Virus record (IMG/VR): IMGVR_UViG_3300021420_000018 | Coordinates: 59,708 to 123,707 of that record | Strand: one strand, 5' to 3' | DNA length: 64,000 bases | DNA from: a virus | Shown: in pieces, positions 1 to 64,000 of the stretch | Layout of the letters: each line of letters begins with the position of its first letter | Numbering within the stretch: the first letter of the stretch is position 1 | Translations under genes and position numbers: made by a program | The notes under the pieces: generated by a model | The model's input: the letters and a program-made list of their open reading frames with translations, nothing else | Databases searched by the model: none | What the model was told of the DNA's origin: nothing

Positions 1-1048
1 CCTTGGCCAGCGCTTTGAGGCTGCGCGCGACTTCCGCGACTTCTTCGTGCCGGCGTCCGGGGCGCTTAGTGCCCGGAGAGACCAGCTGCAGGTAATCGAT
101 GATGGCCAGGGCCAAGCCTCGTTCGCGTTTCATGCGGCTTGCGCGGATGGCGATATCGATCACCGAGGATGATGAAGAGTCGTCTATCTCGATCTTCCAG
201 GCCATCATTTCGCCGATCACTTGCGCGATCGCGGACCAATCCTCGCGGCGAATGTGGCCGGTCCTCAGCAGGTGCGAGTTAATGCGTGCGCGGGAAGTCA
301 GGAGCCTCGTGATCAGCGAGTCCGCCGACATTTCCAGGCTGAAGATGGCGATGGGCCCGCCGCCAGCGACCGAGACGTTCTCAGCGATATTGAGAGCGAG
401 GGCGCTCTTTCCAACCGAGGGTCTGGCTGCCAGGATGATTAGCTCAGAAGGCTGGAGTCCGGACGTAAGGGCGTCCAGCTGGTTGTAACCTGTGGATAGG
501 CCGGTCAAACGGCGCCCTTCGTGTATTATTTTCTCGATTTTGTCGCTGTAGTCGGGTATCAGCTTCCGGATCCCCACGAGGCCTTTGCTGGCTTGGGTGT
601 CAGACAGCGCTGTAAATGCTGCGTGCGCTTGTTCAAGCAGGGCCGATGCGCTATCGCCTTCGAGCGCATTGGTCAATATCGACTGTGCAACAAAAGCCGC
701 GGCACGCCTGATCGAGACATCTTTAACGATGGCAGCGTAGTGAGCAACATTGCTGATCCGCGGAACTCCATCGATCAGCGCCGATAAATAGGCTGGACCT
801 CCCGCAGCCTCAAGATCCCCGGTGAGCTGAAGATGCTCAGTTAGTGTTATGAGATCGATCGGCTCCCGGGCGGCCGCGAGCTGAATCATGTGGGTTAAGG
901 TTCTACGGTGGCGATCATCGAAAAAATCTTCAGCATTTACCTTCTCGATGACCGTACTCAGGGTATCGTTGTCGAGTAAAATCGCGCCGAGGATCGCGCG
1001 CTCCGCATCAGGATTCTGTGGCAGATGGGGAGTCTCTTCTGGTTTCAC
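1..1048 (-). CDS. dnaB: Replicative DNA helicase DnaB (3' end beyond window)
   Basis: This is the hexameric helicase that unwinds the replication fork. The N-terminal domain (residues about 10-120) has the DnaB pattern PHLPQNPDAERAILGAILL. After a linker comes the RecA-like motor, with GLSTGYNQLDALTSGL near 183-198, Walker A ARPSVGKSA at 209-217, the FSLEMS segment, and Walker B LAIIDYLQLV near 316-325. The start is a GTG whose TG is shared with the TGA stop of the GIY-YIG gene upstream (GTGA overlap). About 349 codons are present; the last part of the motor lies left of base 1. It is the most distal gene of the replication block seen here. Family identification is certain from the motifs. 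Confidence 0.95.
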   Translation of the reverse strand, partial: MKPEETPHLPQNPDAERAILGAILLDNDTLSTVIEKVNAEDFFDDRHRRTLTHMIQLAAAREPIDLITLTEHLQLTGDLEAAGGPAYLSALIDGVPRISNVAHYAAIVKDVSIRRAAAFVAQSILTNALEGDSASALLEQAHAAFTALSDTQASKGLVGIRKLIPDYSDKIEKIIHEGRRLTGLSTGYNQLDALTSGLQPSELIILAARPSVGKSALALNIAENVSVAGGGPIAIFSLEMSADSLITRLLTSRARINSHLLRTGHIRREDWSAIAQVIGEMMAWKIEIDDSSSSSVIDIAIRASRMKRERGLALAIIDYLQLVSPGTKRPGRRHEEVAEVARSLKALAK

Positions 1049-1509
1049 GCGGTCTTTCTCTGAAAGTTCTTCTCAAACCACGCGAGTCTCCGACAGGTGT
1101 CGCTACAGTATTTTTGCCAAGGTTTTTTGGGCGCAAACTCTTTGCGACATCCTTCACAACGTTCCGAGGCAAAGGTCATTTTGGTCCGCCTTATCTCTCT
1201 GCGTTTGCCATTAAAGCTAGGATTCAAAGACTTGATTAGTTTCGCTTCGTGTTTGAACGCCGCGTGTGCATTGTCAAAGAACTCTGCCGCCACCCTAGTG
1301 CAATCAGGCAAGTGGACATTTAACGGATGGGACCGCGACAATGGCCTACAGAGGCCGTTTGCGCTCGCACCAACGTAGAAGGCTTCATCGCCCTTCCAGA
1401 TCGTGTAAACGCACGGTTTTGATAGGGTTATAAAATCCCTGCTAGTCCAAGTGAATGTTGCCATGTCGTGCTTTGTCTTTGGTTGTGGCATGATGCGTCT
1501 ATACGCCAT
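1045..1509 (-). CDS. GIY-YIG-like endonuclease with C-terminal zinc finger
   Basis: A 154-residue protein. Residues about 33-100 resemble a GIY-YIG nuclease: VYTIWKGDEAFYVGAS gives the two short strands, with Y and YVG in place of the canonical GIY/YIG, and FKHEAKLIKSLNPSFNGK gives the helix with the catalytic Glu followed by Asn. The C-terminus has a CxxC...CxxxC zinc knuckle (CEGCRKEFAP, then YCSDTCR). It overlaps dnaB by 4 nt. Such proteins are usually homing or repair nucleases. The start could also be the internal Met at residue 7 or 16, which would leave the nuclease core intact. Confidence 0.7.
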   Translation of the reverse strand: MAYRRIMPQPKTKHDMATFTWTSRDFITLSKPCVYTIWKGDEAFYVGASANGLCRPLSRSHPLNVHLPDCTRVAAEFFDNAHAAFKHEAKLIKSLNPSFNGKRREIRRTKMTFASERCEGCRKEFAPKKPWQKYCSDTCRRLAWFEKNFQRKTA

Positions 1510-1536
1510 CGGAACGCATGCGTCAAGGCCTTAGCG

Positions 1537-1986
1537 TCACAGCCGGATCGCCCTCCGCGACTTGAGCTGTGCCAGTTCGGCTTGCAGTTCATTGACTCTT
1601 GCCCTTGCGCCAGGCTCCGGTGGCATTCCTGGTCCTGCTATGACCGGCAGTCTGCCGATAAGTTCGACCCTCAGCTGGTCGATCCTGTTCTGCATAAGCT
1701 GAAGGTCTTGGCGGGTTCGTAGATCGGCAAGCCTGCGCAGTGCCGGCTTGTCGATGTAGACCGCAAAGTATTCGGCATACTGCGCCGGCAGCCGGTCGCT
1801 GAAACGTCTCCTGTGAACATTGGCGGCAGCCGCGGCCTTTACTCGCGATCCGCGGCCGCGAGCCAGGATGCGCGTACCTTTGACGGCGTAAGCGCGAAGC
1901 TGCTTGAGGAAGGCGTTGCCTTCAGGTGTGTTGGGGACCCGAAGCAATGTGGCGATGGTTGGATCGTTCAGACCTGGTTTAGCCAC
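1537..1986 (-). CDS. Hypothetical basic protein ending in RRAIRL
   Basis: 149 residues, not recognised. It is rich in Arg and Ala. Residues about 88-145 look helical with heptad-like spacing (LQLMQNRIDQLRVELIGR and VNELQAELAQLKS), suggesting a short coiled coil. It ends KSRRAIRL, a degenerate version of the C-terminal tail found on several other proteins in this window. The gene overlaps the 3' end of the gene upstream by 8 nt, so the two are probably translationally coupled. Confidence 0.6.
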   Translation of the reverse strand: MAKPGLNDPTIATLLRVPNTPEGNAFLKQLRAYAVKGTRILARGRGSRVKAAAAANVHRRRFSDRLPAQYAEYFAVYIDKPALRRLADLRTRQDLQLMQNRIDQLRVELIGRLPVIAGPGMPPEPGARARVNELQAELAQLKSRRAIRL

Positions 1987-2230
1987 GGCGCTTCTCTTTG
2001 GCTAGCTGCTGTATTTTGTAGGCAGTTAGTACCGTGGCCGCGTACAGACCGGCCAGCATCTCGAATGGATCGGAACTGGCTGCAGAAGCCGCCCTCGCTG
2101 CGGAGTGGCTCACCCTTGCGACCACGCGCTTGCGCTTCCAAGGGCCAAGTGAGACGTCCAGGTGTTCGAGCGCGAAACTGTGTAACTGGCTCAGCCAAAG
2201 ATCAATCTCGTCAGGTTTTGTTTTCGGCAT
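1979..2230 (-). CDS. Hypothetical small protein
   Basis: 83 residues (begins MPKTKPDEIDLWLSQLHS), not recognised. It is mildly basic in the middle (WKRKRVVARVSH) with no obvious membrane segment. An AAATAAAGGAGCGAA Shine-Dalgarno context lies directly upstream, and the 8-nt overlap with the following gene supports coding. It belongs to the chain of small genes between parB and dnaB. Confidence 0.55.
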   Translation of the reverse strand: MPKTKPDEIDLWLSQLHSFALEHLDVSLGPWKRKRVVARVSHSAARAASAASSDPFEMLAGLYAATVLTAYKIQQLAKEKRRG

Positions 2231-2245
2231 TTCGCTCCTTTATTT

Positions 2246-2497
2246 TCATTTGGTCCTCTTGAGAAACGTGTTGAGAAATGTGCTGCCCACGATGATCTTG
2301 GTGCCGGCCGGGACCGTCATGATGACTTCCACTGGTTGAGGTGGCCCCGCCTGCACTATTTGTGCGTCGGTATCGGCTTCCAGGCAGACACCGACTTGGC
2401 AGTTGACCGAAGGTTGGTCCGGCGAGACCACGAGCTGCACGTGGCCTCGCGAACACACGTATGGCGTTACCCTGAACCGCATGCGCTCTCGTTTCAT
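2246..2497 (-). CDS. Hypothetical small protein with three Cys
   Basis: 83 residues, not recognised. Beta-rich: CSRGHVQLVVSP, VNCQVGVCLEAD and PVEVIMTVPAGTKIIVGSTFL read as alternating strands. It sits between the parB stop (5 nt away) and the next small gene, so it belongs to the same transcript. The two downstream Met codons near the start (MKRERM) leave the exact start open by five residues. Confidence 0.5.
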   Translation of the reverse strand: MKRERMRFRVTPYVCSRGHVQLVVSPDQPSVNCQVGVCLEADTDAQIVQAGPPQPVEVIMTVPAGTKIIVGSTFLNTFLKRTK

Positions 2498-2502
2498 GGG
2501 AC

Positions 2503-3993
2503 CTACTTTTTGGGCTTGGCTTCCTTGGCCTTTGGCTTGATCTGTTTCTCTTTGGCCAGCTTCGCGATCTCGGCCAGCGAAACATCTTCAGCCTTGGCCT
2601 TGGCTTCGAGCAGTGTAGCCTTTGGCGTGCTGCTGGTGGAGAACCAGAGCTCGCTGTCGGCCAGCATGAGCAAACACATCCATTGCTCGACGCCATCGGC
2701 ATTCAGTTTGGCGAGATTCTTCTCAATGGTTCCTTGGAAGTCTTTGCCGCCGTACTTACTGCTGGTGGGCTCCCAGGCCAGGGCATCGCAAACAGCTTTG
2801 GCGTGATCGTGGCTGAGAGTTCGGATTTGCCAGTCGAGGATCGCTCGATAATCCTTTTCGCTAACCTTGATGGGGTCCGACGCAAGTTCCTTGAAGATGA
2901 GCCCGCGGCGCCGCAGCTCCAGCCGGCGTGATTTGATCTTGACGTTTTGCTCTTTGCGCCAGGCACTGTTGCTGCTGCCACCGTCTGAAACGTAGCGATG
3001 CGTCTTGCATTTCGGATTGACGCAGACCGTGAGCACGTCTCCGACTTTGGCTGTTCTGCCACCCGCCCAATCGCCGTAGTAATCCAGCTTTTGAACGATG
3101 ATGCCTTGCTTGAGATTGGCGCAGTTTTTATCTTTGGCCGGCGTCCACTCGGTCGTGGCTATCGGCTTCTCACCATAGGAACTGCCCAACGTGAGTTTGA
3201 TCGCATCCGGAAACTTCGCGACCTGAATCGCTACCAGGGCCTCGACCTTCGAGTCGTAGCAAGTTGGATCGGTGCACGTATCGTTTCCCTTGATGTCGGC
3301 GAACAGCAACTTGTTCGCTCCGGTCCGCTTCGGACACGCAAGGCACGATCCGGCTGAAGGCTCCAACTTCGCGTCCTTGGTATCGAACGGCGCCTCGGCC
3401 AAGTTCAGAAAGAAGTGACGCTCGATTGAATCGGCCAAGCTGTGCGCGCTGTCGCCGCGCTTGAGATAGTCTAAACATTCCTTCTGCTGTTCCGGTTGCA
3501 ACCTGCAGACCTGGAGCGCGTGCGCCTGGCTGATCTTCAGTTCGCGGAACAGCTTCTTGACCGGCTCAATCAGTGCGCAGAACTTCAAGCGTATCTGCAC
3601 GTGCCGATCGCTCTTACCGGTCTTGGTGGCCAGTTGATCGATGGAGTAACCGAAGTCTTTCTGGAGCCGCTGATAGGTTTCTGCTTCGTCGAGCGGATGG
3701 AGATCATCCCGATGCATGTTCTCGATCAGTTGAATCTCGAAAGCTTCCGAGTCCGTCAGCGTTTTGACAATACACGGCACTTCCTTTAGGCCGGCAGCTT
3801 TGGCACCGCGATAGCGGCGCGAGCCAGCGACGATCAGGAAACCGTCATTATTGGAACGAACGAGCAACGGCTCCAGGATGCCTTTCTCTTTGATCGATTC
3901 GGTTAGTTCTTTGAGGCTGTCCTTGTCGAACGTGGTCCGGGGGTTGGTGCTTTCGTGTAATAAAACTAGTTCGATATTTTGAATCTCCAGCAT
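2503..3993 (-). CDS. parB: ParB/Spo0J-family protein with Cys-rich middle
   Basis: 496 residues. Residues 1-115 form the ParB N-terminal (CTP-binding) domain: NPRTTFDKDSLKELTESIKE, then the GSRRYRGAKAAGL box and the ENMHRDDLHPLDEAE box. Residues about 116-160 give the helix-turn-helix (FGYSIDQLATKTGKSDRHVQ). A long middle part carries a Cys cluster (CLACPKRTG, CTDPTCYDSK) that could bind zinc. This extended architecture is larger than the roughly 280-residue chromosomal ParB. Its role could be segregation of a plasmid-like prophage or gene control; no parA is visible. Start set by the AAGGGAGAATC leader 10 nt before ATG 3993. Confidence 0.9.
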   Translation of the reverse strand: MLEIQNIELVLLHESTNPRTTFDKDSLKELTESIKEKGILEPLLVRSNNDGFLIVAGSRRYRGAKAAGLKEVPCIVKTLTDSEAFEIQLIENMHRDDLHPLDEAETYQRLQKDFGYSIDQLATKTGKSDRHVQIRLKFCALIEPVKKLFRELKISQAHALQVCRLQPEQQKECLDYLKRGDSAHSLADSIERHFFLNLAEAPFDTKDAKLEPSAGSCLACPKRTGANKLLFADIKGNDTCTDPTCYDSKVEALVAIQVAKFPDAIKLTLGSSYGEKPIATTEWTPAKDKNCANLKQGIIVQKLDYYGDWAGGRTAKVGDVLTVCVNPKCKTHRYVSDGGSSNSAWRKEQNVKIKSRRLELRRRGLIFKELASDPIKVSEKDYRAILDWQIRTLSHDHAKAVCDALAWEPTSSKYGGKDFQGTIEKNLAKLNADGVEQWMCLLMLADSELWFSTSSTPKATLLEAKAKAEDVSLAEIAKLAKEKQIKPKAKEAKPKK

Positions 3994-3999
3994 TTTTTT

Positions 4000-4011
4000 G
4001 ATTCTCCCTTT
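4000..4011 (-). promoter_or_regulatory. Repeated leader AAAGGGAGAATC (parB)
   Basis: Minus-strand copy of the recurring ribosome-binding leader, followed by an A-run and the parB ATG. No hairpin lies upstream because the preceding HNH coding region ends only about 10 nt away. Confidence 0.8.
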
Positions 4012-4019
4012 TTGTGAAG

Positions 4020-4703
4020 TTACAGATGAGACCAGTTCTTGCGATGCAAGATGTAGGAAATTCTAGACCGTGAAACTCTAAATCGTTCAGCAATGAGTCG
4101 GTGATTGTGGCCAGATGCGGCTAATTGCCTAATTTGCAAAACTTGATTTTCAGTTAGTTTGGCGTGACCGTTCTTGACGCCACGCGCGCGAGTGCCGTGG
4201 CGTAATTGATCAGCAGCGTTCTCTTTTGGAGTGCCCCACTTCAGATTCGATAACTTGTTATTGCCTGCATTGTTGTCGTCGTGAAGAGATTCCAGCCCTG
4301 GCGGACACGGGCCGACGAACGCGGTTAAAACTAGGACATGAACGTATTTCTTAGTTTCCTTTCTGTCTGCGGTCCAAAGAGAGACTCGCAAATGGCCCGT
4401 GCGATTTGAACGCCACGGCTTTAGAAATCTCCCGAACCTGTGCGAGTTCCTGAACGATGCATATATAGCGCGGACGCGGCCCAAGCTGCTAACTTCGTAG
4501 CGATCGGCGAAACCGGGAACCGGACGCCATTCCTCTTCTGGAATGACGTTGTTAACGTCAGTGATTACAGCAAGGGCCTTTTCTAACGGCCAGCCAGCAT
4601 CTATGCGTTTCCAAAGAGTAGCCGGTTTGATCCCTACCTTACGCGCCCATGCCGTAATGGATAGCGACGTGTCCAGGAAAGTTATCGATCTCTTCTTAGG
4701 CAT
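4020..4703 (-). CDS. HNH homing endonuclease (NUMOD4-HNH-HTH)
   Basis: 227 residues in the layout of mobile HNH endonucleases. An N-terminal helical segment (ITAWARKVGIKPATLWKRID) is followed by NUMOD4 at about 55-80 (EEEWRPVPGFADRYEVSSLG). Next is the HNH core at about 120-165 (HVLVLTAF, LESLHDDNNAGNNKLSNLKW), then a C-terminal HTH at about 185-225 (LTENQVLQIRQLAASGHNH, FRVSRSRISYIL). It overlaps the upstream YkgJ-like gene by 8 nt. It is a freestanding mobile element rather than a phage housekeeping gene. Confidence 0.9.
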   Translation of the reverse strand: MPKKRSITFLDTSLSITAWARKVGIKPATLWKRIDAGWPLEKALAVITDVNNVIPEEEWRPVPGFADRYEVSSLGRVRAIYASFRNSHRFGRFLKPWRSNRTGHLRVSLWTADRKETKKYVHVLVLTAFVGPCPPGLESLHDDNNAGNNKLSNLKWGTPKENAADQLRHGTRARGVKNGHAKLTENQVLQIRQLAASGHNHRLIAERFRVSRSRISYILHRKNWSHL

Positions 4704-5154
4704 CGTATTTCCTTTGAATCGCTACAACCTTCTCATTCAGTTCCTTGAACTCTGCTTCGGTTATCCAGCGCGGCGACGGCAAACAACCATGGGGGCAACG
4801 AAGCCATTCGTTATCGACGCAGCCAAAGCATCGGCAAACTAGCGGTCTTATCGCATATGCCATGCAGGAGCCCATCTCACTAAGAAAAACACAGCGCAAG
4901 TCCTCCCGACTAGAGGGCGCAAGACCGATAAAATGCTGCCGTATGAACTCCTGATCAGGAAGGTGTGGGCGTTCACTAGGTTCAAATATCGTTACCAACT
5001 CGAGCCACCCGCGCTTGTCCTCGAGCCGCTGTGCTTCGATCTTCGGAATCAGGATAGGACCGCAGTAATCGAAACACTTCCGCTGACACTGGACCTGCGG
5101 CAGGGTTGCGTAGAGTGCTTCCAGTTCTGCGTATTTGCTAGCGGATTCTGTCAT
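4696..5154 (-). CDS. YkgJ-type Cys-cluster protein
   Basis: 152 residues with the Cys pattern of the YkgJ (zinc- or iron-chelating) family: CQRKCFDYCG near 23-32, then CVFLSEMGSCMAYAIRPLVC and CRCFGC about 85-113, and CPHGC near 121. The family is thought to bind a metal or FeS cluster through these Cys; the substrate is unknown. A second member lies at 15394-15867. It ends inside the HNH gene start and its own start overlaps the small zinc-finger gene upstream. Confidence 0.75.
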   Translation of the reverse strand: MTESASKYAELEALYATLPQVQCQRKCFDYCGPILIPKIEAQRLEDKRGWLELVTIFEPSERPHLPDQEFIRQHFIGLAPSSREDLRCVFLSEMGSCMAYAIRPLVCRCFGCVDNEWLRCPHGCLPSPRWITEAEFKELNEKVVAIQRKYDA

Positions 5155-5314
5155 CGAGTATAAACTCCAGTATCTTGATTTTGCGCCGCGTCTCCACTAT
5201 CTGACGTTCTAGCAATTCCTTTTCGACGAATGCCTTGTTGCGGCAGTCGGCACACGCCACATGATCGTGATTATCGGTCGCGCCAAAGGCTCGTCCACAG
5301 ATTGGACAACTCAT
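5138..5314 (-). CDS. Small CxxC zinc-finger protein
   Basis: 58 residues starting MSCPICGRAFG, with CPIC and CADC pairs spaced as in a zinc ribbon and a helical, charged C-terminal half (VEKELLERQIVETRRKIK). The start at 5314 is preferred over upstream codons in the same frame because its ATG forms an ATGA overlap with the stop of the preceding gene. The function is not known. Confidence 0.65.
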   Translation of the reverse strand: MSCPICGRAFGATDNHDHVACADCRNKAFVEKELLERQIVETRRKIKILEFILDDRIR

Positions 5315-5532
5315 AGTTGTGAAGGCTTGCTCGGCCGCGGCTTCCAAAGCCGGTCTTTCGCAGCCCGAATCTCCTTTCCTAGTTTTATGTCGCACCAGTA
5401 CGTCGTAGGCGCAAACAAGCCGGCCTTTTTCATGGCCTTGATGATTTCGTACTCCATCTCGGACAGGATTGACCGGTGTCCGACGAGCCAATCAACGCGC
5501 TGCTTAAACGTGGACCGCTTCTCGCGGCTCAT
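5311..5532 (-). CDS. Hypothetical small protein
   Basis: 73 residues (MSREKRSTFKQRVDWLVGHR), not recognised. Helical and basic, with a conserved-looking SILSEMEYEIIKAMKKAGLF segment. It is coupled by 4-nt overlaps on both sides, to the HD-domain gene upstream and the zinc-finger gene downstream. Confidence 0.6.
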   Translation of the reverse strand: MSREKRSTFKQRVDWLVGHRSILSEMEYEIIKAMKKAGLFAPTTYWCDIKLGKEIRAAKDRLWKPRPSKPSQL

Positions 5533-6158
5533 AGTCCGAACCTTTCGAGCGCCTTGTAAACTCTCGGCACCGGACGATGTTCGTTCACGATATCCACAAA
5601 CCAGCGGAGTTTCTTGTATTCCTTGCTTGGAGTGTAGGCGTCGATGATCGTGAAAAAAAGAAACACGTCCATATCCTTGATCGACAGAACGTTATTCAGC
5701 CTGCTCTGCTTGACGCGGCCCTTTTCCTCGAACCCTTTCCAGATGGCCCAGTTCTCATCGTGGTACTGCACCATATTGAGCAAGTCATTTCTCTGCGCCG
5801 GCTCGACCAGGGTTTCGTCAAGGAACTCAGCCAAGAATCTCTTGGCGAGCGTGGCGTGGCTTTCATTCCCCGCGATCGGTGAGTCTCGCTTCGCCCAAAG
5901 TTTCATGGTGTCGTGCGTGTGGACCAGGATGCGCAGCTTCCAATACTCCACTTCCGAGAGAAGCGGATGCAACATCATCAGGTTATTTTCAAGATCGATA
6001 ATGTGGAGCTCGACTGTGCCTTCGGCGTGGCCGGTTCGCGGCTTCCCGTATTTCACTCCCTCGGTGTACCGAGGATCGGCGGTGATCTTTTCGTAGATCG
6101 TTTGCAGCTTCTGGACGTCCCAATAGACCTTATAGAACTCCGGTGAGTTTGCGATCAT
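5529..6158 (-). CDS. HD-domain phosphohydrolase-like protein
   Basis: 209 residues. Histidines and Asp pairs fit an HD metal-binding fold: GHAEGTVELHIIDLENNL at about 43-60 supplies early His residues, and ILVHTHDTMKLWAKRD at about 77-92 contains the HD pair. ESHATLAKRFLAEF near 99-112 and MVQYHDENW near 130 supply later ligands. HD proteins hydrolyse phosphate esters such as nucleotides or (p)ppGpp; which one is not visible. It overlaps both neighbours by 4 nt. Confidence 0.65.
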   Translation of the reverse strand: MIANSPEFYKVYWDVQKLQTIYEKITADPRYTEGVKYGKPRTGHAEGTVELHIIDLENNLMMLHPLLSEVEYWKLRILVHTHDTMKLWAKRDSPIAGNESHATLAKRFLAEFLDETLVEPAQRNDLLNMVQYHDENWAIWKGFEEKGRVKQSRLNNVLSIKDMDVFLFFTIIDAYTPSKEYKKLRWFVDIVNEHRPVPRVYKALERFGL

Positions 6159-6346
6159 TGCACGCCCTCGTACTTGTTGGCGATGATGTTGAACGGACCG
6201 AAACAGGCAATCAGCGCGGTTTCGTCATGGCGTTCCATGAAGTGGTTCGCTTCATCCACTGTGTCGGTGATGGCGCGAACCAGGAACCGCTTGCCCATGC
6301 TGTAAATCCAGAGCTGCTCTCCGCCTTTCTTAGCTTTGTGAATCAC
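6155..6346 (-). CDS. Hypothetical small protein
   Basis: 63 residues (MIHKAKKGGEQLWIYSMGKR), not recognised. Reads as alternating strands and one helix (DTVDEANHFMERHDETALI). ATGA overlaps with both neighbours support it as a real gene in a coupled series. Confidence 0.6.
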   Translation of the reverse strand: MIHKAKKGGEQLWIYSMGKRFLVRAITDTVDEANHFMERHDETALIACFGPFNIIANKYEGVQ

Positions 6347-6630
6347 ACCACACCTCGTTTCTGCGCGTTCGTTTGCCAGCGTTCTTCCAAGTGGAAATGG
6401 ATTGGGATGGTGGTGCCGCCGCTGTCGTAGTACCGGATGAACTCGCGGACGGTGGGAGAAGTTTCAGCTACGTGCTCGCCGTTGTCTTGCCAGACGATCT
6501 CATCTTCGTAGACTTCCGGAGAAGGCAGGCCGGCGCGCTTCATGGCCAGGGCAATCGGGCACGCGCAAGGATCGCCTGGTTTGCCGTTGGCGATATCGGA
6601 CATCGTCACCCAAACGGTTACGTGGATCAT
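6343..6630 (-). CDS. Hypothetical phage protein with CACPIALA motif
   Basis: 95 residues. The segment GKPGDPCACPIALAMKRAG followed by a C-terminal IRYYDSGG is a pattern I associate with short conserved phage proteins of unknown function. No catalytic motif is visible. It overlaps its neighbours by 4 nt at each end. Confidence 0.65.
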   Translation of the reverse strand: MIHVTVWVTMSDIANGKPGDPCACPIALAMKRAGLPSPEVYEDEIVWQDNGEHVAETSPTVREFIRYYDSGGTTIPIHFHLEERWQTNAQKRGVV

Positions 6631-6788
6631 GTTTGGCTCGGCCGCTGTTCCTTGAGCGGCTTTGGTTGCATCGGGGGATCGGTCGGATCAATCTGCCTGC
6701 GCTTTTGCTCCCACTCTCGGATGAGCTCTGGATCGCCGCACCCTCTGAAAAACACAATCGCCAAAAGCAAAACCTGTCGGCGTGTCAT
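6627..6788 (-). CDS. Small lipoprotein-like protein
   Basis: 53 residues. The N-terminus MTRRQVLLLAIVFFRGCGDP looks like a short signal sequence with a possible, imperfect lipobox ending at Cys17. A charged helix and a Pro-rich tail follow (DPTDPPMQPKPLKEQ). It overlaps the gene upstream by 4 nt and the gene downstream by an ATGA. The size and Pro-rich tail recall Rz1-type spanin lipoproteins, but the location away from the lysis genes argues against that role. Confidence 0.6.
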   Translation of the reverse strand: MTRRQVLLLAIVFFRGCGDPELIREWEQKRRQIDPTDPPMQPKPLKEQRPSQT

Positions 6789-6895
6789 CGCCAGAGATCG
6801 TCCCACATTAGCCAGACGAAAAAGATCACGATGAAGGACCCGAACACTAAGGCTCCAAACGACGCCTTCAAAACTTCAAGGTGCTCTGGTGTCAT
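6785..6895 (-). CDS. Single-pass membrane miniprotein
   Basis: 36 residues, MTPEHLEVLKASFGALVFGS then a hydrophobic stretch FIVIFFVWLMW and a short basic end: one transmembrane helix, N-out or N-in not decidable. The start at 6895 is chosen because the AAGGGAGAATC leader precedes it; a longer reading upstream would run through the leader and its hairpin. It overlaps the lipoprotein-like gene downstream by 4 nt. Confidence 0.65.
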   Translation of the reverse strand: MTPEHLEVLKASFGALVFGSFIVIFFVWLMWDDLWR

Positions 6896-6900
6896 TTTTT

Positions 6901-6948
6901 GATTCTCCCTTGTTATTTGAAGCGGGGAGGTCCGTAGAGTCTCCCCGC
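6901..6948 (-). promoter_or_regulatory. Leader AAGGGAGAATC with 8-bp hairpin
   Basis: On the minus strand an 8-bp GC-rich stem (GCGGGGAG/CTCCCCGC, 6922-6948) with an 11-nt loop stands 10 nt upstream of the AAGGGAGAATC ribosome-binding leader (6901-6911). Its loop differs from the RCCGNNAA loop of the main hairpin family. No U-run follows, so it is not a standard terminator. Confidence 0.7.
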
Positions 6949-7015
6949 CCATTGTGGCCGCCACCAACATTTCGACTCTGGGCTCCAAGGGCTATATGGC
7001 GGTCACAAAGATCAA

Positions 7016-7564
7016 TCAGTTGATCGTGCTATCCGTAACCGTTCCGCTTCCGCCTTGGAGCGTATCGGTGTAGTACGTGGTGCAGCGACCATAGCGGCAC
7101 GCCGTATGCGACGTGCGAACGTAAGTCGCTGTCACGCTGAAGCCATCCAGGCGATTGTTGCTGTTCTCGTAAGTTCCCCATTCGCCAGTGAAGTAAGGGC
7201 AGGTTGTGCTTCCCGAAACTGTGAACGTGTCTCCTGTGTGGGTGCCGTTGCCGATAGTCCATACTTTCTGTCCGAAGGCAATCGGGTTGCACGGCGAGAG
7301 ATAGCCGTTGTTCAGATAACCAAGCTGGAACGGAACGTCGATGGCCGATCCGTATCCGCTGCCGAAGCTGGAGTTGAGGCTGACGGCTCCCATTTCGTAA
7401 GGGTACGGAGGATTTGCCGGATCGCTTCCATCCCAAGAAGTGATTTGGGAGTTGGCGTTGAACACAAAAGTGTTAGACAACGACACCGTCTGGGCCTTTG
7501 CCTGGTTTGTTACGAACAACAGCACTGCCAGAATCGGAAAGATGAATCGCCTTACCATTTGCAT
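7016..7564 (-). CDS. Secreted beta-rich protein
   Basis: 182 residues. Residues 1-24 form a Sec signal peptide: basic MQMVRR, hydrophobic FIFPILAVLLFV, and AKA before the predicted cut. The mature part is Gly/Ser/Thr-rich and beta-rich, with four Cys (SPCNP, TTCPYF, TACRYGRCTTYY) that could form disulfides. No family recognised. A good GGAG ribosome site precedes the ATG. An exported protein inside a replication-side operon is unusual and may be a moron expressed from lysogeny. Confidence 0.7.
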   Translation of the reverse strand: MQMVRRFIFPILAVLLFVTNQAKAQTVSLSNTFVFNANSQITSWDGSDPANPPYPYEMGAVSLNSSFGSGYGSAIDVPFQLGYLNNGYLSPCNPIAFGQKVWTIGNGTHTGDTFTVSGSTTCPYFTGEWGTYENSNNRLDGFSVTATYVRTSHTACRYGRCTTYYTDTLQGGSGTVTDSTIN

Positions 7565-7602
7565 TGTCGATCTCCTTTTTTTTGATTTGTGATTTGATAT
7601 TT

Positions 7603-7654
7603 GGCGGCGGTCACCCCGGGCCTTTTATTCGCTTGTGTCCTGGCAACCGCCGCC
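7603..7654 (-). other. Long GC-rich stem-loop
   Basis: A perfect 9-bp inverted repeat (GGCGGCGGT / ACCGCCGCC), extended to about 13 bp by G-U and GC pairs on the minus-strand RNA, closes a loop of roughly 26 nt. It lies between the DUF5131 stop and the secreted-protein start. No U-run follows on either strand, so it is more likely an RNA-stability or attenuation structure than an intrinsic terminator. Confidence 0.6.
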
Positions 7655-7686
7655 CTATTCAGCCGCTGTGCCGGTCGGCACTGCGG

Positions 7687-8481
7687 CTAAACTCTTCGGC
7701 CGAACATACTTGTGGCCGATCGCACTGCGTCGCGATATTGGTCGTACTGCTTCGGATACTCGCGCACCAATCTGCCGTCCAGCTCGACTCCCATCTCGGT
7801 TCGGACGTTTGCGCTCTGCTTGAAGAAGCGGGCCACTTTGCGGCGCGTGCACGCGGCGAACATTTCGCGGACCCAGGTGTGATCCATGGGCCGGAAGTTT
7901 TTCGTGTTGTTGCCAGACTCGCCGCCGATGATGCACCAGTGGTAGCCAACGAGGGCTGGCTCAAACTCTGGCATGAGATTTTCCAATAGCGGCTCGGCCG
8001 AAATGAATCGGACGTAGGCGGGAACTTCGCGCAAAGCATCCAGAGCACGCAGATGTTTCTTCATGCCGATGCTTGTTCCTAGCCACACGTTCTTGTAGTT
8101 GGAGCCCCCGGCCCAGTCGGCCGGCAGTCGCGCCGTTATCAGATTCGGCCGCTTCGTCAGCACTTGATAGATCATGTTTGGAGTGCGGCGAATGATGCTC
8201 CAGATCGCCGGACGCCACTCATCGGCATCCTGAATAAAGAAGTCGGAAAGCGAGCACGTGAACACAAGATCGCAGCGCCCTTCTCGTTCGGCTTCCTTCT
8301 GCCAGCGAATCGGGTCGTTCCAAGTCTTTGAGCGGACTACGGTATCGAATGCACCCTTGCCGCGCGTGCGGTTAATCATCGCCCTGGCATAGCAGTTGTC
8401 GCAGCACTCATTCACGTCGCGGCAGCCGATCCAGGGATTCCACGTTCTACCAGCCCAACTTATTTTTGTGGTCTCACCCAA
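7687..8481 (-). CDS. DUF5131 (phage Gp37/Gp68) family protein
   Basis: 264 residues. The N-terminus TKISWAGRTWNPWIGCRDV and CCDNCYARAM match the DUF5131/Gp37-Gp68 family, whose three Cys resemble a radical-SAM cluster site. Further family blocks include VFTCSLSDFFIQDAD, YQVLTKRPNL, VWLGTSIG, RFISAEPLLE and WCIIGGESG. The biochemical reaction of the family is not established. The start is TTG 8481, preceded by a strong GGAGAGGAG ribosome site; the ribosome site lies inside the HNH gene upstream. Confidence 0.9.
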   Translation of the reverse strand: MGETTKISWAGRTWNPWIGCRDVNECCDNCYARAMINRTRGKGAFDTVVRSKTWNDPIRWQKEAEREGRCDLVFTCSLSDFFIQDADEWRPAIWSIIRRTPNMIYQVLTKRPNLITARLPADWAGGSNYKNVWLGTSIGMKKHLRALDALREVPAYVRFISAEPLLENLMPEFEPALVGYHWCIIGGESGNNTKNFRPMDHTWVREMFAACTRRKVARFFKQSANVRTEMGVELDGRLVREYPKQYDQYRDAVRSATSMFGRRV

Positions 8482-9014
8482 GGTTTTTCTCCTCTCCTGA
8501 TATAAGACACAGCGCTCTTTCCGACGCCAAATCGCACCGCTATGTCTCGTTGCGTTCCGCTCGCTTTGCGAATCTTTGCTTTAAGTGCTTCGGAAATCCA
8601 TGCGGGATGATGTTTAGGACCGGTCCCAGGACGTTTTAAGCCAGCTACAGATCTTCCCTTGTTGCGCATGTCGTCCATGTTGTCTTGTTGGGTTCCAGCA
8701 AACAAGTGACCAGGATTGCAGCATGGCTTATTGTCGCAGTGGTGAAGAACAAAGCCTCGTCCCGGGTCACCTTTGGTGAGCATGAAAGCTAAAACATGCG
8801 CGCCGATAGTTTTGCCGTGGTGTAGCTCAAACTGCCCATAGCCATTAGGATAAAATGACGCTTGCCACGGCCAGCATTCTTCAGGACTTCCAATCTTTAC
8901 CTTCTGCCAAAATCTGTCGATGATCGGCAGCGCCGGACAATCGTGCCCCTTGGCAGATAGTATCCTTCCGCAGCGGTCACAGTATTTAGTCCACGGTCGC
9001 GGATCGCACGACAT
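8460..9014 (-). CDS. HNH endonuclease (HNH_3 type) with C-terminal HTH
   Basis: 184 residues. A CxxC...C zinc element at the N-terminus (YCDRCGRIL) is followed by the HNH_3 layout: CWPWQASFYPNGYGQF, then FVLHHCDNKPCCNPGHLFAG with NMDDMRNKGR. A C-terminal HTH follows (TQRDIAVRFGVGKSAVSYIR). It overlaps the DUF5131 gene by 22 nt. A promoter of the phage consensus lies so close upstream (-10 at 9024-9029) that the transcript would be nearly leaderless. It resembles the plus-strand HNH at 52399. Confidence 0.88.
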   Translation of the reverse strand: MSCDPRPWTKYCDRCGRILSAKGHDCPALPIIDRFWQKVKIGSPEECWPWQASFYPNGYGQFELHHGKTIGAHVLAFMLTKGDPGRGFVLHHCDNKPCCNPGHLFAGTQQDNMDDMRNKGRSVAGLKRPGTGPKHHPAWISEALKAKIRKASGTQRDIAVRFGVGKSAVSYIRRGEKPWVRPQK

Positions 9015-9023
9015 CGTGTTCGT

Positions 9024-9052
9024 ATGTTAGCTTGGCGGCCACGATATGTCAA
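9024..9052 (-). promoter_or_regulatory. Sigma-70-like promoter, phage consensus
   Basis: Minus strand: TTGACA (9052-9047), 17-nt spacer beginning TATCGTG and ending CAAGC, then TAACAT (9029-9024). The -35, spacer start and spacer end match the promoter at 26344 almost base for base. Transcription would begin about 3 nt before the HNH start codon. Confidence 0.65.
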
Positions 9053-9058
9053 TAAGTT

Positions 9059-9259
9059 TCACTTTGATTCTCCCTTTATCGGAAAGTACAGCAACGTCGG
9101 GGTCTTTTGAGCGCGCATCACGGCCGACCCGGAACGGATCCAGCGAAGCGGAGGCGGATTGTGCTCAAACGGCTCGAAGACTACCAGGCTCGTTATGCAC
9201 GCATCGCCTATCCAAAACCGTCGTAGCATTGCTTGTGCAAGTGGGCAGTTAAGCGACAG
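9059..9259 (-). CDS. Hypothetical small protein
   Basis: 66 residues beginning MLSLNCPLAQAMLRRFWIGD, not recognised. It overlaps the end of the methyltransferase-like gene by 11 nt. Its last codons run through a copy of the AAGGGAGAATC leader, so its 3' end also serves as leader for what follows. An upstream in-frame Met would lengthen it by 11 residues. Confidence 0.45.
   Translation of the reverse strand: MSLNCPLAQAMLRRFWIGDACITSLVVFEPFEHNPPPLRWIRSGSAVMRAQKTPTLLYFPIKGESK
9066..9077 (-). promoter_or_regulatory. Leader AAAGGGAGAATC before a broken gene start
   Basis: Minus-strand leader copy followed by a GTG that opens only 11 codons before TAA (ends ISWPPS). This suggests the gene that used this leader was truncated, with the HNH gene and its promoter now occupying the place. 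Confidence 0.6.
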
Positions 9260-9899
9260 CATGTGCCTCCGTTGGCGCGACGAGCAAGCCATAGTAATCC
9301 ACTCGGCGAAGTTTGATCTGGTAGCCTTTGGCTATCTTCGCCGTTGGACAGTGCTGAAGCAGTTGTGCGCGATCGCCGTATTCCATAAGTTCCACTTTTC
9401 CTGGAACGTCCCACTCTTCAGGGATGCCCATCACGGTCTTGGCCAGCTTTGATATCGGCATCCTGCCGGCGCCGTAGGTCACGCGGCCTCTGGTCAGGAA
9501 CACTGCGGTTGGCACCCGGATCCGAAATAGCACAGCTTGCCAGATGGCAAATGGGTCGCCAAAGCAGTCGATGTCGATCACGTTGTAGCGGCTTAACCCG
9601 CCATCTTCATCGAGTGCCGCGATCAGCCGCGGCGTTATCTTGAATCGGATCTGCCCGGGCTGCCTGGCTACCGAATCGATTGGTGTGTAGCTCTCCACGT
9701 TCAAGGGCGGCGGCGCGTTCTTCAGCTTGGATTGACGCCGGAGCTCGGTCCAGATTTTCCCTTCACCGGCGTAGAGATCGAGCACTCGTAGCGGCTCAAG
9801 TCCACCCTCTCGGATCACCTTGCGCCGGATGGCTGTCTTGTCATCCAGGCTCTGGTTGTCGGTCTTGAGTTTTAGTTTTGGCGATGGGAGCAGCGTCAT
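9249..9899 (-). CDS. Class I SAM-methyltransferase-like protein
   Basis: 216 residues from the ATG at 9899, which has AAGGAG six nt upstream. Residues about 36-50 hold a Rossmann motif I (LRVLDLYAGEGKIWTEL), and YTPIDSVA about 30 residues later could be the motif II acidic strand. NVIDIDCFGDPFAIWQAVL near 115 resembles the DxDPFGS motif IV of Trm1-type tRNA guanine methyltransferases. No NPPY or DPPY motif of DNA amino-methyltransferases is present. The substrate is unknown; a nucleic acid base is a reasonable guess. Confidence 0.6.
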   Translation of the reverse strand: MTLLPSPKLKLKTDNQSLDDKTAIRRKVIREGGLEPLRVLDLYAGEGKIWTELRRQSKLKNAPPPLNVESYTPIDSVARQPGQIRFKITPRLIAALDEDGGLSRYNVIDIDCFGDPFAIWQAVLFRIRVPTAVFLTRGRVTYGAGRMPISKLAKTVMGIPEEWDVPGKVELMEYGDRAQLLQHCPTAKIAKGYQIKLRRVDYYGLLVAPTEAHAVA

Positions 9900-9910
9900 G
9901 TTCTTCTCCT

Positions 9911-10285
9911 TCACGCGGCCTTGCTTGGCTTTTGTAGTCCGAGTTCCTTGAGCATCTTGATGCGCGCAAGGTATCTCAGAATCTTCGGGCCGGGAGACAT
10001 CGCGCCTTTGAGCACTTTATTGACGTAGGAAGAACTGCAGCCAATCTCCTTGGCGAAGTCGTCTTGATCGCGAGTGCCCTGGCGTTCCAGGAGCACCTTG
10101 ACGATCTTGGGCCATTTACTCTTGGGCACGGCGTTTTTGACACGATTGGATTTTCCTACTGCCATGCGAGACCACTCCGACCTTTGTTTGGGGCCGTACT
10201 TTTTGGCGCGAGCCCGGCCCCCTTTGGCACCTACTTCCTTGAAGAACTCCTTCATGATTTCTGATTTACTTTTTTCGGCTGACAC
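9911..10285 (-). CDS. XRE-type helix-turn-helix DNA-binding protein
   Basis: 124 residues. The first half is basic (GGRARAKKYGPKQRSEWSRM) and the second half contains a cI/XRE-like HTH at about 70-110: RDQDDFAKEIGCSSSYVNKV followed by LKGAMSPGPKILRYLARI. Start is GTG 10285, with AAGGAG 7 nt upstream. A TATAAT -10 box sits just before it, so it may be separately transcribed. A regulator or DNA-binding accessory protein of replication is likely. Confidence 0.65.
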   Translation of the reverse strand: MSAEKSKSEIMKEFFKEVGAKGGRARAKKYGPKQRSEWSRMAVGKSNRVKNAVPKSKWPKIVKVLLERQGTRDQDDFAKEIGCSSSYVNKVLKGAMSPGPKILRYLARIKMLKELGLQKPSKAA

Positions 10286-10304
10286 GTTTTAGCTCCTTCA
10301 GCAC

Positions 10305-10336
10305 ATTATATACCGTAGCCGCTAACGTTACTTGCT
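10305..10336 (-). promoter_or_regulatory. Candidate weak promoter (TATAAT)
   Basis: The 42-nt gap before the XRE gene contains TATATAAT on the minus strand. The region 15-20 nt further up reads TAACGTTAGC, close to the spacer start of the 18275 promoter, but the -35 position (AGCAAG) does not match TTGACA. Could be an activator-dependent relative of the phage promoter. Confidence 0.35.
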
Positions 10337-11206
10337 ATTTTTCAGTTCGGCTGCGATCTTGCGTCTGATTGTTTTCCACGCCTTTTGTGCGCGGTGCTGA
10401 CCGATCGTTCTCACGCCGCCGCATGGCTGACAAATCGACCGGAATGGTAACTCGCACATGGGGTCCGGATGCTTCCACGGCTGCTTGCACGTCGGACAGG
10501 AGTGGGTATGGTTTTCGACGATCTTGATATCCTCGGACGGCAGATCATCGCGGTCGGTGCCGATCATAAGTTCCACTTCCATCTTGTTGAGGGCGTCGCG
10601 CACGTTATAGCTCGACGCCTTGGCGATAGCTTCAAAGTCCAACGGATAACGGCCACCTTCTTTCTTGTAAATCCTGCGCAGATAATCCTCGATCTCGCCT
10701 TCGAGAGTGTCCTTGTCGAACACCAGGACGCGACATCGCGAAAGGAACCGGCCCTCGAATGCGGTGATGGAGTTACACGTGAAGAACCACACCGTCTTTG
10801 GAAGCATGGCTGTCGAATCCAGCTTCGATAGCAGCGAGTGTTGAGCGGCCAAAGTAATCTGATCCGCTTCGTCGCAGATCACGACGTGGTACGGCGCCGG
10901 CAGCCCTGTTGTGAAGTTGAAAGCCGCGAAGTGGCACATGTAGGCGACCTTCTCCACGGCCTCCAGGTCGCAGCTTTTCGATGGAATCGAATGCACTTCG
11001 GCTTTCAGTTCTTCGGCAATGGCCATAGCCATCGTTGTTTTGCCGCACCCACTCGGGCCCACAAACAGCCACGCGGACTCGAATGGCCGTTTGATGAAGG
11101 CTTCGAGAATCTTCCGCGGCTTATTCAAGCCGACGAACGAAGCCAAGCTGCGGGGGCGGTACTTCTCCGTTAGAGACTGCGGAAATGCGATTTTGGATTG
11201 GCTCAC
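10328..11206 (-). CDS. AAA+ clamp-loader-like ATPase (RFC/DnaX type)
   Basis: 292 residues. EKYRPRSLASFVGL at 14-27 is the classic clamp-loader N-terminus. Walker A GPSGCGKT is at 50-57, Walker B VVICDEAD at 108-115, sensor 1 FFTCNS near 141-146, and the LSRCRV arginine-finger motif at 155-160 is diagnostic of RFC/gp44 subunits. A zinc cluster (CPTCKQPW...CQPCGG) at about 233-262 replaces the usual collar domain. Start is GTG 11206 with the AAGGGAGAATC leader. It probably loads a host or phage sliding clamp, since no clamp gene is seen in this window. Confidence 0.88.
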   Translation of the reverse strand: MSQSKIAFPQSLTEKYRPRSLASFVGLNKPRKILEAFIKRPFESAWLFVGPSGCGKTTMAMAIAEELKAEVHSIPSKSCDLEAVEKVAYMCHFAAFNFTTGLPAPYHVVICDEADQITLAAQHSLLSKLDSTAMLPKTVWFFTCNSITAFEGRFLSRCRVLVFDKDTLEGEIEDYLRRIYKKEGGRYPLDFEAIAKASSYNVRDALNKMEVELMIGTDRDDLPSEDIKIVENHTHSCPTCKQPWKHPDPMCELPFRSICQPCGGVRTIGQHRAQKAWKTIRRKIAAELKNSK

Positions 11207-11465
11207 TGGCGATTGATTCTCCCTTTCTTGAAGTTGAAGTCATACTCCTGTTCAAAATGCTGCTTAGGCTCACCTGGGGATCGCCGAGTGCCCATAACAC
11301 TAGCTTGACGATCGAATCTACACCTACCTTGCGGTAGATATTGGTGCGGTGAGTTTCCACTGTTTTTTCTGAGATATTCAGATGAGCGGCTATCTCTTTG
11401 TTGACCTTGGCCTCACATAACAGCTTGATGATTTCCATTTCGCGGGTACTAAGGTCTAGCGTCAT
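11121..11465 (-). CDS. LuxR-type HTH protein
   Basis: 114 residues; residues 5-62 are a GerE/LuxR DNA-binding domain (LSTREMEIIKLLCEAKVNKE, HLNISEKTVETHRTNIYRKV). No receiver or autoinducer domain is attached. The last third is unrelated low-complexity sequence that runs 86 nt into the clamp-loader gene, passing through that gene's leader. The functional protein may simply be the N-terminal HTH, with the tail gained by loss of an earlier stop. Likely a phage transcription regulator. Confidence 0.75.
   Translation of the reverse strand: MTLDLSTREMEIIKLLCEAKVNKEIAAHLNISEKTVETHRTNIYRKVGVDSIVKLVLWALGDPQVSLSSILNRSMTSTSRKGESIASEPIQNRISAVSNGEVPPPQLGFVRRLE
11215..11226 (-). promoter_or_regulatory. 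Leader AAAGGGAGAATC (clamp loader)
   Basis: Minus-strand leader copy with 9 nt between its end and the GTG start of the clamp-loader gene. It lies inside the LuxR-HTH reading frame, and no RCCGNNAA hairpin is present here. Confidence 0.7.
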
Positions 11466-11471
11466 TTTGTA

Positions 11472-11687
11472 TTACTCCAGGTGAATGAGACGCCTTGGTC
11501 GCACTTCCAGTTCCGCGACTCTTCGGCGCAGTGCTTCGATCTCTTCGTTAGCCAGCGCTTTTTCGTGCATCTTGACGCGGCGTTCCCAGTTCTTTAGCGA
11601 CGTATTGAGACGGCGAATGCGCTTGAGCGTGGCCTTGACCATCTCTTGGGCCTCGGCCAGCTTGCGCTTACGTTTCTCGGTGTCCAC
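11472..11687 (-). CDS. Coiled-coil protein with shared tail RPRRLIHLE
   Basis: 71 residues, almost entirely charged helix (KLAEAQEMVKATLKRIRRLN, LANEEIEALRRRVAELE) with heptad spacing, ending VRPRRLIHLE. That ending is shared with several unrelated proteins in this window (18300, 20222, 21072, 21444, 27332). Short coiled coil plus tail would fit an adaptor or assembly factor. Function unknown. Confidence 0.65.
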   Translation of the reverse strand: MDTEKRKRKLAEAQEMVKATLKRIRRLNTSLKNWERRVKMHEKALANEEIEALRRRVAELEVRPRRLIHLE

Positions 11688-11691
11688 GGCT

Positions 11692-12789
11692 TTAGACGGA
11701 AACGCCTTGCTTCAACCCCGCCATGACTTTGGCGATGGAATCAGCTTCGGATTGGTCGTCGCGAAGGGCCACGATGCGAGGCTGATACAAGCGGGAGCCG
11801 GTGAAGTTCAGAAACACGACTTCAACCAGGCTGCCAACTTGGATCCCTTTATCCTTGCCGATCATGCTGGCTCTGCCGACTTCGCGCAGCTTGCCGTCAT
11901 CGAGCACGGCGAGCGTTGCTGAGTCGTGGCCCTTGTCGCCAATCCGAATAACTTCACACGTGCAAGACTTTAGAAACTTCAGCTTGAAATCCTGAGTGCT
12001 CACGCCGGCATGGTAGGGCATGTTAGTATTCTTGAATGCCGCGCCTTCTGCTCGTTCCTCTTTCAGGCATTTGAGCGCTTCCCTTTTCGCGACAACCGTT
12101 TTCCATGTCGGAATCACGATGAAGTGCGAACGAGCCTTGCGCTTCGGCAGTAGCTCCAATAGCTCAAGCCGCTGCGAGTAAGGCGCTCCGGAGACTTCCT
12201 TGCCGTTCGCCATGAAGATATCGAAGGCGATGTAGTCGTCGCCAACAATCTCGCCATCGAGGAAAAACGATTGCAGCTTGAGCAGGGCGAGATCCGCGGC
12301 CAGCGCCTGGCTGACAGGCACAGGGTTGCCGAGTTTGTTGTAGCCGGTGTAGACGCCGTTTGCGTATCGCAGTTGTCGGCGCTGGCCATCGATCTTTGGT
12401 TGCATGTAATAGCCCAAGGACTTCACATACGTCCCGGCATCTTCTTCGTTGATCTCGGCCAACTTCGAAACCGGAAACGGCGTCCTGTTGGTCATGGGAG
12501 CAACCGGCAGCGGCGAAGATGGTGCCTCTGCCACTGTGCCGTTCTTAACCAGCGAGTACCCATCTTTCAACTTTCCGGCAAGGATGCTGTTGTATTTCTG
12601 TTCCGCTTCCTCAAGTGGAAGAGGCGTAACTGTTCTAGTGCCGGGATGCAGCGTGTCGCCGATGCGGCCATTCTCGTAGTTGACGACGTAGCCGCCGTCT
12701 TTCTTTTCGAGAAAGAGCCGATATTCTTTGTGGGAACTTCCGCCTAAAGCCAGATCCGAATACTGCAAACGCACGCTCTTTATGCTCAT
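11692..12789 (-). CDS. ATP-dependent DNA ligase with N-terminal WGR domain
   Basis: 365 residues. Residues about 20-80 are WGR-like (KEYRLFLEKKDGGYVVNYEN, GRIGDTLHPGT). The nucleotidyltransferase core has motif I PKIDGQR with Lys132 for AMP attachment, motif III FFLDGE at 175-180, motif IV EGAAFK at 248-253 and motif V KLKFLK near 269-274. The OB fold follows (VGSLVEVVFLNFTGSRLYQP). It joins nicks or ends in duplex DNA with ATP. A Ku gene lies 4 kb upstream in the same operon and carries the same kind of RNA leader. Start set by the AAGGGAGAATC leader. Confidence 0.9.
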   Translation of the reverse strand: MSIKSVRLQYSDLALGGSSHKEYRLFLEKKDGGYVVNYENGRIGDTLHPGTRTVTPLPLEEAEQKYNSILAGKLKDGYSLVKNGTVAEAPSSPLPVAPMTNRTPFPVSKLAEINEEDAGTYVKSLGYYMQPKIDGQRRQLRYANGVYTGYNKLGNPVPVSQALAADLALLKLQSFFLDGEIVGDDYIAFDIFMANGKEVSGAPYSQRLELLELLPKRKARSHFIVIPTWKTVVAKREALKCLKEERAEGAAFKNTNMPYHAGVSTQDFKLKFLKSCTCEVIRIGDKGHDSATLAVLDDGKLREVGRASMIGKDKGIQVGSLVEVVFLNFTGSRLYQPRIVALRDDQSEADSIAKVMAGLKQGVSV

Positions 12790-12792
12790 CTT

Positions 12793-12824
12793 GATTCTCC
12801 CTTTGTCCGGTTCTCGGTCCGGGC
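12793..12824 (-). promoter_or_regulatory. Leader with RCCGNNAA hairpin (ligase)
   Basis: Minus-strand 6-bp stem (one G-U pair) with loop ACCGAGAA (12805-12824), immediately followed by AAAGGGAGAATC (12793-12804) and the ligase ATG. Confidence 0.8.
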
Positions 12825-13129
12825 TACCGTCGATCGATGTTGAACCAGGTCTCGCCCAACTGCTCTTTCTGATCCTTGGTCAGCATTTCGTTGAGTGCCT
12901 CGAACAGCTTGGCCTCGGGAATAGTTTTGGCGGCATCTTTCATAAGACCCGCCAGCTCGTTAGGGTTGAACTGCACCATCTCCAGTTTCTGTTTGTCGGT
13001 GAGTATCCGATTGAGAGTCTCAAAAAGTTTCTCTTCCCTCAGATACTCGGCGGCCGTCATGAATAACTCGGCCGTTTCATCTTCGGTCAGACGTCCCAGG
13101 TCGATTGATTGGGTCCCAAGTCTCAGCAT
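12824..13129 (-). CDS. Hypothetical protein with internal duplication
   Basis: 101 residues. Two similar halves: KLFETLNRILTDKQKLEM and KLFEALNEMLTKDQKEQL, each preceded by a helix (FMTAAEYLRE / LMKDAAKTIP). The protein is therefore a duplicated helical unit, acidic overall. No known family. AAGGAG ribosome site present. Confidence 0.6.
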   Translation of the reverse strand: MLRLGTQSIDLGRLTEDETAELFMTAAEYLREEKLFETLNRILTDKQKLEMVQFNPNELAGLMKDAAKTIPEAKLFEALNEMLTKDQKEQLGETWFNIDRR

Positions 13130-13197
13130 TTTCTTTCTCCTTCGGTCGAAGTGACTGCATAGATCGCGGAAGCCGTGATACCAGCAGTAGCTCTCGC

Positions 13198-13401
13198 TCA
13201 GATTCGGACTCCTTCACTGCGCGCCCACCTGTACAATCCCTCATCGTTCAGAATCCACTGGCGACGTTCCTCATCGTTTGAAACCCTGGCGCCGTCAGGT
13301 ATCGTGCCCTTACCGCCGTTGCCATCGTATCGGTAGATTGCGCCGAGGATGGCTTGATCCAGTTCTTTGCGGTGCTGTCGGATGAACTCGCGTATGGTCA
13401 T
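13198..13401 (-). CDS. Hypothetical small protein
   Basis: 67 residues from an ATG at 13401 that forms an ATGA overlap with the upstream stop. TIREFIRQHRKELDQAILGA then a Gly-rich turn and NDEERRQWILNDEGLYRWAR; the layout (helix, GGKG turn, helix) is common in small phage proteins of unknown role. Confidence 0.6.
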   Translation of the reverse strand: MTIREFIRQHRKELDQAILGAIYRYDGNGGKGTIPDGARVSNDEERRQWILNDEGLYRWARSEGVRI

Positions 13402-13886
13402 TTGACTGGAACAAGAACGCCGGCCGCATAGAACGGTTCTTTGACGAACGTACTCCGCTCCATGTCGTAATACATCGGCACCGGAACCAAGAGCTCCGGC
13501 ATCGTGGCTATCTTTTCGATATCGAGTACGTCCGAGTGCCTTCCACGAAACGCTTTTGTCCACTCCACGTCATGTTGGTAGCGTTCGTTAAGGTAGGCGA
13601 CGAAGGCCGCGTACTCGTCGGGCATCCAGTGGTACGGGTATTCGTGTGTGTGCCCATTGATTCCGTGGACTGCGGAGCCATCGCGCCACCGGACGACGCA
13701 GCCATTCTGGCGAGCCAGGATGTCGGCCGCGAATCCGTCAGCAGTGCCGTTATAAATCTTGGCCATGTATTCAAGCGTGGAGGGCGAGCCGCGATAGGTT
13801 TCGATTCGGCGAAGGCAGGTATCGCCGAAAACTGCATACTCTACTTCGTCCAAATAACTACACTTCCACTTGAACTGGATTGCCAT
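13398..13886 (-). CDS. Hypothetical protein
   Basis: 162 residues (MAIQFKWKCSYLDEVEYAVF), not recognised. Mixed alpha/beta, rich in aromatics and His (GHTHEYPYHWMPDEYAAFVA). Preceded by the AAGGGAGAATC leader and an RCCGNNAA-loop hairpin, so it belongs to the same regulon as Ku and ligase. Confidence 0.65.
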   Translation of the reverse strand: MAIQFKWKCSYLDEVEYAVFGDTCLRRIETYRGSPSTLEYMAKIYNGTADGFAADILARQNGCVVRWRDGSAVHGINGHTHEYPYHWMPDEYAAFVAYLNERYQHDVEWTKAFRGRHSDVLDIEKIATMPELLVPVPMYYDMERSTFVKEPFYAAGVLVPVK

Positions 13887-13891
13887 TTTTT

Positions 13892-13923
13892 GATTCTCCC
13901 TTTGCGCTCTTCCCGGTGAGCAC
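13892..13923 (-). promoter_or_regulatory. Leader with RCCGNNAA hairpin
   Basis: Minus-strand 6-bp stem (GTGCTC/GAGCGC, one U-G pair) with loop ACCGGGAA at 13904-13923, followed directly by AAAGGGAGAATC (13892-13903). Confidence 0.8.
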
Positions 13924-14237
13924 TACCGTGTTCTGAAAGCGTCTATCTCCGGATCGCCGTATCGGACGCGAAAAGCTTTCACCGCGGCGTTGAGAAGTTT
14001 CCATGAAGTTTGGGCAATGATGGTTTTACCGTCTGCGGTTTGGATAGCCACGCAAACCGCTGCATTGCCGCTCGTCATGCCGTGCGGCAACACGCCGATG
14101 CGTCCTATCATGGCCATGTCAGGTGATGCGTTGTCTTTCAAATCAGACCACGGATCGGTGTCAAGATTCATGGTTACTTGTAGCGGCGTCATTCCCGGCA
14201 CCAGACGCGGCGTGCGATTGTCGCCTTGCTCTGTCAT
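13923..14237 (-). CDS. Hypothetical protein
   Basis: 104 residues, not recognised. GMTPLQVTMNLDTDPWSDLK begins the body and a strand-rich stretch follows (AVCVAIQTADGKTIIAQTSW). It overlaps the end of the upstream gene by 77 nt, so a later start such as the Met at residue 16 (14192) is possible, though even that start falls inside the overlap. Confidence 0.55.
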   Translation of the reverse strand: MTEQGDNRTPRLVPGMTPLQVTMNLDTDPWSDLKDNASPDMAMIGRIGVLPHGMTSGNAAVCVAIQTADGKTIIAQTSWKLLNAAVKAFRVRYGDPEIDAFRTR

Positions 14238-15239
14238 TTTTGTTTGCCTCCAGTTCTCGAACGAAGTCGTCGTAGTTTAATAGGTGCGCGCCGATATGGC
14301 CGACGCGCAGTTTGGGCCTGTAGACATCGGCGGTCAAGCCGCGCTGATGAGACCCGATCCAAATGGTGCGCATGTCGCCCTTCTCGTCACGGCTGAAACG
14401 ATCCGAACGCAGATGGCGAAAGTGGGCCCGCACGTCGAATCTGACAGAGACGTGCCGGCCGGTCGGTGCGCTCCGCTGTAGATAACGGTACCGCGGTGCG
14501 TGGATGGACGTGATGTAGTAGGGACGGTCGGATTTCGGCAGACTCTTCAGTTCCGCGCCGTACTTCTGCCGATGCTCCGGTCTGATTTTTACAAACGTCA
14601 CGTTCTCGCTCATCAAGAAATGGCACAGGTTCACCGACGCGTGGTAGAGCCGCTTGGTCTGCGCAATCTCTTTATCCGCCCACCCAGGAGGCTCGTTCTC
14701 TTGCCGATAACCGCTGCCGAACTGAGTCTTCGGCCAGTCTTTGGTGTCCATGACGATTGTGAACGTGTAACCTTCTTTTGTGAACCAATCCGCCGACAAG
14801 GTATAAGGAGCCGAGACCGTTGCTTCACGTGAAGCACTGGCAGCCAGTAGCCGGCTACTCTGATCGCGCAGAAGCACGCCGCGATAGTCGGAACCGCCCG
14901 GGACCGGTTCTGCAAAGGCGAGGCCGGTCCTCAATGATTCCTTGTCCACGACGTTCAGCACGTGGTCGTAGTCGTAATGGAGACGGCCATCGAACTCGAT
15001 GAACGTCAGTGGATGCGGCACGCGAGGAAATGCCGTTTCATCCAGCTCCAGGTCGCGCAGTTCACTCACCTGATCGACTTCCAGGAAGTAGTGCACCGCT
15101 CGCGGCAGATCATTCTGAATGCACCAGGTGTGAACTACTTCCGGTTTCAGCTTGTCCGCTAGAGTCTTCAGATCAATCTGCCGGTATAGGCTCGCCACGT
15201 GGTGCTTGAAGTGCTGTTGGATGAAATCAAAGAACATAT
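14161..15239 (-). CDS. Hypothetical protein, C-terminal RAHF...IWIG module
   Basis: 358 residues from ATG 15239 (MFFDFIQQHFKHHV); a GTG at 15300 would add 20. The central part is alpha/beta. Near residue 295-320 there is SVRFDVRAHFRHLRSD followed by MRTIWIGSHQRGL. An R-x-H-[WF] then [KR]xxxxIW ending of this kind is common in phage and plasmid proteins and, from memory, resembles the C-terminal module of the AcrVA2 anti-CRISPR family. That link is a guess and needs a profile search. Function unassigned. Confidence 0.55.
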
Positions 15240-15393
15240 AACCTGCGTTGCGCTTCCCGATTGTAAATGCGTTGGCACGATTTGCACCGTCGCCAGCCAC
15301 GCGAATCGATGCGCGTATTTCGTTTGTTGTAGCTGTGGCCTCGTGGACAGCGGCTCTTGAGTGCGTTCCTCTGGCTGAGCACTGGACGGTGAT

Positions 15394-15867
15394 TCACGAT
15401 GCCCTCATCACCGCACGCAGTTTCTCCGGCGCTTTCTGCGTGAGACCTTTATAGTTCAGGTGAACCACGAGATGGTAGTAGAGACTCTGGCTGGCGTGAG
15501 CCTGATAGACGGCCGCTAGCCCTTGGTTGGCAACGCCTGGTGGTTCAGGACCGCAATCGAAAAAGGCACAGCCGAACGGTGCAACGTCATGGATGTCACA
15601 CCGTTCGTCTTTTGTTAAGTGGATGCAGGAGCCATCCGGTTTCGTGGCAGGAACTAGAGTGGGAATGCGAAACGACTTGCCACGCTTCATGACCAGGGCG
15701 CCGGGAGAGGCCAGCAGGTTCTCTTCGGCCCAACGGAAAGGATCCGCGCCGGCTGGAATCATTCGCTCCAGGTCGGCAGGAATCAGATAGCCGGGCATCA
15801 CTTTGCAGTTGAGCCGGCACATCTTGCAGCTACAGTTGGTACGTGGGGCACCGAACTCTGTTCTCAT
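15394..15867 (-). CDS. YkgJ-type Cys-cluster protein (second copy)
   Basis: 157 residues. An N-terminal CSCKMCRLNC cluster (about 12-21) and later Cys residues CIHLTKDERC, FGCAFFDCG (about 81-105) are spaced as in YkgJ-like metal-binding proteins. It differs strongly from the copy at 4696, so the two are not recent duplicates. A C-terminal helical tail (LTQKAPEKLRAVMRAS) extends beyond the cluster. Coupled by 4-nt overlap with the zinc protein upstream. Confidence 0.75.
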   Translation of the reverse strand: MRTEFGAPRTNCSCKMCRLNCKVMPGYLIPADLERMIPAGADPFRWAEENLLASPGALVMKRGKSFRIPTLVPATKPDGSCIHLTKDERCDIHDVAPFGCAFFDCGPEPPGVANQGLAAVYQAHASQSLYYHLVVHLNYKGLTQKAPEKLRAVMRAS

Positions 15868-16127
15868 CGTGGGACCGCCTTTCTATCCGCTCGTTTGAAA
15901 GCCAGGAAGGAAACATCTTCCGGACTCAATCCGACACCTTGGAAGTTGTTGTTGCCGTTGAGCACAGCGAGTCGCTCGATCTCAACGGCATGACGATAGC
16001 CAGGAGCCTCGCGTTCTTCCTCGGCGCACGTTATACAAATCGTGTCCGTGTTGAACTTCGACATCGTGGATGGAATGTGCGCGAGGCTAGCCGCACAGCG
16101 AACGCAGAACCGCGGCCACGCTCTCAT
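15864..16127 (-). CDS. Conserved small zinc-finger phage protein
   Basis: 87 residues from an ATG at 16127 (ATGA overlap). CVRC and CITC supply four Cys; the following FNTDTICITCAEEEREAPGY and NNNFQGVGLS segments are a recurring pattern in short phage and bacterial proteins of unknown function. The conserved C-terminal half after the second Cys pair suggests a specific binding surface rather than a generic ribbon. Confidence 0.7.
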   Translation of the reverse strand: MRAWPRFCVRCAASLAHIPSTMSKFNTDTICITCAEEEREAPGYRHAVEIERLAVLNGNNNFQGVGLSPEDVSFLAFKRADRKAVPR

Positions 16128-16381
16128 GGCTTCTCCCCGTGGTAGTGCTCTGGCTTTCGATGGCTGGCAATCAGCTTCTCCAGCGCATTCCGGTACTGCG
16201 GATACCGTCTGAGCCAAAGCTCTACGCAGCGTTGTGAGCCAAGGACGACCGCAACGTCTCCGACTGGTTTGTGGCAACACGTCCAGCCGAATACGAGTAT
16301 GCCGTCGCCGCGGTCCTGGCCATAGATCGCTTGCTGGCCTTCTTCGATGGTGCCGCCGCAAGGTTCGCAGATCATGCGCAT
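16124..16381 (-). CDS. Hypothetical zinc-binding protein
   Basis: 85 residues. CEPCGG at the N-terminus and FGWTCCHKPVGD in the middle give three to four Cys and a His for one zinc. The second half is helical (RCVELWLRRYPQYRNALEKL). It overlaps the next zinc protein upstream by 10 nt and the one downstream by 4 nt: three consecutive genes encode small zinc proteins. Confidence 0.6.
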   Translation of the reverse strand: MRMICEPCGGTIEEGQQAIYGQDRGDGILVFGWTCCHKPVGDVAVVLGSQRCVELWLRRYPQYRNALEKLIASHRKPEHYHGEKP

Positions 16382-16803
16382 TCACCTCCGCACATCAGCA
16401 GTTGGTGACGGCAGTTCGGGCATTCGGCCCAATCACAACCGTCATGGTGGTACTGCCCCGGCAGCACGTTGCAGTCGTGGCAGCGCACATTCTCCCTCGG
16501 ACTGAACCGCGTCTCGGCCGTGTCGAATCGTTTTTCTTGGCCGTAAGGAATCGGATCCAGGAAGAAACTAATCTGGCCGCGAGGCGGGAGAATGATCCCG
16601 CCCGCAGACTCGGTCTTGTGCTCGACCCATTCCACGTAGCCCAGGCGTGTATCACCATTGGCTACGTCATATTGCCAATCCTCAAGTGGGTAAGTATTGG
16701 GGCTGGCGATATTCTTGGTGTCGTCTTTGTGGAACTCGACGGGCACCTTGATGCACCCGTCTGCCGTGAGCATGTCTTGGTTGCAGGCTGGACAGATGGA
16801 CAT
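16372..16803 (-). CDS. Hypothetical protein with two zinc ribbons
   Basis: 143 residues. N-terminal CPACNQDM and a C-terminal Cys/His-rich end: CHDCNVLPGQYHHDGCDW then CPNCRHQLLMCGGEC. The C-terminal pattern recurs in phage hypothetical proteins. It begins at the last base of the Ku stop region (overlap 1 nt), so it is translated from the Ku message. Confidence 0.65.
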   Translation of the reverse strand: MSICPACNQDMLTADGCIKVPVEFHKDDTKNIASPNTYPLEDWQYDVANGDTRLGYVEWVEHKTESAGGIILPPRGQISFFLDPIPYGQEKRFDTAETRFSPRENVRCHDCNVLPGQYHHDGCDWAECPNCRHQLLMCGGECA

Positions 16804-17648
16804 TAGGCCGCTTTGCCTTTCTTGGCCTTCGCCTGCTTCGCCGGCGCCGCGGGAGTGTCCAGCTTGATCGTGCGGCGCGGCTTCGGCGTGGCCAAGGAAG
16901 CAGACAGCGCTGCCATGAGATCTTGCACCGGTTGTGCTGTTACCGCGCTGACCGGCGTGGGTGCCGCGATGGACTTGTCGATCTTGGAAGCGATCAACGT
17001 GTTGAGCCGTTGGTAGTAGCCATCTTCGAAAGTTTCGGGATTGAACTCAGAGTCCAGGCTCTCCGCAAGCTGCCTCGCCAGCTTCAACTCCGATGCTGTG
17101 AGCGAGACCGCCTGCAGATCATCGAACTCTGCGACCTTGGCTATCTCAGTCTGATACCACAGGTAGTGAAGAATGAGACCGTTGCCTTGGGGCCGCAAGA
17201 GGATCATGTTCTCGCGGCCTGACTTGGTAAGCTGCGCGATTGCCACGCGGCCGGTGTCGGTCAGTGTCTTGACGAGTAGGCCGTAGGCTTTCATGCCGAC
17301 ATCTTCCGGCAACAGATAAAACGATTCGGCGAGATAGAGCGAATCGACGTCCGACCACTTCACGCATTCGGTGATCTCCAGCACTTTGCCGCTCGCCGGC
17401 GTGATGCCTTCGATCTCTTCGTCGGTGATCTCGACGATTCGGCCATCGGTTTGGTAGCCCCTGAAGATTTCGGATGCTTCCAACATCTTGGAACAGGCAG
17501 GGCAGTATTTCGGAGATTTTACTGCGCCTTTGCACTCCGTGTGGAACGTGTGCAGCTCGACCCGCTTATCCCGGGCTGCGACATTGAGATAGACGGGGAT
17601 ATTCAGTAGCCCAAACGAAAGATGTCCCTTCCAGACTTTGTGAGCCAT
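16803..17648 (-). CDS. ku: Ku-family DNA end-binding protein
   Basis: 281 residues, the size of bacterial Ku homodimers. The start HKVWKGHLSFGLLNIPVYLN is diagnostic, followed by the Cys-containing ECKGAVKSPKYCPACSK element, the GYQTDGRIVEITDEEIEGI block and LYLAESFYLLPE. The bridge region has GRENMILLRPQGNGLILHYL and the core ends with SEFNPETFEDGYYQRLNTLI. Ku forms a ring on double-strand ends for non-homologous end joining. The tail is Ala/Lys-rich and contains KPRRTIKLD, the shared tail motif. Preceded by the hairpin leader. The WGR ligase lies in the same operon. Confidence 0.95.
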   Translation of the reverse strand: MAHKVWKGHLSFGLLNIPVYLNVAARDKRVELHTFHTECKGAVKSPKYCPACSKMLEASEIFRGYQTDGRIVEITDEEIEGITPASGKVLEITECVKWSDVDSLYLAESFYLLPEDVGMKAYGLLVKTLTDTGRVAIAQLTKSGRENMILLRPQGNGLILHYLWYQTEIAKVAEFDDLQAVSLTASELKLARQLAESLDSEFNPETFEDGYYQRLNTLIASKIDKSIAAPTPVSAVTAQPVQDLMAALSASLATPKPRRTIKLDTPAAPAKQAKAKKGKAA

Positions 17649-17651
17649 TTC

Positions 17652-17694
17652 GATTCTCCCTTTTATTATTTTGGGCGCATTCTCGGCTGCGCCC
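17652..17694 (-). promoter_or_regulatory. Leader with RCCGNNAA hairpin (Ku)
   Basis: Minus-strand 7-bp perfect stem (GGGCGCA/TGCGCCC) with loop GCCGAGAA at 17673-17694, an A/T-rich 10-nt gap, then AAAAGGGAGAATC and the Ku ATG. Confidence 0.82.
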
Positions 17695-17732
17695 TTGCCG
17701 CACCTGGACAGTGGGTTCCAGACCTGATGTGG

Positions 17733-18089
17733 TTATGGATTAAGTCTGCGATACTCCGTGTTCAACTTGTCGAAAAGCTGCCGAAGTTCAAATGGGATAC
17801 GAGCGACTCCCGGACTGATGGTGCCATTGATGATCTCCTTGCGAAAGACCAGCTCGAACTGCTCTGCTACCTTCGCCAAGAGATCGACTTTGTGAATGTC
17901 CAAACACATTTCGGCCGGAGGATAATACTCGACTTGGTTCCGCATTCCGTAAAGCAAACCGCCCTCTTCAGACTGCCGGCGACACAGAGGATCGTAATGC
18001 GCCCGCGCCGCTTCGAAAAGGGCGTCTACTTCTTCCGCGTCGAACTCAACCCTGGCCTCCGGCAGGTAGATCAGCTTTTGCAGCTTCAT
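17733..18089 (-). CDS. Hypothetical protein
   Basis: 118 residues from ATG 18089, placed directly after the AAGGGAGAATC leader; longer readings would absorb the leader. Begins MKLQKLIYLPEARVEFDAEE, with two helical segments (VDALFEAARAHYDPLCRRQS, DLLAKVAEQFELVFRKEI). No family recognised. Confidence 0.65.
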   Translation of the reverse strand: MKLQKLIYLPEARVEFDAEEVDALFEAARAHYDPLCRRQSEEGGLLYGMRNQVEYYPPAEMCLDIHKVDLLAKVAEQFELVFRKEIINGTISPGVARIPFELRQLFDKLNTEYRRLNP

Positions 18090-18258
18090 GATTCTCCCTT
18101 TCTTGCTTCTGCTTAACCTTAACCGCATGCTTGCTGGCTTTGCGTTTCCACTTCTCCTCTCTAGAGATCGCCTCAGCGCTTATGTGCGAGCCAGCATCTA
18201 GTTCTTCTTTCGGAACCACGCGCCAACGGCGTTGCTGATTAGGCGGTACTCTTTTCAT
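18046..18258 (-). CDS. Hypothetical basic protein
   Basis: 70 residues, very basic in the second half (EEKWKRKASKHAVKVKQKQE), without membrane or Cys motifs. It is the first gene after the strong promoter at 18275-18303 and has a GAGAGAG ribosome site. It overlaps the next gene's start by 44 nt and contains that gene's leader, which could couple their translation. Could be a nucleic-acid-binding protein. Confidence 0.55.
   Translation of the reverse strand: MKRVPPNQQRRWRVVPKEELDAGSHISAEAISREEKWKRKASKHAVKVKQKQERENHEAAKADLPAGGQG
18090..18101 (-). promoter_or_regulatory. Leader AAGGGAGAATC
   Basis: Minus-strand leader copy touching the ATG at 18089, located inside the upstream reading frame and without a hairpin. 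Confidence 0.65.
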
Positions 18259-18274
18259 GGTTGCACTCTCTCTT

Positions 18275-18303
18275 ATTATAGGTTAGCTACTACGTTATGT
18301 CAA
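18275..18303 (-). promoter_or_regulatory. Consensus sigma-70 promoter
   Basis: Minus strand TTGACA (18303-18298), 17-nt spacer starting TAACGT, TATAAT (18280-18275): a perfect match to both boxes. The -35 box includes the stop codon of the gene upstream. It would drive the Ku-ligase-clamp loader-parB block. Confidence 0.85.
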
Positions 18304-19367
18304 TCGAACGTGATCCTGCGCTTGGGTTGCAGCACCACGAGTGTATCGAGCGCAGCTTTGATGTTTTCAAAGCCCTGCCTTACGTGTTCCCGCAGTTCAT
18401 CATTGGTTCGCAGAGTCACAGCGTTGTGGCCGCCGATCAGGTCTTTCGCCCGATCGACCAGAACCTTCATCTGTAGATCGTTGCCGATGTTGCGCGGGTC
18501 AAAGGTCTCCAAGAACTGCTGGAACTTCGTGATTGAGCCGTCTTGGAATGTTTTCATTCGGCCTTCTTCGTTGGGCGCAAGTCTGTCTGCCAGGTGATTG
18601 ACGAACTCCGACATGTGCCCGCGGAGCAGTTGTCTGTGAACTTGGGTCAGCTCAGCCCAACTCTCTTGCGCCTTTCTGCGTTCCTCGTCGGCCACCTCTT
18701 TACTGATGCCGGCAAGGTTCGGTGCGCTATCGACGTAGACGAATCGCCAATCGACATGGAACGCTGCCATCAGCTCGTCCCTGGTCATGAAGTCGTCGTC
18801 GTTGAACAGAGGACCAAGCCGTTTGGCGGATTCTTCTTTGATCTCGTCGTAACGCTTGCCCAAAGACTTGATGAAAGGCTGGCAGGCCGCGATGCCTTCC
18901 TTGAGTGTGGTGTTGACTTGCTCGACAAACGCGGTCGGCATGATATAGACGCCGCGCTTGATCTGCGATGGAAGAGCCAGGCGTTCGACGTACTGGCGCA
19001 TTTTGCCGTACCGCGACATGATCTCGTCCAACTCTTCGGCTTCGATCAGGCGCTTGGTCAGGTGCAACCATTCCTTATCGACTTGGGCCTCTTTTGCTCT
19101 GCCGCGGGTGTCTCTCTCGACATTGACATCGATGTTCGCGGTGTCTACTTTGCGGCGATTGCCGGTGCCGTGAAACGTGAGGACCATGACGACTGATTTC
19201 GCCATGATGTCTTTCGGCGAAACAAACTCCGGATTCTTCGGCAGTTTGATCGCCGGCAACGGCGGCAACGGTTTGATTTTCTTTTTTGGCGGTAGCGGAT
19301 TTGCCCTGCGAGCCCGGATCGTTTCCCATGCCTTCTTTGCTGCGGCGGTACGTGCTGCTGCTGTCAT
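18300..19367 (-). CDS. Hypothetical protein, DUF3150-like, tail QPKRRITFD
   Basis: 355 residues from ATG 19367, set by the leader. The N-terminus is Lys/Pro-rich (PPKKKIKPLPPLPAIKLPK). The body VVMVLTFHGTGNRRKVDTAN, then long helices (EWLHLTKRLIEAEELDEIMS), resembles the DUF3150 class of phage proteins that accompany AAA+ ATPases; I am not certain of that assignment. It ends VLQPKRRITFD, the shared tail. The context with the AAA+ gene at 21785 supports a role as partner of that ATPase. Confidence 0.6.
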   Translation of the reverse strand: MTAAARTAAAKKAWETIRARRANPLPPKKKIKPLPPLPAIKLPKNPEFVSPKDIMAKSVVMVLTFHGTGNRRKVDTANIDVNVERDTRGRAKEAQVDKEWLHLTKRLIEAEELDEIMSRYGKMRQYVERLALPSQIKRGVYIMPTAFVEQVNTTLKEGIAACQPFIKSLGKRYDEIKEESAKRLGPLFNDDDFMTRDELMAAFHVDWRFVYVDSAPNLAGISKEVADEERRKAQESWAELTQVHRQLLRGHMSEFVNHLADRLAPNEEGRMKTFQDGSITKFQQFLETFDPRNIGNDLQMKVLVDRAKDLIGGHNAVTLRTNDELREHVRQGFENIKAALDTLVVLQPKRRITFD

Positions 19368-19370
19368 TGT

Positions 19371-19402
19371 GATTCTCCCTTTGCCGGATTGTCGGCTCCG
19401 GC
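19371..19402 (-). promoter_or_regulatory. Leader with RCCGNNAA hairpin
   Basis: Minus-strand 6-bp perfect stem (GCCGGA/TCCGGC) with loop GCCGACAA at 19383-19402, directly followed by AAAGGGAGAATC. Confidence 0.82.
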
Positions 19403-19413
19403 TGCCGATGTTG

Positions 19414-19791
19414 TTACCGGCCCTGTCCGCGCAGAATAGCGGCATCGAGCCTGGGTATGAGCGAATCGATCTCCTGCTTCGCTCGCATTGCATCGTTGGC
19501 TACAGGGACTCCGTAATCGCCATCTTTGACATCCACATAGCCTTCGATCAGTTCGTTGATTCTCTCCATCGCCTCAGACGCCTGAATCATGGCTGTGAGC
19601 ATGATCTGGTGAGTCTCAGCATCTGAGCCAAGGGAAAGGCTGAGGACCAATCGCAAAGCATCCTCGAATCGCTTCGATGGCTCACCAAGAATGACAAACT
19701 CTTGAGGAGCCAAGTTGTAGCGATCAAGAAACGCGCGAATGATTCGTCGCGCTTCCGTTCGCTGTCCTGCCAGTTCTGTTAGATCGATCAT
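19414..19791 (-). CDS. Hypothetical helical protein
   Basis: 125 residues from ATG 19791 (ATGA overlap with the gene upstream). Mostly helical: TELAGQRTEARRIIRAFLDR, LMLTAMIQASEAMERINELI-like stretches. No motif recognised; about the size and helix content of small regulatory phage proteins. Confidence 0.6.
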   Translation of the reverse strand: MIDLTELAGQRTEARRIIRAFLDRYNLAPQEFVILGEPSKRFEDALRLVLSLSLGSDAETHQIMLTAMIQASEAMERINELIEGYVDVKDGDYGVPVANDAMRAKQEIDSLIPRLDAAILRGQGR

Positions 19792-20069
19792 GCGAACAGC
19801 CTCTTTTCGAGCCACTCGTGTTCGGCTTTGAGCGCTGCGGCTCTGGTTGTGAACGGGCCCAGGATGGGGTTATCGACGTCCAGGTTGAACTGCTTGATCG
19901 CCGGCGACATGTCTGCTATCCAGCGGCCGGATGGCGTTGGCTCAACCAAGCTAGCTCTGGTGATCTCCATCGACGCGTCCGGGAATACGTCCCATAGCGC
20001 GTCGTCGTAGATCGCCAGGATCGTGCCGTTAGGCGCGACTCTTAACTTGAACGTGCTCTGGCTTTTCAT
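19788..20069 (-). CDS. Hypothetical protein
   Basis: 93 residues from ATG 20069, with CGGAG upstream. Strand-rich first half (FKLRVAPNGTILAIYDDALW), then PFTTRAAALKAEHEWLEKRL at the end, a helix often seen at the end of small phage proteins. No family recognised. Confidence 0.6.
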   Translation of the reverse strand: MKSQSTFKLRVAPNGTILAIYDDALWDVFPDASMEITRASLVEPTPSGRWIADMSPAIKQFNLDVDNPILGPFTTRAAALKAEHEWLEKRLFA

Positions 20070-20220
20070 ACATCTCCGACGTTTCAACATCGCTCACCTT
20101 CTTCCCGAGTCCTTCTTCGAACTCGCGAGTTAGTTCTTTGCACGACCGGCCCTTCACGCCCTTCACGGTAACTTTGGCGTTGCCGTCAGGCGCGATGCGG
20201 ATGATCACCGTCTCTTCCAT
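20029..20220 (-). CDS. DUF2997 protein
   Basis: 63 residues from ATG 20220, preceded by a perfect AGGAGG at 6 nt. IIRIAPDGNAKVTVKGVKGR followed by SCKELTREFEEGLG matches the DUF2997 pattern. Members commonly sit beside DUF1257 (Ycf35-like) and AAA+ (Ycf46-like) genes, as here. Function unknown. Confidence 0.8.
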   Translation of the reverse strand: MEETVIIRIAPDGNAKVTVKGVKGRSCKELTREFEEGLGKKVSDVETSEMYEKPEHVQVKSRA

Positions 20221-20221
20221 G

Positions 20222-20635
20222 TCAATCCTCCTCAAGATTGATCTTGCGTTTTGGATTCAACTCCAGCGTCGGTACTTCCTGATCCTCGCGGATGCGTTGC
20301 AGTTCCGCTTGTTGTCTGAGCCCTTTTCTGATGCGATCCACTTCCGCTGCCGTGGCAGGACGTAGACGTTCGGCGGCTTGATAGAACTCAAACACAGCCC
20401 ATACGTGGTCGCACCACAGGTTCGACGATATGGACTGCATTCCATTGATCTGGCCATTCGGACAATCGCACCCCCAGCGGTCGTCCGGGCTTAAGGTGAC
20501 GGTCCACCAACAGCTACTGTTGGCGAAGGCTTTCCATTTACGTTGGCCGAACTCGTTGACGTAGACAGGTGGGTAGAAACGACCGTCAACGGTACGTGCC
20601 GCGACAAACTCAACTCGCGTGATTGTGTATTGCAA
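20222..20635 (-). CDS. SWIM zinc-finger protein, tail NPKRKINLEED
   Basis: 137 residues, start TTG 20635 with GAGG upstream. The SWIM pattern CxC...CxH is seen as WGCDCPNGQINGM...LWCDHVWAVFEF around 54-82; SWIM fingers bind DNA or protein. A helical region (EVDRIRKGLRQQAELQRIRE) and the shared tail LNPKRKINLE follow. It sits in a cluster with two further SWIM proteins (21072, 21444) and DUF1257. Confidence 0.8.
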   Translation of the reverse strand: MQYTITRVEFVAARTVDGRFYPPVYVNEFGQRKWKAFANSSCWWTVTLSPDDRWGCDCPNGQINGMQSISSNLWCDHVWAVFEFYQAAERLRPATAAEVDRIRKGLRQQAELQRIREDQEVPTLELNPKRKINLEED

Positions 20636-20653
20636 CTTTTGTTGCCTCGCAAC

Positions 20654-21061
20654 TTAAGTCGTGCGGGGACGAGTCGCAGTGACCGTGACGTAGCCCTGCT
20701 CGTCGGTTGTCGTCTTAACCTTGAAGCCTTTCTTCTTCCACTGCCTCTTGGTGTATTCGGTGGTGTAGGCTTGCTTCAGTCTCATCGCATCCTGCCCAAC
20801 GAAGTCTTGAAGACCGTAGCCTCGATTGTAAAAATCAGTCTCCAGGCGGAAGCGGCCCGGGCGACCGGTTTCAGAGACGCCGATTTCCATCGCTTGACTG
20901 TTGTTAGGGACGCGAATCGCGTGCTGGCAGCGGCCGTTCTGTCCGGCGAACTGCCTGAACGTTTTCTGGCCCTTGATGTACTCCAATCCAAGGCTCTTTG
21001 CCGCTTCTTCAAGAGCGCCAAGATCGGTGACTTCAAGTTCTATCTGACTGGTGTGGCTCAT
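20654..21061 (-). CDS. DUF1257 (Ycf35-like) protein
   Basis: 135 residues. MSHTSQIELEVTDLGALEEA is the DUF1257 start, followed by FRLETDFYNRGYGLQDFVGQ and RLKQAYTTEYTKRQWKKKGF, also typical. The family is found in plastids, cyanobacteria and phages, commonly next to DUF2997 and an AAA+ ATPase. AGGAGG precedes the ATG. Confidence 0.85.
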   Translation of the reverse strand: MSHTSQIELEVTDLGALEEAAKSLGLEYIKGQKTFRQFAGQNGRCQHAIRVPNNSQAMEIGVSETGRPGRFRLETDFYNRGYGLQDFVGQDAMRLKQAYTTEYTKRQWKKKGFKVKTTTDEQGYVTVTATRPRTT

Positions 21062-21071
21062 CTGTTGCCTC

Positions 21072-21440
21072 CTATTCGAGTGTGATTTTTCTTTTTGGCC
21101 TAAGAACTATTTCCGGTTCCTGCGGCTTCCTGCTTTCGGCACGATGATTAACTTCCTTTATGAGCTGCGCCTTTTTCCCTTCTCCTTGTCTGTGAAAGAT
21201 GAACGCTTGAGCAATGTGTTCGCATGGTGGCGGAACCCATGCAGGCGTCCCTAGCGCGTCTCGTGATGCCGGCGTCCAGGAAGTCTCTTGGCAACTCCCT
21301 GTGCCGCGTGCACCACAATCACACTGCCAAGTCTTGTCCGGGTTGATGCGGGCGATGGCTGGTTCGACATCGCCCCCACTGATTCTGCTGACAGCAAACT
21401 CTACGGTGCCGTCAGGATGTCGCCATACTCGTAGGATCAT
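21072..21440 (-). CDS. SWIM zinc-finger protein, tail RPKRKITLE
   Basis: 122 residues. CDCGARGTGSCQETSW and PPPCEHIAQAFIFHRQ give CxC...C...CxH, a SWIM-type zinc site. The N-terminal half is strands (ILRVWRHPDGTVEFAVSRIS). The end EIVLRPKRKITLE is the clearest copy of the shared tail. Starts just after the stop of the next SWIM gene upstream. Confidence 0.78.
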   Translation of the reverse strand: MILRVWRHPDGTVEFAVSRISGGDVEPAIARINPDKTWQCDCGARGTGSCQETSWTPASRDALGTPAWVPPPCEHIAQAFIFHRQGEGKKAQLIKEVNHRAESRKPQEPEIVLRPKRKITLE

Positions 21441-21443
21441 CGT

Positions 21444-21782
21444 TCAATCCAGGTGGATGAGACGCCGCGTTTGGAGAACGAAGTACGGCTGTGGTGGCGG
21501 CGCGACTGCCGGTGCTCCAGGCCGCCGCCGCGTGGCTGATTGGAATGCGTGCTCTTGTGATGGAGTCGTGCGGGTTTTGTCCACAGGCTCCATCAGCTTA
21601 ACCTGCTCGATGTGCCAACAATCGGCACGCGGCCGCTGTTTGTTGAAGATCCAGCCGCCACAGCTGCATCCCCAGGTGCCGTCTACTTTCATGGCGACGA
21701 CGCGTTTTTTGTCAGGCTCGCTCCGGCTTTCGACTTCCCACCGCGCGATCCACACACCGTTTGCTTCGAGTTTGTTGGGCAT
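21444..21782 (-). CDS. SWIM zinc-finger protein, tail TRRLIHLD
   Basis: 112 residues. WGCSCGGWIFNKQRPRADCW followed by HIEQVKLM gives CxC...CxH. A Pro-rich linker (RRPGAPAVAPPPQPYF) leads to the shared end VLQTRRLIHLD. Same layout as its neighbours, so they are paralogues or share a module. The start overlaps the AAA+ stop region by CAGGTGAAC and ATG. Confidence 0.78.
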   Translation of the reverse strand: MPNKLEANGVWIARWEVESRSEPDKKRVVAMKVDGTWGCSCGGWIFNKQRPRADCWHIEQVKLMEPVDKTRTTPSQEHAFQSATRRRPGAPAVAPPPQPYFVLQTRRLIHLD

Positions 21783-21784
21783 GT

Positions 21785-23371
21785 TCAGTTCACCTGGCCT
21801 TTCGGCGTGCTTCCGCCGCTGCCAGAGGGATCGATCTTGCGACGTCCCTTCACGGCAGCGACCACGCCGACGATCTCGACTTGCGGTTCAGGCTCGAGCC
21901 CTTCCGGCACGTGGTACAGGCCGGAGTAGCTCGCCGAAATGAACTTCTGATCGGCTTGACGGCGCAGATCATCCAGCTTGTCGCGGGAAGAAATGGACAC
22001 CGGCACAATGTACTTCGCCGCTTCCTCGATCGAAGTGCTCAGCACATGCGCGTTGTAACAGCAGTTGCGGATTTCGGCAGGCGTCCAGCCCGTATCGTCA
22101 GGGCGCTTGCCTTTCACATTCCACTTCGCTTCGTACAAGTTCCAGGCCGCTTCCTTCTCAGGCTTGGTCGGCAGATCGAAGAAGAAGGTGCCCGAGCGGA
22201 ACCGGCGCCGCATCTCCGGAGGCAGGCTGTCGAAACGATTGCACGTCGCGATGTAGTAGACCTGGCCCTGGCTGACGGCATGCACCACCTTGAGCGCGGT
22301 GCGGATGTTCTCGCCGGACTGCCCCACAAGCGAGCCCTTCATCCCGGCGAGATCGAAGAAGATCAGCGGCACTTGCCATTCGTTGGCAATCGCTTTCGCA
22401 AGCAGCGTCTTGCCAGAGCCGGCAACGCCCAGGAACGCGCTGCCTTCGGCTTCGGTCTCTTCCATGTCGGTCAGGAGTGCGCCAATCATTTCGGTTGTCG
22501 TGTCTCCTGTGCCTACGGCGCCGAAGTTGGCCATGTGCTTGTCGATCTCATCGATGAATACGACGGCACGGCGTCTGAGAGGACCCTGTCCGCGGCGCAG
22601 ATGGAATCCCTTGCAGTTTCCAAGGCCGATCACGCTGCTGAACGAATCCTTTCCGCGCCAGATGCTCAGGCCTGGCGTCTGTTCGATCTGTTGTCGTTTG
22701 CGTTCCCACAACGCTTCGATATCGAGACCAGCTTTGGTGATGCTCATCGCGCAGACTTGCTCTGCCGGAAACGCAGCGAGGCCGGAAAGCGCTTCGACCG
22801 CACGCTCCACGACTTCGGCCTTTGGCTTCTCTTCGGCTTTGATCAGATTCGCCGCAAGATAGGTTTCGCCCACTATGCCTGCCAGTTGCGCAGCATCGGG
22901 AAGCGGCTCGTCCAGCACCAAAACATCTTGCGCGAGTTCTGGCGGCAGAGTAATCGCTGGACCCACCATGACCAGCGTGCGGGTATCCTCTTTGAACTTG
23001 TCGCGCAAGTTCCAGACAGCTTGGACCACTCGGCTGTCGTGGAAATAGCGATTCAGGTTGGCCATGAAGACGACCGTGCCGGCTGGAATGGCGTTCTTCG
23101 GCGCGATCTTCTTGAGCATGTCGAGAGGATCTTCCAGACGGTTGGCATCTTCGCCGGATCCAGTGATGAGTGACTTCGCGACATTGCGGCCCCGCGGATC
23201 GTTGCAGCCAACAACGCCGTTGACGATATCCCACAGGATCATCGGCGACTCGCCATGCGTCCGGTCGTTCACGATGTTGGCGATGGTCGCTGCATAATCG
23301 GCGGTCCGTACAAAAATGAGCGGAGTCGAAACCTTGCGTGCTGCTTTGAATGTTTCAAGGAAAGTTGGCAT
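21785..23371 (-). CDS. AAA+ ATPase with Walker B before Walker A
   Basis: 528 residues. Residues 1-240 resemble the Ycf46-like N-terminal region (TVVFMANLNRYFHDSRVVQA, VLVLDEPLPDAAQLAGIV). The motor is permuted: Walker B AVVFIDEIDK at 269-278 comes first, then Walker A GVAGSGKT at 315-322, a pore-loop-like MKGSLVGQSGENIR at 344-357, sensor 1 YYIATCN at 372-378 and the arginine finger RRRF near 388-391. The usual AAA+ order is A then B. The C-terminal end has VKGRRKIDPSG, related to the shared tail. Start set by leader. Partner genes DUF1257 and DUF2997 lie downstream. Confidence 0.85.
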   Translation of the reverse strand: MPTFLETFKAARKVSTPLIFVRTADYAATIANIVNDRTHGESPMILWDIVNGVVGCNDPRGRNVAKSLITGSGEDANRLEDPLDMLKKIAPKNAIPAGTVVFMANLNRYFHDSRVVQAVWNLRDKFKEDTRTLVMVGPAITLPPELAQDVLVLDEPLPDAAQLAGIVGETYLAANLIKAEEKPKAEVVERAVEALSGLAAFPAEQVCAMSITKAGLDIEALWERKRQQIEQTPGLSIWRGKDSFSSVIGLGNCKGFHLRRGQGPLRRRAVVFIDEIDKHMANFGAVGTGDTTTEMIGALLTDMEETEAEGSAFLGVAGSGKTLLAKAIANEWQVPLIFFDLAGMKGSLVGQSGENIRTALKVVHAVSQGQVYYIATCNRFDSLPPEMRRRFRSGTFFFDLPTKPEKEAAWNLYEAKWNVKGKRPDDTGWTPAEIRNCCYNAHVLSTSIEEAAKYIVPVSISSRDKLDDLRRQADQKFISASYSGLYHVPEGLEPEPQVEIVGVVAAVKGRRKIDPSGSGGSTPKGQVN

Positions 23372-23374
23372 CTT

Positions 23375-23415
23375 GATTCTCCCTTTCGTTTTGCGATTTC
23401 TTTGCGGCGAATCGC
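23375..23415 (-). promoter_or_regulatory. Leader with RCCGNNAA hairpin (AAA+)
   Basis: Minus-strand stem GCGATTC/GAAATCGC with a one-base bulge and loop GCCGCAAA at 23393-23415, then AAAGGGAGAATC and the AAA+ ATG. Confidence 0.78.
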
Positions 23416-23420
23416 TGCCG

Positions 23421-23762
23421 TTATTTGGCCCTCTTATCCTGTAGCATAAAGCGCCGCATGTGAGCGTACATCCAGCGCCCGCCCGGGGTAAGGTCGCGGC
23501 GTAGCTTCTTGAGCTGTCTGACCAAGAGTGCCCGTCGAATCATGATGTAGATTTCCATCGGTGGAGTGATGATCGCGAACGGAGCACAAATCATCATTCC
23601 CGTTGCGTACAGTATGATCCGGATTTGTTTCAGGCTGAACAGACTCGGCATGTTGCCGTAAGGGATTTGCTTCCGCATCTCTTTCCGGTCTTGGCTCCAT
23701 ACCCACAGCAACCCGAGGAGCATCCACGCCAGAGTCATGATCGCGCCAGGATTCACATTCAT
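23421..23762 (-). CDS. Membrane protein, two predicted TM helices
   Basis: 113 residues from ATG 23762 after the leader. Hydrophobic segments IMTLAWMLLGLLWVW (about 8-22) and IILYATGMMICAPFAIITPP (about 49-68) would span the membrane; the ends are basic (QLKKLRRDLTPGGRW). No family recognised. Confidence 0.65.
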   Translation of the reverse strand: MNVNPGAIMTLAWMLLGLLWVWSQDRKEMRKQIPYGNMPSLFSLKQIRIILYATGMMICAPFAIITPPMEIYIMIRRALLVRQLKKLRRDLTPGGRWMYAHMRRFMLQDKRAK

Positions 23763-23766
23763 GGTC

Positions 23767-23796
23767 GATTCTCCCTTGCGCCGTTCGCGGTCGGCA
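23767..23796 (-). promoter_or_regulatory. Leader with RCCGNNAA hairpin
   Basis: Minus-strand 5-bp stem (one U-G pair) with loop ACCGCGAA at 23779-23796, then AAGGGAGAATC. Confidence 0.78.
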
Positions 23797-23797
23797 G

Positions 23798-24013
23798 CTA
23801 CCGGTGCAACCACTCTCCCAAGAGCGGTAAGTAGATGGCAACTGCGGCTACGATGGCAAGTAGCGCCAGCGCGTAGGCCACGATCGCCGCAACGTTGACA
23901 ACGCCTTTTAGGTTTATGGTAGTGAAGTGGCGGCCGCTTCCACTACACAGTGTACATTCGTCGGTGCCGCGGCCGTGGCAGGCGGGACACGGAATACTCT
24001 TATGCTGTCGCAT
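23798..24013 (-). CDS. DnaJ-type zinc-finger and membrane miniprotein
   Basis: 71 residues. CPACHGRGTDECTLCSGSG is a single pair of CxxCxGxG repeats of the DnaJ zinc domain. A transmembrane helix VVNVAAIVAYALALLAIVAA follows. Such short zinc-TM proteins have no known function; the zinc part would face the cytoplasm if N-in. Confidence 0.65.
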   Translation of the reverse strand: MRQHKSIPCPACHGRGTDECTLCSGSGRHFTTINLKGVVNVAAIVAYALALLAIVAAVAIYLPLLGEWLHR

Positions 24014-24326
24014 TTTTGGCCTCTTGGACTATCCAATCACGGATGGCTTTGATAGCGTCACTCGCCATCTCGATCGTGCTTGGCCAATGCCACTTGTATA
24101 CGCTTCCGATCACGTACGCCGTGTTGCCGCCGGCCGCCACGATCACGGTGTAGTCGGCGTGATGAGTTTCGATAACCTGCGCGGGATTGCCGTGACTGAA
24201 CACGGCAAAGTCTCCAGTTCTGCCATGCTCGATCATTTCCGCGAGCGTGTTAACGAACTCCACTGGGTTGCGGCGAATGTCGCCGATGGCATCGTTGCGA
24301 ATAATCACCGTGGTTTGGTTTCCCAT
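24000..24326 (-). CDS. Hypothetical protein
   Basis: 108 residues from ATG 24326 with AAAGGAG upstream. Alpha/beta: TTVIIRNDAIGDIRRNPVEF, ADYTVIVAAGGNTAYVIGSV. It overlaps the next gene by 14 nt and the TM gene upstream through TGATG. Not recognised. Confidence 0.65.
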   Translation of the reverse strand: MGNQTTVIIRNDAIGDIRRNPVEFVNTLAEMIEHGRTGDFAVFSHGNPAQVIETHHADYTVIVAAGGNTAYVIGSVYKWHWPSTIEMASDAIKAIRDWIVQEAKNATA

Positions 24327-24493
24327 CAGCTTTTCTCCTTTTTGCGAAAGACTTGCGGAAAGAACAACGTGAGCACCAGATGCAGGGCCGACAGGATCAG
24401 CCCTGCGGAAACGCACGCCGTGATTACGGCGAGCGCGAACTTAACCTTCGCGTCACTGTTAAAAACCCACGACCAAAACTGATATTCGGTCAT
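24326..24493 (-). CDS. Single-pass membrane miniprotein
   Basis: 55 residues: MTEYQFWSWVFNSDAKVK then a long hydrophobic stretch (FALAVITACVSAGLILSALH) and a basic end RKKEKS. Coupled to both neighbours by ATGA and TGATG overlaps. Confidence 0.65.
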   Translation of the reverse strand: MTEYQFWSWVFNSDAKVKFALAVITACVSAGLILSALHLVLTLFFPQVFRKKEKS

Positions 24494-24756
24494 AGCCCAC
24501 CCCAACGATACAGTTCGTCACGGCTTTGAAGGGCAGCCTTCTTCGCCTCAGTGCCAGCGCACCAGAGTTTGTGGCTTTGCCAACCGGCAATAAATGTCGC
24601 CACGCCGGTCAATCCATCGATCAGATGGTGAACGACGCCAGCGAGCGATTGATTAAGCAACGCATCAGACACGCCCTCGATCGCGCCACAAAGAGCCATG
24701 AAGAACAGAAATCCAAACAAGATTCCGTACGTCCCATTACGTCTTGTATGGCTCAT
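24490..24756 (-). CDS. Membrane protein
   Basis: 88 residues from ATG 24756 (ATGA overlap). One clear TM segment GILFGFLFFMALCGAIEG at about 12-29 and a weaker one near LIDGLTGVATFIAGW. Third consecutive small membrane or membrane-zinc protein. Function unknown. Confidence 0.6.
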   Translation of the reverse strand: MSHTRRNGTYGILFGFLFFMALCGAIEGVSDALLNQSLAGVVHHLIDGLTGVATFIAGWQSHKLWCAGTEAKKAALQSRDELYRWGGL

Positions 24757-25694
24757 CGCGCACCTTCCCTTTCTGGCTTTGGCAAGCATCCATCGCAGAA
24801 CACGCCGCGTGAAACTGGCCGGTTGCACCGGACTGCGCGGCGCTGCTCGATGGTATGCGTGGGAGTTTTCATCGCCACGCACAGGGTTTGGCTGTAGGCC
24901 ACTTCATGCTCAACCAATCGCTGCGGCAGTGGTGGGATGTTAAACGCGATGTTTGGCACTCCACTCCCTGCTACCAGTGTTTTGCCGGTGCCAGATTGTG
25001 TCAGCATCGGCTTTTCCAACATGCGGTCGAGTGAGCGGCGGCGACGGCGCATGAATCGCCGGAACGATACCCGCGCTGGCTGATAGGCTCGGCTCTTTTG
25101 GACGAGACCCAACTTGCGGCGCAGCTTGATCCAAAACTCCGCGTTCAGCGGCTTGGTATTAAGCCAACGCAGCAAGTCTGGAAATAGATGCTTCTGAAGT
25201 ATCAGTTCCAGGCGTGCCCGGGCCTCGTTCTTGTTCCGCTTGCACGCGACGCAAACGCGGTAATACGGTTTGTCGTGGACGCACGTGAAAATGCTCGCAC
25301 GTCGCCGGTTCCGCTTCTTTTCCGCTTTGCGCCACGCCGCTGATTTGTGAATCCGCGGCTCATCCGACTGCTTCTTGGGAACGAAGAGAGAATGGCGCAT
25401 GTGGAACTTCCGCAGTTCGGACCACGCCACCATCAGCATGACGTTGGTGCGATTCTTCGGGACGCCGAACCGACGACGCCACTGTTCGATTTGAATCGGG
25501 TGTAAGTCTTTGACGCGCCACTGGTGCCACGGCAACTTGGTTCCGGCTAACTGGTGCGCGAGGCGCTTGCCGGCGTGCTTGGCTAACCGCGTGCTGTCTT
25601 TGCTCGCGGTCGATAGACTGCTGCGAAACTCCGATGGCGTCGCCGCGATCTCTCGCTTCGACCAACGACGACTACGCTTCACGTGGCGCGTCAT
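24753..25694 (-). CDS. Hypothetical basic zinc-binding protein
   Basis: 313 residues, strongly basic (RFMRRRRRSLDRML, WRKAEKKRNRRR). Two Cys groups could bind zinc: CVHDKPYYRVCVACKRN near 140 and RCNRPVSRGVFCDGC near the end. No enzyme motif seen. Positive charge suggests nucleic acid binding. Overlaps of 4 nt on both sides. Confidence 0.6.
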   Translation of the reverse strand: MTRHVKRSRRWSKREIAATPSEFRSSLSTASKDSTRLAKHAGKRLAHQLAGTKLPWHQWRVKDLHPIQIEQWRRRFGVPKNRTNVMLMVAWSELRKFHMRHSLFVPKKQSDEPRIHKSAAWRKAEKKRNRRRASIFTCVHDKPYYRVCVACKRNKNEARARLELILQKHLFPDLLRWLNTKPLNAEFWIKLRRKLGLVQKSRAYQPARVSFRRFMRRRRRSLDRMLEKPMLTQSGTGKTLVAGSGVPNIAFNIPPLPQRLVEHEVAYSQTLCVAMKTPTHTIEQRRAVRCNRPVSRGVFCDGCLPKPEREGAR

Positions 25695-25984
25695 GCTGCC
25701 ACCTGTTTTTTCCTTCGGACCGGGATGCCTACCGCTTCCGGCGCGAACTTTTTAATGTGTCGGCAAGGATTCCGCATCCGGATGATCTCGCCGTTCTTCT
25801 GCTTCACGTTTCGCGGGACGATCCACCCCAAACAGGAGCAGGCCCACTTGCCATTCTTGCAAGTGACGGTGTAATGACGGCGCGCGTCGCTCGACGAAGT
25901 GACTTCGATTCTCCGAACACCGGCGCGCTTGGAGGACCGAATCACGCGGATTGGCTTCGGCTCTTGCCAGTAGTGTCGGCTCAT
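25691..25984 (-). CDS. SWIM zinc-finger protein (fourth copy)
   Basis: 97 residues from ATG 25984 (ATGA overlap). HYTVTCKNGKWACSCLGWIV then RNPCRHIKKFAPEA gives the CxC...CxH SWIM site. It ends PVRRKKQVAA, basic but without the PxRxIxL tail of the other three. Cluster position separates it from them by about 4 kb. Confidence 0.75.
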   Translation of the reverse strand: MSRHYWQEPKPIRVIRSSKRAGVRRIEVTSSSDARRHYTVTCKNGKWACSCLGWIVPRNVKQKNGEIIRMRNPCRHIKKFAPEAVGIPVRRKKQVAA

Positions 25985-26277
25985 GCTGCCACCTCTGCGC
26001 GCCACTTCTTGAAGACCAGCTTCGCGTGGTAGGACTTGTGGCAGGATTGGTGCGCTACGCGGCGGTTAGCTTTCCGATTGTCGTCGTGGTTACCGTTCTT
26101 GTGATGGATGGTGATATCCATGTCGAAGATCGGCGCTCTGGCGTTTCCGAACTTCGGTTCGATATCCGTAGGAAGAAATCCCTTGTTGCAGAAGAAGCAC
26201 TTTTCGCCTTCAAGAAAATGCCAGAGCAACTCGCGGCCCTTGTTCAGCTCCATCTCAGTTCGTCTCGACATTGCCAT
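25981..26277 (-). CDS. HNH endonuclease-like protein
   Basis: 98 residues. CFFCNKGF, then MDITIHHKNGNHDDNRKANR and VAHQSCHKSYH, make a compact HNH with zinc. It is the first gene after the promoter at 26344. A second Met (MSRRTEM) two codons in is an equally good start. Likely a small homing-type or repair nuclease. Confidence 0.75.
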   Translation of the reverse strand: MAMSRRTEMELNKGRELLWHFLEGEKCFFCNKGFLPTDIEPKFGNARAPIFDMDITIHHKNGNHDDNRKANRRVAHQSCHKSYHAKLVFKKWRAEVAA

Positions 26278-26343
26278 TCTGTTTCCCCTTTCTCTCTAAC
26301 TGCGCTTGCTAGCATTTGGGTCGTTCTTATACTAGCGTTCAGC

Positions 26344-26372
26344 ATTATAGCTTAGTCGGCACGATAGGTCAA
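26344..26372 (-). promoter_or_regulatory. Sigma-70 promoter of the early block
   Basis: Minus strand TTGACC (26372-26367), 17-nt spacer starting TATCGTG and ending TAAGC, TATAAT (26349-26344). It lies in a 177-nt gene-free gap between the ParB-like gene and the early block, with about 60 nt of leader to the first start codon. Confidence 0.8.
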
Positions 26373-26454
26373 GCACGAATAACCGTTTACTGTGTCGGGC
26401 AAGGTGGGGCTAGTGGCGAGAAAGGTACGGCTATTGACTAGGCGAAAAGGCCTG

Positions 26455-27096
26455 CTATCGCTGCTGGACTTCTGGCTCATCCTCAGCGTTGCGCGACTGT
26501 TGGACCGAGATCTCCGCTTCCGCTTCGATCTTGGCTAAGGGAGCCTGGATTACGTCGAACCGATTGAAGGGAACGCCGAGCAGGATCCAAATCATTTTCG
26601 GCGGCGGCTGGAGATCGATCTTGTCGATTCGTTTGCGGCCTTTGCCTTCGTTCAAAAGATTGTCCAACTCAATCGGCTCGAATAGATCGTTCAGCTCTAC
26701 ATCCGTAGTGGCCAGCACTTCCTTGTCCCAGGCGAGATCGACTTCCTGCGTCCTGTTCTCGAACAGGGCGAGCTCACGCGCCTTCTTATCCTCGCCCTCA
26801 AGCTTCAGGTCTTTGCGGCGAACGGCAACGAGCGTATCGCCATCGGAGTCAACAACCATGACGCGTTTGTAGCCCAACGACTTCGCCTGCTCAAGGGTGG
26901 CGTTACCGCTGATCACGCGGTTATCGGCATCGAGCAAAATCGAACGGCCGGCACCAAACTTCTTGAGCGAAGTCTTGAGCATCTTCTTACCGCGGGGCGT
27001 GTGTTTGTTGGGATTGTTCCGGTCCGGCTTCAAGTCTTCGATTGGTTCGAGTGCGATCTCGGCCATCTCATCAGAACTTCCGTTTTTTGCTGCCAT
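26455..27096 (-). CDS. ParB-like nuclease-domain protein
   Basis: 213 residues from ATG 27096, chosen because CGGAG stands 8 nt upstream; an ATG three codons earlier is too close. EPIEDLKPDRNNPNKHTPRG and VISGNATLEQAKSLGYKRVM match the ParB/Srx fold seen in phage proteins near methylase or terminase genes. RELALFENRTQEVDLAWDKE follows. The C-terminal acidic tail is not recognised. Different subfamily from the ParB at 2503. Confidence 0.75.
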   Translation of the reverse strand: MAAKNGSSDEMAEIALEPIEDLKPDRNNPNKHTPRGKKMLKTSLKKFGAGRSILLDADNRVISGNATLEQAKSLGYKRVMVVDSDGDTLVAVRRKDLKLEGEDKKARELALFENRTQEVDLAWDKEVLATTDVELNDLFEPIELDNLLNEGKGRKRIDKIDLQPPPKMIWILLGVPFNRFDVIQAPLAKIEAEAEISVQQSRNAEDEPEVQQR

Positions 27097-27292
27097 TTCT
27101 GACATCTCCGTTCTTCGATCGCTCGACTTCCGACAAAAGATAAGTGCGCCGCAGGCGCCGAATGGTGCATACGGAAACGCTGAATCGTGTGGCAACTGCT
27201 TCGGCGGTGACATCCGCCACGAATAAAAGATGGAGTATTTGTGCGCGCTGCGCCTCGGAGAAATGCGGCTTGGGACCAGACAAACCGGCCAT
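27071..27292 (-). CDS. Small HTH protein
   Basis: 73 residues with a transposase-type HTH: FSEAQRAQILHLLFVADVTA, then AVATRFSVSVCTIRRLRRTY. The end is basic (NGSKKRKF). It overlaps the ParB-like gene by 26 nt. Too short for a transposase; a small regulator is likely. Confidence 0.6.
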   Translation of the reverse strand: MAGLSGPKPHFSEAQRAQILHLLFVADVTAEAVATRFSVSVCTIRRLRRTYLLSEVERSKNGDVRNGSKKRKF

Positions 27293-27331
27293 GTCTCTGG
27301 AGTGTACTGGTTAACCATTGGCTGAGTCAAA

Positions 27332-27958
27332 CTAGTCCAAAGAAATGGCTCGCCGGGGCCTCGCGAAAATGGGCTCTTTTCGCTGGGTTCCAATGGTCTG
27401 ATAGCCGCTCTCTTCAATGGTCTTGCACGCCTGGCACAGAGGACGCTGATAGGCTGAATCAAAAAGCTGGCCGCAGTTCGTGCACCGCAGCTTGAATGTC
27501 TGTGTCGGCTCAACCTGGACGCCATCGGTATTGAATCCGCGGTGTCGTAGCTCGGCGCCTACGCTCTCAAACAGCCAGTTGAACTGAGTCCTATCAATAG
27601 GGCAGTTTGAGAAAAACCATAGCAGGTAATCATTGGGTAGCACGGAGACTTGTGCGCCGCGGAACTTACCGAGTGGCATGATCGCTCTGCCGTGTCTGCT
27701 CATGGCGTCTTGTGCGGCGGCGTGCAGGACGCGGCCGATTCGTTCCCGTTCGAATCCGGTGAGGATTTTAGCATCGCGAATACCGTGCCGTTTACGTAAG
27801 TGGTGTTTCAATCCGCAGGAGGCCCATCCGACACTCGTATACCAGCGCAGGATTCTGGCCGGCTCGCATCTGAAACACCTGGCGTAATCTCTTTCTTCGT
27901 TCCGTGAAAGATGGAAGCTGCCGAATAGCTCGCCATCATAGCCGGTGTTATTTGGCAT
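27332..27958 (-). CDS. DUF3820-like zinc protein, tail RPRRAISLD
   Basis: 208 residues. An N-terminal CxxC plus His element (CFRCEPARILRW, LKHHLRKRHG) looks like a BED or C2H2 finger. IMPLGKFRGAQVSVLPNDYL then LWFFSNCP matches the DUF3820 core at about 93-120. A C-terminal zinc ribbon (CTNCGQLF, CQACKTIE) precedes the shared tail ARPRRAISLD. The combination suggests DNA or RNA binding. Confidence 0.7.
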   Translation of the reverse strand: MPNNTGYDGELFGSFHLSRNEERDYARCFRCEPARILRWYTSVGWASCGLKHHLRKRHGIRDAKILTGFERERIGRVLHAAAQDAMSRHGRAIMPLGKFRGAQVSVLPNDYLLWFFSNCPIDRTQFNWLFESVGAELRHRGFNTDGVQVEPTQTFKLRCTNCGQLFDSAYQRPLCQACKTIEESGYQTIGTQRKEPIFARPRRAISLD

Positions 27959-28241
27959 TGCCCTTCATCACCGCGGCCAGGTGTCGCAGCATAGGATCGG
28001 ACTGCGACTCGAGCCATGCGATGTACTGCGCTCGCTGCTGGTCGTGCAGCTCCGCATGCCGGCAGTGATTCGGGAAGAAAAAGCCGAGAGCTCCGGCAAG
28101 GATCTTGCCCCACAGCTTGCCGGCATGGGCGGCTCGACCGGATCGTGCGCTGATCGTTTCGCCGAGATTGCCGGCGAAGATCACGTTCACGAACTCGTCA
28201 AAGCCGATGGCCAGATTAAGCAGATACGTTTGTATTTTCAT
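27948..28241 (-). CDS. Conserved phage protein of unknown function
   Basis: 97 residues from ATG 28241 (ATGA overlap). LNLAIGFDEFVNVIFAGNLG, ETISARSGRAAHAGK, and FFPNHCRHAEL are the pattern of a family widespread in phage genomes, typically with a D/ETLSARAWR core. Function not established. Confidence 0.75.
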   Translation of the reverse strand: MKIQTYLLNLAIGFDEFVNVIFAGNLGETISARSGRAAHAGKLWGKILAGALGFFFPNHCRHAELHDQQRAQYIAWLESQSDPMLRHLAAVMKGNAK

Positions 28242-28471
28242 GATCCACTCAACATCGCCGCAGCTTCTTCCTTCGTCGTCTCTTTGAAGACGTGCATGCC
28301 ACTCGGCAGTTGATCTACCCAATAGAAGTAAAACGTCGCGCCGCTTTGATCGTCATGGTATCGGCAAACGCGTGGCAGATAGGGAAAGGCCGTCTCATAC
28401 CAGAGATCTGAACCATTAGCGAACCGGAGCAGGATTTTGATCACGAGCCACCTGGGCTGCGATCCAAGCAT
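28238..28471 (-). CDS. Hypothetical small protein
   Basis: 77 residues as read from 28471, overlapping the epimerase gene by 56 nt; a GTG at 28444 (VIKILLRFANGSDLWYETAF) with AGGTGG nearby would shorten the overlap. Strand-rich with aromatic segments (ATFYFYWVDQLPSGMHVF). Not recognised. Confidence 0.55.
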   Translation of the reverse strand: MLGSQPRWLVIKILLRFANGSDLWYETAFPYLPRVCRYHDDQSGATFYFYWVDQLPSGMHVFKETTKEEAAAMLSGS

Positions 28472-29393
28472 AAGTCTCTTTGAGACCGTCGATCAATCGG
28501 ATACTCGGCTCCCATGCTACTGTCCTGCGTAACCGCAAGTTGTCGCTGCTGCGTCCTCTCACGCCTTGCGGCTTTGACTCGTCGTGCACTATTTTGAGGC
28601 GCTTAGCCGCGATGCCTGCCACTAGATTTACGAGATCATCGACCGTTACGAGCTCGGCCGTCCCCAGGTTGAGAGGACGCTGATAACCGGACTGCATGAT
28701 GCGCACCAGGCCTTCGATGCAGTCGTGTATATACAAGTATGTACGCGTCTGCTTTCCGTCGCCCCAAACTTCAATCGCGTCGCCGTCTTTGGCTTGCGCA
28801 ACCTTGCGACAGATCGCAGCGGGACTTTTCTCGCGGCCGCCAGTGAAGGTTCCCAAGGGACCGTAAACGTTGTGAAGGCGCACGATCCGCACGTTTAGGC
28901 CGTGATCCTTTCGATAGTAAGCACACATTTGTTCGCTGAAAAGTTTCTCCCACCCATATCCGTCTTCGGGATCGGCTGGCCACGCATCGGTTTCTTTCAA
29001 TGGCATGCCGTCAGTTACCATCTGTCTGCCGAGTGGATACACACACGCCGATGAGGTGAAAAGATACCGCTTCACGTTGTTTTGCCGGCAGGCCTCGAGC
29101 ATGTTCAGGTTGATGAGGGCGTTGTTCCTGGCGACGTCCGCAAGGTGAGAAGTGATAAAACCAATCCCGCCCATGTCCGCTGCGAGATTGTAGACCGTGT
29201 CTATTTGCTGCGTGACCATCATGCAGTTGGCAAACTCCCGCAGATCGCGCAGATGGAAGAAATCGGCAGGCGATGCCGGCTCGAACTCCGGACGCTTCAG
29301 ATCGGCGCCCATGACGTAGTGGCCGTCAGCTTTGAGACGTTTGACCAGCCAGCTTCCGATGAACCCGCCAGCTCCTGTGCACAATATTCTCAT
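28416..29393 (-). CDS. GDP-mannose 3,5-epimerase-like SDR enzyme
   Basis: 325 residues. NAD-binding GAGGFIG at 7-13 is followed by AADMGGIGFITSHLADV, SSACVYP at 114-120 (Cys117), the YGWEK Tyr/Lys pair at 146-150, and HNVYGPLGTFTGGREKSPAA with Lys189. IEVWGDGKQTRTYLYIHDCI and GVRGRSSDN complete the pattern. In plant GDP-mannose 3,5-epimerase the corresponding Cys and Lys act as acid and base, converting GDP-mannose to GDP-L-galactose/gulose. An auxiliary metabolic gene for sugar modification of the surface, glycan or virion. Other GDP-sugar epimerases remain possible. Confidence 0.85.
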   Translation of the reverse strand: MRILCTGAGGFIGSWLVKRLKADGHYVMGADLKRPEFEPASPADFFHLRDLREFANCMMVTQQIDTVYNLAADMGGIGFITSHLADVARNNALINLNMLEACRQNNVKRYLFTSSACVYPLGRQMVTDGMPLKETDAWPADPEDGYGWEKLFSEQMCAYYRKDHGLNVRIVRLHNVYGPLGTFTGGREKSPAAICRKVAQAKDGDAIEVWGDGKQTRTYLYIHDCIEGLVRIMQSGYQRPLNLGTAELVTVDDLVNLVAGIAAKRLKIVHDESKPQGVRGRSSDNLRLRRTVAWEPSIRLIDGLKETYAWIAAQVARDQNPAPVR

Positions 29394-29878
29394 CTTCGAC
29401 CCTCCGCATAGGCACGCCGGAGGCCTTCTGAAATGCTCTTACGGTGCTCCTTGCTCCTGCCATTTTTATGAAAGCACTCTTGAGAACAGAATCTCCACGT
29501 GCGCCGTCGTTTATACTCTCGCCTTTGAATCTCGAATGGTTTACCGCAAACAATGCAACTCTTAGCCACCGGACATTTCGGCTTGTGCCTTCGACTGTGG
29601 GCTGCGTGATCTAGGAGGCGCAGATTCTCAAACGAGTCATCCGTTTTTATTTCGTTACTGTGATCCAGATCAGTTCCGTCTGGATGGATATTCCCTGTGG
29701 TTAACCACCAAACGACATGAGCACGCAATGCATATCCTTCCGAGTATGCCCGCGGATAATCTGGTCGATAAACTCTGAAGCGGCCGTCGGAGTCGATATA
29801 CCCATCGTCCCACTTATCAGGAGTCCACATTTCATGCGTGCGCACAAAGCGACCGGACTGTTGATTCCGTTGAATCAT
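29390..29878 (-). CDS. HNH endonuclease
   Basis: 162 residues from ATG 29878 (ATGA overlap with the zinc peptide upstream). YALRAHVVWWLTTGNIHPDG, TDLDHSNEIKTDDSFENLRL and HAAHSRRHK form the HNH core. A C-terminal zinc knuckle (CIVCGKPFEI, FCSQECFHKNG) and an SRKSISEGLRRAYAEGRR-like basic end follow. Mobile HNH type. Confidence 0.82.
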   Translation of the reverse strand: MIQRNQQSGRFVRTHEMWTPDKWDDGYIDSDGRFRVYRPDYPRAYSEGYALRAHVVWWLTTGNIHPDGTDLDHSNEIKTDDSFENLRLLDHAAHSRRHKPKCPVAKSCIVCGKPFEIQRREYKRRRTWRFCSQECFHKNGRSKEHRKSISEGLRRAYAEGRR

Positions 29879-30006
29879 TTGTCTGGAGCCTTCCTTTTCT
29901 TTCCGCAGTGGATGCACTTTTGCGTGCGGTTGCCGTCGCGATCAAAGATGATCTCATGGCTGAACTTGTGGCGACCAGAAATGGACGTGCACTTCGGCTG
30001 GCTCAT
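29875..30006 (-). CDS. Zinc-knuckle miniprotein
   Basis: 43 residues: MSQPKCTSISGRHKFSHEII then FDRDGNRTQKCIHCGKKRKA. Cys6, His and the CxxC pair could hold one zinc. ATGA overlaps on both sides (RusA and HNH genes). Confidence 0.6.
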   Translation of the reverse strand: MSQPKCTSISGRHKFSHEIIFDRDGNRTQKCIHCGKKRKAPDK

Positions 30007-30431
30007 CCTGTTTTCCTGCTTTCGTGGCTGATGAAATCAATCCCGATCTCGAGCCGCTCCGGAGTGCCGTACGTTTTCACGACGTGCAAGGCTGCAACCT
30101 GCGCATCATCCTCGTAGGCGATCCCGACCAGCGCGTCGAGCACGCACCTGGCCAGCTTGTCGACGTCCGGCTTCTTATTCAGCACTGTGAATCTTTTTTG
30201 CAGGCTCGCCGGCCTAGCCATGACGAATACCAGCGTCAGATTTACGCCGCCTTGTTCGCGAGTCCAGAGCTGCATGCCCTGAACATCGATAGCCGTGCCG
30301 GTAATCTGCTGTCGCCACGGCTTCATTTTCTTGCTGGCGGTGGTGATGACAGGACGGCTCCAACCCTTAGGGATGAAGGCGCGCGTGGATCCCTGCGCCT
30401 CAGCGTGGCCGTATACAACAAAGTGGATCAT
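30003..30431 (-). CDS. rusA: RusA-type Holliday junction resolvase
   Basis: 142 residues. KPDVDKLARCVLDALVG at 87-103 with YEDDAQV at 106-112 gives the three to four Asp residues that bind metal in RusA. The N-terminal strand HFVVYGHAEAQGSTRAF is typical. It cuts four-way junctions in the phage recombination set that includes RecT and a PD-(D/E)XK exonuclease upstream. Confidence 0.9.
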   Translation of the reverse strand: MIHFVVYGHAEAQGSTRAFIPKGWSRPVITTASKKMKPWRQQITGTAIDVQGMQLWTREQGGVNLTLVFVMARPASLQKRFTVLNKKPDVDKLARCVLDALVGIAYEDDAQVAALHVVKTYGTPERLEIGIDFISHESRKTG

Positions 30432-31049
30432 TTAAGTCTCAAGCGGCAGCGTGCCCTGGACATCGCCCATCTTCAACCAGATCGTCGAACCATAATGGCG
30501 GCAAGCAAACCGTTCTACAGTCGGATTCAAGGCGCACACCAGGCGGAAGGAAAGCCGGATGATGTCTTTGGCATCGCCAGTGCCTTTGTCTTCGATCACC
30601 TGGAGACGAATCTTTTCGATGGGAGCGCTGTCCTGGAGCTCTGTCTCCGCGCCATCCGGGGCCAGTCTCAAATCAAAGCTTTGGGCGCCTACGCCGCTCA
30701 CTTCACTAAGCCGGCAGGTCCCTTCTTCAATGTGCCGCCATTCGCTCACGACGCTATCCGGCAACAAATCGCGATGGTCCTCAGTCAGCTCCACGGAAAA
30801 CTCCATCGCGACGCTTCTCTTGTCTTTCTCAATATCGAAGTGCGGCTTGACGTAGTTGATCGCCATGAAGCCGTTTATGATGCGGGTCGGCTCCCGCTTC
30901 TCTTCGTTTTCTGCCTCGAGCTCCTCCGCGGAAAGCTGCTCCGGCTCGGTACGGACCGGTTCTTCAAAATCTGCGTTCGGATCCAGTTTTTGCGTGGAAC
31001 GTTTCTTCGTTGTGTCACGCCCCACGAGTCCCACCTGTCTAACCGCCAT
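30432..31049 (-). CDS. Hypothetical protein
   Basis: 205 residues. An acidic, Glu-rich N-terminal region (PEQLSAEELEAENEEKREPT) is followed by a strand-rich domain (VAMEFSVELTEDHRDLLPDS, IIRLSFRLVCAL). No motif recognised. GGAGG lies upstream of the ATG. Located in the recombination block between RusA and HerA-like genes. Confidence 0.6.
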   Translation of the reverse strand: MAVRQVGLVGRDTTKKRSTQKLDPNADFEEPVRTEPEQLSAEELEAENEEKREPTRIINGFMAINYVKPHFDIEKDKRSVAMEFSVELTEDHRDLLPDSVVSEWRHIEEGTCRLSEVSGVGAQSFDLRLAPDGAETELQDSAPIEKIRLQVIEDKGTGDAKDIIRLSFRLVCALNPTVERFACRHYGSTIWLKMGDVQGTLPLET

Positions 31050-31061
31050 GTCTATTCCTCC

Positions 31062-31403
31062 TCAGTTTGTCGGCATCGGTATATCGATCGTTCCAATGGG
31101 GAAAATCCCGATGATCTTTCGGCAGTCGTCATTGATGCACCGGACCACCATAATCACGAATCGGTTGCCCATCACCGTCTGCGTTCCTTTGAGGCCTTCG
31201 GTCCCGCAGTACGGGCAGATCGGATGGGTTGATTTTTTAGGGATGGCTTCGACCGGGGCAATGGTCACTGAATCATCATCCGGGATGATCGGTTCCGGCT
31301 CTTTGTGGAACTGGTTCTGGCATTCATACGGTTCTTCCCGGTCGTGCAGCACCCGCGGTAAGCCACGAAAACCACCACAGTCTGGGCACTTTAGTTCAGC
31401 CAT
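31062..31403 (-). CDS. Zinc-ribbon protein
   Basis: 113 residues. CPDCGGFRG at the N-terminus and CPYCGTEGL with CINDDCRKII in the second half give two zinc sites. The region between is acidic (IIPDDDSVTIAP). No catalytic motif seen. Confidence 0.65.
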   Translation of the reverse strand: MAELKCPDCGGFRGLPRVLHDREEPYECQNQFHKEPEPIIPDDDSVTIAPVEAIPKKSTHPICPYCGTEGLKGTQTVMGNRFVIMVVRCINDDCRKIIGIFPIGTIDIPMPTN

Positions 31404-31409
31404 TGTCCC

Positions 31410-33215
31410 TCACAAAAATAGCCATTCGGCAGCCTTCACGTCTCCGCTACTTGGATAGGTGATCAAGCCAGCCGTACGCATTGCGCCGATGTAGTTTCGA
31501 AATGTTCCGGTATCTGGCTGGAGTCCGACCCTTTCTCCTAATTCTTCTCGACTGAGGCCTTCGGGATGCTCGAATAGCGCGTCCAAGATGCGCTGCTGAG
31601 AACTGTTTAGGAGTTGTCGGGCACGCCCCAGGACTTCTTCCTGCGTTGGCGCTTCACTGCTGCCGGCCAGTTCCCTACCGGAATGAGTTAGTTGGATCGT
31701 CCCTGGCGTTGGATAGAAAATAAGGCCAGCGGTTTTGAGGCTTCCAATGTAGTTGCGGAAAGTACCAGTATTGGGCTTTAAGACAGACCAGAAGCCAACG
31801 GTTTCGCGGGTAGGCTGCTCCCGGCCGATCGCCTCAAGCTCGGCAAGGGCCTTAAGGATCCGCTTCTGAGAGCTATTGATAGCCCCATTCTCGATTGAAG
31901 GCGATTCCCGGGCCTCAGAACGTTCTGAGGCAGGCTTCCTAGGCAAAGGTGCGCTGCGTGGCACAGGGACCGCGGGTGCATTATGGCTGGCCGCCACAGA
32001 AACATGGTAGGACTCAATAGTCGGGATACTGAATCCAGTCGCCAGCTTGGCATAACGTACGGCTGCCTCCAGGGTGTGGATAGCCTTTTTGAGCTGCACC
32101 TCGTAAAAAGCTGAGGCTTTCTTAACCTCTCGTTCGATCGCCTTGGTGTCCACTTTAGTGGACATTGCCGGTGTCGGATGTACATTATGGTGTACATTTG
32201 CCTTACGAACTTCTGCTTCCAATTCACGGATACGCGCCTTGGCCTGTTTAAGATCCGACACTTCCTGACGCCGCTCGGTTTGCTTGGACGCGAATAGAGT
32301 TTTCAGCTTTTTGACCGCTTCCGTGACACTAAACTTGGCAACGTTAACTGGTGATTCGCCAGGCTTTGGCGTACGTCCAGCGTGATAAGTGGCACGCATC
32401 CTGGCAGTGAACTTGACCGGCGCCCCAAGCTTGTCTGGCATCAAGCCCCAGGCCTCGCCAGGCTTGAGATGTGGAAGCGTGTCGATCATGACTTTCAATG
32501 CGTCCTTGTCGGCAAAATGATGCTTGAACCAGTCTTCGACCTGATCGATATCCTGTGGGCCCATCATTCCGAGAACGAAAAGGTTGTCGATCTGCGTCAG
32601 GGCATCCTTGTTAATCTTGGCAGGACGCTGGGAGATGATCGTAAAGCCCAAGCCAGAACTGCGGCCTTCCTCGATGATTCTGCTCATGGCATAGAGTACG
32701 GCTTTCTGCTCGTCAAACTTCAGTACCTGCGGCAAAAAGTTCTGTGCTTCCTCGAAGAAAATATGGCGTGGCGTTTTATTTATCCGGAAAATCTCGTCGG
32801 CAAAATCAGCGCACCATTTCTGGCGGGCTGTGAAGCCAAGCGCCTTCATGTCTACGATTGTGGAGATATGGCCGTCGACGATGATCCGAGCGGCTTCACG
32901 GCCATCCGTCTGCTCGATAGGAATGTCGCCGTGCTCACCACCGATGATCAGAACATCAAAACCTGATGGACCGCTAGGACGTCCACTATCGTCCGTGGCA
33001 AAGCGGATGCCCCAATGCGCTGCTGGCGGATCCAGAACGACTATCGACTCGCCGCGGGCCAGGAAAAACTCTTCCATATCGGCAGCCAACACCGTCTTGC
33101 CCTTTCCGCGCTTCGCAAGTATGGCAAATCCTTGAGTGATGGCGTCATCGGACAACTCAAGACGACCTCCATGAACTGCGGTGCCGATCCAACGCGGGAT
33201 GCGAATATGCGTCAT
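31410..33215 (-). CDS. HerA/FtsK-type ATPase with tandem winged-helix tail
   Basis: 601 residues. Walker A AKRGKGKTVLA at 34-44, Walker B HIFFEEAQNF near 151-160 and ISQRP near 190 are HerA-like; the loop between contains a DUF87-type layout. After residue about 330, a coiled region (VSDLKQAKARIRELEAEVRK) is followed by two tandem winged-helix domains with nearly identical cores (TGTFRNYIG, KTAGLIFYP / RTAGLITYP). HerA pumps DNA in recombination and in some defence systems. Here it sits with RecT, RusA and an exonuclease. Confidence 0.85.
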   Translation of the reverse strand: MTHIRIPRWIGTAVHGGRLELSDDAITQGFAILAKRGKGKTVLAADMEEFFLARGESIVVLDPPAAHWGIRFATDDSGRPSGPSGFDVLIIGGEHGDIPIEQTDGREAARIIVDGHISTIVDMKALGFTARQKWCADFADEIFRINKTPRHIFFEEAQNFLPQVLKFDEQKAVLYAMSRIIEEGRSSGLGFTIISQRPAKINKDALTQIDNLFVLGMMGPQDIDQVEDWFKHHFADKDALKVMIDTLPHLKPGEAWGLMPDKLGAPVKFTARMRATYHAGRTPKPGESPVNVAKFSVTEAVKKLKTLFASKQTERRQEVSDLKQAKARIRELEAEVRKANVHHNVHPTPAMSTKVDTKAIEREVKKASAFYEVQLKKAIHTLEAAVRYAKLATGFSIPTIESYHVSVAASHNAPAVPVPRSAPLPRKPASERSEARESPSIENGAINSSQKRILKALAELEAIGREQPTRETVGFWSVLKPNTGTFRNYIGSLKTAGLIFYPTPGTIQLTHSGRELAGSSEAPTQEEVLGRARQLLNSSQQRILDALFEHPEGLSREELGERVGLQPDTGTFRNYIGAMRTAGLITYPSSGDVKAAEWLFL

Positions 33216-33469
33216 CGCCGCGCCGCCATTGCCTTGCTGTGTTCCTTGAGGCTGTCGTGATAAGCGATATCCTCCTTCTTCAATGCTCCCGCGATATGCT
33301 CGTCAAGTTTCTTGCCTACCTCTTCCCAACTGTCCGAGATATCGGCCGCCGTCCATCCGCACATACACCAAACCACAGGATGCGGCTTATGGTCAGGTAG
33401 TAACGTATAGTAGCCTTTGTCAAAACCGTGCTGGATGCGAAGACCTTTTCGTTCTGTTTCGCTGTTCAT
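33212..33469 (-). CDS. Hypothetical small protein
   Basis: 85 residues. WCMCGWTAADISDSWEEVGK gives a CxC pair; the end is helical (HDSLKEHSKAMAARR). A late CxC plus a helix suggests a small zinc or protein-binding role, but no family is recognised. ATGA coupled to HerA-like and the next gene. Confidence 0.6.
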   Translation of the reverse strand: MNSETERKGLRIQHGFDKGYYTLLPDHKPHPVVWCMCGWTAADISDSWEEVGKKLDEHIAGALKKEDIAYHDSLKEHSKAMAARR

Positions 33470-33834
33470 GACTTCGCCTGCGTAGCGTGGCCGCGCCGTT
33501 CCGCGACCATCGCAAGATCAAGCGGCTTAAGGAAACAGTTGCTGCAAATGAAAAGCGTGGTCATGGCGTCCGGCTCATCCAGGACATCAACGGCCGCATC
33601 GCCGCCTGGCGAGAGCGTTTCAGCTATATCTAACGCTCGTTTGGCATCTGGATCTGTCAGCGTTCTGCCCCAACCGTGGAGAATACCTAGCGTGGCATTC
33701 GCGTTCTTTGGATTGAAGATGGCGTGCCGGATCTGGATGTAGTGAAAGAACGGCACCAGCTTCTCCCCACAACTGTCGCACGGGCGCAGCTCGCTAAGCT
33801 TCAGCCCGAATGTTTTTGGCTTTGGTAGATCCAT
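33466..33834 (-). CDS. Conserved phage zinc protein
   Basis: 122 residues. CDSCGEKLVPFFHYIQIRHA at about 19-38 and a later CSNCFLKPLDLAM supply the two Cys pairs. The PFFHYIQIRHAIFN wording is a pattern I recall in conserved phage proteins of unknown role. It overlaps the next gene by 41 nt. Confidence 0.65.
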   Translation of the reverse strand: MDLPKPKTFGLKLSELRPCDSCGEKLVPFFHYIQIRHAIFNPKNANATLGILHGWGRTLTDPDAKRALDIAETLSPGGDAAVDVLDEPDAMTTLFICSNCFLKPLDLAMVAERRGHATQAKS

Positions 33835-34276
33835 TTGATCCTCTCGCTAAACGCTTCACTCGATTGCGTTCATTATCGATAGCCCGTCTACATGCTTTGC
33901 AACATCTCCTGCCATCTGGATAGGTATAAAGATTGTCGCCGGAGTACGGATGGCCTTGCGGACAAGATGTGATATTCGCCGCGACACTTAACCATGCTTG
34001 TGGAAACTTACTCTCGCCACGAGCCACGCTGCGCTTGTAATGACACGGAAAACAGACAGCTTGAACATCGGTTTGGTGTGCAGCCGAATATCCTAAATAA
34101 TGATCGTAGTGGTGCTTCCTGTCGCTGCCAGTATGTCCGCAGTCGAAACACGGAACCGATTGCGGATGCGGCAGTATTCCTGCATTCACTAGGCGGCGAA
34201 TACGATTGTGGGCTTGTCGCCTATCTCCATCGCGCGCAGCTGTCCGCAGAGAACGCAGTTTGGTATTTGTTTTCAT
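33794..34276 (-). CDS. HNH-type zinc endonuclease
   Basis: 160 residues. CFDCGHTGSDRKHHYDHYLG and VCFPCHYKRS form an HNH core (CxxC, HxxDH, CxxCH). A second Cys set near the end (CPQGHPYSG, CCKACRRAIDNERNR) forms another zinc element. The N-terminal helix is basic. It is adjacent to no obvious insertion scar. Confidence 0.75.
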   Translation of the reverse strand: MKTNTKLRSLRTAARDGDRRQAHNRIRRLVNAGILPHPQSVPCFDCGHTGSDRKHHYDHYLGYSAAHQTDVQAVCFPCHYKRSVARGESKFPQAWLSVAANITSCPQGHPYSGDNLYTYPDGRRCCKACRRAIDNERNRVKRLARGSNGSTKAKNIRAEA

Positions 34277-34983
34277 CGTCGCCGGACAGATTCGATTTCC
34301 TCGGGATAAACTTCTATGCCACCAACAATAGCAGCGGCATCAGGTCCGAGCCTTGTAACGATAGGGTTAACTTTCGATTCATCTAGAACTAAGAACTCGC
34401 GCTTGATCAACGCCGGATTCTTCACGCGCCACTTCCACACTGTCTTAATCGCATGGCCTTTCTGCTTCGGCACGGTGCTTGGAACGATGACCGGAGGCGG
34501 CGGCGCGGCCGCTGCGCGATCGATTACGACTTGCGCGGCTTCCGTCTCGCCCATCTGTTGAAGCTGGCTCGCTTCTTCTATCGCCTGAGCTTCTTGTTGG
34601 GCCTTGGCCTTTTTGCGTTCCTCATCTTCAATCGCCTGGCGCTTGCGTTCTTCTTCCATGCGCCAGTCGCGACGCCGCTGCTTGATGAGTTCCTCTGCCT
34701 TCGAATAAGGGAGCGTGAGCATGGCGCGGAGTCCGGTCAGAAACTTGTGCACACGGTTGGCTTCTGCAACCGTCTGCTCAAAAAACTCGTCGACTTTCTT
34801 TTTCCTTTCGGCAACCACATCCAGGAACGCGCCGCTGGCTTCGTAGTCCTCAAGCGTGGCTATTTCTAGCTCCTGGGCCTGCTTCAGAATCTTTGGAGCT
34901 GCCTCTTGCAGCGCGGCCACTTGCTTCTGATCGAGCGGCGAGATCTTCAGTTCATACGGTGTCACGGTTGCCGGTTCGCTCAT
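34273..34983 (-). CDS. Coiled-coil phage protein beside RecT/exonuclease
   Basis: 236 residues. Two helical regions (ALQEAAPKILKQAQELEIAT, then a Glu/Lys-rich coil about 95-150 with RRRDWRMEEERKRQAIEDEE). A C-terminal globular end follows (KTVWKWRVKNPALIKREFLV, GPDAAAIVGGIEVYPEE). The C-terminal WKWRV...IEVYPEE is recurrent in phage proteins adjacent to RecT and exonucleases; function unknown. Confidence 0.7.
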   Translation of the reverse strand: MSEPATVTPYELKISPLDQKQVAALQEAAPKILKQAQELEIATLEDYEASGAFLDVVAERKKKVDEFFEQTVAEANRVHKFLTGLRAMLTLPYSKAEELIKQRRRDWRMEEERKRQAIEDEERKKAKAQQEAQAIEEASQLQQMGETEAAQVVIDRAAAAPPPPVIVPSTVPKQKGHAIKTVWKWRVKNPALIKREFLVLDESKVNPIVTRLGPDAAAIVGGIEVYPEEIESVRRR

Positions 34984-35639
34984 GCTGCCTCCTCAATCAT
35001 TCGCAGCTTGTTACCCTGCTTCAGCTTCCAATGGGTAAGGTGCAGGGCCGAAATGAATACGTTCGCATCCTCACGCTCGGAATAATCAAACTTTCGATAC
35101 TTGCCGGTTTCGAATAACTGCACGGCGATCCGGCGCCGGCGAACGAATAAAGCAATCGGCGAACTTTCAAGACTGGTAGCCACGCCGTAGAAGTCCGGGA
35201 CCCCGAGAGCGTATCCCGCAAGCTGTATGGCCCACCAGTCTTGCTCCGTCGAAGAAGTCTTAAGATCAACAATGGCCTCGCGTTTTTGGAACAATCCTTC
35301 CCTGTCTGGCGTCAGCCCAACCGGCATTCCATTGATCGTCGCGCAAAACGACTGCTCGATGCGGCGCGGCACGAAGCCGGTAACCTCGCGAAAGTTAGCC
35401 CAACCCTCAACGTAGCCTCTGATCTTTTCATGGACCGAGTTCCAATCGAGCTGGCCTTCATCGTAGTAGTGAGTCGCCTGATGGACGAGGACCCCAATCC
35501 GGCTTTTTCTTTCAAGTATTTCTCTCCGCACCATGTCATAGGAAACCAACCCTGCGTGATCTAAGCAGCGAGTGCAACTGGGAACAACGATGCCATTCAG
35601 CGCATAAGAATGCGTGGAAGGCTCAAATGTAAAGGCCAT
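34980..35639 (-). CDS. PD-(D/E)XK exonuclease (RecT partner)
   Basis: 219 residues. VGLTPDREGLF at about 106-116 and REAIVDLKTSSTEQDWWAIQ at about 119-138, with the LAGYAL helix after it, make a PD-(D/E)XK nuclease core. Located immediately downstream of RecT with 4-nt overlap, the usual place for the 5'-3' exonuclease that creates single strands for RecT annealing. Confidence 0.82.
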   Translation of the reverse strand: MAFTFEPSTHSYALNGIVVPSCTRCLDHAGLVSYDMVRREILERKSRIGVLVHQATHYYDEGQLDWNSVHEKIRGYVEGWANFREVTGFVPRRIEQSFCATINGMPVGLTPDREGLFQKREAIVDLKTSSTEQDWWAIQLAGYALGVPDFYGVATSLESSPIALFVRRRRIAVQLFETGKYRKFDYSEREDANVFISALHLTHWKLKQGNKLRMIEEAA

Positions 35640-36724
35640 CAGAACTTGGCGTTTATCAGTTCTTCGAGTTTCTTGCGCTGCGACCGGCGAACGTCCTTAA
35701 GATCCTCAACGTTGAACTCCTGCTTGAGTATCTTCTTGACGTCCAACTTCGAAATGCTCTTTCCGAATACGAACTTCCAAATCTCCTGCTGCTCTTCGGC
35801 GCTCAGAAGTGGATCCGCTTCTTGCTCCTGCGCCGGCTTCTCTTTGGCTTTTGGCTTTTCGGCTTCAGCGGGTGAGCCATGCCCAGTCTTCTGCGTTTGG
35901 GTGGTCGCCTCTTCCGCTTTCTCTTTTGGGCGATCGGCTTCCCTGTTCTCTGCTTCCGGTTCGGCCTCGGTCCGGCGTGGCGGCGGGATCTCGACAACAT
36001 CATCCGGAGGGATAACCAGGTCAGCCTCGGCGTCTTTATTCACGAGCTCGACCAGGTCCTCCAGCTTGCGGCTCTTGAGCGGCAGGCGCTTGGCGAGTAC
36101 GCGGATCGGTGTCTTGCGCCAGCCTTCTTCCCAAAACGTGCCCCACATCAGGCTGTTCGGCTGCTTCGAGTGCTTTCTGTGGCGGTCAACCTGTTCGGCG
36201 GTCAGGTATTCCCAGTCAAGCTGGCCATCGTTGAACTCGATCAGCGCGTAGGCGCCGGAAGCTGTCTCCCGATTGCGCTCATTATCGTCCCCGGGCGCGT
36301 GGAACAGGTTTTTCTTGGGAGCGTATTGACGGTCCAGTCTGTCGCCTTCGTAGGTGACTTCGGCAAAGAACGCCCTCACGTCGCCCGTTTCATACGCCTT
36401 CTGGATGAAGAACCGGTAGGACGGCTGGAACTGCGCTTCCTTGCCGTAAGGGATCAGCCAGCCAAGCTGGAGCGACGGATTCAAGGGACAGCCGACTTCG
36501 GCCGCTTCGAAGGCTGCCAGCAGAACGCTATTCGGATCGCATTCGGCCAAGCTCTTGCCTGGCTGCGCGTTCGCTTTGCTGCGATTGATCGCGGTCATGA
36601 TTCCCAGGAAGAACTTCGATTTGTCCATTCCTTGTGGCAGCCGGGCCATCAAGTTCTCTTTGCGCGATTCGATCATCGCGAGGACCGGATTCTTCGGCGC
36701 TAACTTGGTGCTCTGTTCAGGCAT
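35639..36724 (-). CDS. recT: RecT single-strand annealing protein
   Basis: 361 residues. The core (1-200) has FLGIMTAINRSKANAQPGKS, GCPLNPSLQLGWLIPYGKEA, FQPSYRFFIQKAYETGDVRA and FWEEGWRKTPIRVLAKRLPL, all RecT hallmarks. A disordered Glu/Lys/Pro-rich linker follows and a C-terminal helical module (EIWKFVFGKSISKLDVKKIL) may contact the exonuclease. Overlaps both neighbours. Confidence 0.92.
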   Translation of the reverse strand: MPEQSTKLAPKNPVLAMIESRKENLMARLPQGMDKSKFFLGIMTAINRSKANAQPGKSLAECDPNSVLLAAFEAAEVGCPLNPSLQLGWLIPYGKEAQFQPSYRFFIQKAYETGDVRAFFAEVTYEGDRLDRQYAPKKNLFHAPGDDNERNRETASGAYALIEFNDGQLDWEYLTAEQVDRHRKHSKQPNSLMWGTFWEEGWRKTPIRVLAKRLPLKSRKLEDLVELVNKDAEADLVIPPDDVVEIPPPRRTEAEPEAENREADRPKEKAEEATTQTQKTGHGSPAEAEKPKAKEKPAQEQEADPLLSAEEQQEIWKFVFGKSISKLDVKKILKQEFNVEDLKDVRRSQRKKLEELINAKF

Positions 36725-36869
36725 GCACTTTTCCTTTCCATTTTTCCAATCCTAGCTCTAGCAAAATCTTCATCAGGCCAGATAGTGTGCGCCCTTCAGC
36801 GCGGGCTATCTTGCGGCACTCTTCAACTGTGGCGGAATCGATCTTAACCGACTCGGTCTCGGTCTTCAT
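36717..36869 (-). CDS. Ribbon-helix-helix (Arc-like) regulator
   Basis: 50 residues: SVKIDSATVEECRKIARAEG, TLSGLMKILLELGLEKW. A beta strand then two helices is the RHH fold of Arc/CopG repressors. First gene of the RecT-exonuclease set. A palindromic site lies directly before its start codon (36870-36897), fitting autoregulation. Confidence 0.7.
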   Translation of the reverse strand: MKTETESVKIDSATVEECRKIARAEGRTLSGLMKILLELGLEKWKGKVHA

Positions 36870-36907
36870 GTTCCACTTGTGTACACCATCGTGGAACTCG
36901 GTGTCAA
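36870..36907 (-). promoter_or_regulatory. Candidate operator and promoter before RHH-recT
   Basis: A 7-bp inverted repeat (GTTCCAC/GTGGAAC at 36870-36876 and 36891-36897) brackets the palindrome GTGTACAC (36879-36886). TTGACA on the minus strand stands just upstream at 36907-36902. The -10 position is poor (GTACAC or TGTACA), so a repressed or activated promoter is possible. Confidence 0.4.
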
Positions 36908-36927
36908 GAAGAAGAGCTGTGGAAAAC

Positions 36928-37443
36928 CTAAGCGGAAATACCGGGAGTATCCCAGACCGCGGTTGGGATTGTCGTTTCGGCCCAAAGGGACGGAGCCCCG
37001 GCCTGAAGATAGGTTTGCTGCATTTCCTCGGTAGGCACTTCAGGAACCTCGATCAGCTCCAAATGCGGCGCATCGTGAAAGCACTGGCCGTCGCGCAGTC
37101 CGTATTTCGGCGCGAGAGCGATGATACGCTGCCAATCTTTGTGGCTGAGATTCCAGTCCGGCTGGCCGGTGTTGATATTCATCGGCACGACGTCCACTGC
37201 GAAACCGAGCACGTGGTTGCTTTGCGTGCCCTTGGCATTCGTGACTGTTGCGCCAATCTTGTTGCCATCGGCATCGCGCCCGATCTGCCACAGCGCGTCC
37301 TGCTGCTCGACTGTAGCGATTCCGCGCGTAACGCGAATGTTGACGGGATCCGGATCGTTCGCGAGTTCATCGATCAGGCCGGTCACGCGCCTGGCGAGTT
37401 CCGGATGCACTGGAGCTAATCGCGCTGTGGAAATCGAATCCAT
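36928..37443 (-). CDS. M15 family peptidoglycan peptidase (endolysin)
   Basis: 171 residues. The zinc site of VanY/L-Ala-D-Glu peptidases is seen as SNHVLGFAVDVVPM (HxxxxxxD) and later DAPHLEL (H). The start ARLAPVHPELARRVTGLIDE and WQRIIALAPKYGLRDGQCFH complete the pattern. It cleaves the peptide stem of peptidoglycan for lysis. The C-terminal tail is not recognised. It sits next to the small membrane gene at 37445. Confidence 0.88.
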   Translation of the reverse strand: MDSISTARLAPVHPELARRVTGLIDELANDPDPVNIRVTRGIATVEQQDALWQIGRDADGNKIGATVTNAKGTQSNHVLGFAVDVVPMNINTGQPDWNLSHKDWQRIIALAPKYGLRDGQCFHDAPHLELIEVPEVPTEEMQQTYLQAGAPSLWAETTIPTAVWDTPGISA

Positions 37444-37444
37444 G

Positions 37445-37648
37445 TCAGTGCTGGTAAAGGTGCGCCCAGAGATCCGCTATGCACCCGCACGCAAGTCCGG
37501 CCGTAAGAGCCGCAGCACGCGGCGAGCGGCGCGCCACAACTACGGAGAGCAGAAGGATGCCGGCGAGCGCGTAATAACAATGCCCTTTGCCGCTTCGCAC
37601 GCATGCCCACACGGGATCAGGACCGATAAGAGGCGGGTCTACTTTCAT
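37445..37648 (-). CDS. Small membrane protein, possible spanin or holin
   Basis: 67 residues from ATG 37648: MKVDPPLIGPDPVWACVRSG, hydrophobic HCYYALAGILLLSVVVA, basic PRAAAL and a hydrophobic end LTAGLACGCIADLWAHLY, so two short TM segments. It is in frame with the GIY-YIG gene upstream, but a 9-bp hairpin and unrelated sequence lie between, so independent translation is likely. Next to the endolysin. Confidence 0.5.
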   Translation of the reverse strand: MKVDPPLIGPDPVWACVRSGKGHCYYALAGILLLSVVVARRSPRAAALTAGLACGCIADLWAHLYQH

Positions 37649-38491
37649 ATGTGTCAGTTGACACCTATCGTGGAAGGCCACTGTTAACGGACAGTGGCCA
37701 GAACCGGCGCCGTTGGGTTTTATCCCATCGGGGGCACCACTTGCCGCGCTGCTACCACGACAAGATCGATGTGCACTGAAAAACGCGCCATGTGGCATCA
37801 AAGGTCCGATGCGCTTCCGCTTCCGGAAAGACAGTTTGGCTATATGTTCTGGCGAGCGGGGCGGCATTTTATAGCCTTTCTTTCGCTTTAGGCCAGGCGT
37901 CATCTTGACGCCTTTCTTTGCTGCAGAAATCTTCGCCTTCCATTCGGGAGTAAAAACGCGGCCCTTGAAATGGTTGGACATTCTAGCGTGACGTTCAGGA
38001 GCCCAATCATAGCCGTGATTGGCCTTGGTGGCAGCTATACGTTTGGCGATGATCTCAGGAATATTCATGTGCGCCGTATTGCTCCCATGTCTTTCTTGCG
38101 TCGTCCGCACTCTCTTTGCGATTAGCTCCGGTGATTGTTTCTTGCCAGTCTGGGCGATCCGCATCTTTTCCCTGGTGCTATCTGGAACATCTAACTGATA
38201 GCCAGAGGCGCCGCCTGTTGTGCAGTTGTAGCCGTTCCTGAAAGAATCGAACTGAACAATCAGAAGCCTTTCCACTTCGGAGATGTCGGCGACGGTCTGC
38301 GCGTTGGCAAGTTCCTCGATACTAAATGTAGCTATCCCGTACTTGCGCATCGCAGCATAGATGCGGGCGCTCCTGTCAGAGAGGTATGCCTCTTTGTGAT
38401 CTTGCCAACGGTCAGCCAAGTTGCGTTTGGTGATTCCGATGTAAACCTTCGGCGTTGCAGTGGAGCGGATGACGTAGGCACGAAATATCAT
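37445..38491 (-). CDS. GIY-YIG homing endonuclease, in frame into membrane gene
   Basis: 348 codons open to the membrane-protein stop. Residues 1-95 are GIY-YIG (AYVIRSTATPKVYIGITKRN, EVERLLIVQFDSFRNGYNCT). Several NUMOD3-like segments follow (TREKMRIAQTGKKQSPELIA, EWKAKISAAKKGV). After about residue 220 the sequence loses family character (SAHRSCRGSSAASGAPDG) and then reads into the membrane protein. The stop of the endonuclease was probably lost, or the nuclease is now a C-terminally extended protein. Confidence 0.8.
   Translation of the reverse strand: MIFRAYVIRSTATPKVYIGITKRNLADRWQDHKEAYLSDRSARIYAAMRKYGIATFSIEELANAQTVADISEVERLLIVQFDSFRNGYNCTTGGASGYQLDVPDSTREKMRIAQTGKKQSPELIAKRVRTTQERHGSNTAHMNIPEIIAKRIAATKANHGYDWAPERHARMSNHFKGRVFTPEWKAKISAAKKGVKMTPGLKRKKGYKMPPRSPEHIAKLSFRKRKRIGPLMPHGAFFSAHRSCRGSSAASGAPDGIKPNGAGSGHCPLTVAFHDRCQLTHMKVDPPLIGPDPVWACVRSGKGHCYYALAGILLLSVVVARRSPRAAALTAGLACGCIADLWAHLYQH
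37676..37699. other. Perfect 9-bp stem-loop
   Basis: GGCCACTGT and ACAGTGGCC with a 6-nt loop lie between the GIY-YIG body and the membrane-protein start. On the minus strand no U-run follows, so it is not a usual terminator; a translation-control or processing hairpin is possible. The inverted site GTGTCAGTTGACAC (37651-37664) is nearby. Confidence 0.6.
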
Positions 38492-39150
38492 TTACTAGGA
38501 AGCGGACCGATCCGTTTTTTGTAGCTGGCTACCCAGTCTGTACTGATTTCTTTTTGCGCTTCGGACAGCGATATTTTACCACTGCACACCAGAACGTGGA
38601 GAACAGTCTCTAGTTTATCTTTGAAGTGATATTGCGGTGCCATTTGAACCCACAGATTAGCCTGTACATCCGCGCCGCCATCTTCGAGAGCGATGACATG
38701 ATCCAACTCCATCGTGTTCTGGTGCGGGCAGTTCGTCACTCCGTATTCCGCGCAAACAGCTCTCTTTGTTGCCGCGCTCGTGTGCCGATAATCGCGAGTA
38801 GTAAAAGACTTCGAACAAAGGTTGTGTTTGTCCTGAGGATCTGCCGGCAGAGTAGCGTGTAGCGAGCGATTCACGCATTTGTCTATCTGTACCGCGCATG
38901 GCGTGAGCTTAGGATCAGGAAGCAAAGCGCCGGTTACCTTAGTGGCTTCGCTCGCGACTTGCGCAGTCTCATTCAGACTTGGGACACATTGAATGTAGTA
39001 AGGAAAACCAAGATCATGCCAATCAGTTTTTACGAAACCAGTTCTGCATGTTTGCTCTGGAGTGTAATAGATCTCCGGCTTTGATGTCGGGCCAGACAGT
39101 TGTGCGTTCGCGGCGAAGGCCGCGAGCACGATGAGAGCAATCGTTTTCAT
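38488..39150 (-). CDS. Secreted HNH nuclease
   Basis: 220 residues from ATG 39150 with AAGGAG upstream. MKTIALIVLAAFAANA is a signal peptide. The mature protein has Cys pairs and an HNH core near residue 150 (NTMELDHVIALEDGGADVQA, NLWVQ). A nuclease exported to the periplasm or outside could degrade extracellular or competing DNA. It is next to a papain-like protease and a lipoprotein. Ends with 4-nt overlap into the GIY-YIG gene. Confidence 0.75.
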   Translation of the reverse strand: MKTIALIVLAAFAANAQLSGPTSKPEIYYTPEQTCRTGFVKTDWHDLGFPYYIQCVPSLNETAQVASEATKVTGALLPDPKLTPCAVQIDKCVNRSLHATLPADPQDKHNLCSKSFTTRDYRHTSAATKRAVCAEYGVTNCPHQNTMELDHVIALEDGGADVQANLWVQMAPQYHFKDKLETVLHVLVCSGKISLSEAQKEISTDWVASYKKRIGPLPSK

Positions 39151-39151
39151 G

Positions 39152-39976
39152 CTAGCTCCTTGGCACCCACGGCGGGCCCAGGTGCTGGATTTTAGCATCG
39201 GCCGACAGCACAGCCGATGCGAAAGCCTCGTACGGCATGGCGAAGTCGCCACCGCGGCCCCACGAGGAACTCCAAGAGTTACGGATCCAAATCGCGCCGG
39301 GGTAGGTCGTGTTCGGGCACTTCACAGTGTCATCGTAGGCATAGCCAAGCACTTCGTGTCCGCCGAGCAATGACTCCTTGTTCGGATCCGGCATCGGCAT
39401 AAGGCCGTTGGACTTGATGTCGTTCTCGAAAGAATCGTAAACGTTGAAGCCGATGCGTACGCGATAGCCGGAAATAATGCATGTCTTGATGTCCTCGACC
39501 GTGAAGATCGAGTGATAGGCACCATTCTTCCACTTGAGCGCTGCGGCGAGCTGCGCAGCCGTGGGCGTGCGATTAAAGTTAAAGGTGTCGTAAGGATCGA
39601 CCGTCTCTTCGCAAATACCGAACTGGATCTGCGCCTTGCAGGAAGTCTCTCCTGTCGAACCGGTATCGCCCTGATCGACGGAGCCATCTATCTGGCGTTC
39701 GATGTAATAGAGAAAAAGCGGAGCCAGGATCGGTGAGACGTTCTCAAACTGCCGTGCGATCGCTTCCCGATCTTCGGTGCCGGCAAACGCAGTGCAGGCC
39801 CCCAGGTTTCCCTGGTCCTTGACTGGAGGCATCCACTGGCCGAGATGATCATCTACTGGCGGCAGTGCTACGAGTTTCAGATTCGGGACCGATGCTAGTC
39901 CGAATGCACGATGGCTGTGCGGCTTGCGAATGTATCCGTAACGGCGTCCACCAGGAGAAAGAATAAGTTCTGGCAT
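39152..39976 (-). CDS. Papain-like (C1) cysteine protease
   Basis: 274 residues from ATG 39976 (GAGGTGACTAAA upstream). PPVKDQGNLGACTAFAGTED gives the oxyanion Gln55 and catalytic Cys61; GGHEVLGYAYDD gives the His, and WIRNSWSSSWGRGGDFAMPY gives the Asn and the diagnostic WG ending. No signal peptide is seen. C1 proteases are rare in phages and occur mainly in large ones; target unknown. Confidence 0.88.
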   Translation of the reverse strand: MPELILSPGGRRYGYIRKPHSHRAFGLASVPNLKLVALPPVDDHLGQWMPPVKDQGNLGACTAFAGTEDREAIARQFENVSPILAPLFLYYIERQIDGSVDQGDTGSTGETSCKAQIQFGICEETVDPYDTFNFNRTPTAAQLAAALKWKNGAYHSIFTVEDIKTCIISGYRVRIGFNVYDSFENDIKSNGLMPMPDPNKESLLGGHEVLGYAYDDTVKCPNTTYPGAIWIRNSWSSSWGRGGDFAMPYEAFASAVLSADAKIQHLGPPWVPRS

Positions 39977-40061
39977 TTTAGTCACCTCATCTATAATGGC
40001 GGTCGGCGCGGCATCTCACCTTACGATTGCAACCCATTAAATGTGTACCGCGCCACTTCAC

Positions 40062-40319
40062 TTACAACACCTCTTCGGGATTTACATCTTTCAAGCGCAA
40101 GGCAACTGATTGTGCGATGACTATGCGCGCCGTCTGCAGGCCAAGTTCGTAGCCGAGCCGGAAATCGTGGGTGAGCGGGTATGTGGATCCCATCTTTTCA
40201 AGCGTGTCCGCACCCATTGCGGACGTGAGCTCTTTCTGTTGGGACTCGCGAATAAATGTTGTCACCGACTTCAGGCCGTCCACGGCTGTTTCGATCTGTT
40301 CGGCATTCGGTGAGAGCAT
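40062..40319 (-). CDS. Hypothetical helical protein
   Basis: 85 residues: SPNAEQIETAVDGLKSVTTF, then RLGYELGLQTARIVIAQSVA. Helical, not recognised. Lies between the protease and two exported proteins. Confidence 0.55.
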   Translation of the reverse strand: MLSPNAEQIETAVDGLKSVTTFIRESQQKELTSAMGADTLEKMGSTYPLTHDFRLGYELGLQTARIVIAQSVALRLKDVNPEEVL

Positions 40320-40320
40320 T

Positions 40321-40812
40321 TTACTTAAGGACTCCTTGATTCCGCAGGTCTCTGACTTCCCGATCGTTCTCCATAATGCTTTCCACGTGGAGAGCGACGG
40401 GAGTTACCAGCACGAGAACAGAAGACACGGGAGATGTTCCACGAACAGCGTCCGCGGATGCCAGCAACGCAAGATCCTCCGACATTCCGACAGAAATAAC
40501 CTGCACGAGAGACGGCCGCGACGACAACGAAAGGTTTGCTCCGTAACAAGGCAGCGTGACATGGCTTGCGCACGATAGAGTAGATTTAGCGTCCCAAACG
40601 CTCGATCCAACAATGATCGCACACTCTACAGCCATCAGCTTGCTCCGAAAACAGTCGGAGACTGCGTTCGTTACCGCGTCTCCCGCTTGGCTGACTTTTC
40701 TTGTTAAGAACTTGCCGCTGGAATGCGCGGCGCGCGCCATCTTATTTTGTGAAAATGCTCTCGCCGGCATAAAAAGTACCAGCGAGAGCAGGATGAGGGT
40801 GAGCCTTTTCAC
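40321..40812 (-). CDS. Secreted protein
   Basis: 163 residues with a signal peptide (MKRLTLILLSLVLFMPARAF, cut near SQ). The mature part has SKLMAVECAIIVGSSVWDAK and a central hydrophobic stretch, and Cys residues. No family recognised. The start overlaps the lipoprotein stop by 1 nt. Confidence 0.6.
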   Translation of the reverse strand: MKRLTLILLSLVLFMPARAFSQNKMARAAHSSGKFLTRKVSQAGDAVTNAVSDCFRSKLMAVECAIIVGSSVWDAKSTLSCASHVTLPCYGANLSLSSRPSLVQVISVGMSEDLALLASADAVRGTSPVSSVLVLVTPVALHVESIMENDREVRDLRNQGVLK

Positions 40813-41420
40813 TAGAACCGCTTGTACTGGCTGTATCCGTTCGTGTCCAGAATGCCGTTGAACGCAGCCTTGAACTGTGGCAGCGAGCGTTTTTGTGGCG
40901 CAGCGCCGGCAAGCGTCTTCGGGAAGGTCCTCAGTGCCGCTGGTGCTGGTGCCGGAGGCAGCAAGGACATGAAGCCAGCGAGTGTGCTCACGATCAATCC
41001 GAGCAATCCGGCAACAGTCGAAGCAACCTTCGCATCGGGGATGGTCAGATCGTTCCAGAACTGCGAGATCTCGTTTTGCGCAGCGACCAGCGCCGTAGAG
41101 ATCTTGCCCACCAGGGTGGCCTTAGCCGCGGCTGGCGCAGCATTGTAGTTGCTGACAGCCGTACCGATATCGGCAATCGCAGCTTTCACGGCTTTGATGA
41201 TGAGATCGATCGCGGACCCGATCGTGATATTGATCACGCTCTGGCCGGCCAGCAAATCTACAACAGATTGAAAAGCCGCGAGGCCGGTATCGACCCAGGA
41301 GAGAATCGTGCTGAAGGATGTGCCGCAGCCGGTCACGAGCAGCGATGGACCGACCGAGAGCGCAAGCAGAAAAGTTGCCCAGGCTTGCCCGAACTTCCTT
41401 CTTGTCATTGTTGTTCCCAT
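40812..41420 (-). CDS. Lipoprotein
   Basis: 202 residues from ATG 41420 with AGGAGG; MTRRKF four residues on is a possible start. A Tat-like MTRRKFGQAWATFLLALSVG then LLVTGCGTSF has the lipobox VTGC. The body is helical and Ala-rich (AIDLIIKAVKAAIADIGTAV). No family recognised. Between the holin-like gene and other secreted proteins. Confidence 0.65.
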   Translation of the reverse strand: MGTTMTRRKFGQAWATFLLALSVGPSLLVTGCGTSFSTILSWVDTGLAAFQSVVDLLAGQSVINITIGSAIDLIIKAVKAAIADIGTAVSNYNAAPAAAKATLVGKISTALVAAQNEISQFWNDLTIPDAKVASTVAGLLGLIVSTLAGFMSLLPPAPAPAALRTFPKTLAGAAPQKRSLPQFKAAFNGILDTNGYSQYKRF

Positions 41421-41446
41421 CGTTTCCTCCTTTGAAAGTCCGAGTG

Positions 41447-41668
41447 TTACGTAACAGCTGGCTTGCCAGTAATCGTAGCCAGCTTCTTGGCCCGCAGGCG
41501 GCCGTAGACTGCAATACCCCATCCGACAAGGGTAACAAGGATCTGGGCTGCCGCGCCTGGGTCAGTGATGCCTAGCGCCGCGTACAGCTTGGGCGATATC
41601 GCTCCAAGCGCCATCAGAACCGTACCGTAAAAGGTCACACTGGTGAAAATCGACTTGGTGCCGTTCAT
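41447..41668 (-). CDS. Holin-like small membrane protein
   Basis: 73 residues with two hydrophobic segments: SIFTSVTFYGTVLMALGAIS and AAAQILVTLVGWGIAVYG, a short basic end (GRLRAKKLATITG). Size, two TM helices, basic C-terminus and position in the lysis region fit a class II holin. Confidence 0.65.
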   Translation of the reverse strand: MNGTKSIFTSVTFYGTVLMALGAISPKLYAALGITDPGAAAQILVTLVGWGIAVYGRLRAKKLATITGKPAVT

Positions 41669-41806
41669 TTCATGGCCTCCTTTGGGACCTTCCGCAAGGG
41701 CGGCCTTGGGGAATAACCGTACCGGAACCTTAACACATAAGGGTGGTCCGGCCTACGACTAAACTTACCAAGGTGCCCGAGTCCTGAAAGAGACAAGACC
41801 GATGCG

Positions 41807-42961
41807 TCACCGTCCAGTGGTAGTCAAATCCAGACGGAAGTAATCGAGCCACATATCGGCCGCTGTAGCACCGCTCCCGAGCGCTTGCGCGGCGACATCC
41901 AACCCGGTATTCGGCAGATCCGTTCCACCGATGCTGCCGCAGACCGCCGAGCCGTCTATTTTCCAGGTGACCGTACTTGAGCCGGTCGCATCGATCTCCA
42001 CTGTGTGATAGGCACCGCTCGATGAAGCATTTATGCCGGTATCGACTGAGTTGCTCACGCTTGTTGCGCGCTGAACGCACCACCAGTCGGTGTTGCTCTG
42101 TCCTGTGCCAGATTCAAAATAAACGCCGTTGGCTGGATTGGAGACGCCGCGGTTATCGACTAGACCTAGACGGCTTGTGCCGCTGGCCCCTCCGTTATTA
42201 TTGAGGACGCGCCAGTATTCTTTGAACGTGTTGACTTGAGGATTCAACTGGTTTCCGCCGGTGCTATTTATGCCCAGCAGCAGATAAATGTATGCAGTGC
42301 CATTGTCAGAGCTGATTCCGAGAATACCAATGGTGTTTGCCAAAACGCTGCTTTGCGGCTGCGGTTGAAGACCGCATCCACCGCCAACGCAGCTTGATTG
42401 AACAGTCCAGCCGAGCGCCATGATTGCTGCGTTCGAACTGCTGGAGGCTGTGTATGCCCCGCCCACGAAATCATCGAAGAGCGTGACCGAATTGGGATTG
42501 AAGGCAGCAGTTCCAGTCGGCGCTGGGACGTAACTAAAAAACGTACGATCATCGGTGATGGTAGTGATGGTTGAAACGCCTGTCGCGACTTCGGCTATAG
42601 GAATGAGCGGCGTTGTGCCGGAAATGAATCCAGTCGTGTTCGAAGCCGGCGCACAAGCCGCAGTGGTATCTAGGTAGACATAGTTCGTTACGCTCGCCGC
42701 CATCGTGAGGGTGCTACCGGCGTAAGTATGTTTCGTGCCGTTGCAAATCGCCGTGCCGGCACTGATATTTAACGTCAATCCGGAGCCAGCAGTCGGCCAG
42801 TAGCCGGGCGCGACTCCGTTCGTCCACGAAGAGTTCGCCCTAAAGCTTGGTTGCGTGTTGGCAACATCGCTCGTCTGCGGATTCTGAGAATGCAACGCAG
42901 CGATGCCCAAAAACGCGAGCACCGCCGAGAACAGAAATAGAAGCCAAAGTTCTTTTTTCAT
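41807..42961 (-). CDS. Signal-anchored receptor-binding/tail-tip protein
   Basis: 384 residues from ATG 42961 (ATGA overlap with the gpJ-like gene). N-terminal hydrophobic segment LWLLFLFSAVLAFLGIAAL looks like a signal or anchor. After about residue 140 a lectin-like beta sandwich is suggested (SVTLFDDFVGGAYTASSSSN, ending AYHTVEIDATGSSTVTWKID). Likely binds the host surface. Position directly after the gpJ-like tip fits a tail fibre. Confidence 0.65.
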   Translation of the reverse strand: MKKELWLLFLFSAVLAFLGIAALHSQNPQTSDVANTQPSFRANSSWTNGVAPGYWPTAGSGLTLNISAGTAICNGTKHTYAGSTLTMAASVTNYVYLDTTAACAPASNTTGFISGTTPLIPIAEVATGVSTITTITDDRTFFSYVPAPTGTAAFNPNSVTLFDDFVGGAYTASSSSNAAIMALGWTVQSSCVGGGCGLQPQPQSSVLANTIGILGISSDNGTAYIYLLLGINSTGGNQLNPQVNTFKEYWRVLNNNGGASGTSRLGLVDNRGVSNPANGVYFESGTGQSNTDWWCVQRATSVSNSVDTGINASSSGAYHTVEIDATGSSTVTWKIDGSAVCGSIGGTDLPNTGLDVAAQALGSGATAADMWLDYFRLDLTTTGR

Positions 42962-45900
42962 AACAGGAATACCCTCGCGGTTAGACCTGCGTCGGAAGCT
43001 ACCAAGTAGAGATTGGTGGCGTCGAATGGCGTCGGACTCTGAAGCCAAATCGCGCCAGCAGAGGTCATGGCGATATCCACGACAATAGGCGTATGCCCGA
43101 GTCCGTGGGCGACAGTGAAGTTCCCTGGATTGGCCGGATTGATGCTCAGCTGAACAAAGGCATTGCTCGTCGGCGCCGGTTGGCCGCCAGGATTGACCGT
43201 GTTATTGGTCGCAGTATGGTTCGCGACAACCGAGCCCATGTAAATGTAGCCCGGCTGCAGGTAGTTCACGCTCGCGAGCGTCGTTCCGATGAAGGATGTC
43301 AGGTTCGTCGCTCCGGGCGTGTCGCCGACATAGCCAGGGTCATAGATCGTCACGTAGTAAATCTGCGTGTTGCCGGCGCCAGGGTCCGCAATCGTGAAGT
43401 TTCTGGCGTTGTAGACGGTCTGGTTCGACGGGAAAGTTGCCGTGGTCTGCGCCATGGCGATATTGGTCGCCGTGGTCTGTGACAGCGGCGACGCTGGACT
43501 GATCGTGTACTGCAAAACGTTCTGCGACGAAGTGCTACCAACTGTTCCAGTGGGCGTATAGGGGTAGTCGGTAACAGCCGTTAAAGATGCCGTGCCGAAA
43601 CGGTTCTGGCTGAACTGAACAAATTTGAAATGCAATGTCTTGCCAATCCAGTTTGGATCCATGTTCAGCTTGAGGATCCCTTGAGACACTTCGCCCAGGC
43701 TGAGAGGACCAAGGAAACAGAAACGCCCGGGGGTGCTGTGGAGCACGCCGTTTGAAACCGCAGGCGCGCCAAAGACAGCTCGTCGCAAATGGTTCGTGCC
43801 GCCGCCAGTGGCCTTGAGCGTGTACTTGCTGGTTGCGGTGAGCGTCGCCACAGCGTAAGTCATCAGCTCGTAAGGGATCGTTGCGTTGCCGCCAGCGACG
43901 TAGCACGGATAAGTGAAAGCGTCTTCGTCGGCCACCTGATAAGAGGCCAACACTCCGATCGATTCAGTGAGATCGAGTGCAAGATCGTTGGTTGTGTCTT
44001 CGTCAGCATGCGCCGGCCAATTGGAAGTCAGCACGCCGGTAATCGCGCTGCCTATGATCGGCGGGCCTATCTGGTTGTAGGAGTTTGCGCCGTCCGTGCT
44101 GACGTAGACAAAACATCCACCATAGTTCGGGTCGCTATCGCTCACCGCAATCCAGAGCTGCGGCATGGTGGGATTCTGCGTGAGCCGCGAAACAGGCTCG
44201 ATGAAGATCGGTGTGTTGACTGCGGCAGGGATAGCCGTGCTCGGCTGGTTCGGCGTCGTCTGCGTGTACTCAACGGTGCCCTGGTTGCCGCCACGCGGAT
44301 CGTGGACGCCATAGATGAACGGCTCAGCCTCGCAATCCAGCTCGAAAGTGTCGCTCTCCTGAACGCTCGTGATGCGCACCGGAACGGTCGGCACATTTGC
44401 TTGTGCTTCCACCGGGAACGGCATCAGCGCGTTTATTGGCAGCGTGATTAAATCCATCGGCTCCAACAGCGACCATTTGGCATTCAGTTTGAACTTATAG
44501 GTATTCCTGATTTGCGTGAGCCTGCGAACAAAAATGCCCAGCAGCATTTGCGAGACTTGCTCGCGAACCACCATGTCTAGCTGGACTGGCGTGTCTTTGC
44601 GGATGCCGTAAATCGCAACCGTGGACTGTTCCGGCTGCGAGCTCGTGACCGCGTCATAGTCGTTTGCGCGATTCGGATGCGTTATGGCTTGTAGCGGCCA
44701 GGAATCTACCTGGGCCTTGCGTTCCACGGTGATGGGCGGCTGCGAAGCGTCGCCAGAAATGAAATCCGCAATGGTTAGATTGGCTATCGGTCCAGGACCT
44801 GTTGGCGCATTGTAGATCGCACCGTTTCCTACGCTGCTTACTTCCGACCAGGGGATGACCTTCAGCTTGAATCCGGACCAGACAAACGCCACATTCGCGG
44901 CCTTGCCGATATCGGTGAGCCAATCCGACGCCTTGCGCTGGCTCGTCATGGCGAGCGAGCCCCACAAACCATTCGCCTGGCACTGCTTGCGCGCGACATC
45001 GAGTGTGCCGCCAACCTGATCGTCAAGGATGTCGCCGAGAGGGAAAAGCGACGGATATGAAGGCGGCGTCGAGTTCTTGAAAGCGAAGATCACCTGGATC
45101 CAAGTGCTGCTGTGCGAGATGTCGTTACTCACCTGGAAGATGTTTGGATACCTGATTAAGCGCCCATCGACCCACAGATAAAGAGCGCTCGTCACATTCC
45201 TGAACCAATGAGACGCTGCCTTTGTATTCAAAGCAGTATCGGCCGAACTGGGAGGGACCAAGATTATGTTGCACAAAAACTCTGGATTTTGCGCCGCATT
45301 CGTAGTGGTTATCGCAGTGGTTGCAGGTCCGGTTCCGGATGCCGTGATGATTTGATCGATCGTGTCCAGGCCGGCGACTTCCAGAATCGCCATGTCGATG
45401 TTCCACGCGGCGAAGTTGATCGGGGCGAAGGTGACTAGGTTGTTCGCTGCCGTGTTCGCGGCCACCTGCGCATAAAAGACTTGTTGGTGAACGGCGCTTG
45501 TCCCTGTTGGAAAAACTTTGGTCCAACTATTGCCGGCCGCGTCGCTGATCTCGAGATCCGCGGCAGTGCCAACGGTGATGATGCCGATAAGCCAGTTACC
45601 CTTGGTGTTCGGCAAATCGAAAGACAGCTTGCCGCCGTTTCCGAAAATCTCCGAGTAAGACTTGGATTGCACGATGCCGGGGAAGTTGTTGCAGCTCAGG
45701 CCGTGCTGAATTTCGCCGAGTCCGGAGGATCCGCCGATCGCAGTCTGCGTGGGCCCAGACTTGAAGATGTCCTCGATCATGTCGATGAAATCGGCATCGC
45801 CAGCAGCCGGAGTGTCCGCGCCGTTGATCATCAGCGGGAAGCCGCCCATCACTTCGTAGTTGAACAGCGGCAAAGTCTGCGACATTCCGACGTCAGCTCC

Positions 45901-46695
45901 CAGGATTCCGACGCCGGCAAAGTAGGGATAAATGATCTGTTGGGTCGGCGAGAAAAGGTATTCGCTTCCATTGCCGAGAGAACTCTCAAACGTGTTGCCC
46001 GGGAAGCTGCCGAGCGGCGATGCGTGTCCTGGCGTGTTGGCCATGTAATAAATATGGATGGTGAACGGAGCAGGCCAACTGAAGTTCGCAGTGCCCGCAA
46101 CGGATAGCCAATCGAGAGTGATCGTTGGACCTTGACCAGGCAGCCACCTGAAGATAAACGGCGAACGGCGCAGCGTGGCCTGCCAAACAGGATCAGGTCC
46201 TTGATGATTCGCGTTCCAGAAAGGGATCTCGTAGTTGCCGCTGTAAGTGGCCGAGCCTAACTGCGAGCCGTAATCATTGAACGTCACACTGTACGGAGCC
46301 ACGATCGAAACGCCGACGATCGCGTAGAAATCGGAATCGACAAAGCTGATGACGTTCGATCCGAACGGCGATAGACCTGTCTGCGTGTTGACCTTGGCAA
46401 CCAAAGCGTACTGCCTGGCGCCATTCATCCAGAAGTTCAGGACCGTGGTGATGGGATTGTGGCCGAGCAGGAAATCGATATCTTCGACGTACGCTTGCCC
46501 GCCCTTGGCCGTGGCTTTCTTTGATTGATTGGGATTCTTGCGGAGATTGTTGGCCCAGATCATCAACGGCGAGACTTTCGTTATGCCGTAGATCACTGGA
46601 ATGGCCGCGCCGTAAACAGCCGCCTGTGGCAGGATGCCGGCAGCCCAAGGCTTGATCTTCGACTTCTTAAATACTTGCACGTTCGACTCCGGCAA
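42958..46695 (-). CDS. gpJ-like tail tip / central fibre protein
   Basis: 1245 residues, immediately downstream of NlpC/P60, the order of siphovirus tail-tip operons. The N-terminal third is beta-rich (VKVNTQTGLSPFGSNVISFV). The middle (near 630-830) has ERKAQVDSWPLQAITHPNRA, RKDTPVQLDMVVREQVSQML and AKWSLLEPMDLITLPIN, which fit phage-tail-3 proteins. The C-terminus has beta-repeat-like segments and ends GLGHTPIVVDIAMTSAGAIW. It forms the tip that contacts the host. Confidence 0.85.
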   Translation of the reverse strand: MPESNVQVFKKSKIKPWAAGILPQAAVYGAAIPVIYGITKVSPLMIWANNLRKNPNQSKKATAKGGQAYVEDIDFLLGHNPITTVLNFWMNGARQYALVAKVNTQTGLSPFGSNVISFVDSDFYAIVGVSIVAPYSVTFNDYGSQLGSATYSGNYEIPFWNANHQGPDPVWQATLRRSPFIFRWLPGQGPTITLDWLSVAGTANFSWPAPFTIHIYYMANTPGHASPLGSFPGNTFESSLGNGSEYLFSPTQQIIYPYFAGVGILGADVGMSQTLPLFNYEVMGGFPLMINGADTPAAGDADFIDMIEDIFKSGPTQTAIGGSSGLGEIQHGLSCNNFPGIVQSKSYSEIFGNGGKLSFDLPNTKGNWLIGIITVGTAADLEISDAAGNSWTKVFPTGTSAVHQQVFYAQVAANTAANNLVTFAPINFAAWNIDMAILEVAGLDTIDQIITASGTGPATTAITTTNAAQNPEFLCNIILVPPSSADTALNTKAASHWFRNVTSALYLWVDGRLIRYPNIFQVSNDISHSSTWIQVIFAFKNSTPPSYPSLFPLGDILDDQVGGTLDVARKQCQANGLWGSLAMTSQRKASDWLTDIGKAANVAFVWSGFKLKVIPWSEVSSVGNGAIYNAPTGPGPIANLTIADFISGDASQPPITVERKAQVDSWPLQAITHPNRANDYDAVTSSQPEQSTVAIYGIRKDTPVQLDMVVREQVSQMLLGIFVRRLTQIRNTYKFKLNAKWSLLEPMDLITLPINALMPFPVEAQANVPTVPVRITSVQESDTFELDCEAEPFIYGVHDPRGGNQGTVEYTQTTPNQPSTAIPAAVNTPIFIEPVSRLTQNPTMPQLWIAVSDSDPNYGGCFVYVSTDGANSYNQIGPPIIGSAITGVLTSNWPAHADEDTTNDLALDLTESIGVLASYQVADEDAFTYPCYVAGGNATIPYELMTYAVATLTATSKYTLKATGGGTNHLRRAVFGAPAVSNGVLHSTPGRFCFLGPLSLGEVSQGILKLNMDPNWIGKTLHFKFVQFSQNRFGTASLTAVTDYPYTPTGTVGSTSSQNVLQYTISPASPLSQTTATNIAMAQTTATFPSNQTVYNARNFTIADPGAGNTQIYYVTIYDPGYVGDTPGATNLTSFIGTTLASVNYLQPGYIYMGSVVANHTATNNTVNPGGQPAPTSNAFVQLSINPANPGNFTVAHGLGHTPIVVDIAMTSAGAIWLQSPTPFDATNLYLVASDAGLTARVFLL

Positions 46696-47179
46696 TCCTA
46701 TCCGACCAGCGCGCTACCACGTCAAAGATCGCTACTTCGTGGCCGGACCAGAGCCAATGAAGGCTCGCATCAGCTTGTTCTACGCCGTAGCCTGCCGCGT
46801 GGATTACTGTTGGCCACTTTACGATGATGCCGCCGTGATTGTAGACCTTGCTCTCTGGACCCCTTATGAGGGCGATATTCCCTGGCGACGCCTCAAGCGT
46901 GCTCCACGAAACTCCCTCAAGAACTTTGTAGCCGTGGCGCAGCACGCGCAGCATGTATTTCTCGGTTGTGGTGTGGCACCACCAGTCACCTGAATAAACC
47001 CCGAGTTCCTCTTCGTTGACTAGCCCGCAGTTTTGGAGGACGCATAAAATGAAGGAAGCGCAATCAACCCCTGCTCCTTTGACCATGGCACCAGCGTGAT
47101 ATGGAGTTCCACGAAACGACAACGCCTCCGCAATGATGCGGTCTCGCAATGCGCTCATCGATTCCATCTGGCTACCCAT
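46667..47179 (-). CDS. NlpC/P60 tail-associated peptidase
   Basis: 170 residues. Catalytic Cys40 in GVDCASF, His115 in VYNHGGIIV and a second polar residue near His127. It is the gpK-type tail-tip peptidoglycan peptidase, translated by TGATG coupling after DUF2163. Confidence 0.85.
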   Translation of the reverse strand: MGSQMESMSALRDRIIAEALSFRGTPYHAGAMVKGAGVDCASFILCVLQNCGLVNEEELGVYSGDWWCHTTTEKYMLRVLRHGYKVLEGVSWSTLEASPGNIALIRGPESKVYNHGGIIVKWPTVIHAAGYGVEQADASLHWLWSGHEVAIFDVVARWSDRIAGVERASI

Positions 47180-48099
47180 CAGAGCGCACTAGTCGCAACG
47201 GGTACGAAAGGGAAGCCAAAATACGATCCGTCCTGTAAATGTCGCGGGAAGGCAATGCTTGCCGCAAACCTGTCGTTAGTTCCAGGGATCCACGGCATCG
47301 GCTTGAGCAATAGGAACTGGTTGTAGTTCACGCTCGAAATCGTCACCGATTGATTATCTTGGATCGTGCTGAACATGCCCGCCAAAGTTGATCCGGAGAC
47401 AAACAGGAACAGCACAAAACCGTTTATGAAAACATGGTTCGGGAAAATGGTATTCGCAATCGGCGATGCACACACCGCGTTGATGACGTTCGTGGTGGAC
47501 TGCGGGCCGATAGTGAACTGAGGAACAGCTGTGGTGCCGGCCGGAGGCGTGAATGCCTTGAAGGCCGCAAGCGCATTGGTCACTTCGACGGTCTGCGTCG
47601 GAACGTTTTCGTTGACCACATCGAGAAACGAGTTGACCGTGAACTGGATGTCTCCGCGCCTGAAAGTTGTATCGGCGATTCGGCCGCCAAACAGTTCCAT
47701 CGCGCCCCAAGTATTCGCATCGCCAGCCGTAGGCATGAACGTCTTCCAGACGCGCACGCGCCAGTTATCGTAAAAACCGATGTTCGCGAGCTCGTAGGGT
47801 CCCGCGGTCTGCGTGTTCACCGTCCAGGGCACAAGCTTTGGCGACCAGGTGAGATCGAGCGAGGAAACTTCAAGGCCGATCTTTGTTCCTACTGTTCCTC
47901 TTCTGATGTTTGCGGGAAGGAATGTGCCCCACAGCGGCCAACTGAGTGGCGACTCGTAATCGGTCAGCCACCACGCCATCGGATCTTCTGGCTCGCCGAT
48001 CAGGTAGAGATGGGCCATCCGAAATGTGTGGCCGGCGAGCAGGGCGGCTGCAACCGTTGCAGTGGTATCAACTCCAGCTCCGCTGAGGACCTGCCTCAT
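47179..48099 (-). CDS. DUF2163-type tail-tip protein
   Basis: 306 residues. ATVAAALLAGHTFRMAHLYL, RRGTVGTKIGLEVSSLDLTW and ELFGGRIADTTFRRGDIQFT follow the DUF2163 layout; the family sits between the DUF2460 and NlpC/P60 genes in gene-transfer-agent-like and many siphophage tails. Baseplate hub candidate. Confidence 0.8.
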   Translation of the reverse strand: MRQVLSGAGVDTTATVAAALLAGHTFRMAHLYLIGEPEDPMAWWLTDYESPLSWPLWGTFLPANIRRGTVGTKIGLEVSSLDLTWSPKLVPWTVNTQTAGPYELANIGFYDNWRVRVWKTFMPTAGDANTWGAMELFGGRIADTTFRRGDIQFTVNSFLDVVNENVPTQTVEVTNALAAFKAFTPPAGTTAVPQFTIGPQSTTNVINAVCASPIANTIFPNHVFINGFVLFLFVSGSTLAGMFSTIQDNQSVTISSVNYNQFLLLKPMPWIPGTNDRFAASIAFPRHLQDGSYFGFPFVPVATSAL

Positions 48100-49010
48100 A
48101 CGGTCGGCACACGAGAGCTCATCAGTTCAAGCATTCCCTTTCCGTTCTTTGTGCTCTGTCCTCCTATAGTCCATAAATTATCCATGAATTTTTCGAAGTC
48201 CTGGCTGTCGGTTTCGAAACGCACGCGGAAATAAAAACTGAAAGAAGCCGTGATCGGCCCTGCCGGACCCGGGTTGTAGCCTTGATCTGTCCAGACTAGT
48301 GAGCCGGTGCCGTCCGGAGTAGTGCCGCCGGTATCGTTCCAGGCTGGCTGCGAGGCTCCGGACGTACCGGCTGTCGTGACTTTCTGGATGTGGCCCGCCG
48401 GATCCAGAATCGTGTTATTGAGCAGATAAGCGTGACCGCTCTGCCAAACGCCGTTCGTCGTGGGATTGGTCCACTTGATGTACATGCCCATGAAGGAAAA
48501 CCCAGGTATTGCTAGGCCTGGCCCGAGAAATGTGTAGTTTGTGCCGCCACCTGTTTGCGTGACACCATTCGCCTTCACGACAAGGCCGGATCCGCTCAAC
48601 GGATTAAGATCGGTGACGTCCTCGTAGAACTGCCCGCCCATCCAGCGCTGGATCGGCGTGTAGTACGTCCCCAAACCATCGTTGACTATTTGCATGGTCT
48701 GCGCGGTGACGGTGTTGTCGTCCGGATCGGTGAACAGGAAGTCGTCGAACTGTCCGTTCCGCGCCATGAAGAAACCCATCAGCGTCGCGAGATCCGTGTA
48801 GGGAGAAAACGGCTTGGTATTGTTCGGGCTAATAAAATTGTCATATAAATATTCGTAGATCAGCCGCCAGTGCCAGATCGGATTGCTCGTTTGGATCACG
48901 CGCACTTCGTACCGATTGGCTGAAGGCTGTACAAAAGTAAACTCCTCAATTTCCTTTAAAACGGTAAACGTCAAACCGTGGATCGCAGAGGGGTAGACAC
49001 TGTTGCTCAT
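48096..49010 (-). CDS. DUF2460-type distal tail protein
   Basis: 304 residues. YPSAIHGLTFTVLKEIEEFT, IWHWRLIYEYLYDN and ATLMGFFMARNGQFDDFLFT resemble DUF2460/distal tail proteins; an unusual insert follows (near residue 180-240) with repeat-like SGHAYLLNNTILDPAGHIQK. It overlaps the tape measure by 4 nt. Confidence 0.78.
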   Translation of the reverse strand: MSNSVYPSAIHGLTFTVLKEIEEFTFVQPSANRYEVRVIQTSNPIWHWRLIYEYLYDNFISPNNTKPFSPYTDLATLMGFFMARNGQFDDFLFTDPDDNTVTAQTMQIVNDGLGTYYTPIQRWMGGQFYEDVTDLNPLSGSGLVVKANGVTQTGGGTNYTFLGPGLAIPGFSFMGMYIKWTNPTTNGVWQSGHAYLLNNTILDPAGHIQKVTTAGTSGASQPAWNDTGGTTPDGTGSLVWTDQGYNPGPAGPITASFSFYFRVRFETDSQDFEKFMDNLWTIGGQSTKNGKGMLELMSSRVPTV

Positions 49011-51316
49011 AGGCTCGGCAGCTCCCCGCGGCGGATGCCCATCCGCACGGCCCTAATGATGTCGTCATGGGATAGATTATTGTTGCGTGCGTTGATATTC
49101 ACGCCGATGTTCTGGCGCTTCGACGAAGTGTTGGTAACACCACCGCCAGCAATAATGCGCTGGAGTCCGGTTGAAAGTGATTCAGGCAGAACCATTTCTT
49201 TCGCGTGTGCGAAGATGGCCATGTTTTCGGGAACGAGCGCGCCGCGCTGGGCCTGCCCCACAGCTTCCGTCTCAGCGAAAGCGGCGCCAGCGATGCCAGG
49301 AGCCGCCGATATGTTTAGAGGGAATGGCAACGCCGTCATGACAGAGGCGAAAGCGCCAGCCGCTGCGAGACCGGCATCCATCTGAATCAGGGCCTCATCA
49401 GTCGTGAGCTTTATGGCCGCCTTGGTTGCCCCACCGCTTACCAGCGTAGCGATGCTTTTGGCCAGTGAACTTTTCTCCAACAAATCCACGATGATGAAAT
49501 GCTCGGCCCATTTCAGGCCCATCTGCAAGATATCGTTGGCAACCGATGCCAGAATGGTGTTGCCCATTTTTATGAATATGGTGCTGACTTTCGTGGTGCT
49601 GGTGATCAGCTCGTTCGCGACCCGGGCGAAAGCCTGGTTGATTCCGGTGAACGCTTTGGTCCAAAACTCTTCCACCTTCAGCGCTGCCTGCTGTTGGCTT
49701 AGTGCGATCTGATTGTCGATGGACTTGATCTTGTTGGCGCTATCCTGTACGGCCTTAACTTCCTCGTTCAAGAATGCTTGGTATTTGGCGCGTGTCTCTG
49801 GCGTCGCGCCGGCCAAAAACGCAGTCTCGCCTGCACTTCCGGATGCCGCGCCAGTCAAAAGATTCCTTTGTTTTTCCAGGCCTTCGATGATGATGCGCAG
49901 CTTGTCATCTTCCAGCTTCTTGAGACCCTCCAGTTCCTGGATGTCGAGGGCCTGATTGATATTCAGTCTCGCGAGCCCTGTGACATGTGCGATGTCGAGT
50001 TTTACTGCTGCGATAGCTTTGGTCGACGCCAGCGTTTTTTCCTCTTCGGCAATCGAAGCCAGAGCCATTTCCTCATTTGTTTTCCTTGTCTCCTCGGCCG
50101 CCTTGAGTTGAGCTTCAGACCCGGCTATGAAACGTTTGGTGCTTTCAGCGTCCTGTTCTTCTTTGCTCCTTGTTGCGAACTCGTCTTCAAGCTTAATCGC
50201 GGCTTCGATTCCATCGGCCACCGTACGCCAATACTTGGTTGCTGCTTTATCTTGCTCCAGGAACAGGTCTACGGCTTGCCTCGCGCGCTTTTCTCTTTCT
50301 TTCTCAGCGTCAGCCACACCGGTGGCCACGTCCTTCGGAATATCCACTAACTGTATTTCCTGTATTTTTTTGGCCGTTTCATCAATGGCCTTTTGGGCTT
50401 CGGACATTTTCGCCGTGAGTTCGTCCCATGCCTTACTGCCGGCGCGAACACCGCCAACATGCTGGTCCATCGCCACACCGAGGCGTTCATGCGTTTCAGG
50501 ATCGAAAATCTCGATGTCCTTGCTCATTCCGTCACGCTGCGTTTGAAGATCGCGCAAAGTAACCGTTTGCTCCTGGAGCAACTTGGCGTAGTCCTTGGCT
50601 GCGGCTATTTCATCCTTGACGGCAACGGTGCTCTTCTCCGATCCTGTGAGACCTATCTGATTCAGGTTGCGCTGCTCGATTCCAAGCTTGGTGATCCAGA
50701 CCAGTTGTTCTTGGTTGGCTTTCACCGAATCCTCGTAGGCCTTTTGAGCTGCTTTATCCCAGCCTTCGAATGCGTCAACGGCGTCTCCTATTTTGGAGAT
50801 CATGTCGACGAGGAGTTCGATGAAGCCGACTACCAGAAATGCAGGGAAAAGATCGTTAATAATTGGAATCAATCCAGACATTCGGGACGCGAGGCGAGCG
50901 AAAGCATATTCCATGCCGCCGACGCTGTCGGTTGCGGCTCCCAAGATCTCTCGTGCTTTCGCGCCAGCAATCGCAGTCTGTTCGAATCCTACGCCGGCAC
51001 CTACTGCGGCCTTGGCTACCCGTTCCAGTTGAGGAGCGGCAACGCCGGCAGCTGAGCCAACGGCAGCAACGGCTGTCGCAGCTTCTTTACTGCTGTAACC
51101 GAGCGCTTCAAGAGAAGCGGCCGCGGCGGTGGCGCTGCTGCCCTGCTCCAAATAGCGTGCTGCCGTAGCCTGCGATGCGTCGCCAGCAACCCTGGCCGCC
51201 TCGCCAACTTCCTTGAACTTCGTGGCAAGAATACTTACAGCTTCTGAGGCTGATTTGGCGCCGGCTGTGATTGGTCCAACGTCAAACTCTGTCGCGATCT
51301 TCAGTGTGTCTGCCAT
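49007..51316 (-). CDS. Tail tape measure protein
   Basis: 769 residues. Long helical and Ala-rich (EAVSILATKFKEVGEAARVA), one hydrophobic segment SGLIPIINDLFPAFLVVGFI near 151-176, further coiled coils to about 500, then a globular end. By the usual relation of about 0.15 nm per residue the tail would be near 115 nm, an inference. AAAGGAC precedes the ATG. Confidence 0.88.
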   Translation of the reverse strand: MADTLKIATEFDVGPITAGAKSASEAVSILATKFKEVGEAARVAGDASQATAARYLEQGSSATAAAASLEALGYSSKEAATAVAAVGSAAGVAAPQLERVAKAAVGAGVGFEQTAIAGAKAREILGAATDSVGGMEYAFARLASRMSGLIPIINDLFPAFLVVGFIELLVDMISKIGDAVDAFEGWDKAAQKAYEDSVKANQEQLVWITKLGIEQRNLNQIGLTGSEKSTVAVKDEIAAAKDYAKLLQEQTVTLRDLQTQRDGMSKDIEIFDPETHERLGVAMDQHVGGVRAGSKAWDELTAKMSEAQKAIDETAKKIQEIQLVDIPKDVATGVADAEKEREKRARQAVDLFLEQDKAATKYWRTVADGIEAAIKLEDEFATRSKEEQDAESTKRFIAGSEAQLKAAEETRKTNEEMALASIAEEEKTLASTKAIAAVKLDIAHVTGLARLNINQALDIQELEGLKKLEDDKLRIIIEGLEKQRNLLTGAASGSAGETAFLAGATPETRAKYQAFLNEEVKAVQDSANKIKSIDNQIALSQQQAALKVEEFWTKAFTGINQAFARVANELITSTTKVSTIFIKMGNTILASVANDILQMGLKWAEHFIIVDLLEKSSLAKSIATLVSGGATKAAIKLTTDEALIQMDAGLAAAGAFASVMTALPFPLNISAAPGIAGAAFAETEAVGQAQRGALVPENMAIFAHAKEMVLPESLSTGLQRIIAGGGVTNTSSKRQNIGVNINARNNNLSHDDIIRAVRMGIRRGELPSL

Positions 51317-51324
51317 GCGGTCCT

Positions 51325-51749
51325 TTATTGTGGCGGAGGAATGTTCATGTGCTCGCCGCGCTTAGAGCGCGCCACGGCTTCTTGAATATGGCCTGGCGCA
51401 CAATCCAAGTGCCGTGCGCCAGTGACGGACTGCAGCGCCATGCGAACATCTTCAGCGGATGGTGATGGACGCGCTGGGCGCGCTGAGCTGCCAGTTCCTT
51501 GCAACTGATAAACAAATGTTTCATCGCCCATTTCTTTCGCTCGCTGTTCCCGCCACGGCTGTTTTTTAGACTCGAATCCGACGAAAGCTCGCACGAGTTC
51601 GTGCACGGGCGGATACTCGTTCCAATACTCCACCAAGTTTCCCACAAACATAAAATCCATCGCGCCCACATCTTCTGGCGATAGCCCTAGCGCGGTAGCA
51701 ATGCGGTTGCGGCATCGAATCAGGGCTACGTCGATGTCGCCAACGCTTC
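51325..51749 (-). CDS. Tail assembly chaperone, frameshifted T part
   Basis: Frame entered by -1 shift from the upstream gene. From the slip the sequence reads GSVGDIDVALIRCRNRIATA, then ALGLSPEDVGAMDFMFVGNL, to a stop at 51325. The frame is open through the stop of the upstream gene and has no ribosome site of its own. With the shift the fused G-T product would have about 245 residues. Needed for tail tube assembly on the tape measure. Confidence 0.82.
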
Positions 51750-52058
51750 CCCCGGTTGGGCAAGTTTAATGCCGCTCATTCTGAGGATCTCATCGTGCAA
51801 GTAGAAAACGAAAACCATGTCGAGTTCGGCACGCACCCGCTTAACGTCCCACGGAGCATTGCCGTTGGTATTTCCGGCCGCCTTGTTCAAGGAAGCGCAG
51901 ACCGTTTGGAGCACTCGCTCGGTCCAGTCTGCTTCGGTTGGGGGCGGATTTTTCGCTTTCAACTCGCGGTTGGTTTTCAGGTATTCCTCGGCGGCGTCAA
52001 AACTGAACGGGGCTATTTTTACTGTGAATCCGTCCATCGTGATATCACGGATACGCAT
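51726..52058 (-). CDS. Tail assembly chaperone (G part)
   Basis: 110 residues from ATG 52058 (MRIRDITMDGFTVKIAPFSF), with AAGGTGAG upstream. Helical, no enzyme motif. It ends QPGEALATST. The last codons include the slippery run. Located between tail tube and tape measure, the standard position. Confidence 0.8.
   Translation of the reverse strand: MRIRDITMDGFTVKIAPFSFDAAEEYLKTNRELKAKNPPPTEADWTERVLQTVCASLNKAAGNTNGNAPWDVKRVRAELDMVFVFYLHDEILRMSGIKLAQPGEALATST
51747..51753 (-). promoter_or_regulatory. Slippery heptamer GGGGGAA for -1 frameshift
   Basis: In the zero frame the codons are CCG GGG GAA. A P-site tRNA for GGG can re-pair perfectly one base back. The -1 frame is open from here through the T part. 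The A-site re-pairing (GAA to GGA) is imperfect, so the heptamer is non-canonical. Confidence 0.7.
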
Positions 52059-52192
52059 GCTCACCTTCAACTTGTGTTTTGGATTTTTGTGGCTGCGAGC
52101 ATTCCCGCGGGGAGGCCACGGTACTTCTGAACTTCTCTGGCGGATCTCGGGAGCCGCTCAATCTTCCTGCGAGGGCGTCTCCGGATTAAAGT

Positions 52193-52232
52193 GGGTGCCG
52201 AGGAATCAGCTCGGCACCCTAAAGGGAGAATC
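52193..52232 (+). promoter_or_regulatory. Plus-strand copy of hairpin plus AAAGGGAGAATC
   Basis: A perfect 10-bp stem (GGGTGCCGAG/CTCGGCACCC) with a 7-nt loop, one nt, then AAAGGGAGAATC (52221-52232), and a TTG followed by only 8 more codons. This is the same layout as the minus-strand leaders, here inverted. The reading frame after it is destroyed, so it looks like a decayed gene start. This stretch plus the following promoter and leader fill the gene-free region 52071-52398. Confidence 0.65.
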
Positions 52233-52316
52233 AAACTTGAGCATTGCACTCAAGATGTCTTGAAGTGACAACACAGAAGAATGATCCAGACGCGATGATA
52301 GGGAAATCGATTACCT

Positions 52317-52369
52317 TTGTCAACGAAGAGACTTAAAATATAAAGGGCCTGCGCCTAGAACGCAGACCC
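52317..52369 (+). promoter_or_regulatory. Candidate promoter of the plus-strand HNH gene
   Basis: TTGTCA (52317-52322), 16 nt, TATAAA (52339-52344). A hairpin follows at the likely transcript start (52345-52369, CTGCG/CGCAG with one mismatch then GGG/CCC). Its loop, counted as 8 nt, is GCCTAGAA, one base off the RCCGNNAA loop. Confidence 0.5.
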
Positions 52370-52398
52370 GAAGAGCACCGCACCTAATAGGAGGCGCG

Positions 52399-52890
52399 AT
52401 GGCCTGTCCTACCGATAATACTCTCCAAGAACGATTCTGGAAGCATGTTAATAAAAACGGACCAATCCCGGTGTCATGCCCGGAGTTGGGGCCGTGCTGG
52501 ATTTGGACCGGCTCGGCGAATCAATCCGGGTACGGGCAGATTGGCACGTCCAAAGGTTTGCAAGTAGTCCATCGGCTGCATTGGACGTGGCGACACGGCG
52601 AGATTCCACCAGGAAAAGAAGTGATGCACCGCTGCGATACCACGCGCTGCGTTCGGCTCGGGCATCTATTTCTTGGCACTCACACCGACAACATGCACGA
52701 CATGATGACGAAAGGACGAAACAACCAACCCTCTGGAGATGCACACTATCAGCGGAAGCTGACAAGGGATGATGTGGAAACGATAAGAACCTTGTGGTCG
52801 CAAGGCGTGCCGCAAACGGAACTAGCCAAACGCTACAGCAGGAAGACCAACACCATTTCTAAGATAGTTAACAGAAAGCGCTGGTTATAA
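52399..52890 (+). CDS. HNH endonuclease (HNH_3) with HTH, inserted on plus strand
   Basis: 163 residues; the only gene on the plus strand. RFWKHVNKNG, then CWIWTGSANQSGYGQI, VMHRCDTTRCVRLGHLFLGT and NMHDMMTKGRNN are the HNH_3 core. A C-terminal HTH follows (QTELAKRYSRKTNTISKIVN). AGGAGG precedes the ATG by 5 nt. Similar to the HNH at 8460. It lies between tail tube and tail chaperone genes, opposing the operon. Confidence 0.9.
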   Translation: MACPTDNTLQERFWKHVNKNGPIPVSCPELGPCWIWTGSANQSGYGQIGTSKGLQVVHRLHWTWRHGEIPPGKEVMHRCDTTRCVRLGHLFLGTHTDNMHDMMTKGRNNQPSGDAHYQRKLTRDDVETIRTLWSQGVPQTELAKRYSRKTNTISKIVNRKRWL

Positions 52891-52898
52891 AGTAGGTA

Positions 52899-53633
52899 CT
52901 AGTCCTCGTAAAATTCTCCGACGTAACCGGCCGCATTTGCGAACGCTTGGCCTTCGATATCGGAGATGGTGTAATCGGCGCGCTTGAGAGGAGCAGTGAG
53001 TTTGCCAGCCTTGCAGGCGTAAAGATCCAAATAGTTCGGGATGCCGGCAGTCAGTTCCTGATACGGCTGCGACAGAAGCATTTCAAACTGCGGGCCCCAA
53101 CCTTGAATGTGATTCTGAACGACGAGCACGCGGCCGGTCCCTAGTTGATAGCGGTAGCTGACGAGGATGGCCTTGTTGTTGTCGGACACATTGAACGTGT
53201 ACAAACCGGCGCTGACGTTGTACTGGCCAACAGCGGGGGCTCCAGTGACTTTCTGGAAAAGCTGGAAGTTGGACGCGTAGAGGACGCCCATGTCCTGCGT
53301 GAACACAGCAGAGTGGCTAACCGTGTACGTAGTGCTAACGAGCGTGGTTGCTTCTTGCACCTGCGGCACGCCGCCGCCAGGCCCCGTTCCGGAAGCGTTC
53401 GAGCCGGCCGAGATATTGTCACCAAAATACAGGTTGTTCCACGTGTCGATCGAGAACCGGCCGAAGCCTGCCTTCCACGTGATTTTCTTATCGGAGATCG
53501 CAGTGTCGTCGGGAAACTGGAACTGGCCGCGGAGTTCTTTGATGGTGGCGTCGATGGTGATATCGACGTCCTGCAGGGTAGCGAACCAAATCGGGGATGC
53601 GTTGAAAACGCCGCCGAAGAACGGCCCTGGCAA
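52899..53633 (-). CDS. Tail tube / major tail protein
   Basis: 244 residues as read from TTG 53633; the frame stays open about 16 codons further up without an ATG, so the true start is uncertain (ATA or ACG not excluded). Beta-rich: LQDVDITIDATIKELRGQFQ, KKITWKAGFGRFSIDTWNNL, VVQNHIQGWGPQFEMLL. Position upstream of the chaperones and size suit a tail tube protein. Confidence 0.7.
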   Translation of the reverse strand: MPGPFFGGVFNASPIWFATLQDVDITIDATIKELRGQFQFPDDTAISDKKITWKAGFGRFSIDTWNNLYFGDNISAGSNASGTGPGGGVPQVQEATTLVSTTYTVSHSAVFTQDMGVLYASNFQLFQKVTGAPAVGQYNVSAGLYTFNVSDNNKAILVSYRYQLGTGRVLVVQNHIQGWGPQFEMLLSQPYQELTAGIPNYLDLYACKAGKLTAPLKRADYTISDIEGQAFANAAGYVGEFYED

Positions 53634-53734
53634 TGCGAAAAGTTGTCCCGCGCCGAAAGCTATTCTCGTATGGCTACCCTCTTAAACTACGGCGCAAGGC
53701 TAGCCCAAAAAACGTGCAGGAGCAACAACCAAAA

Positions 53735-54211
53735 CTATATTCCCAACTCTACGGCGATACGCCAAAAAACCGCGATGTTGTTATCTTCGAACTCACGGCC
53801 CCATTCCGAGCCGCCGTCGATCCAGGCATTGTTGACCAGGCCGCCTAATGTCTGGCGCTCCCCGAAGGATGATGGCGTCGAACCGAGCTGCATGGCGGCA
53901 TCGATTTGGTCGGCGATATTGTTGATCGTGGTTTCGCCGTTGATTTGTGCCGTCGGATCGGACGTTACGTAAAGCCAAAGGTTGTAGTGGATCCTGTACT
54001 TGGTGAGGCCGATGTGCGCCTGTTGCCCCTGGATGTACTCTTCTGTGGCCGGACCGCCCTTGAAGAGCGTGAGAAAGGGTTTCTCGGATTCATTCACCGA
54101 CGTCCAAATCCGCGGCACGCGCGTAATGTTGGAACAGAGGGCAGCAAGTGGCGCATAGCCGCTGAGCAGATTGAAGAGTGCAACGGAAATGTCTTCACGG
54201 GCACTTTTCAT
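53735..54211 (-). CDS. Tail terminator/completion-like protein
   Basis: 158 residues. REDISVALFNLLSGYAPLAA at the start and LTKYRIHYNLWLYVTSDPTA then NNIADQIDAAMQLG are the kind of small alpha/beta fold used by tail terminators (gpU-like). The position just upstream of the tube gene supports this. Assignment inferred, not certain. Confidence 0.6.
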   Translation of the reverse strand: MKSAREDISVALFNLLSGYAPLAALCSNITRVPRIWTSVNESEKPFLTLFKGGPATEEYIQGQQAHIGLTKYRIHYNLWLYVTSDPTAQINGETTINNIADQIDAAMQLGSTPSSFGERQTLGGLVNNAWIDGGSEWGREFEDNNIAVFWRIAVELGI

Positions 54212-54531
54212 TGAGTGCGGAACCGCACTGCTGCGTCAAATGTCCAGACAGCCTGCTCGAGGCCTTGAAGCGCGGTGATTTTGAGCTGATACCGGCTGCC
54301 AACGGTGGCATTAAACGTGTTCGGAACGATGCCCTGGTAATTGCCGTTCGATGCCGGAATGTAGGTCAAAGGCAGGCTGTTAATCACGGGATCTGCATTG
54401 CCTTTTTCATCCATCAGAGTCGCTGCCACTGTCGCTGCGTCCAAATAAGCACCGCTCAAGAAATCCTGCAAACCAGTGACAGAAATAACCGTTGAGTTCA
54501 GCGGATAGAAAATCTGTGGATTGACGGTCAT
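54208..54531 (-). CDS. Small beta-rich structural protein
   Basis: 107 residues: QIFYPLNSTVISVTGLQDFL, TFNATVGSRYQLKITALQGL. Reads as an Ig-like strand protein. Coupled by ATGA overlap to the terminator-like gene. May be a tail or neck component. Confidence 0.55.
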   Translation of the reverse strand: MTVNPQIFYPLNSTVISVTGLQDFLSGAYLDAATVAATLMDEKGNADPVINSLPLTYIPASNGNYQGIVPNTFNATVGSRYQLKITALQGLEQAVWTFDAAVRFRTQ

Positions 54532-54535
54532 TTTT

Positions 54536-55252
54536 TTAGAAGGTGATCACGCCGCCATCGCTATCGCCGCCTGTTTCTTGAAATGCCACAGCGTAGGCAC
54601 CATTGAGACCTGCGGATGCAATCCACGTCGTAGGAGCTGTGAGTGATCCCACAGTCATGCTGTGTCCAAATCCATCTCCGAAAGACGTTGTGCCGTCGTA
54701 AGTAAACCCCGCGCCTGTTAAGCCGCTCACGGCACCAGCCCCTCCTGACATCACGACGATGAAATCACTATTCCCCGAGAGTGTCAGCGGCACTCCTGAA
54801 CACGAAGTGCATGAAGCGTTTGCAACCTTGTTTCCTGGGTTCGCCCCTGAATCTAATGCAAAACGCGGAAGCGTCGATATGGCTTCCCACACGATCACAT
54901 CGGCGGTTCCGGTGAAAGTAGTAACCGGCTGACTGAAGGACGTGATGCCGCTGTTGGATTGCAAGCAATAATAAATATCGTTCAGGTCTCCCGCTGGCGC
55001 ATATGCCGCCGGAGCATTGGGAGCATGCACCCAGGGAAGGGCGCAGGCGCCCGAAGGTGGTGCGCCCATCACATCGGTAAAAGCATTATCTTCGAATCCA
55101 ACCACAAGAAGATGGTTTGCTCCGGTCGCTGAAAGAGAAACTACACAAGGGCTAACCGTGCAACCGGCTGCAATGTGTTGCACCTGGGTTTGCGTCCAAG
55201 CGCGAGCTTCCGGAATGAAGGCTAAGAACAACAATGCTGTCAATATTCTCAC
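54536..55252 (-). CDS. Secreted beta-rich protein ending DGGVITF
   Basis: 238 residues with a signal peptide (MRILTALLFLAFIPEARAW). The mature part is Gly/Ser/Thr/Ala-rich and repetitive in style (GNSDFIVVMSGGAGAVSGLT). Ends GGDSDGGVITF; the partial gene at the right edge ends similarly (DDGPVITF). Probable virion-exposed adhesin or host-surface protein. Confidence 0.6.
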   Translation of the reverse strand: MRILTALLFLAFIPEARAWTQTQVQHIAAGCTVSPCVVSLSATGANHLLVVGFEDNAFTDVMGAPPSGACALPWVHAPNAPAAYAPAGDLNDIYYCLQSNSGITSFSQPVTTFTGTADVIVWEAISTLPRFALDSGANPGNKVANASCTSCSGVPLTLSGNSDFIVVMSGGAGAVSGLTGAGFTYDGTTSFGDGFGHSMTVGSLTAPTTWIASAGLNGAYAVAFQETGGDSDGGVITF

Positions 55253-55267
55253 GGTACGATTCTACTC

Positions 55268-58200
55268 CTAACTGGCCACCTTTATGCTAGCTGCAATTAC
55301 CGCACTGTTCACTGAAGGCGTTCCCACAACCTGCGATGCAACCGAAGGCGTTCCCAAAACCAGCGGCGTCACGGAAATAGAAGCAAAAATGAACCCGATG
55401 TTCGGCGGTTGCAACTCCACAAATACAGCGCCAGAGCTCGCCAGCACGGCCATGTCAAAGGTTCGGTTGATCCAGCTTTGGTAGGCTGGTCCGAACTTAT
55501 CGATGCTGACGGTTTCTGGCCTTAGCAGGGCTCCGGCGTCGATTACGGACTGGCCAAGCTCTGCTGTCCTCTTCGCCAAATATGTCGGCTGCGAAGCCGG
55601 CTGCCACCACTTGTCGAAGCTGACGATCTCCGTTAGGACGAGCGTTTGACCAGAAGCAGCCGGGACGGCGGAATTGAATGGCCGATTGACCCAGGCTTGG
55701 TAGTCAGGCGCCCACTTATCGATCCTGATCGTTTCAGGCTTCGGATCAATGATGAATTGCTGCAGCTCCGCAGAACGCTTTGGCAGATACGTTGGTTGAG
55801 AAGTAGGCTGCCACCATTTGTCGAGCAGAATCTTCTCTGGCGGCGGTATTACGGTCTGAGTGAGATCAGCCGAGCGCGTCGGCAAATATGTCGGTTGCGA
55901 GGCTGGTTTCCACCACTTATCTAGCGTGACCGTTTCGATAGGCGGCTGAGGGATGTAAATGCCGCCCGATGCTTGCTGAACGGCTGAATTAAATGGACGG
56001 TTTACCCATGCCTGATAGTCAGGAGCCCACTTGTCCAGACTGAACAGCTCCGATGGAGCTATTACGGTCTGAGTTAAATCTGGCGTTCTTGCAGGCAGCC
56101 GTGTGGGGACAGATGCCGGCTGCCACCACTTATCAAGTGTTACGACTTCCGGCGGAATGATGACAATTAAGCCGCCACTTGTGTACGTCGCTACCGGCCA
56201 GAGCCGCGGAATACGATCCGGATAATTAGGATTGAATTTATCGATGCGAACTGTTTCTTGCAGCGTGAGCTGCTTCGCATCGATTGCCGCCATTCCGGAA
56301 GCTGCCTCGGCGGCATAGATCTTCTTTTGCAGCGACAGGTAAGCGGCCGGGTATTCTGGCTGTTCCATCCACGCATCGACGTGAACGGCTTCCTTCTGCG
56401 TGAGTAGCTTTGGATCAATTACAGACTGGCCAAGTTCTGGACACCGCTTTGCTAAATACGTCGGCTGAGCTGCGGGCTGCCACCACTTATCTATCGTGAC
56501 AAGTTCGCCAGACTTAAGCAGAACAGTTGGATCGATTACCGTCTGGCCGAGAACAACGCAACGAGCCGCCAAACGCGGTGCGATGTCCACATAGTCGGCT
56601 TGGAACTTTTCAACGAAGACAGCTTCAGATGCGGTCGAAATAGCTGTGATTGCCCCGGAGGCTGGCTGCGATGCAGGACGAACCAAACGATCTGGATATA
56701 CAGCCGGAACTTCAGTGATCAGCACTGCCTGGCCAGGATCGCGGACGATCTGAGTTAATTCAGCGACACGCTTTGGCAGGTAAGTCGGCTGAGATGGAGG
56801 CTCAAACCACTTGTCGAGACTGACAACTTCTCCGGAACTCCATGCCAATCCAGAAACGTAGGTCGCTTGTGAAAACGCTCTAGCTAGCGAAACTGGATAA
56901 TCGGGCAGCCACTTATCAGGTGTGATCGTTTCGGAAACTAATACCGGCAAAACGGATGCCGGTGCAAGCGCAGCGAACGACGGGATCTTCGCGATGCTAT
57001 CCGGGTAGCTGGCTTTGAACTTGTCGGTTGAAACAGCTTCCTGGGCTGTAGAGACGACATTGACAGAGCCAGATGCCGCGTATGTTGCTATCGCAAACGG
57101 CCTGGCGAATTGGCTTGGGTAATCCGCATACATCGGCGAATAGGCGCCGTGCAGCGTGAGGAAGGCCTGTTGGTGTCCAGGGACAGTAAATAGATCGTAT
57201 GGGTAGGGCGGCCGGACTGGATCAGGCTGCTCATGCCACCACTTGTCAATGGTGATTACTTCGACTACCGCCGTCGACGGGCCAACAAAGGCGCTGCCTG
57301 AACTGACGCCAGTGCGACGGCGTAAGAACGATTGCGAGGATGGTTGGCCCCACGCATCGATTGATCCTGGAACTACCGTTGCGGCCACTACGAATGGACT
57401 GCTATAGCCAGATGTCAGATATGCAGGGCTGAATGGACGCGGGAAACTGTCTGGATATGTGGATTTGAACTTATCAACCGAAACAGTTTCTTTTTGCGTC
57501 AGGAGTTTCGGATCATTTACGCTCTGCCCAAGTTCCGCTGATCGTTTAACCTGATAAGTCGGCTGGCTCGCCGGCTGACCCCATTTGTCGAGAAGTATCA
57601 GCTCGATCGGAGTGATGTATATGCCACCGCTAGCCGTGTAAGTAGCTCGCGGATAGGGGCGCGCATTCCAAACCGGATAGGTCGGTCCGAAGCGGTCAAT
57701 GCTGACCGTTTCTTGCTGCGTCAGGGATTTCGCATCGGTGACCGATTGGCCTGGCTCATTGCGACGCGGCTGATAGGTTGGCTGAGATACTGGCTCAAAC
57801 CACTTGTCGATGGTTATCGTTTCAGCGGCGGCTACGACCTGAACAATGGATGGTTCTGGCGCAAACGACGCAATCCTAGAAGGAACAAATAATGGCTGCG
57901 ATGGCGGCTCAAACCACTTATCAAGAGAAATAACCTCGCCACCAACGAAAACACTGCCCGAGCAAACGCCGGTACGTCGCCGCAAGCTCGGCTGCAATGA
58001 CGGCTGGCCCCACTTGTCGAGCGTGACGACTTCCGCAGCTGCGGCAAAGACAAACGGCCCAGTGGCACCAGAAGCGATATACGTTGCTGCTGGATATGGT
58101 CTCGGTAGTGAGCTCGGATAATTCGGATGCCAGTGATCCTCGTAGCCGTGAATGTAGGCAAAAGCCTGCTGATGACCAGGGACGGTGAACAGATCAAGCG

Positions 58201-59254
58201 GATAAGGCCGGGGCAGCCAGTCGGGATAGGCCGGTTTGAACTTGCTGATGGTGACTTGCTCTTTTTGCGTGAGCAGATTCGGATCAGTAACCGACTGACC
58301 TTGCTCACTGCGACGCGGCTGATAGGTCGGCTGAGATACTGGCTCAAACCACTTGTCGATGGTTATCGTTTCAGCGGCGGCAGGAGTGAAAACTGGTGCG
58401 CTGGATCCAGAAGCTGCATAGGCTGCTTCGGGATATGGTCGCGCTATCGATGCGGGATAATTCGGATGCCAGTGATCCTCGTAGCCGTGAATATAAGCAA
58501 AGGCCTGTTGATGACCTGGAACAGTAAAAAGATCAAAAGGATATGGTTGTTTGAGCGGTTGCGAAGGTGGCTCAAACCATTTATCGATGGTGACCGTCTC
58601 TGCTGGTACGGTAATTGGTGCAACGGTCTGGGTTAAATCAGCAGTGCGCTTAAGCTGGATCGGAACAATCGCAGGGAACTCCGGACGCCAACTCCCATTG
58701 CCCGGATAATCAAGAACGCCAAAGTTGCGTTCATTGCCAGACGAAGCGGATAGTGCCGCCGGATATCCTTGAGGTCTATATGTTGGCTGGGAAGTTGGCT
58801 GCCACCATCGATCTAAAAAGACTGGAGGTGGCGGAACGAATGCACTTCCGGAACACACGCCATAATTGCGACGGCGCAAATATTGCGATGGCGGTGGCTG
58901 ACCGAATTTGTCGAGAAACGGTTCTTCTGGCTCTGATGCCTGTTCTACGTCGGATGGCGCTTGGCCGGATGAAGCGGAGAGCGCTGCATAGTAGTTCCAC
59001 TGCGGACTGCGTGGAACGATCGAAGTATATTCAGGCCGCCAATTACCATTACCGGGATAATCCTTGACGTCGAAGTTGCGCTGGCTTCCTGAAGCGGTCG
59101 ATAGAACGATTACAAATGCTGCTGCTGCGATAGCCCAATTTCTCTGCGGCGGTGTCGGCGGCTGCATCCACGCTTCGGGGTGAACCGTTTCGGCAGTATT
59201 CGGCGGGGTTACGACCGGCTGGACTTTTTCTTGATATTGCCAGCGGCGCGGCAT
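55268..59254 (-). CDS. Giant DKW tandem-repeat protein
   Basis: 1328 residues from ATG 59254. About 28 units of roughly 45 residues, each built on a [DE]xVxxDKWxxP core. Two types alternate: SQPTYLPKR-type (for example VTLDKWWKPASQPTYLPTR) and YPDxxxRP-type (VSIDKFGPAYQSWINRT). Three long blocks (LFTVPGHQQAF with YEDHWHPNYP, and a degenerate LTLHGAYSPMY form) are near copies. The N-terminus is hydrophobic (NWAIAAAAFVIVLSTASGS). W, P and Y rich, no Cys. Function unknown; fibre-like or decoration role possible. Confidence 0.8.
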   Translation of the reverse strand: MPRRWQYQEKVQPVVTPPNTAETVHPEAWMQPPTPPQRNWAIAAAAFVIVLSTASGSQRNFDVKDYPGNGNWRPEYTSIVPRSPQWNYYAALSASSGQAPSDVEQASEPEEPFLDKFGQPPPSQYLRRRNYGVCSGSAFVPPPPVFLDRWWQPTSQPTYRPQGYPAALSASSGNERNFGVLDYPGNGSWRPEFPAIVPIQLKRTADLTQTVAPITVPAETVTIDKWFEPPSQPLKQPYPFDLFTVPGHQQAFAYIHGYEDHWHPNYPASIARPYPEAAYAASGSSAPVFTPAAAETITIDKWFEPVSQPTYQPRRSEQGQSVTDPNLLTQKEQVTISKFKPAYPDWLPRPYPLDLFTVPGHQQAFAYIHGYEDHWHPNYPSSLPRPYPAATYIASGATGPFVFAAAAEVVTLDKWGQPSLQPSLRRRTGVCSGSVFVGGEVISLDKWFEPPSQPLFVPSRIASFAPEPSIVQVVAAAETITIDKWFEPVSQPTYQPRRNEPGQSVTDAKSLTQQETVSIDRFGPTYPVWNARPYPRATYTASGGIYITPIELILLDKWGQPASQPTYQVKRSAELGQSVNDPKLLTQKETVSVDKFKSTYPDSFPRPFSPAYLTSGYSSPFVVAATVVPGSIDAWGQPSSQSFLRRRTGVSSGSAFVGPSTAVVEVITIDKWWHEQPDPVRPPYPYDLFTVPGHQQAFLTLHGAYSPMYADYPSQFARPFAIATYAASGSVNVVSTAQEAVSTDKFKASYPDSIAKIPSFAALAPASVLPVLVSETITPDKWLPDYPVSLARAFSQATYVSGLAWSSGEVVSLDKWFEPPSQPTYLPKRVAELTQIVRDPGQAVLITEVPAVYPDRLVRPASQPASGAITAISTASEAVFVEKFQADYVDIAPRLAARCVVLGQTVIDPTVLLKSGELVTIDKWWQPAAQPTYLAKRCPELGQSVIDPKLLTQKEAVHVDAWMEQPEYPAAYLSLQKKIYAAEAASGMAAIDAKQLTLQETVRIDKFNPNYPDRIPRLWPVATYTSGGLIVIIPPEVVTLDKWWQPASVPTRLPARTPDLTQTVIAPSELFSLDKWAPDYQAWVNRPFNSAVQQASGGIYIPQPPIETVTLDKWWKPASQPTYLPTRSADLTQTVIPPPEKILLDKWWQPTSQPTYLPKRSAELQQFIIDPKPETIRIDKWAPDYQAWVNRPFNSAVPAASGQTLVLTEIVSFDKWWQPASQPTYLAKRTAELGQSVIDAGALLRPETVSIDKFGPAYQSWINRTFDMAVLASSGAVFVELQPPNIGFIFASISVTPLVLGTPSVASQVVGTPSVNSAVIAASIKVAS
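57771..58380 (-). repeat. Direct repeats inside the DKW gene
   Basis: A block of about 60 nt at 57771-57830 reappears at 58321-58380 with one or very few changes, and the segment near 58108-58190 (encoding the YEDHWHPNYP unit) reappears near 58450-58530. Nearly identical DNA shows recent unit duplication rather than only protein-level similarity. Confidence 0.75.
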
Positions 59255-59256
59255 GG

Positions 59257-59940
59257 TCAATAACCTACGATTTCAGGCTTCCAGTGACCAAACGGAATCG
59301 GTGGAGACTCTCGGCCAGGAACTTGGCTATCAATCACATCTACTGCCAAACCGGTTCCAGGCGTGATGATCTCCGCTGCCGATGCCGTTACGCTTTCATC
59401 TACCAGATTAGAAAACGTGCCCGTGCCGGTTGTCGTGCATTCCCAAAAGACTTGGATGTAAAGGTATTGGTTCGCTGCTAGCGTGGTGGAAGAGCCAGAA
59501 AAGGTCGCCGCAAAACGGGTTGCCGTAGTGGTCAACGTAATCAGCCCTGAATCCGCGGTGCCGATCAGCGAGACTTTTGTCACGGTCGTTGTCGTAGCCG
59601 TGACGACATAGATTTCGCAGATCGCATGGCCTGTGTGTGCACCACCTGACGCCCGGAGCAGTTCGAAATTTACCGTCCACGTGCCAGCCAGAAACGTTAC
59701 GAGCGGTTGGGTATCGTAGAACCATCCCTTGCCAGTGCCAGTGATCGTGCCGCCAGGCGTGCCGGTTACGTTCGCTCCCGGGCCCACATTGTAGTTTGTT
59801 GAAGCGACGGGAACGAACGCAGTGCCGTCCGCTGTGCCGCCAGAGGTCGCACCTTCGGTCAGGCTGAGCTGATTTACGCTAGCATTGCTGCTGACTACGC
59901 CTGAGGCGGTAGAGCGTAGGAATAGTGTGAGGGCTGCCAT
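59257..59940 (-). CDS. Beta-rich structural protein
   Basis: 227 residues. Thr/Gly/Ala-rich (VTATTTTVTKVSLIGTADSG) with SGGAHTGHAICEIYVV and LAANQYLYIQVFWECTTT. Looks like a carbohydrate-binding or fibre head beta-sandwich, unrecognised. Its stop overlaps the DKW gene start. Confidence 0.6.
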   Translation of the reverse strand: MAALTLFLRSTASGVVSSNASVNQLSLTEGATSGGTADGTAFVPVASTNYNVGPGANVTGTPGGTITGTGKGWFYDTQPLVTFLAGTWTVNFELLRASGGAHTGHAICEIYVVTATTTTVTKVSLIGTADSGLITLTTTATRFAATFSGSSTTLAANQYLYIQVFWECTTTGTGTFSNLVDESVTASAAEIITPGTGLAVDVIDSQVPGRESPPIPFGHWKPEIVGY

Positions 59941-59943
59941 TTG

Positions 59944-60324
59944 TCAGTAAACAATAGCGTCGCGCATCTGCAAAACAGGAATCCTAACCGTCTGCAACAT
60001 GCCGGATGTCAACACGAACAGGTTGTAGAGAAAGCCAGATGGACTGATAAGCGTCACGGAAAGCGGATAGCCGCCATTCAGAATCGGCGTGACAATCAAC
60101 GGTGCGCTAAGTTGCCAGGAGTTGCCGCTGGAATCGTTCAAGATCGGGAAGTTGGAAGTATTCGTGGCAGGACTGAAAGTGGACGTTATATCGCCTATAT
60201 CGCTAACGCCAAGTACCCAGTTACCGACGGCCGGGAGTTGAATGCCTTGTTGGTCTTGCTGAAACTCAAATGGCTTGAGCGGCCCGACTGCGCCTACAGT
60301 TCCACCGCCGCCAAGTCCTGGCAT
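59944..60324 (-). CDS. Hypothetical structural protein
   Basis: 126 residues. Gly-rich start (MPGLGGGGTVGAVGPLKPFE) then strands (GNWVLGVSDIGDITSTFSPA, LYNLFVLTSGMLQTVRIPVL). Located among fibre and tail structural genes; not recognised. Confidence 0.5.
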   Translation of the reverse strand: MPGLGGGGTVGAVGPLKPFEFQQDQQGIQLPAVGNWVLGVSDIGDITSTFSPATNTSNFPILNDSSGNSWQLSAPLIVTPILNGGYPLSVTLISPSGFLYNLFVLTSGMLQTVRIPVLQMRDAIVY

Positions 60325-60335
60325 TTATCCTCACC

Positions 60336-61073
60336 TTAGTTTAGGGACATCATCAACGCATATTCGGGAGTCCAACTCGATCCGGTCACTGATGGCGTGA
60401 CGGCAACGTTGAGTGCACCGAACGAGTTGGCTGTGAGCCCTGTCGTGTCCACGTTGACTGCAGCGTTGCTCGATATCAGAGCACTCACATCGGCCAATGT
60501 GCCGCCAGACGGTCCGCTAGTATCAACGCTGCCACCGAACCAACAAGTCGAAGTCGTCGCAATTTCAGAAATCGTGCGATAAACCAAGGTTCCTTCAACC
60601 CGCCAGTAGCCAGCCGTGATGCTGGGAGTCGGCGTGAATGTGTTCGATGAAGCTATAAGCGTTCCGCCTGTCGTGGGGCCGTGGTAAATTCCGATGATCA
60701 AAGTGCCAGAAGCTGGTGTCGTGAGCAAACCGCCACACACGATCCGAAAAGCTTGCCCTGGAGAGGGAGCATTCTGCCCATACGGCAGCGGCAAAAACTT
60801 GTTCGCCTGCGACGTGGAAAATAGCGCCGTCAGTGAAGTCCCAGGCGTAACCGCAGCAATCGGTGAGAATAGAGCATCAGCAATTTGCGCTGAGTAGTAT
60901 TGCCGCGACGCTTCGGCCCACGGTCCGCGGTAGCGCGCGTCAGCAATGACTCTCTCCTGGATCTTGCCGGTGAGGATGTCGCTCGTGATCTTCGAGTAGA
61001 CAGCGCGCGGACGGATGATGCGACCGTTCTGGATGTTCCAATCGCTAGCGGCTAGCAATTGTGAGGCGTGCAT
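60336..61073 (-). CDS. Hypothetical structural protein
   Basis: 245 residues from ATG 61073, preferred for its AAAGGAG five nt upstream over an ATG at 61094 that overlaps the gene upstream. Begins MHASQLLAASDWNIQNGRII; the second half is beta-rich (GTLIIGIYHGPTTGGTLIAS, ITAGYWRVEGTLVYRTISEI). Not recognised. Confidence 0.6.
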   Translation of the reverse strand: MHASQLLAASDWNIQNGRIIRPRAVYSKITSDILTGKIQERVIADARYRGPWAEASRQYYSAQIADALFSPIAAVTPGTSLTALFSTSQANKFLPLPYGQNAPSPGQAFRIVCGGLLTTPASGTLIIGIYHGPTTGGTLIASSNTFTPTPSITAGYWRVEGTLVYRTISEIATTSTCWFGGSVDTSGPSGGTLADVSALISSNAAVNVDTTGLTANSFGALNVAVTPSVTGSSWTPEYALMMSLN

Positions 61074-61090
61074 GTAGACTCCTTTGAAGT

Positions 61091-63448
61091 TCATTGAACA
61101 AGACAAAAACTTCCCGCTTGGATTTGGAGTTGTACGGCCGTCGAAGCCTTCGCCAATAAGTTGACAGTTCCTGCATTTGCGCCGTTAATCAGTGAGAACG
61201 ACACTATCGCATCGAAATTGGTTGCCGCTGTAACGATCACATTGCCAAGAGACGTACCGAATGCCGTGGCAACCGAGTTATCCGTCGTTCCAAGGGCTGT
61301 CGGGTCAGCTAGCCCATAAGCAACCGCCGTCGGCGAAGCCGGTCCCGTGAACTCAATATTAAGTCCACCGAGTGCTACTGACTGGTAATAAAGGTGACAA
61401 GTGGCCGTATAATTCTGATTAGCTGCCACAGGAAATTGGACCGTGTTACCGCCCGCCACATTCGAGAACGTAGTCGTAGAGTTTGTATATTGGCTCGTGA
61501 GCGCTATGATGAACGGCTGATTTTGGGTGGTAGCAGCATTAGCGCCCCAATCCGGTATGCTCCACGTTCTGGCACCGGTCGTTGCAGCTGGAGCGACTTT
61601 GAAGTTGTTCGTGGCTGCCGTGCCGAGCCAGAGATTGCCGAACGGGAGAGCTGTTGTCCCTAAATCGGTGCCACCGGCACTATGTGGGAGATAACCGGAA
61701 GCCGAAAAACTTCCCAATCCGTTTCCTGTGGAACTGGTATCCGCGCTTACGACACCAGCGGAAAGACGCGCTAACCCCGTGTCCGGTCCAGCGCTTATCG
61801 GATTCGTGGTGCTGGCCCACATGAATCCCTTGGCGCTTCCGAGAGTCAATGCCGCCGTGTTTAGCGCAAACACGCTGGTATTGCTTACACACCCCTGGAT
61901 CAGTGTGGAAGCCACGAACCAATTGAAACCGCTATTTACGGAACCGAGGAAGCCTAGTCCCGTATTCGTGCAACCAGCCTGAGTGCCGTTTGCGGCGACG
62001 AAGTTGCCTACATTGTCGATGTAAGACAGTTCTGTAGCAGCGTTGTTTTCAATCCTAACTAATGGGGCACTCTGAGTGCCAGAGTTTGCGCGGGCATCGA
62101 TTGCATTATCCGTATCGGATGGAGCAATAGCTCTGGCGCTCGGCTCACCTGGACCCGAGTTGGCATAAATCTGAACTCTCGCTGCCGCCGTATCTCCACA
62201 CACTGCCGTAGACGTGCCACCACCGCCCCACGTATTCGGTCCAATAGTGCCACCCGTGCTCCCAGCAACGATGTTGATTCCGCAGCCAGCCGTAGGATTC
62301 ATCGTGATCTTGTTGCCAAGGACATGCCAGTTAGTTGAGTTCGCGCCAAAGTTGATATTGTTCGTGCAGAAGGTATGAGCATTGATGTTGTTGCTCAGAA
62401 CTTCAGAGGCATCTATCGCGCCCACGTCACCTTTAAAGTCAATTACCGAGCCATCCCCACAACTAGCCGTTACCTCGAACTGGTTGAGAACCATTTTTAT
62501 CTGGTTCGCTTGATGAACGATGGCACCAGCATAGTTACATTGAAGATTGTTATGAATGAGTGTCTGAGTGGCTGAGCCAACTAGGCTGGTATGGTTAAAG
62601 CAGGGATTGGTCGTGCTTGTGCTGCGAATAAGATTATGTTCCCAGAGTTGGGAATCCACCAAGCTGAGATTGCTATTGAGCCCTCCGCTCTCGAAGTAAT
62701 TGTCTTCCGCGTGATAAACAAATCCCGCGAATGAGCCGCCAGTCGTTTCATTAACATCGTAACCGCCAAAGCATCCCGTATCGACAATGACATGGTGTAT
62801 GTAGACCTGAGATGGACCCAACCCTGCACCACCACCATTGTCGAAAAGCATGACATCTCCAGCGGTAGGCGATGACAGGCAGGCAAATTCGATATTCTCC
62901 AAATCATAAGCTAGATTGCTGACCGTGGTTTTCAGACGAAATATCGGGATTGCGCTGGAGATGCCTCCAGCTACGCTTAATATCGTCGCTTCGCCCCCAA
63001 CACCCTTAAGATGAATTGGGCAAGGGGACAGCAAAAGCTGACTCGCTAGATTGGTCACATTTATTGTTGTCGGGGGGAGATCGACCTCTCCGCCCTGATT
63101 AAAACTCTGAGTGCAGGCAGCGGCGATAGCAGAGTTCACACCTGCATTCGTAAATGGGTACGTCACCCCATCCACAGAGATGATGTTGTTGAGGGAAGAT
63201 TCCGTATCATTGCCAGTCCACGCATTATTTCCGGTCCACGTACAGTTCTGACTCAGCGCACAGAACGTCAGCGTTTGCGGCTCGGGATCTGGCAACGCCA
63301 CGTCGGGCACCGGTGCGTCGTTCAGCATCAGCTCGATGTTCGCTGGATCAGCTACGTCAGGCCGCGGCATGGCAAGATCCATGTCGGACGCGTGCGCCGT
63401 CGCCGCGATGTAGACGAGCACGAGTGCGTAGCAGATTCGTTTAATCAT
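61091..63448 (-). CDS. Beta-helix spike with Sec signal peptide
   Basis: 785 residues. Residues 1-20 look like a signal peptide (MIKRICYALVLVYIAATAHA). About 110-430 read as a right-handed beta-helix (SQLLLSPCPIHLKGVGGEAT, LIHNNLQCNYAGAIVHQANQ, KMVLNQFEVTASCGDG, WHVLGNKITMNPTAGCGINI). The C-terminal 300 residues repeat AT-rich strands (TATCHLYYQSVALGGLNIEF). Phage spikes of this fold bind or cleave surface polysaccharide. A signal peptide on a virion spike would be unexpected; either it is exported or the fold was borrowed. Confidence 0.7.
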   Translation of the reverse strand: MIKRICYALVLVYIAATAHASDMDLAMPRPDVADPANIELMLNDAPVPDVALPDPEPQTLTFCALSQNCTWTGNNAWTGNDTESSLNNIISVDGVTYPFTNAGVNSAIAAACTQSFNQGGEVDLPPTTINVTNLASQLLLSPCPIHLKGVGGEATILSVAGGISSAIPIFRLKTTVSNLAYDLENIEFACLSSPTAGDVMLFDNGGGAGLGPSQVYIHHVIVDTGCFGGYDVNETTGGSFAGFVYHAEDNYFESGGLNSNLSLVDSQLWEHNLIRSTSTTNPCFNHTSLVGSATQTLIHNNLQCNYAGAIVHQANQIKMVLNQFEVTASCGDGSVIDFKGDVGAIDASEVLSNNINAHTFCTNNINFGANSTNWHVLGNKITMNPTAGCGINIVAGSTGGTIGPNTWGGGGTSTAVCGDTAAARVQIYANSGPGEPSARAIAPSDTDNAIDARANSGTQSAPLVRIENNAATELSYIDNVGNFVAANGTQAGCTNTGLGFLGSVNSGFNWFVASTLIQGCVSNTSVFALNTAALTLGSAKGFMWASTTNPISAGPDTGLARLSAGVVSADTSSTGNGLGSFSASGYLPHSAGGTDLGTTALPFGNLWLGTAATNNFKVAPAATTGARTWSIPDWGANAATTQNQPFIIALTSQYTNSTTTFSNVAGGNTVQFPVAANQNYTATCHLYYQSVALGGLNIEFTGPASPTAVAYGLADPTALGTTDNSVATAFGTSLGNVIVTAATNFDAIVSFSLINGANAGTVNLLAKASTAVQLQIQAGSFCLVQ

Positions 63449-63455
63449 AGGGGCC

Positions 63456-64000
63456 TCAGAAAGTGATCACCGGACCGTCGTCGCCAGTGTTAGGCATGAC
63501 AAACTCTAAGGCTCCGTCACTCGGAGGGCTGTGGTATGGCAGACCGTTGTAGTCGTTCGTCAATCCGCCGATGGCGACTCCTGCATATTTCGCGGGACTA
63601 CTGGACGTAATAGCGAAATTGAAATTATCCAGTAAAGATTCCTGTAAGAAGCTTTGCAACGGTTCGTTGACAAACAGCGGATCAGAGGCGCAAAGCTCCC
63701 CAGCGTAAGTGCAATTCCCGCTGCCTGCATTGAAGCCGAAGAACTCGTTCTTCGTTCGAGTCGTCCACATCGAATCGTCGGTTGTGCCAAAGCCACCGGG
63801 GGCCAGGCAAGCCGAATAGCAAAAAGCGACGATTTGCTGTCCGGCAACAATCGGGTTGTTCGGGTCGGTATAGCCTAGAAAAATGTTGTTCCGCATGATG
63901 CGCGGACCGCCGTTGCAGGTGTTCCCAGCTTGGGTAATGTTCACCGTTAGCCCAGTACCGTGCCCTCCACTGGTGGTCTGATTGGTTGTACCGCTAGTGA
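63456..64000 (-). CDS. Beta-helix-like protein, partial (5' end beyond window)
   Basis: The frame is open to base 64000 and starts to the right of the window. Visible residues: GTGLTVNITQAGNTCNGGPR, then IMRNNIFLGYTDPNNPIVAG, and an end region YNGLPYHSPPSDGALEFV, NTGDDGPVITF. The PPSDGALEF ending is typical of extracellular right-handed beta-helix proteins. Confidence 0.6.
   Translation of the reverse strand, partial: TSGTTNQTTSGGHGTGLTVNITQAGNTCNGGPRIMRNNIFLGYTDPNNPIVAGQQIVAFCYSACLAPGGFGTTDDSMWTTRTKNEFFGFNAGSGNCTYAGELCASDPLFVNEPLQSFLQESLLDNFNFAITSSSPAKYAGVAIGGLTNDYNGLPYHSPPSDGALEFVMPNTGDDGPVITF

What the first reader, a model, noticed from the sequence alone, without database searches (positions are those of the whole stretch)
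20029..23371. DUF2997-SWIM-DUF1257-SWIM-SWIM-AAA+ module
Six adjacent genes: DUF2997, SWIM, DUF1257, SWIM, SWIM, permuted AAA+. In plastids and cyanobacteria DUF1257 and AAA+ homologues are Ycf35 and Ycf46. Here three small SWIM proteins are inserted between, and all carry the shared tail. It looks like one multi-protein machine of unknown function.
Basis: partly seen in the sequence, partly recalled or inferred. Interest (0 to 1): 0.75.

Follow-up and report, generated by a model that had tools for sequence, protein, structure and literature searches.

The report
Phage AAA+ module with shared tail-tag
This stretch of a large phage genome encodes a conserved ATP-driven protein machine, and several unrelated phage proteins, the machine's motor family among them, end in the same short tail, so the tail probably works as a docking tag that brings phage proteins to a common partner.

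Summary
The six-gene cassette is real and tightly packed. In transcription order it is AAA+, SWIM, SWIM, DUF1257, SWIM, DUF2997. The full order recurs in a 165-kb IMG/VR phage whose AAA+ is 72% identical. Of the linked genes, 211 of 213 are on the same strand.

The AAA+ is not circularly permuted. Its Walker-B strand-helix segment sits before Walker A, and AlphaFold folds this confidently. Plasmid and host-chromosome homologues keep the normal order.

The strongest result is the tail, R-x-[IVLF]-x-[LIVF]-[DE], in a disordered C-terminus. It occurs on AAA+ (44/85), DUF3150 (56/67) and SWIM (18/22) proteins, against 2.8, 4.6 and 1.7 expected. DUF1257 (3/69) and DUF2997 (0/49) lack it. Some phages carry it on about ten proteins. 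Each genome has its own dialect, matched between unrelated proteins (0 of 5000 shuffles).

Best explanation: a Cdc48-like, mobile-element-encoded remodelling machine with a common tail-docking site. The tail is shown. Binding and remodelling are inferred, and the receptor is unresolved. I found no published description.

The parts
21785..23371 (-). AAA+ ATPase, 528 aa: N-terminal region plus AAA+ core in permuted order; internal tail relic GRRKID at aa 509-514
22541..22564 (-). Walker B motif VVFIDEID (aa 270-277), before Walker A
   Evidence: AF2 strand 269-273
22406..22429 (-). Walker A motif GVAGSGKT (aa 315-322)
   Evidence: AF2 strand 309-315
22235..22252 (-). sensor-1 region IATCNR (aa 374-379)
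21444..21782 (-). SWIM protein 1, 112 aa, tail QTRRLIHLD
21072..21440 (-). SWIM protein 2, 122 aa, tail RPKRKITLE
20654..21061 (-). DUF1257 (Ycf35-like) protein, 135 aa, no tail; AF2 pLDDT 95.7, no PDB fold match
20222..20635 (-). SWIM protein 3, 137 aa (TTG start), tail NPKRKINLEED
20029..20220 (-). DUF2997 protein, 63 aa from the ATG at 20220 (ORF extends to 20235), no tail
18300..19367 (-). DUF3150-type helical protein (about 355 aa; ORF to 19493), tail QPKRRITFD; fourth core component
11472..11687 (-). 71-aa coiled protein with tail RPRRLIHLE
27332..27958 (-). 208-aa DUF3820-like protein with tail ARPRRAISLD; a similar short protein with a tail is in G064 (L056 phage)
   Evidence: the DUF3820 likeness is from reading the sequence, not from a family search
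16803..17648 (-). phage Ku protein with tail-like PRRTIKLD about 18 aa before its end

Best explanation
The cassette is part of a phage/plasmid-encoded AAA+ remodelling machine. Its core is a tandem, Cdc48-like AAA+ ATPase with DUF1257, DUF2997 and DUF3150; SWIM zinc-finger proteins are optional clients or adaptors. AAA+, DUF3150, SWIM and, in some phages, further proteins (terminase and others) end in a flexible tail R-x-[IVLF]-x-[LIVF]-[DE]. The tail docks as a short linear motif onto one shared site, most likely on the machine itself (AAA+ body, or the two core proteins that never carry a tail, DUF1257 and DUF2997). Tagged phage proteins are thereby gathered on, or remodelled by, the ATPase. 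SHOWN: gene order and linkage, the permuted yet well-folded (predicted) AAA+ core, the tail, its restriction to certain components, and its genome-specific dialects. INFERRED: that the tail is a docking tag, that the receptor belongs to the module, and that the outcome is ATP-driven assembly or remodelling.
For: Linkage: 71/89, 49/89 and 67/89 AAA+ loci have DUF1257, DUF2997 and DUF3150 within 6 kb; 211/213 on the same strand. Full order repeated in L035. Tail statistics: AAA+ 44/85, DUF3150 56/67, SWIM 18/22, against shuffle means 2.8, 4.6 and 1.7; DUF1257 3/69 and DUF2997 0/49 are at chance. This holds after thinning at 60% identity (36/65, 40/48, 11/13). Dialect match between non-homologous proteins of one locus: AAA+ vs DUF3150 4.88 vs null 1.60 (sd 0.70), 0/5000; within-genome tail similarity 0/2000. 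Genome-wide: 70 tails in 1476 genes of 11 module phages (21.8 expected) vs 12 in 824 genes of 10 control records (12.6 expected), Fisher P 1.9e-5. Tail disordered in the model (pLDDT 37-51 at aa 491-528) beside a confident core. Fold search: two-domain Cdc48/p97/Rix7 matches. Synonymous codons differ among window tails, so not recent copying. Host-chromosome homologues whose C-terminus could be read lack the tail.
Against: No binding, ATPase or remodelling data exist. The AAA+ carries the tail itself, so it is not simply the receptor. Distance correlations do not single out the receptor: tail divergence follows AAA+ divergence at least as well as DUF1257 or DUF2997. The window's AAA+ and G061's have lost the clean terminal tail. 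In several module phages (G061, G065, G070, G071, G072) the genome-wide tail count is not significant. Hosts differ between phages, so host-specific receptors could also give dialects.
Confidence: 0.55

Rival explanations
1. The tail binds a host protein (polymerase, clamp, protease or chaperone). The AAA+ cassette is linked only because its products are also clients of that host factor.
For: Dialects could follow the host (each phage has another host). The tail also occurs on proteins outside the module, such as a terminase.
Against: Control phages, including a Sinorhizobium phage and 8 IMG/VR records that share a gene family but have no AAA+, show no tail excess (12 vs 12.6 expected). That family (A9) has tails in the module phages G066, G067 and RHph_I4, but no strict R-x-hydrophobic tail in 44 contigs without AAA+ (the family was chosen because of tailed members, which biases the positive side).
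Confidence: 0.2
2. The tail is a degradation signal: the AAA+ (or a host protease) recognises it and removes phage proteins on schedule.
For: C-terminal hydrophobic tags are classic AAA+ degrons (general knowledge); a Cdc48-like unfoldase is encoded next to it.
Against: No protease gene was seen in the cassettes inspected. The AAA+ and DUF3150 themselves carry the tag, and it is kept on packaging genes such as terminase, which are needed late.
Confidence: 0.12
3. A Ycf35/Ycf46-related metabolic gene set carried by the phage, acting in redox or photosynthesis-like regulation.
For: DUF2997-ycf35-fed7 clusters in cyanobacteria (PMC4284462). Ycf46 inactivation lowers carbonic anhydrase activity (PMC7496141, citing Jiang 2015).
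Against: Phages and plasmids with the module infect or live in Acidobacteriota, Rhizobium, Nitrospirota, Actinomycetota and others. Redox genes adjoin only in a few plasmids (4Fe-4S domain genes).
Confidence: 0.06
4. The tail is chance or shared composition of basic C-termini, or recent copying of gene ends.
For: Basic C-termini are common; the motif is short.
Against: Shuffles that keep each C-terminus's composition, interior windows, control phages and untailed module members all give chance levels. Codons differ between tails.
Confidence: 0.02

Closest known systems
Cdc48/p97, Rix7 (tandem AAA+ remodelases with motif-bearing cofactors)
   Same: Best structural matches over both halves; cofactors of p97 share short linear motifs (general knowledge)
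   Different: Walker-B segment transposed before Walker A; whole-chain TM only 0.3-0.45; no ubiquitin system seen; the tail is on the ATPase family as well as on partners
Ycf46 AAA+ and Ycf35 (DUF1257) of cyanobacteria and plastids
   Same: DUF1257 family above Pfam cut-off; DUF2997 beside ycf35 in cyanobacteria
   Different: Host-chromosome homologue appears to have normal motif order and has no tail; here the ATPase, DUF1257, DUF2997 and DUF3150 are one cassette on mobile elements
HbYX C-terminal docking motif of proteasome activators
   Same: Different activators, including an AAA+ ring, share a C-terminal motif that docks to one partner (general knowledge)
   Different: HbYX needs the very last residues; this motif may be followed by 0-7 residues; no proteasome partner seen
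IxI/V C-terminal motif of small heat-shock proteins
   Same: R-x-I-x-I/V-like hydrophobic pattern in a flexible tail, a beta-strand-addition mode
   Different: No small heat-shock protein was noted in the module; the resemblance is from memory, not tested
IetA/IteA anti-phage ATPase (IetAS; SGI1 sgiAT)
   Same: AAA family; weak P-loop match
   Different: Match covers only about 50 residues around Walker A; no S8 protease partner noted; carried by phages

Membership tests
AAA+ ATPase (classical AAA clade) | Walker A, Walker B, sensor 1 and AAA+ fold | tested here: met
AAA+ ATPase (classical AAA clade) | Canonical order Walker A - Walker B - sensor 1 | tested here: not met
   Walker B segment precedes Walker A
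Ycf46 | Clear sequence membership in the Ycf46 family | tested here: inconclusive
   Distant homologues with normal order in host genus and plasmids; no NCBIfam Ycf46 model among the hits
DUF1257 / Ycf35 | Pfam PF06868 gathering score | tested here: met
   26.4 vs 22.2 bits; Pfam's model misses most phage members (3 of 12 records)
DUF2997 | Pfam PF11211 gathering score | tested here: met
   51.2 vs 24.1 bits
DUF3150 | Pfam PF11348 match | tested here: inconclusive
   Window member has no direct hit; 10 of 25 aligned relatives match, best 1e-14
SWIM zinc finger | CxC...CxH zinc ligands | tested here: met
   C38, C40, C54, H56 invariant in 18 proteins
SWIM zinc finger | Pfam PF04434 gathering score for the three cassette proteins | tested here: not met
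   Best 18.4 vs 19.6 bits; two proteins without hit
HbYX docking motif | Hydrophobic-Tyr-X as last three residues | tested here: not met
   No conserved Tyr; 0-7 residues follow the motif
Known anti-phage defence system | PADLOC match of components | tested here: not met
   Only weak P-loop match to IetA; none for the other proteins

The most novel reading that the evidence does not exclude
Some phages and plasmids mark a chosen part of their own proteome with a genome-specific C-terminal tag that is read by their own AAA+/DUF1257/DUF2997 machine: a self-labelling and recruitment system not described before, driven by an AAA+ whose core has a non-circular segment transposition.
Probability: 0.45. 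Interest if true: 0.92.

Novelty: categorically new. Interest (0 to 1): 0.8.

Why it matters
A short tag shared by unrelated proteins of one phage and co-varying with the rest of a conserved AAA+ module makes a set of uncharacterised families (DUF1257, DUF2997, DUF3150, phage SWIM proteins) testable at once, through peptide binding. It offers a handle on Ycf35/Ycf46, conserved in cyanobacteria and plastids with no settled mechanism. It also gives a natural case of an AAA+ core conserved with its Walker-B segment moved, which bears on how P-loop folds evolve.

Tried and rejected
Chance or compositional origin of the tail: rejected by shuffles, interior windows and control phages. Recent copying of 3' gene ends: rejected by codon differences. 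AAA+ permutation as assembly or local artefact: rejected, same order in dozens of distant phages. Known defence system: no match. Naming the receptor by distance correlation (Mantel): inconclusive. DUF1257 fold to suggest a function: no PDB match below 1e-3 and a single viral match. The genome-contig scan gave few relatives. Literature: one search on permuted AAA+/P-loop wording and one on DUF3150 found nothing; only open-licence PMC was searchable.

Full report
Observation. The window is bases 59708-123707 of a 123,707-base contig (C17) of a 6.8-Mb bacterial assembly. The called genes in the window are on the minus strand. C17 is phage: it encodes a terminase large subunit, tail proteins, a RecT and endolysin-like genes, and much of it is matched by a 164,879-base IMG/VR contig with a 97-base end repeat, G061/L035. 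The six genes of the finding are where stated, nearly without spacers. Pfam supports DUF2997, DUF1257 and AAA. The SWIM assignments are weak by Pfam but the CxC/CxH ligands are invariant across 18 related proteins.

Conservation. The full order AAA-SWIM-SWIM-DUF1257-SWIM-DUF2997 recurs in G061/L035, where the AAA+ is 72% identical. In Tunturiibacter phage Tunturi_3, Rhizobium phage RHph_I4, a Nitrospirota plasmid and an Actinomycetota plasmid, AAA+, DUF1257 and DUF2997 stand together without SWIM (in the Actinomycetota plasmid the DUF1257 member was recognised by my profile). A profile search of IMG/VR gave 80 loci. In 89 loci, profiles built here find DUF1257 in 71, DUF2997 in 49, a DUF3150-type protein in 67 and a SWIM protein in 15 within 6 kb of the AAA+, with 211 of 213 on the same strand. 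Ten of 25 aligned DUF3150-type proteins match Pfam DUF3150, though the window's own does not. The window member is at 18300-19367. So the core is AAA+, DUF1257, DUF2997 and DUF3150, and SWIM proteins are recurrent accessories. PHROGs and NCBIfam have no function for them.

AAA+ architecture. Alignment with the plasmid homologue shows that the Walker-B strand and following helix have moved from after the Walker-A half to before it. This is a segment transposition, not a circular permutation. The same order was read in 60 of 71 homologues that could be classified; the 11 with standard order are plasmid genes and a few others. The host genus carries a chromosomal homologue whose matches skip the transposed segment, consistent with standard order. 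AlphaFold2 models the window protein with mean pLDDT 87.7 and pTM 0.80, with most core blocks above 90; the C-terminal 33 residues are disordered. Foldseek aligns it across both AAA+ domains of Cdc48, p97 and Rix7, at whole-chain TM of only 0.3-0.45, so the N-terminal half is probably a degenerate AAA+ domain (inference).

The tail. The motif R-x-[IVLFM]-x-[LIVFM] in the last 14 residues occurs in 44 of 85 AAA+, 56 of 67 DUF3150 and 18 of 22 SWIM proteins, against shuffle means of 2.8, 4.6 and 1.7. DUF1257 (3 of 69) and DUF2997 (0 of 49) are at chance. The result survives thinning to one locus per 60% identity cluster. The three carrier families show no homology to one another. In the window the tails use different synonymous codons.

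Dialects. Tails within one genome resemble each other: LRAIEL in G066, RRIDLD in G067, KRAITL in G064, IRKFDL in G069, RRKVRL-like in RHph_I4, PGKRKIILD in an Aeromonas plasmid. The AAA+ tail resembles the DUF3150 tail of its own locus more than those of other loci (4.88 vs 1.60, sd 0.70; 0 of 5000 shuffles), and SWIM tails do likewise. Shared ancestry alone does not make non-homologous tails alike.

Genome-wide use. With one gene-calling script, 11 module phages have 70 tailed genes in 1476 (21.8 expected from protein interiors), and 10 control records have 12 in 824 (12.6 expected); Fisher P 1.9e-5. Individually significant: C17, G064, G066, G067, G069, RHph_I4; not significant: G061, G065, G070, G071, G072. 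A phage protein family (A9) with tails in three module phages has no strict tail in 44 contigs lacking the AAA+. It was chosen because of tailed members, two further module genomes (G069/G157) have only a partial, longer homologue whose end was not resolved, and three contigs closely related to G067 carry the tail although no AAA+ is on the fragment, so this is supporting evidence only.

Mechanism. The simplest reading is a docking tag in a disordered C-terminus that binds one common site. Because DUF1257 and DUF2997 are the core members that never carry it, they are candidate receptors; but tail divergence tracks the AAA+ body at least as well, so the receptor is unresolved. DUF1257 is predicted with pLDDT 95.7 as a compact alpha/beta fold without a solved relative. 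Remodelling or assembly of tagged phage proteins by a Cdc48-like ATPase is inference from the fold.

Comparison with what is known. Ycf35 is DUF1257 and lies beside DUF2997 in cyanobacteria (PMC4284462). Ycf46 is linked to carbon use without a mechanism (PMC7496141). Shared C-terminal docking motifs are known (HbYX, p97 cofactor motifs, small heat-shock protein IxI; general knowledge), but none fits in detail. Papers that mention DUF1257 or DUF2997 do not describe this module, and none was found on DUF3150 or on a permuted AAA+, within an open-licence library and mostly narrow wording.

Limits. Gene calls are heuristic. Most IMG/VR records are fragments. The window's own AAA+ has only an internal relic of the tail. 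No experiment shows binding.

Noticed in passing
C17:46149-49052 (+), = L013:6149-9052, outside the window: Terminase large subunit with an intein-like insert (CFVKGTKVLTRRG...VHNC) and the tail IGGRRAIDLRK at its end.
   Followed up: partly
window 16803-17648: Phage-encoded Ku protein near the module, with a tail-like PRRTIKLD about 18 residues before the end; conserved in G061 (76% identity).
   Followed up: partly
window 25691-26005: A further SWIM-type protein (Pfam SWIM above cut-off) without the tail.
   Followed up: no
L009 23690-24649 (Tunturi_3 XOB77277.1): The DUF3150-type homologue is annotated 'HNH endonuclease', probably a misannotation.
   Followed up: partly
L051 (Pseudanabaena plasmid): DUF1257, DUF2997 and AAA+ follow GrpE and Hsp70 genes, a possible chaperone link.
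   Followed up: no
L054 5444-6616 and 6965-7495 (Aeromonas plasmid pAhD4-1): Two membrane-type proteins downstream of the AAA+ end in PGKRKIILD and PGKRKVILD, so the tail also occurs on conjugative plasmids.
   Followed up: partly
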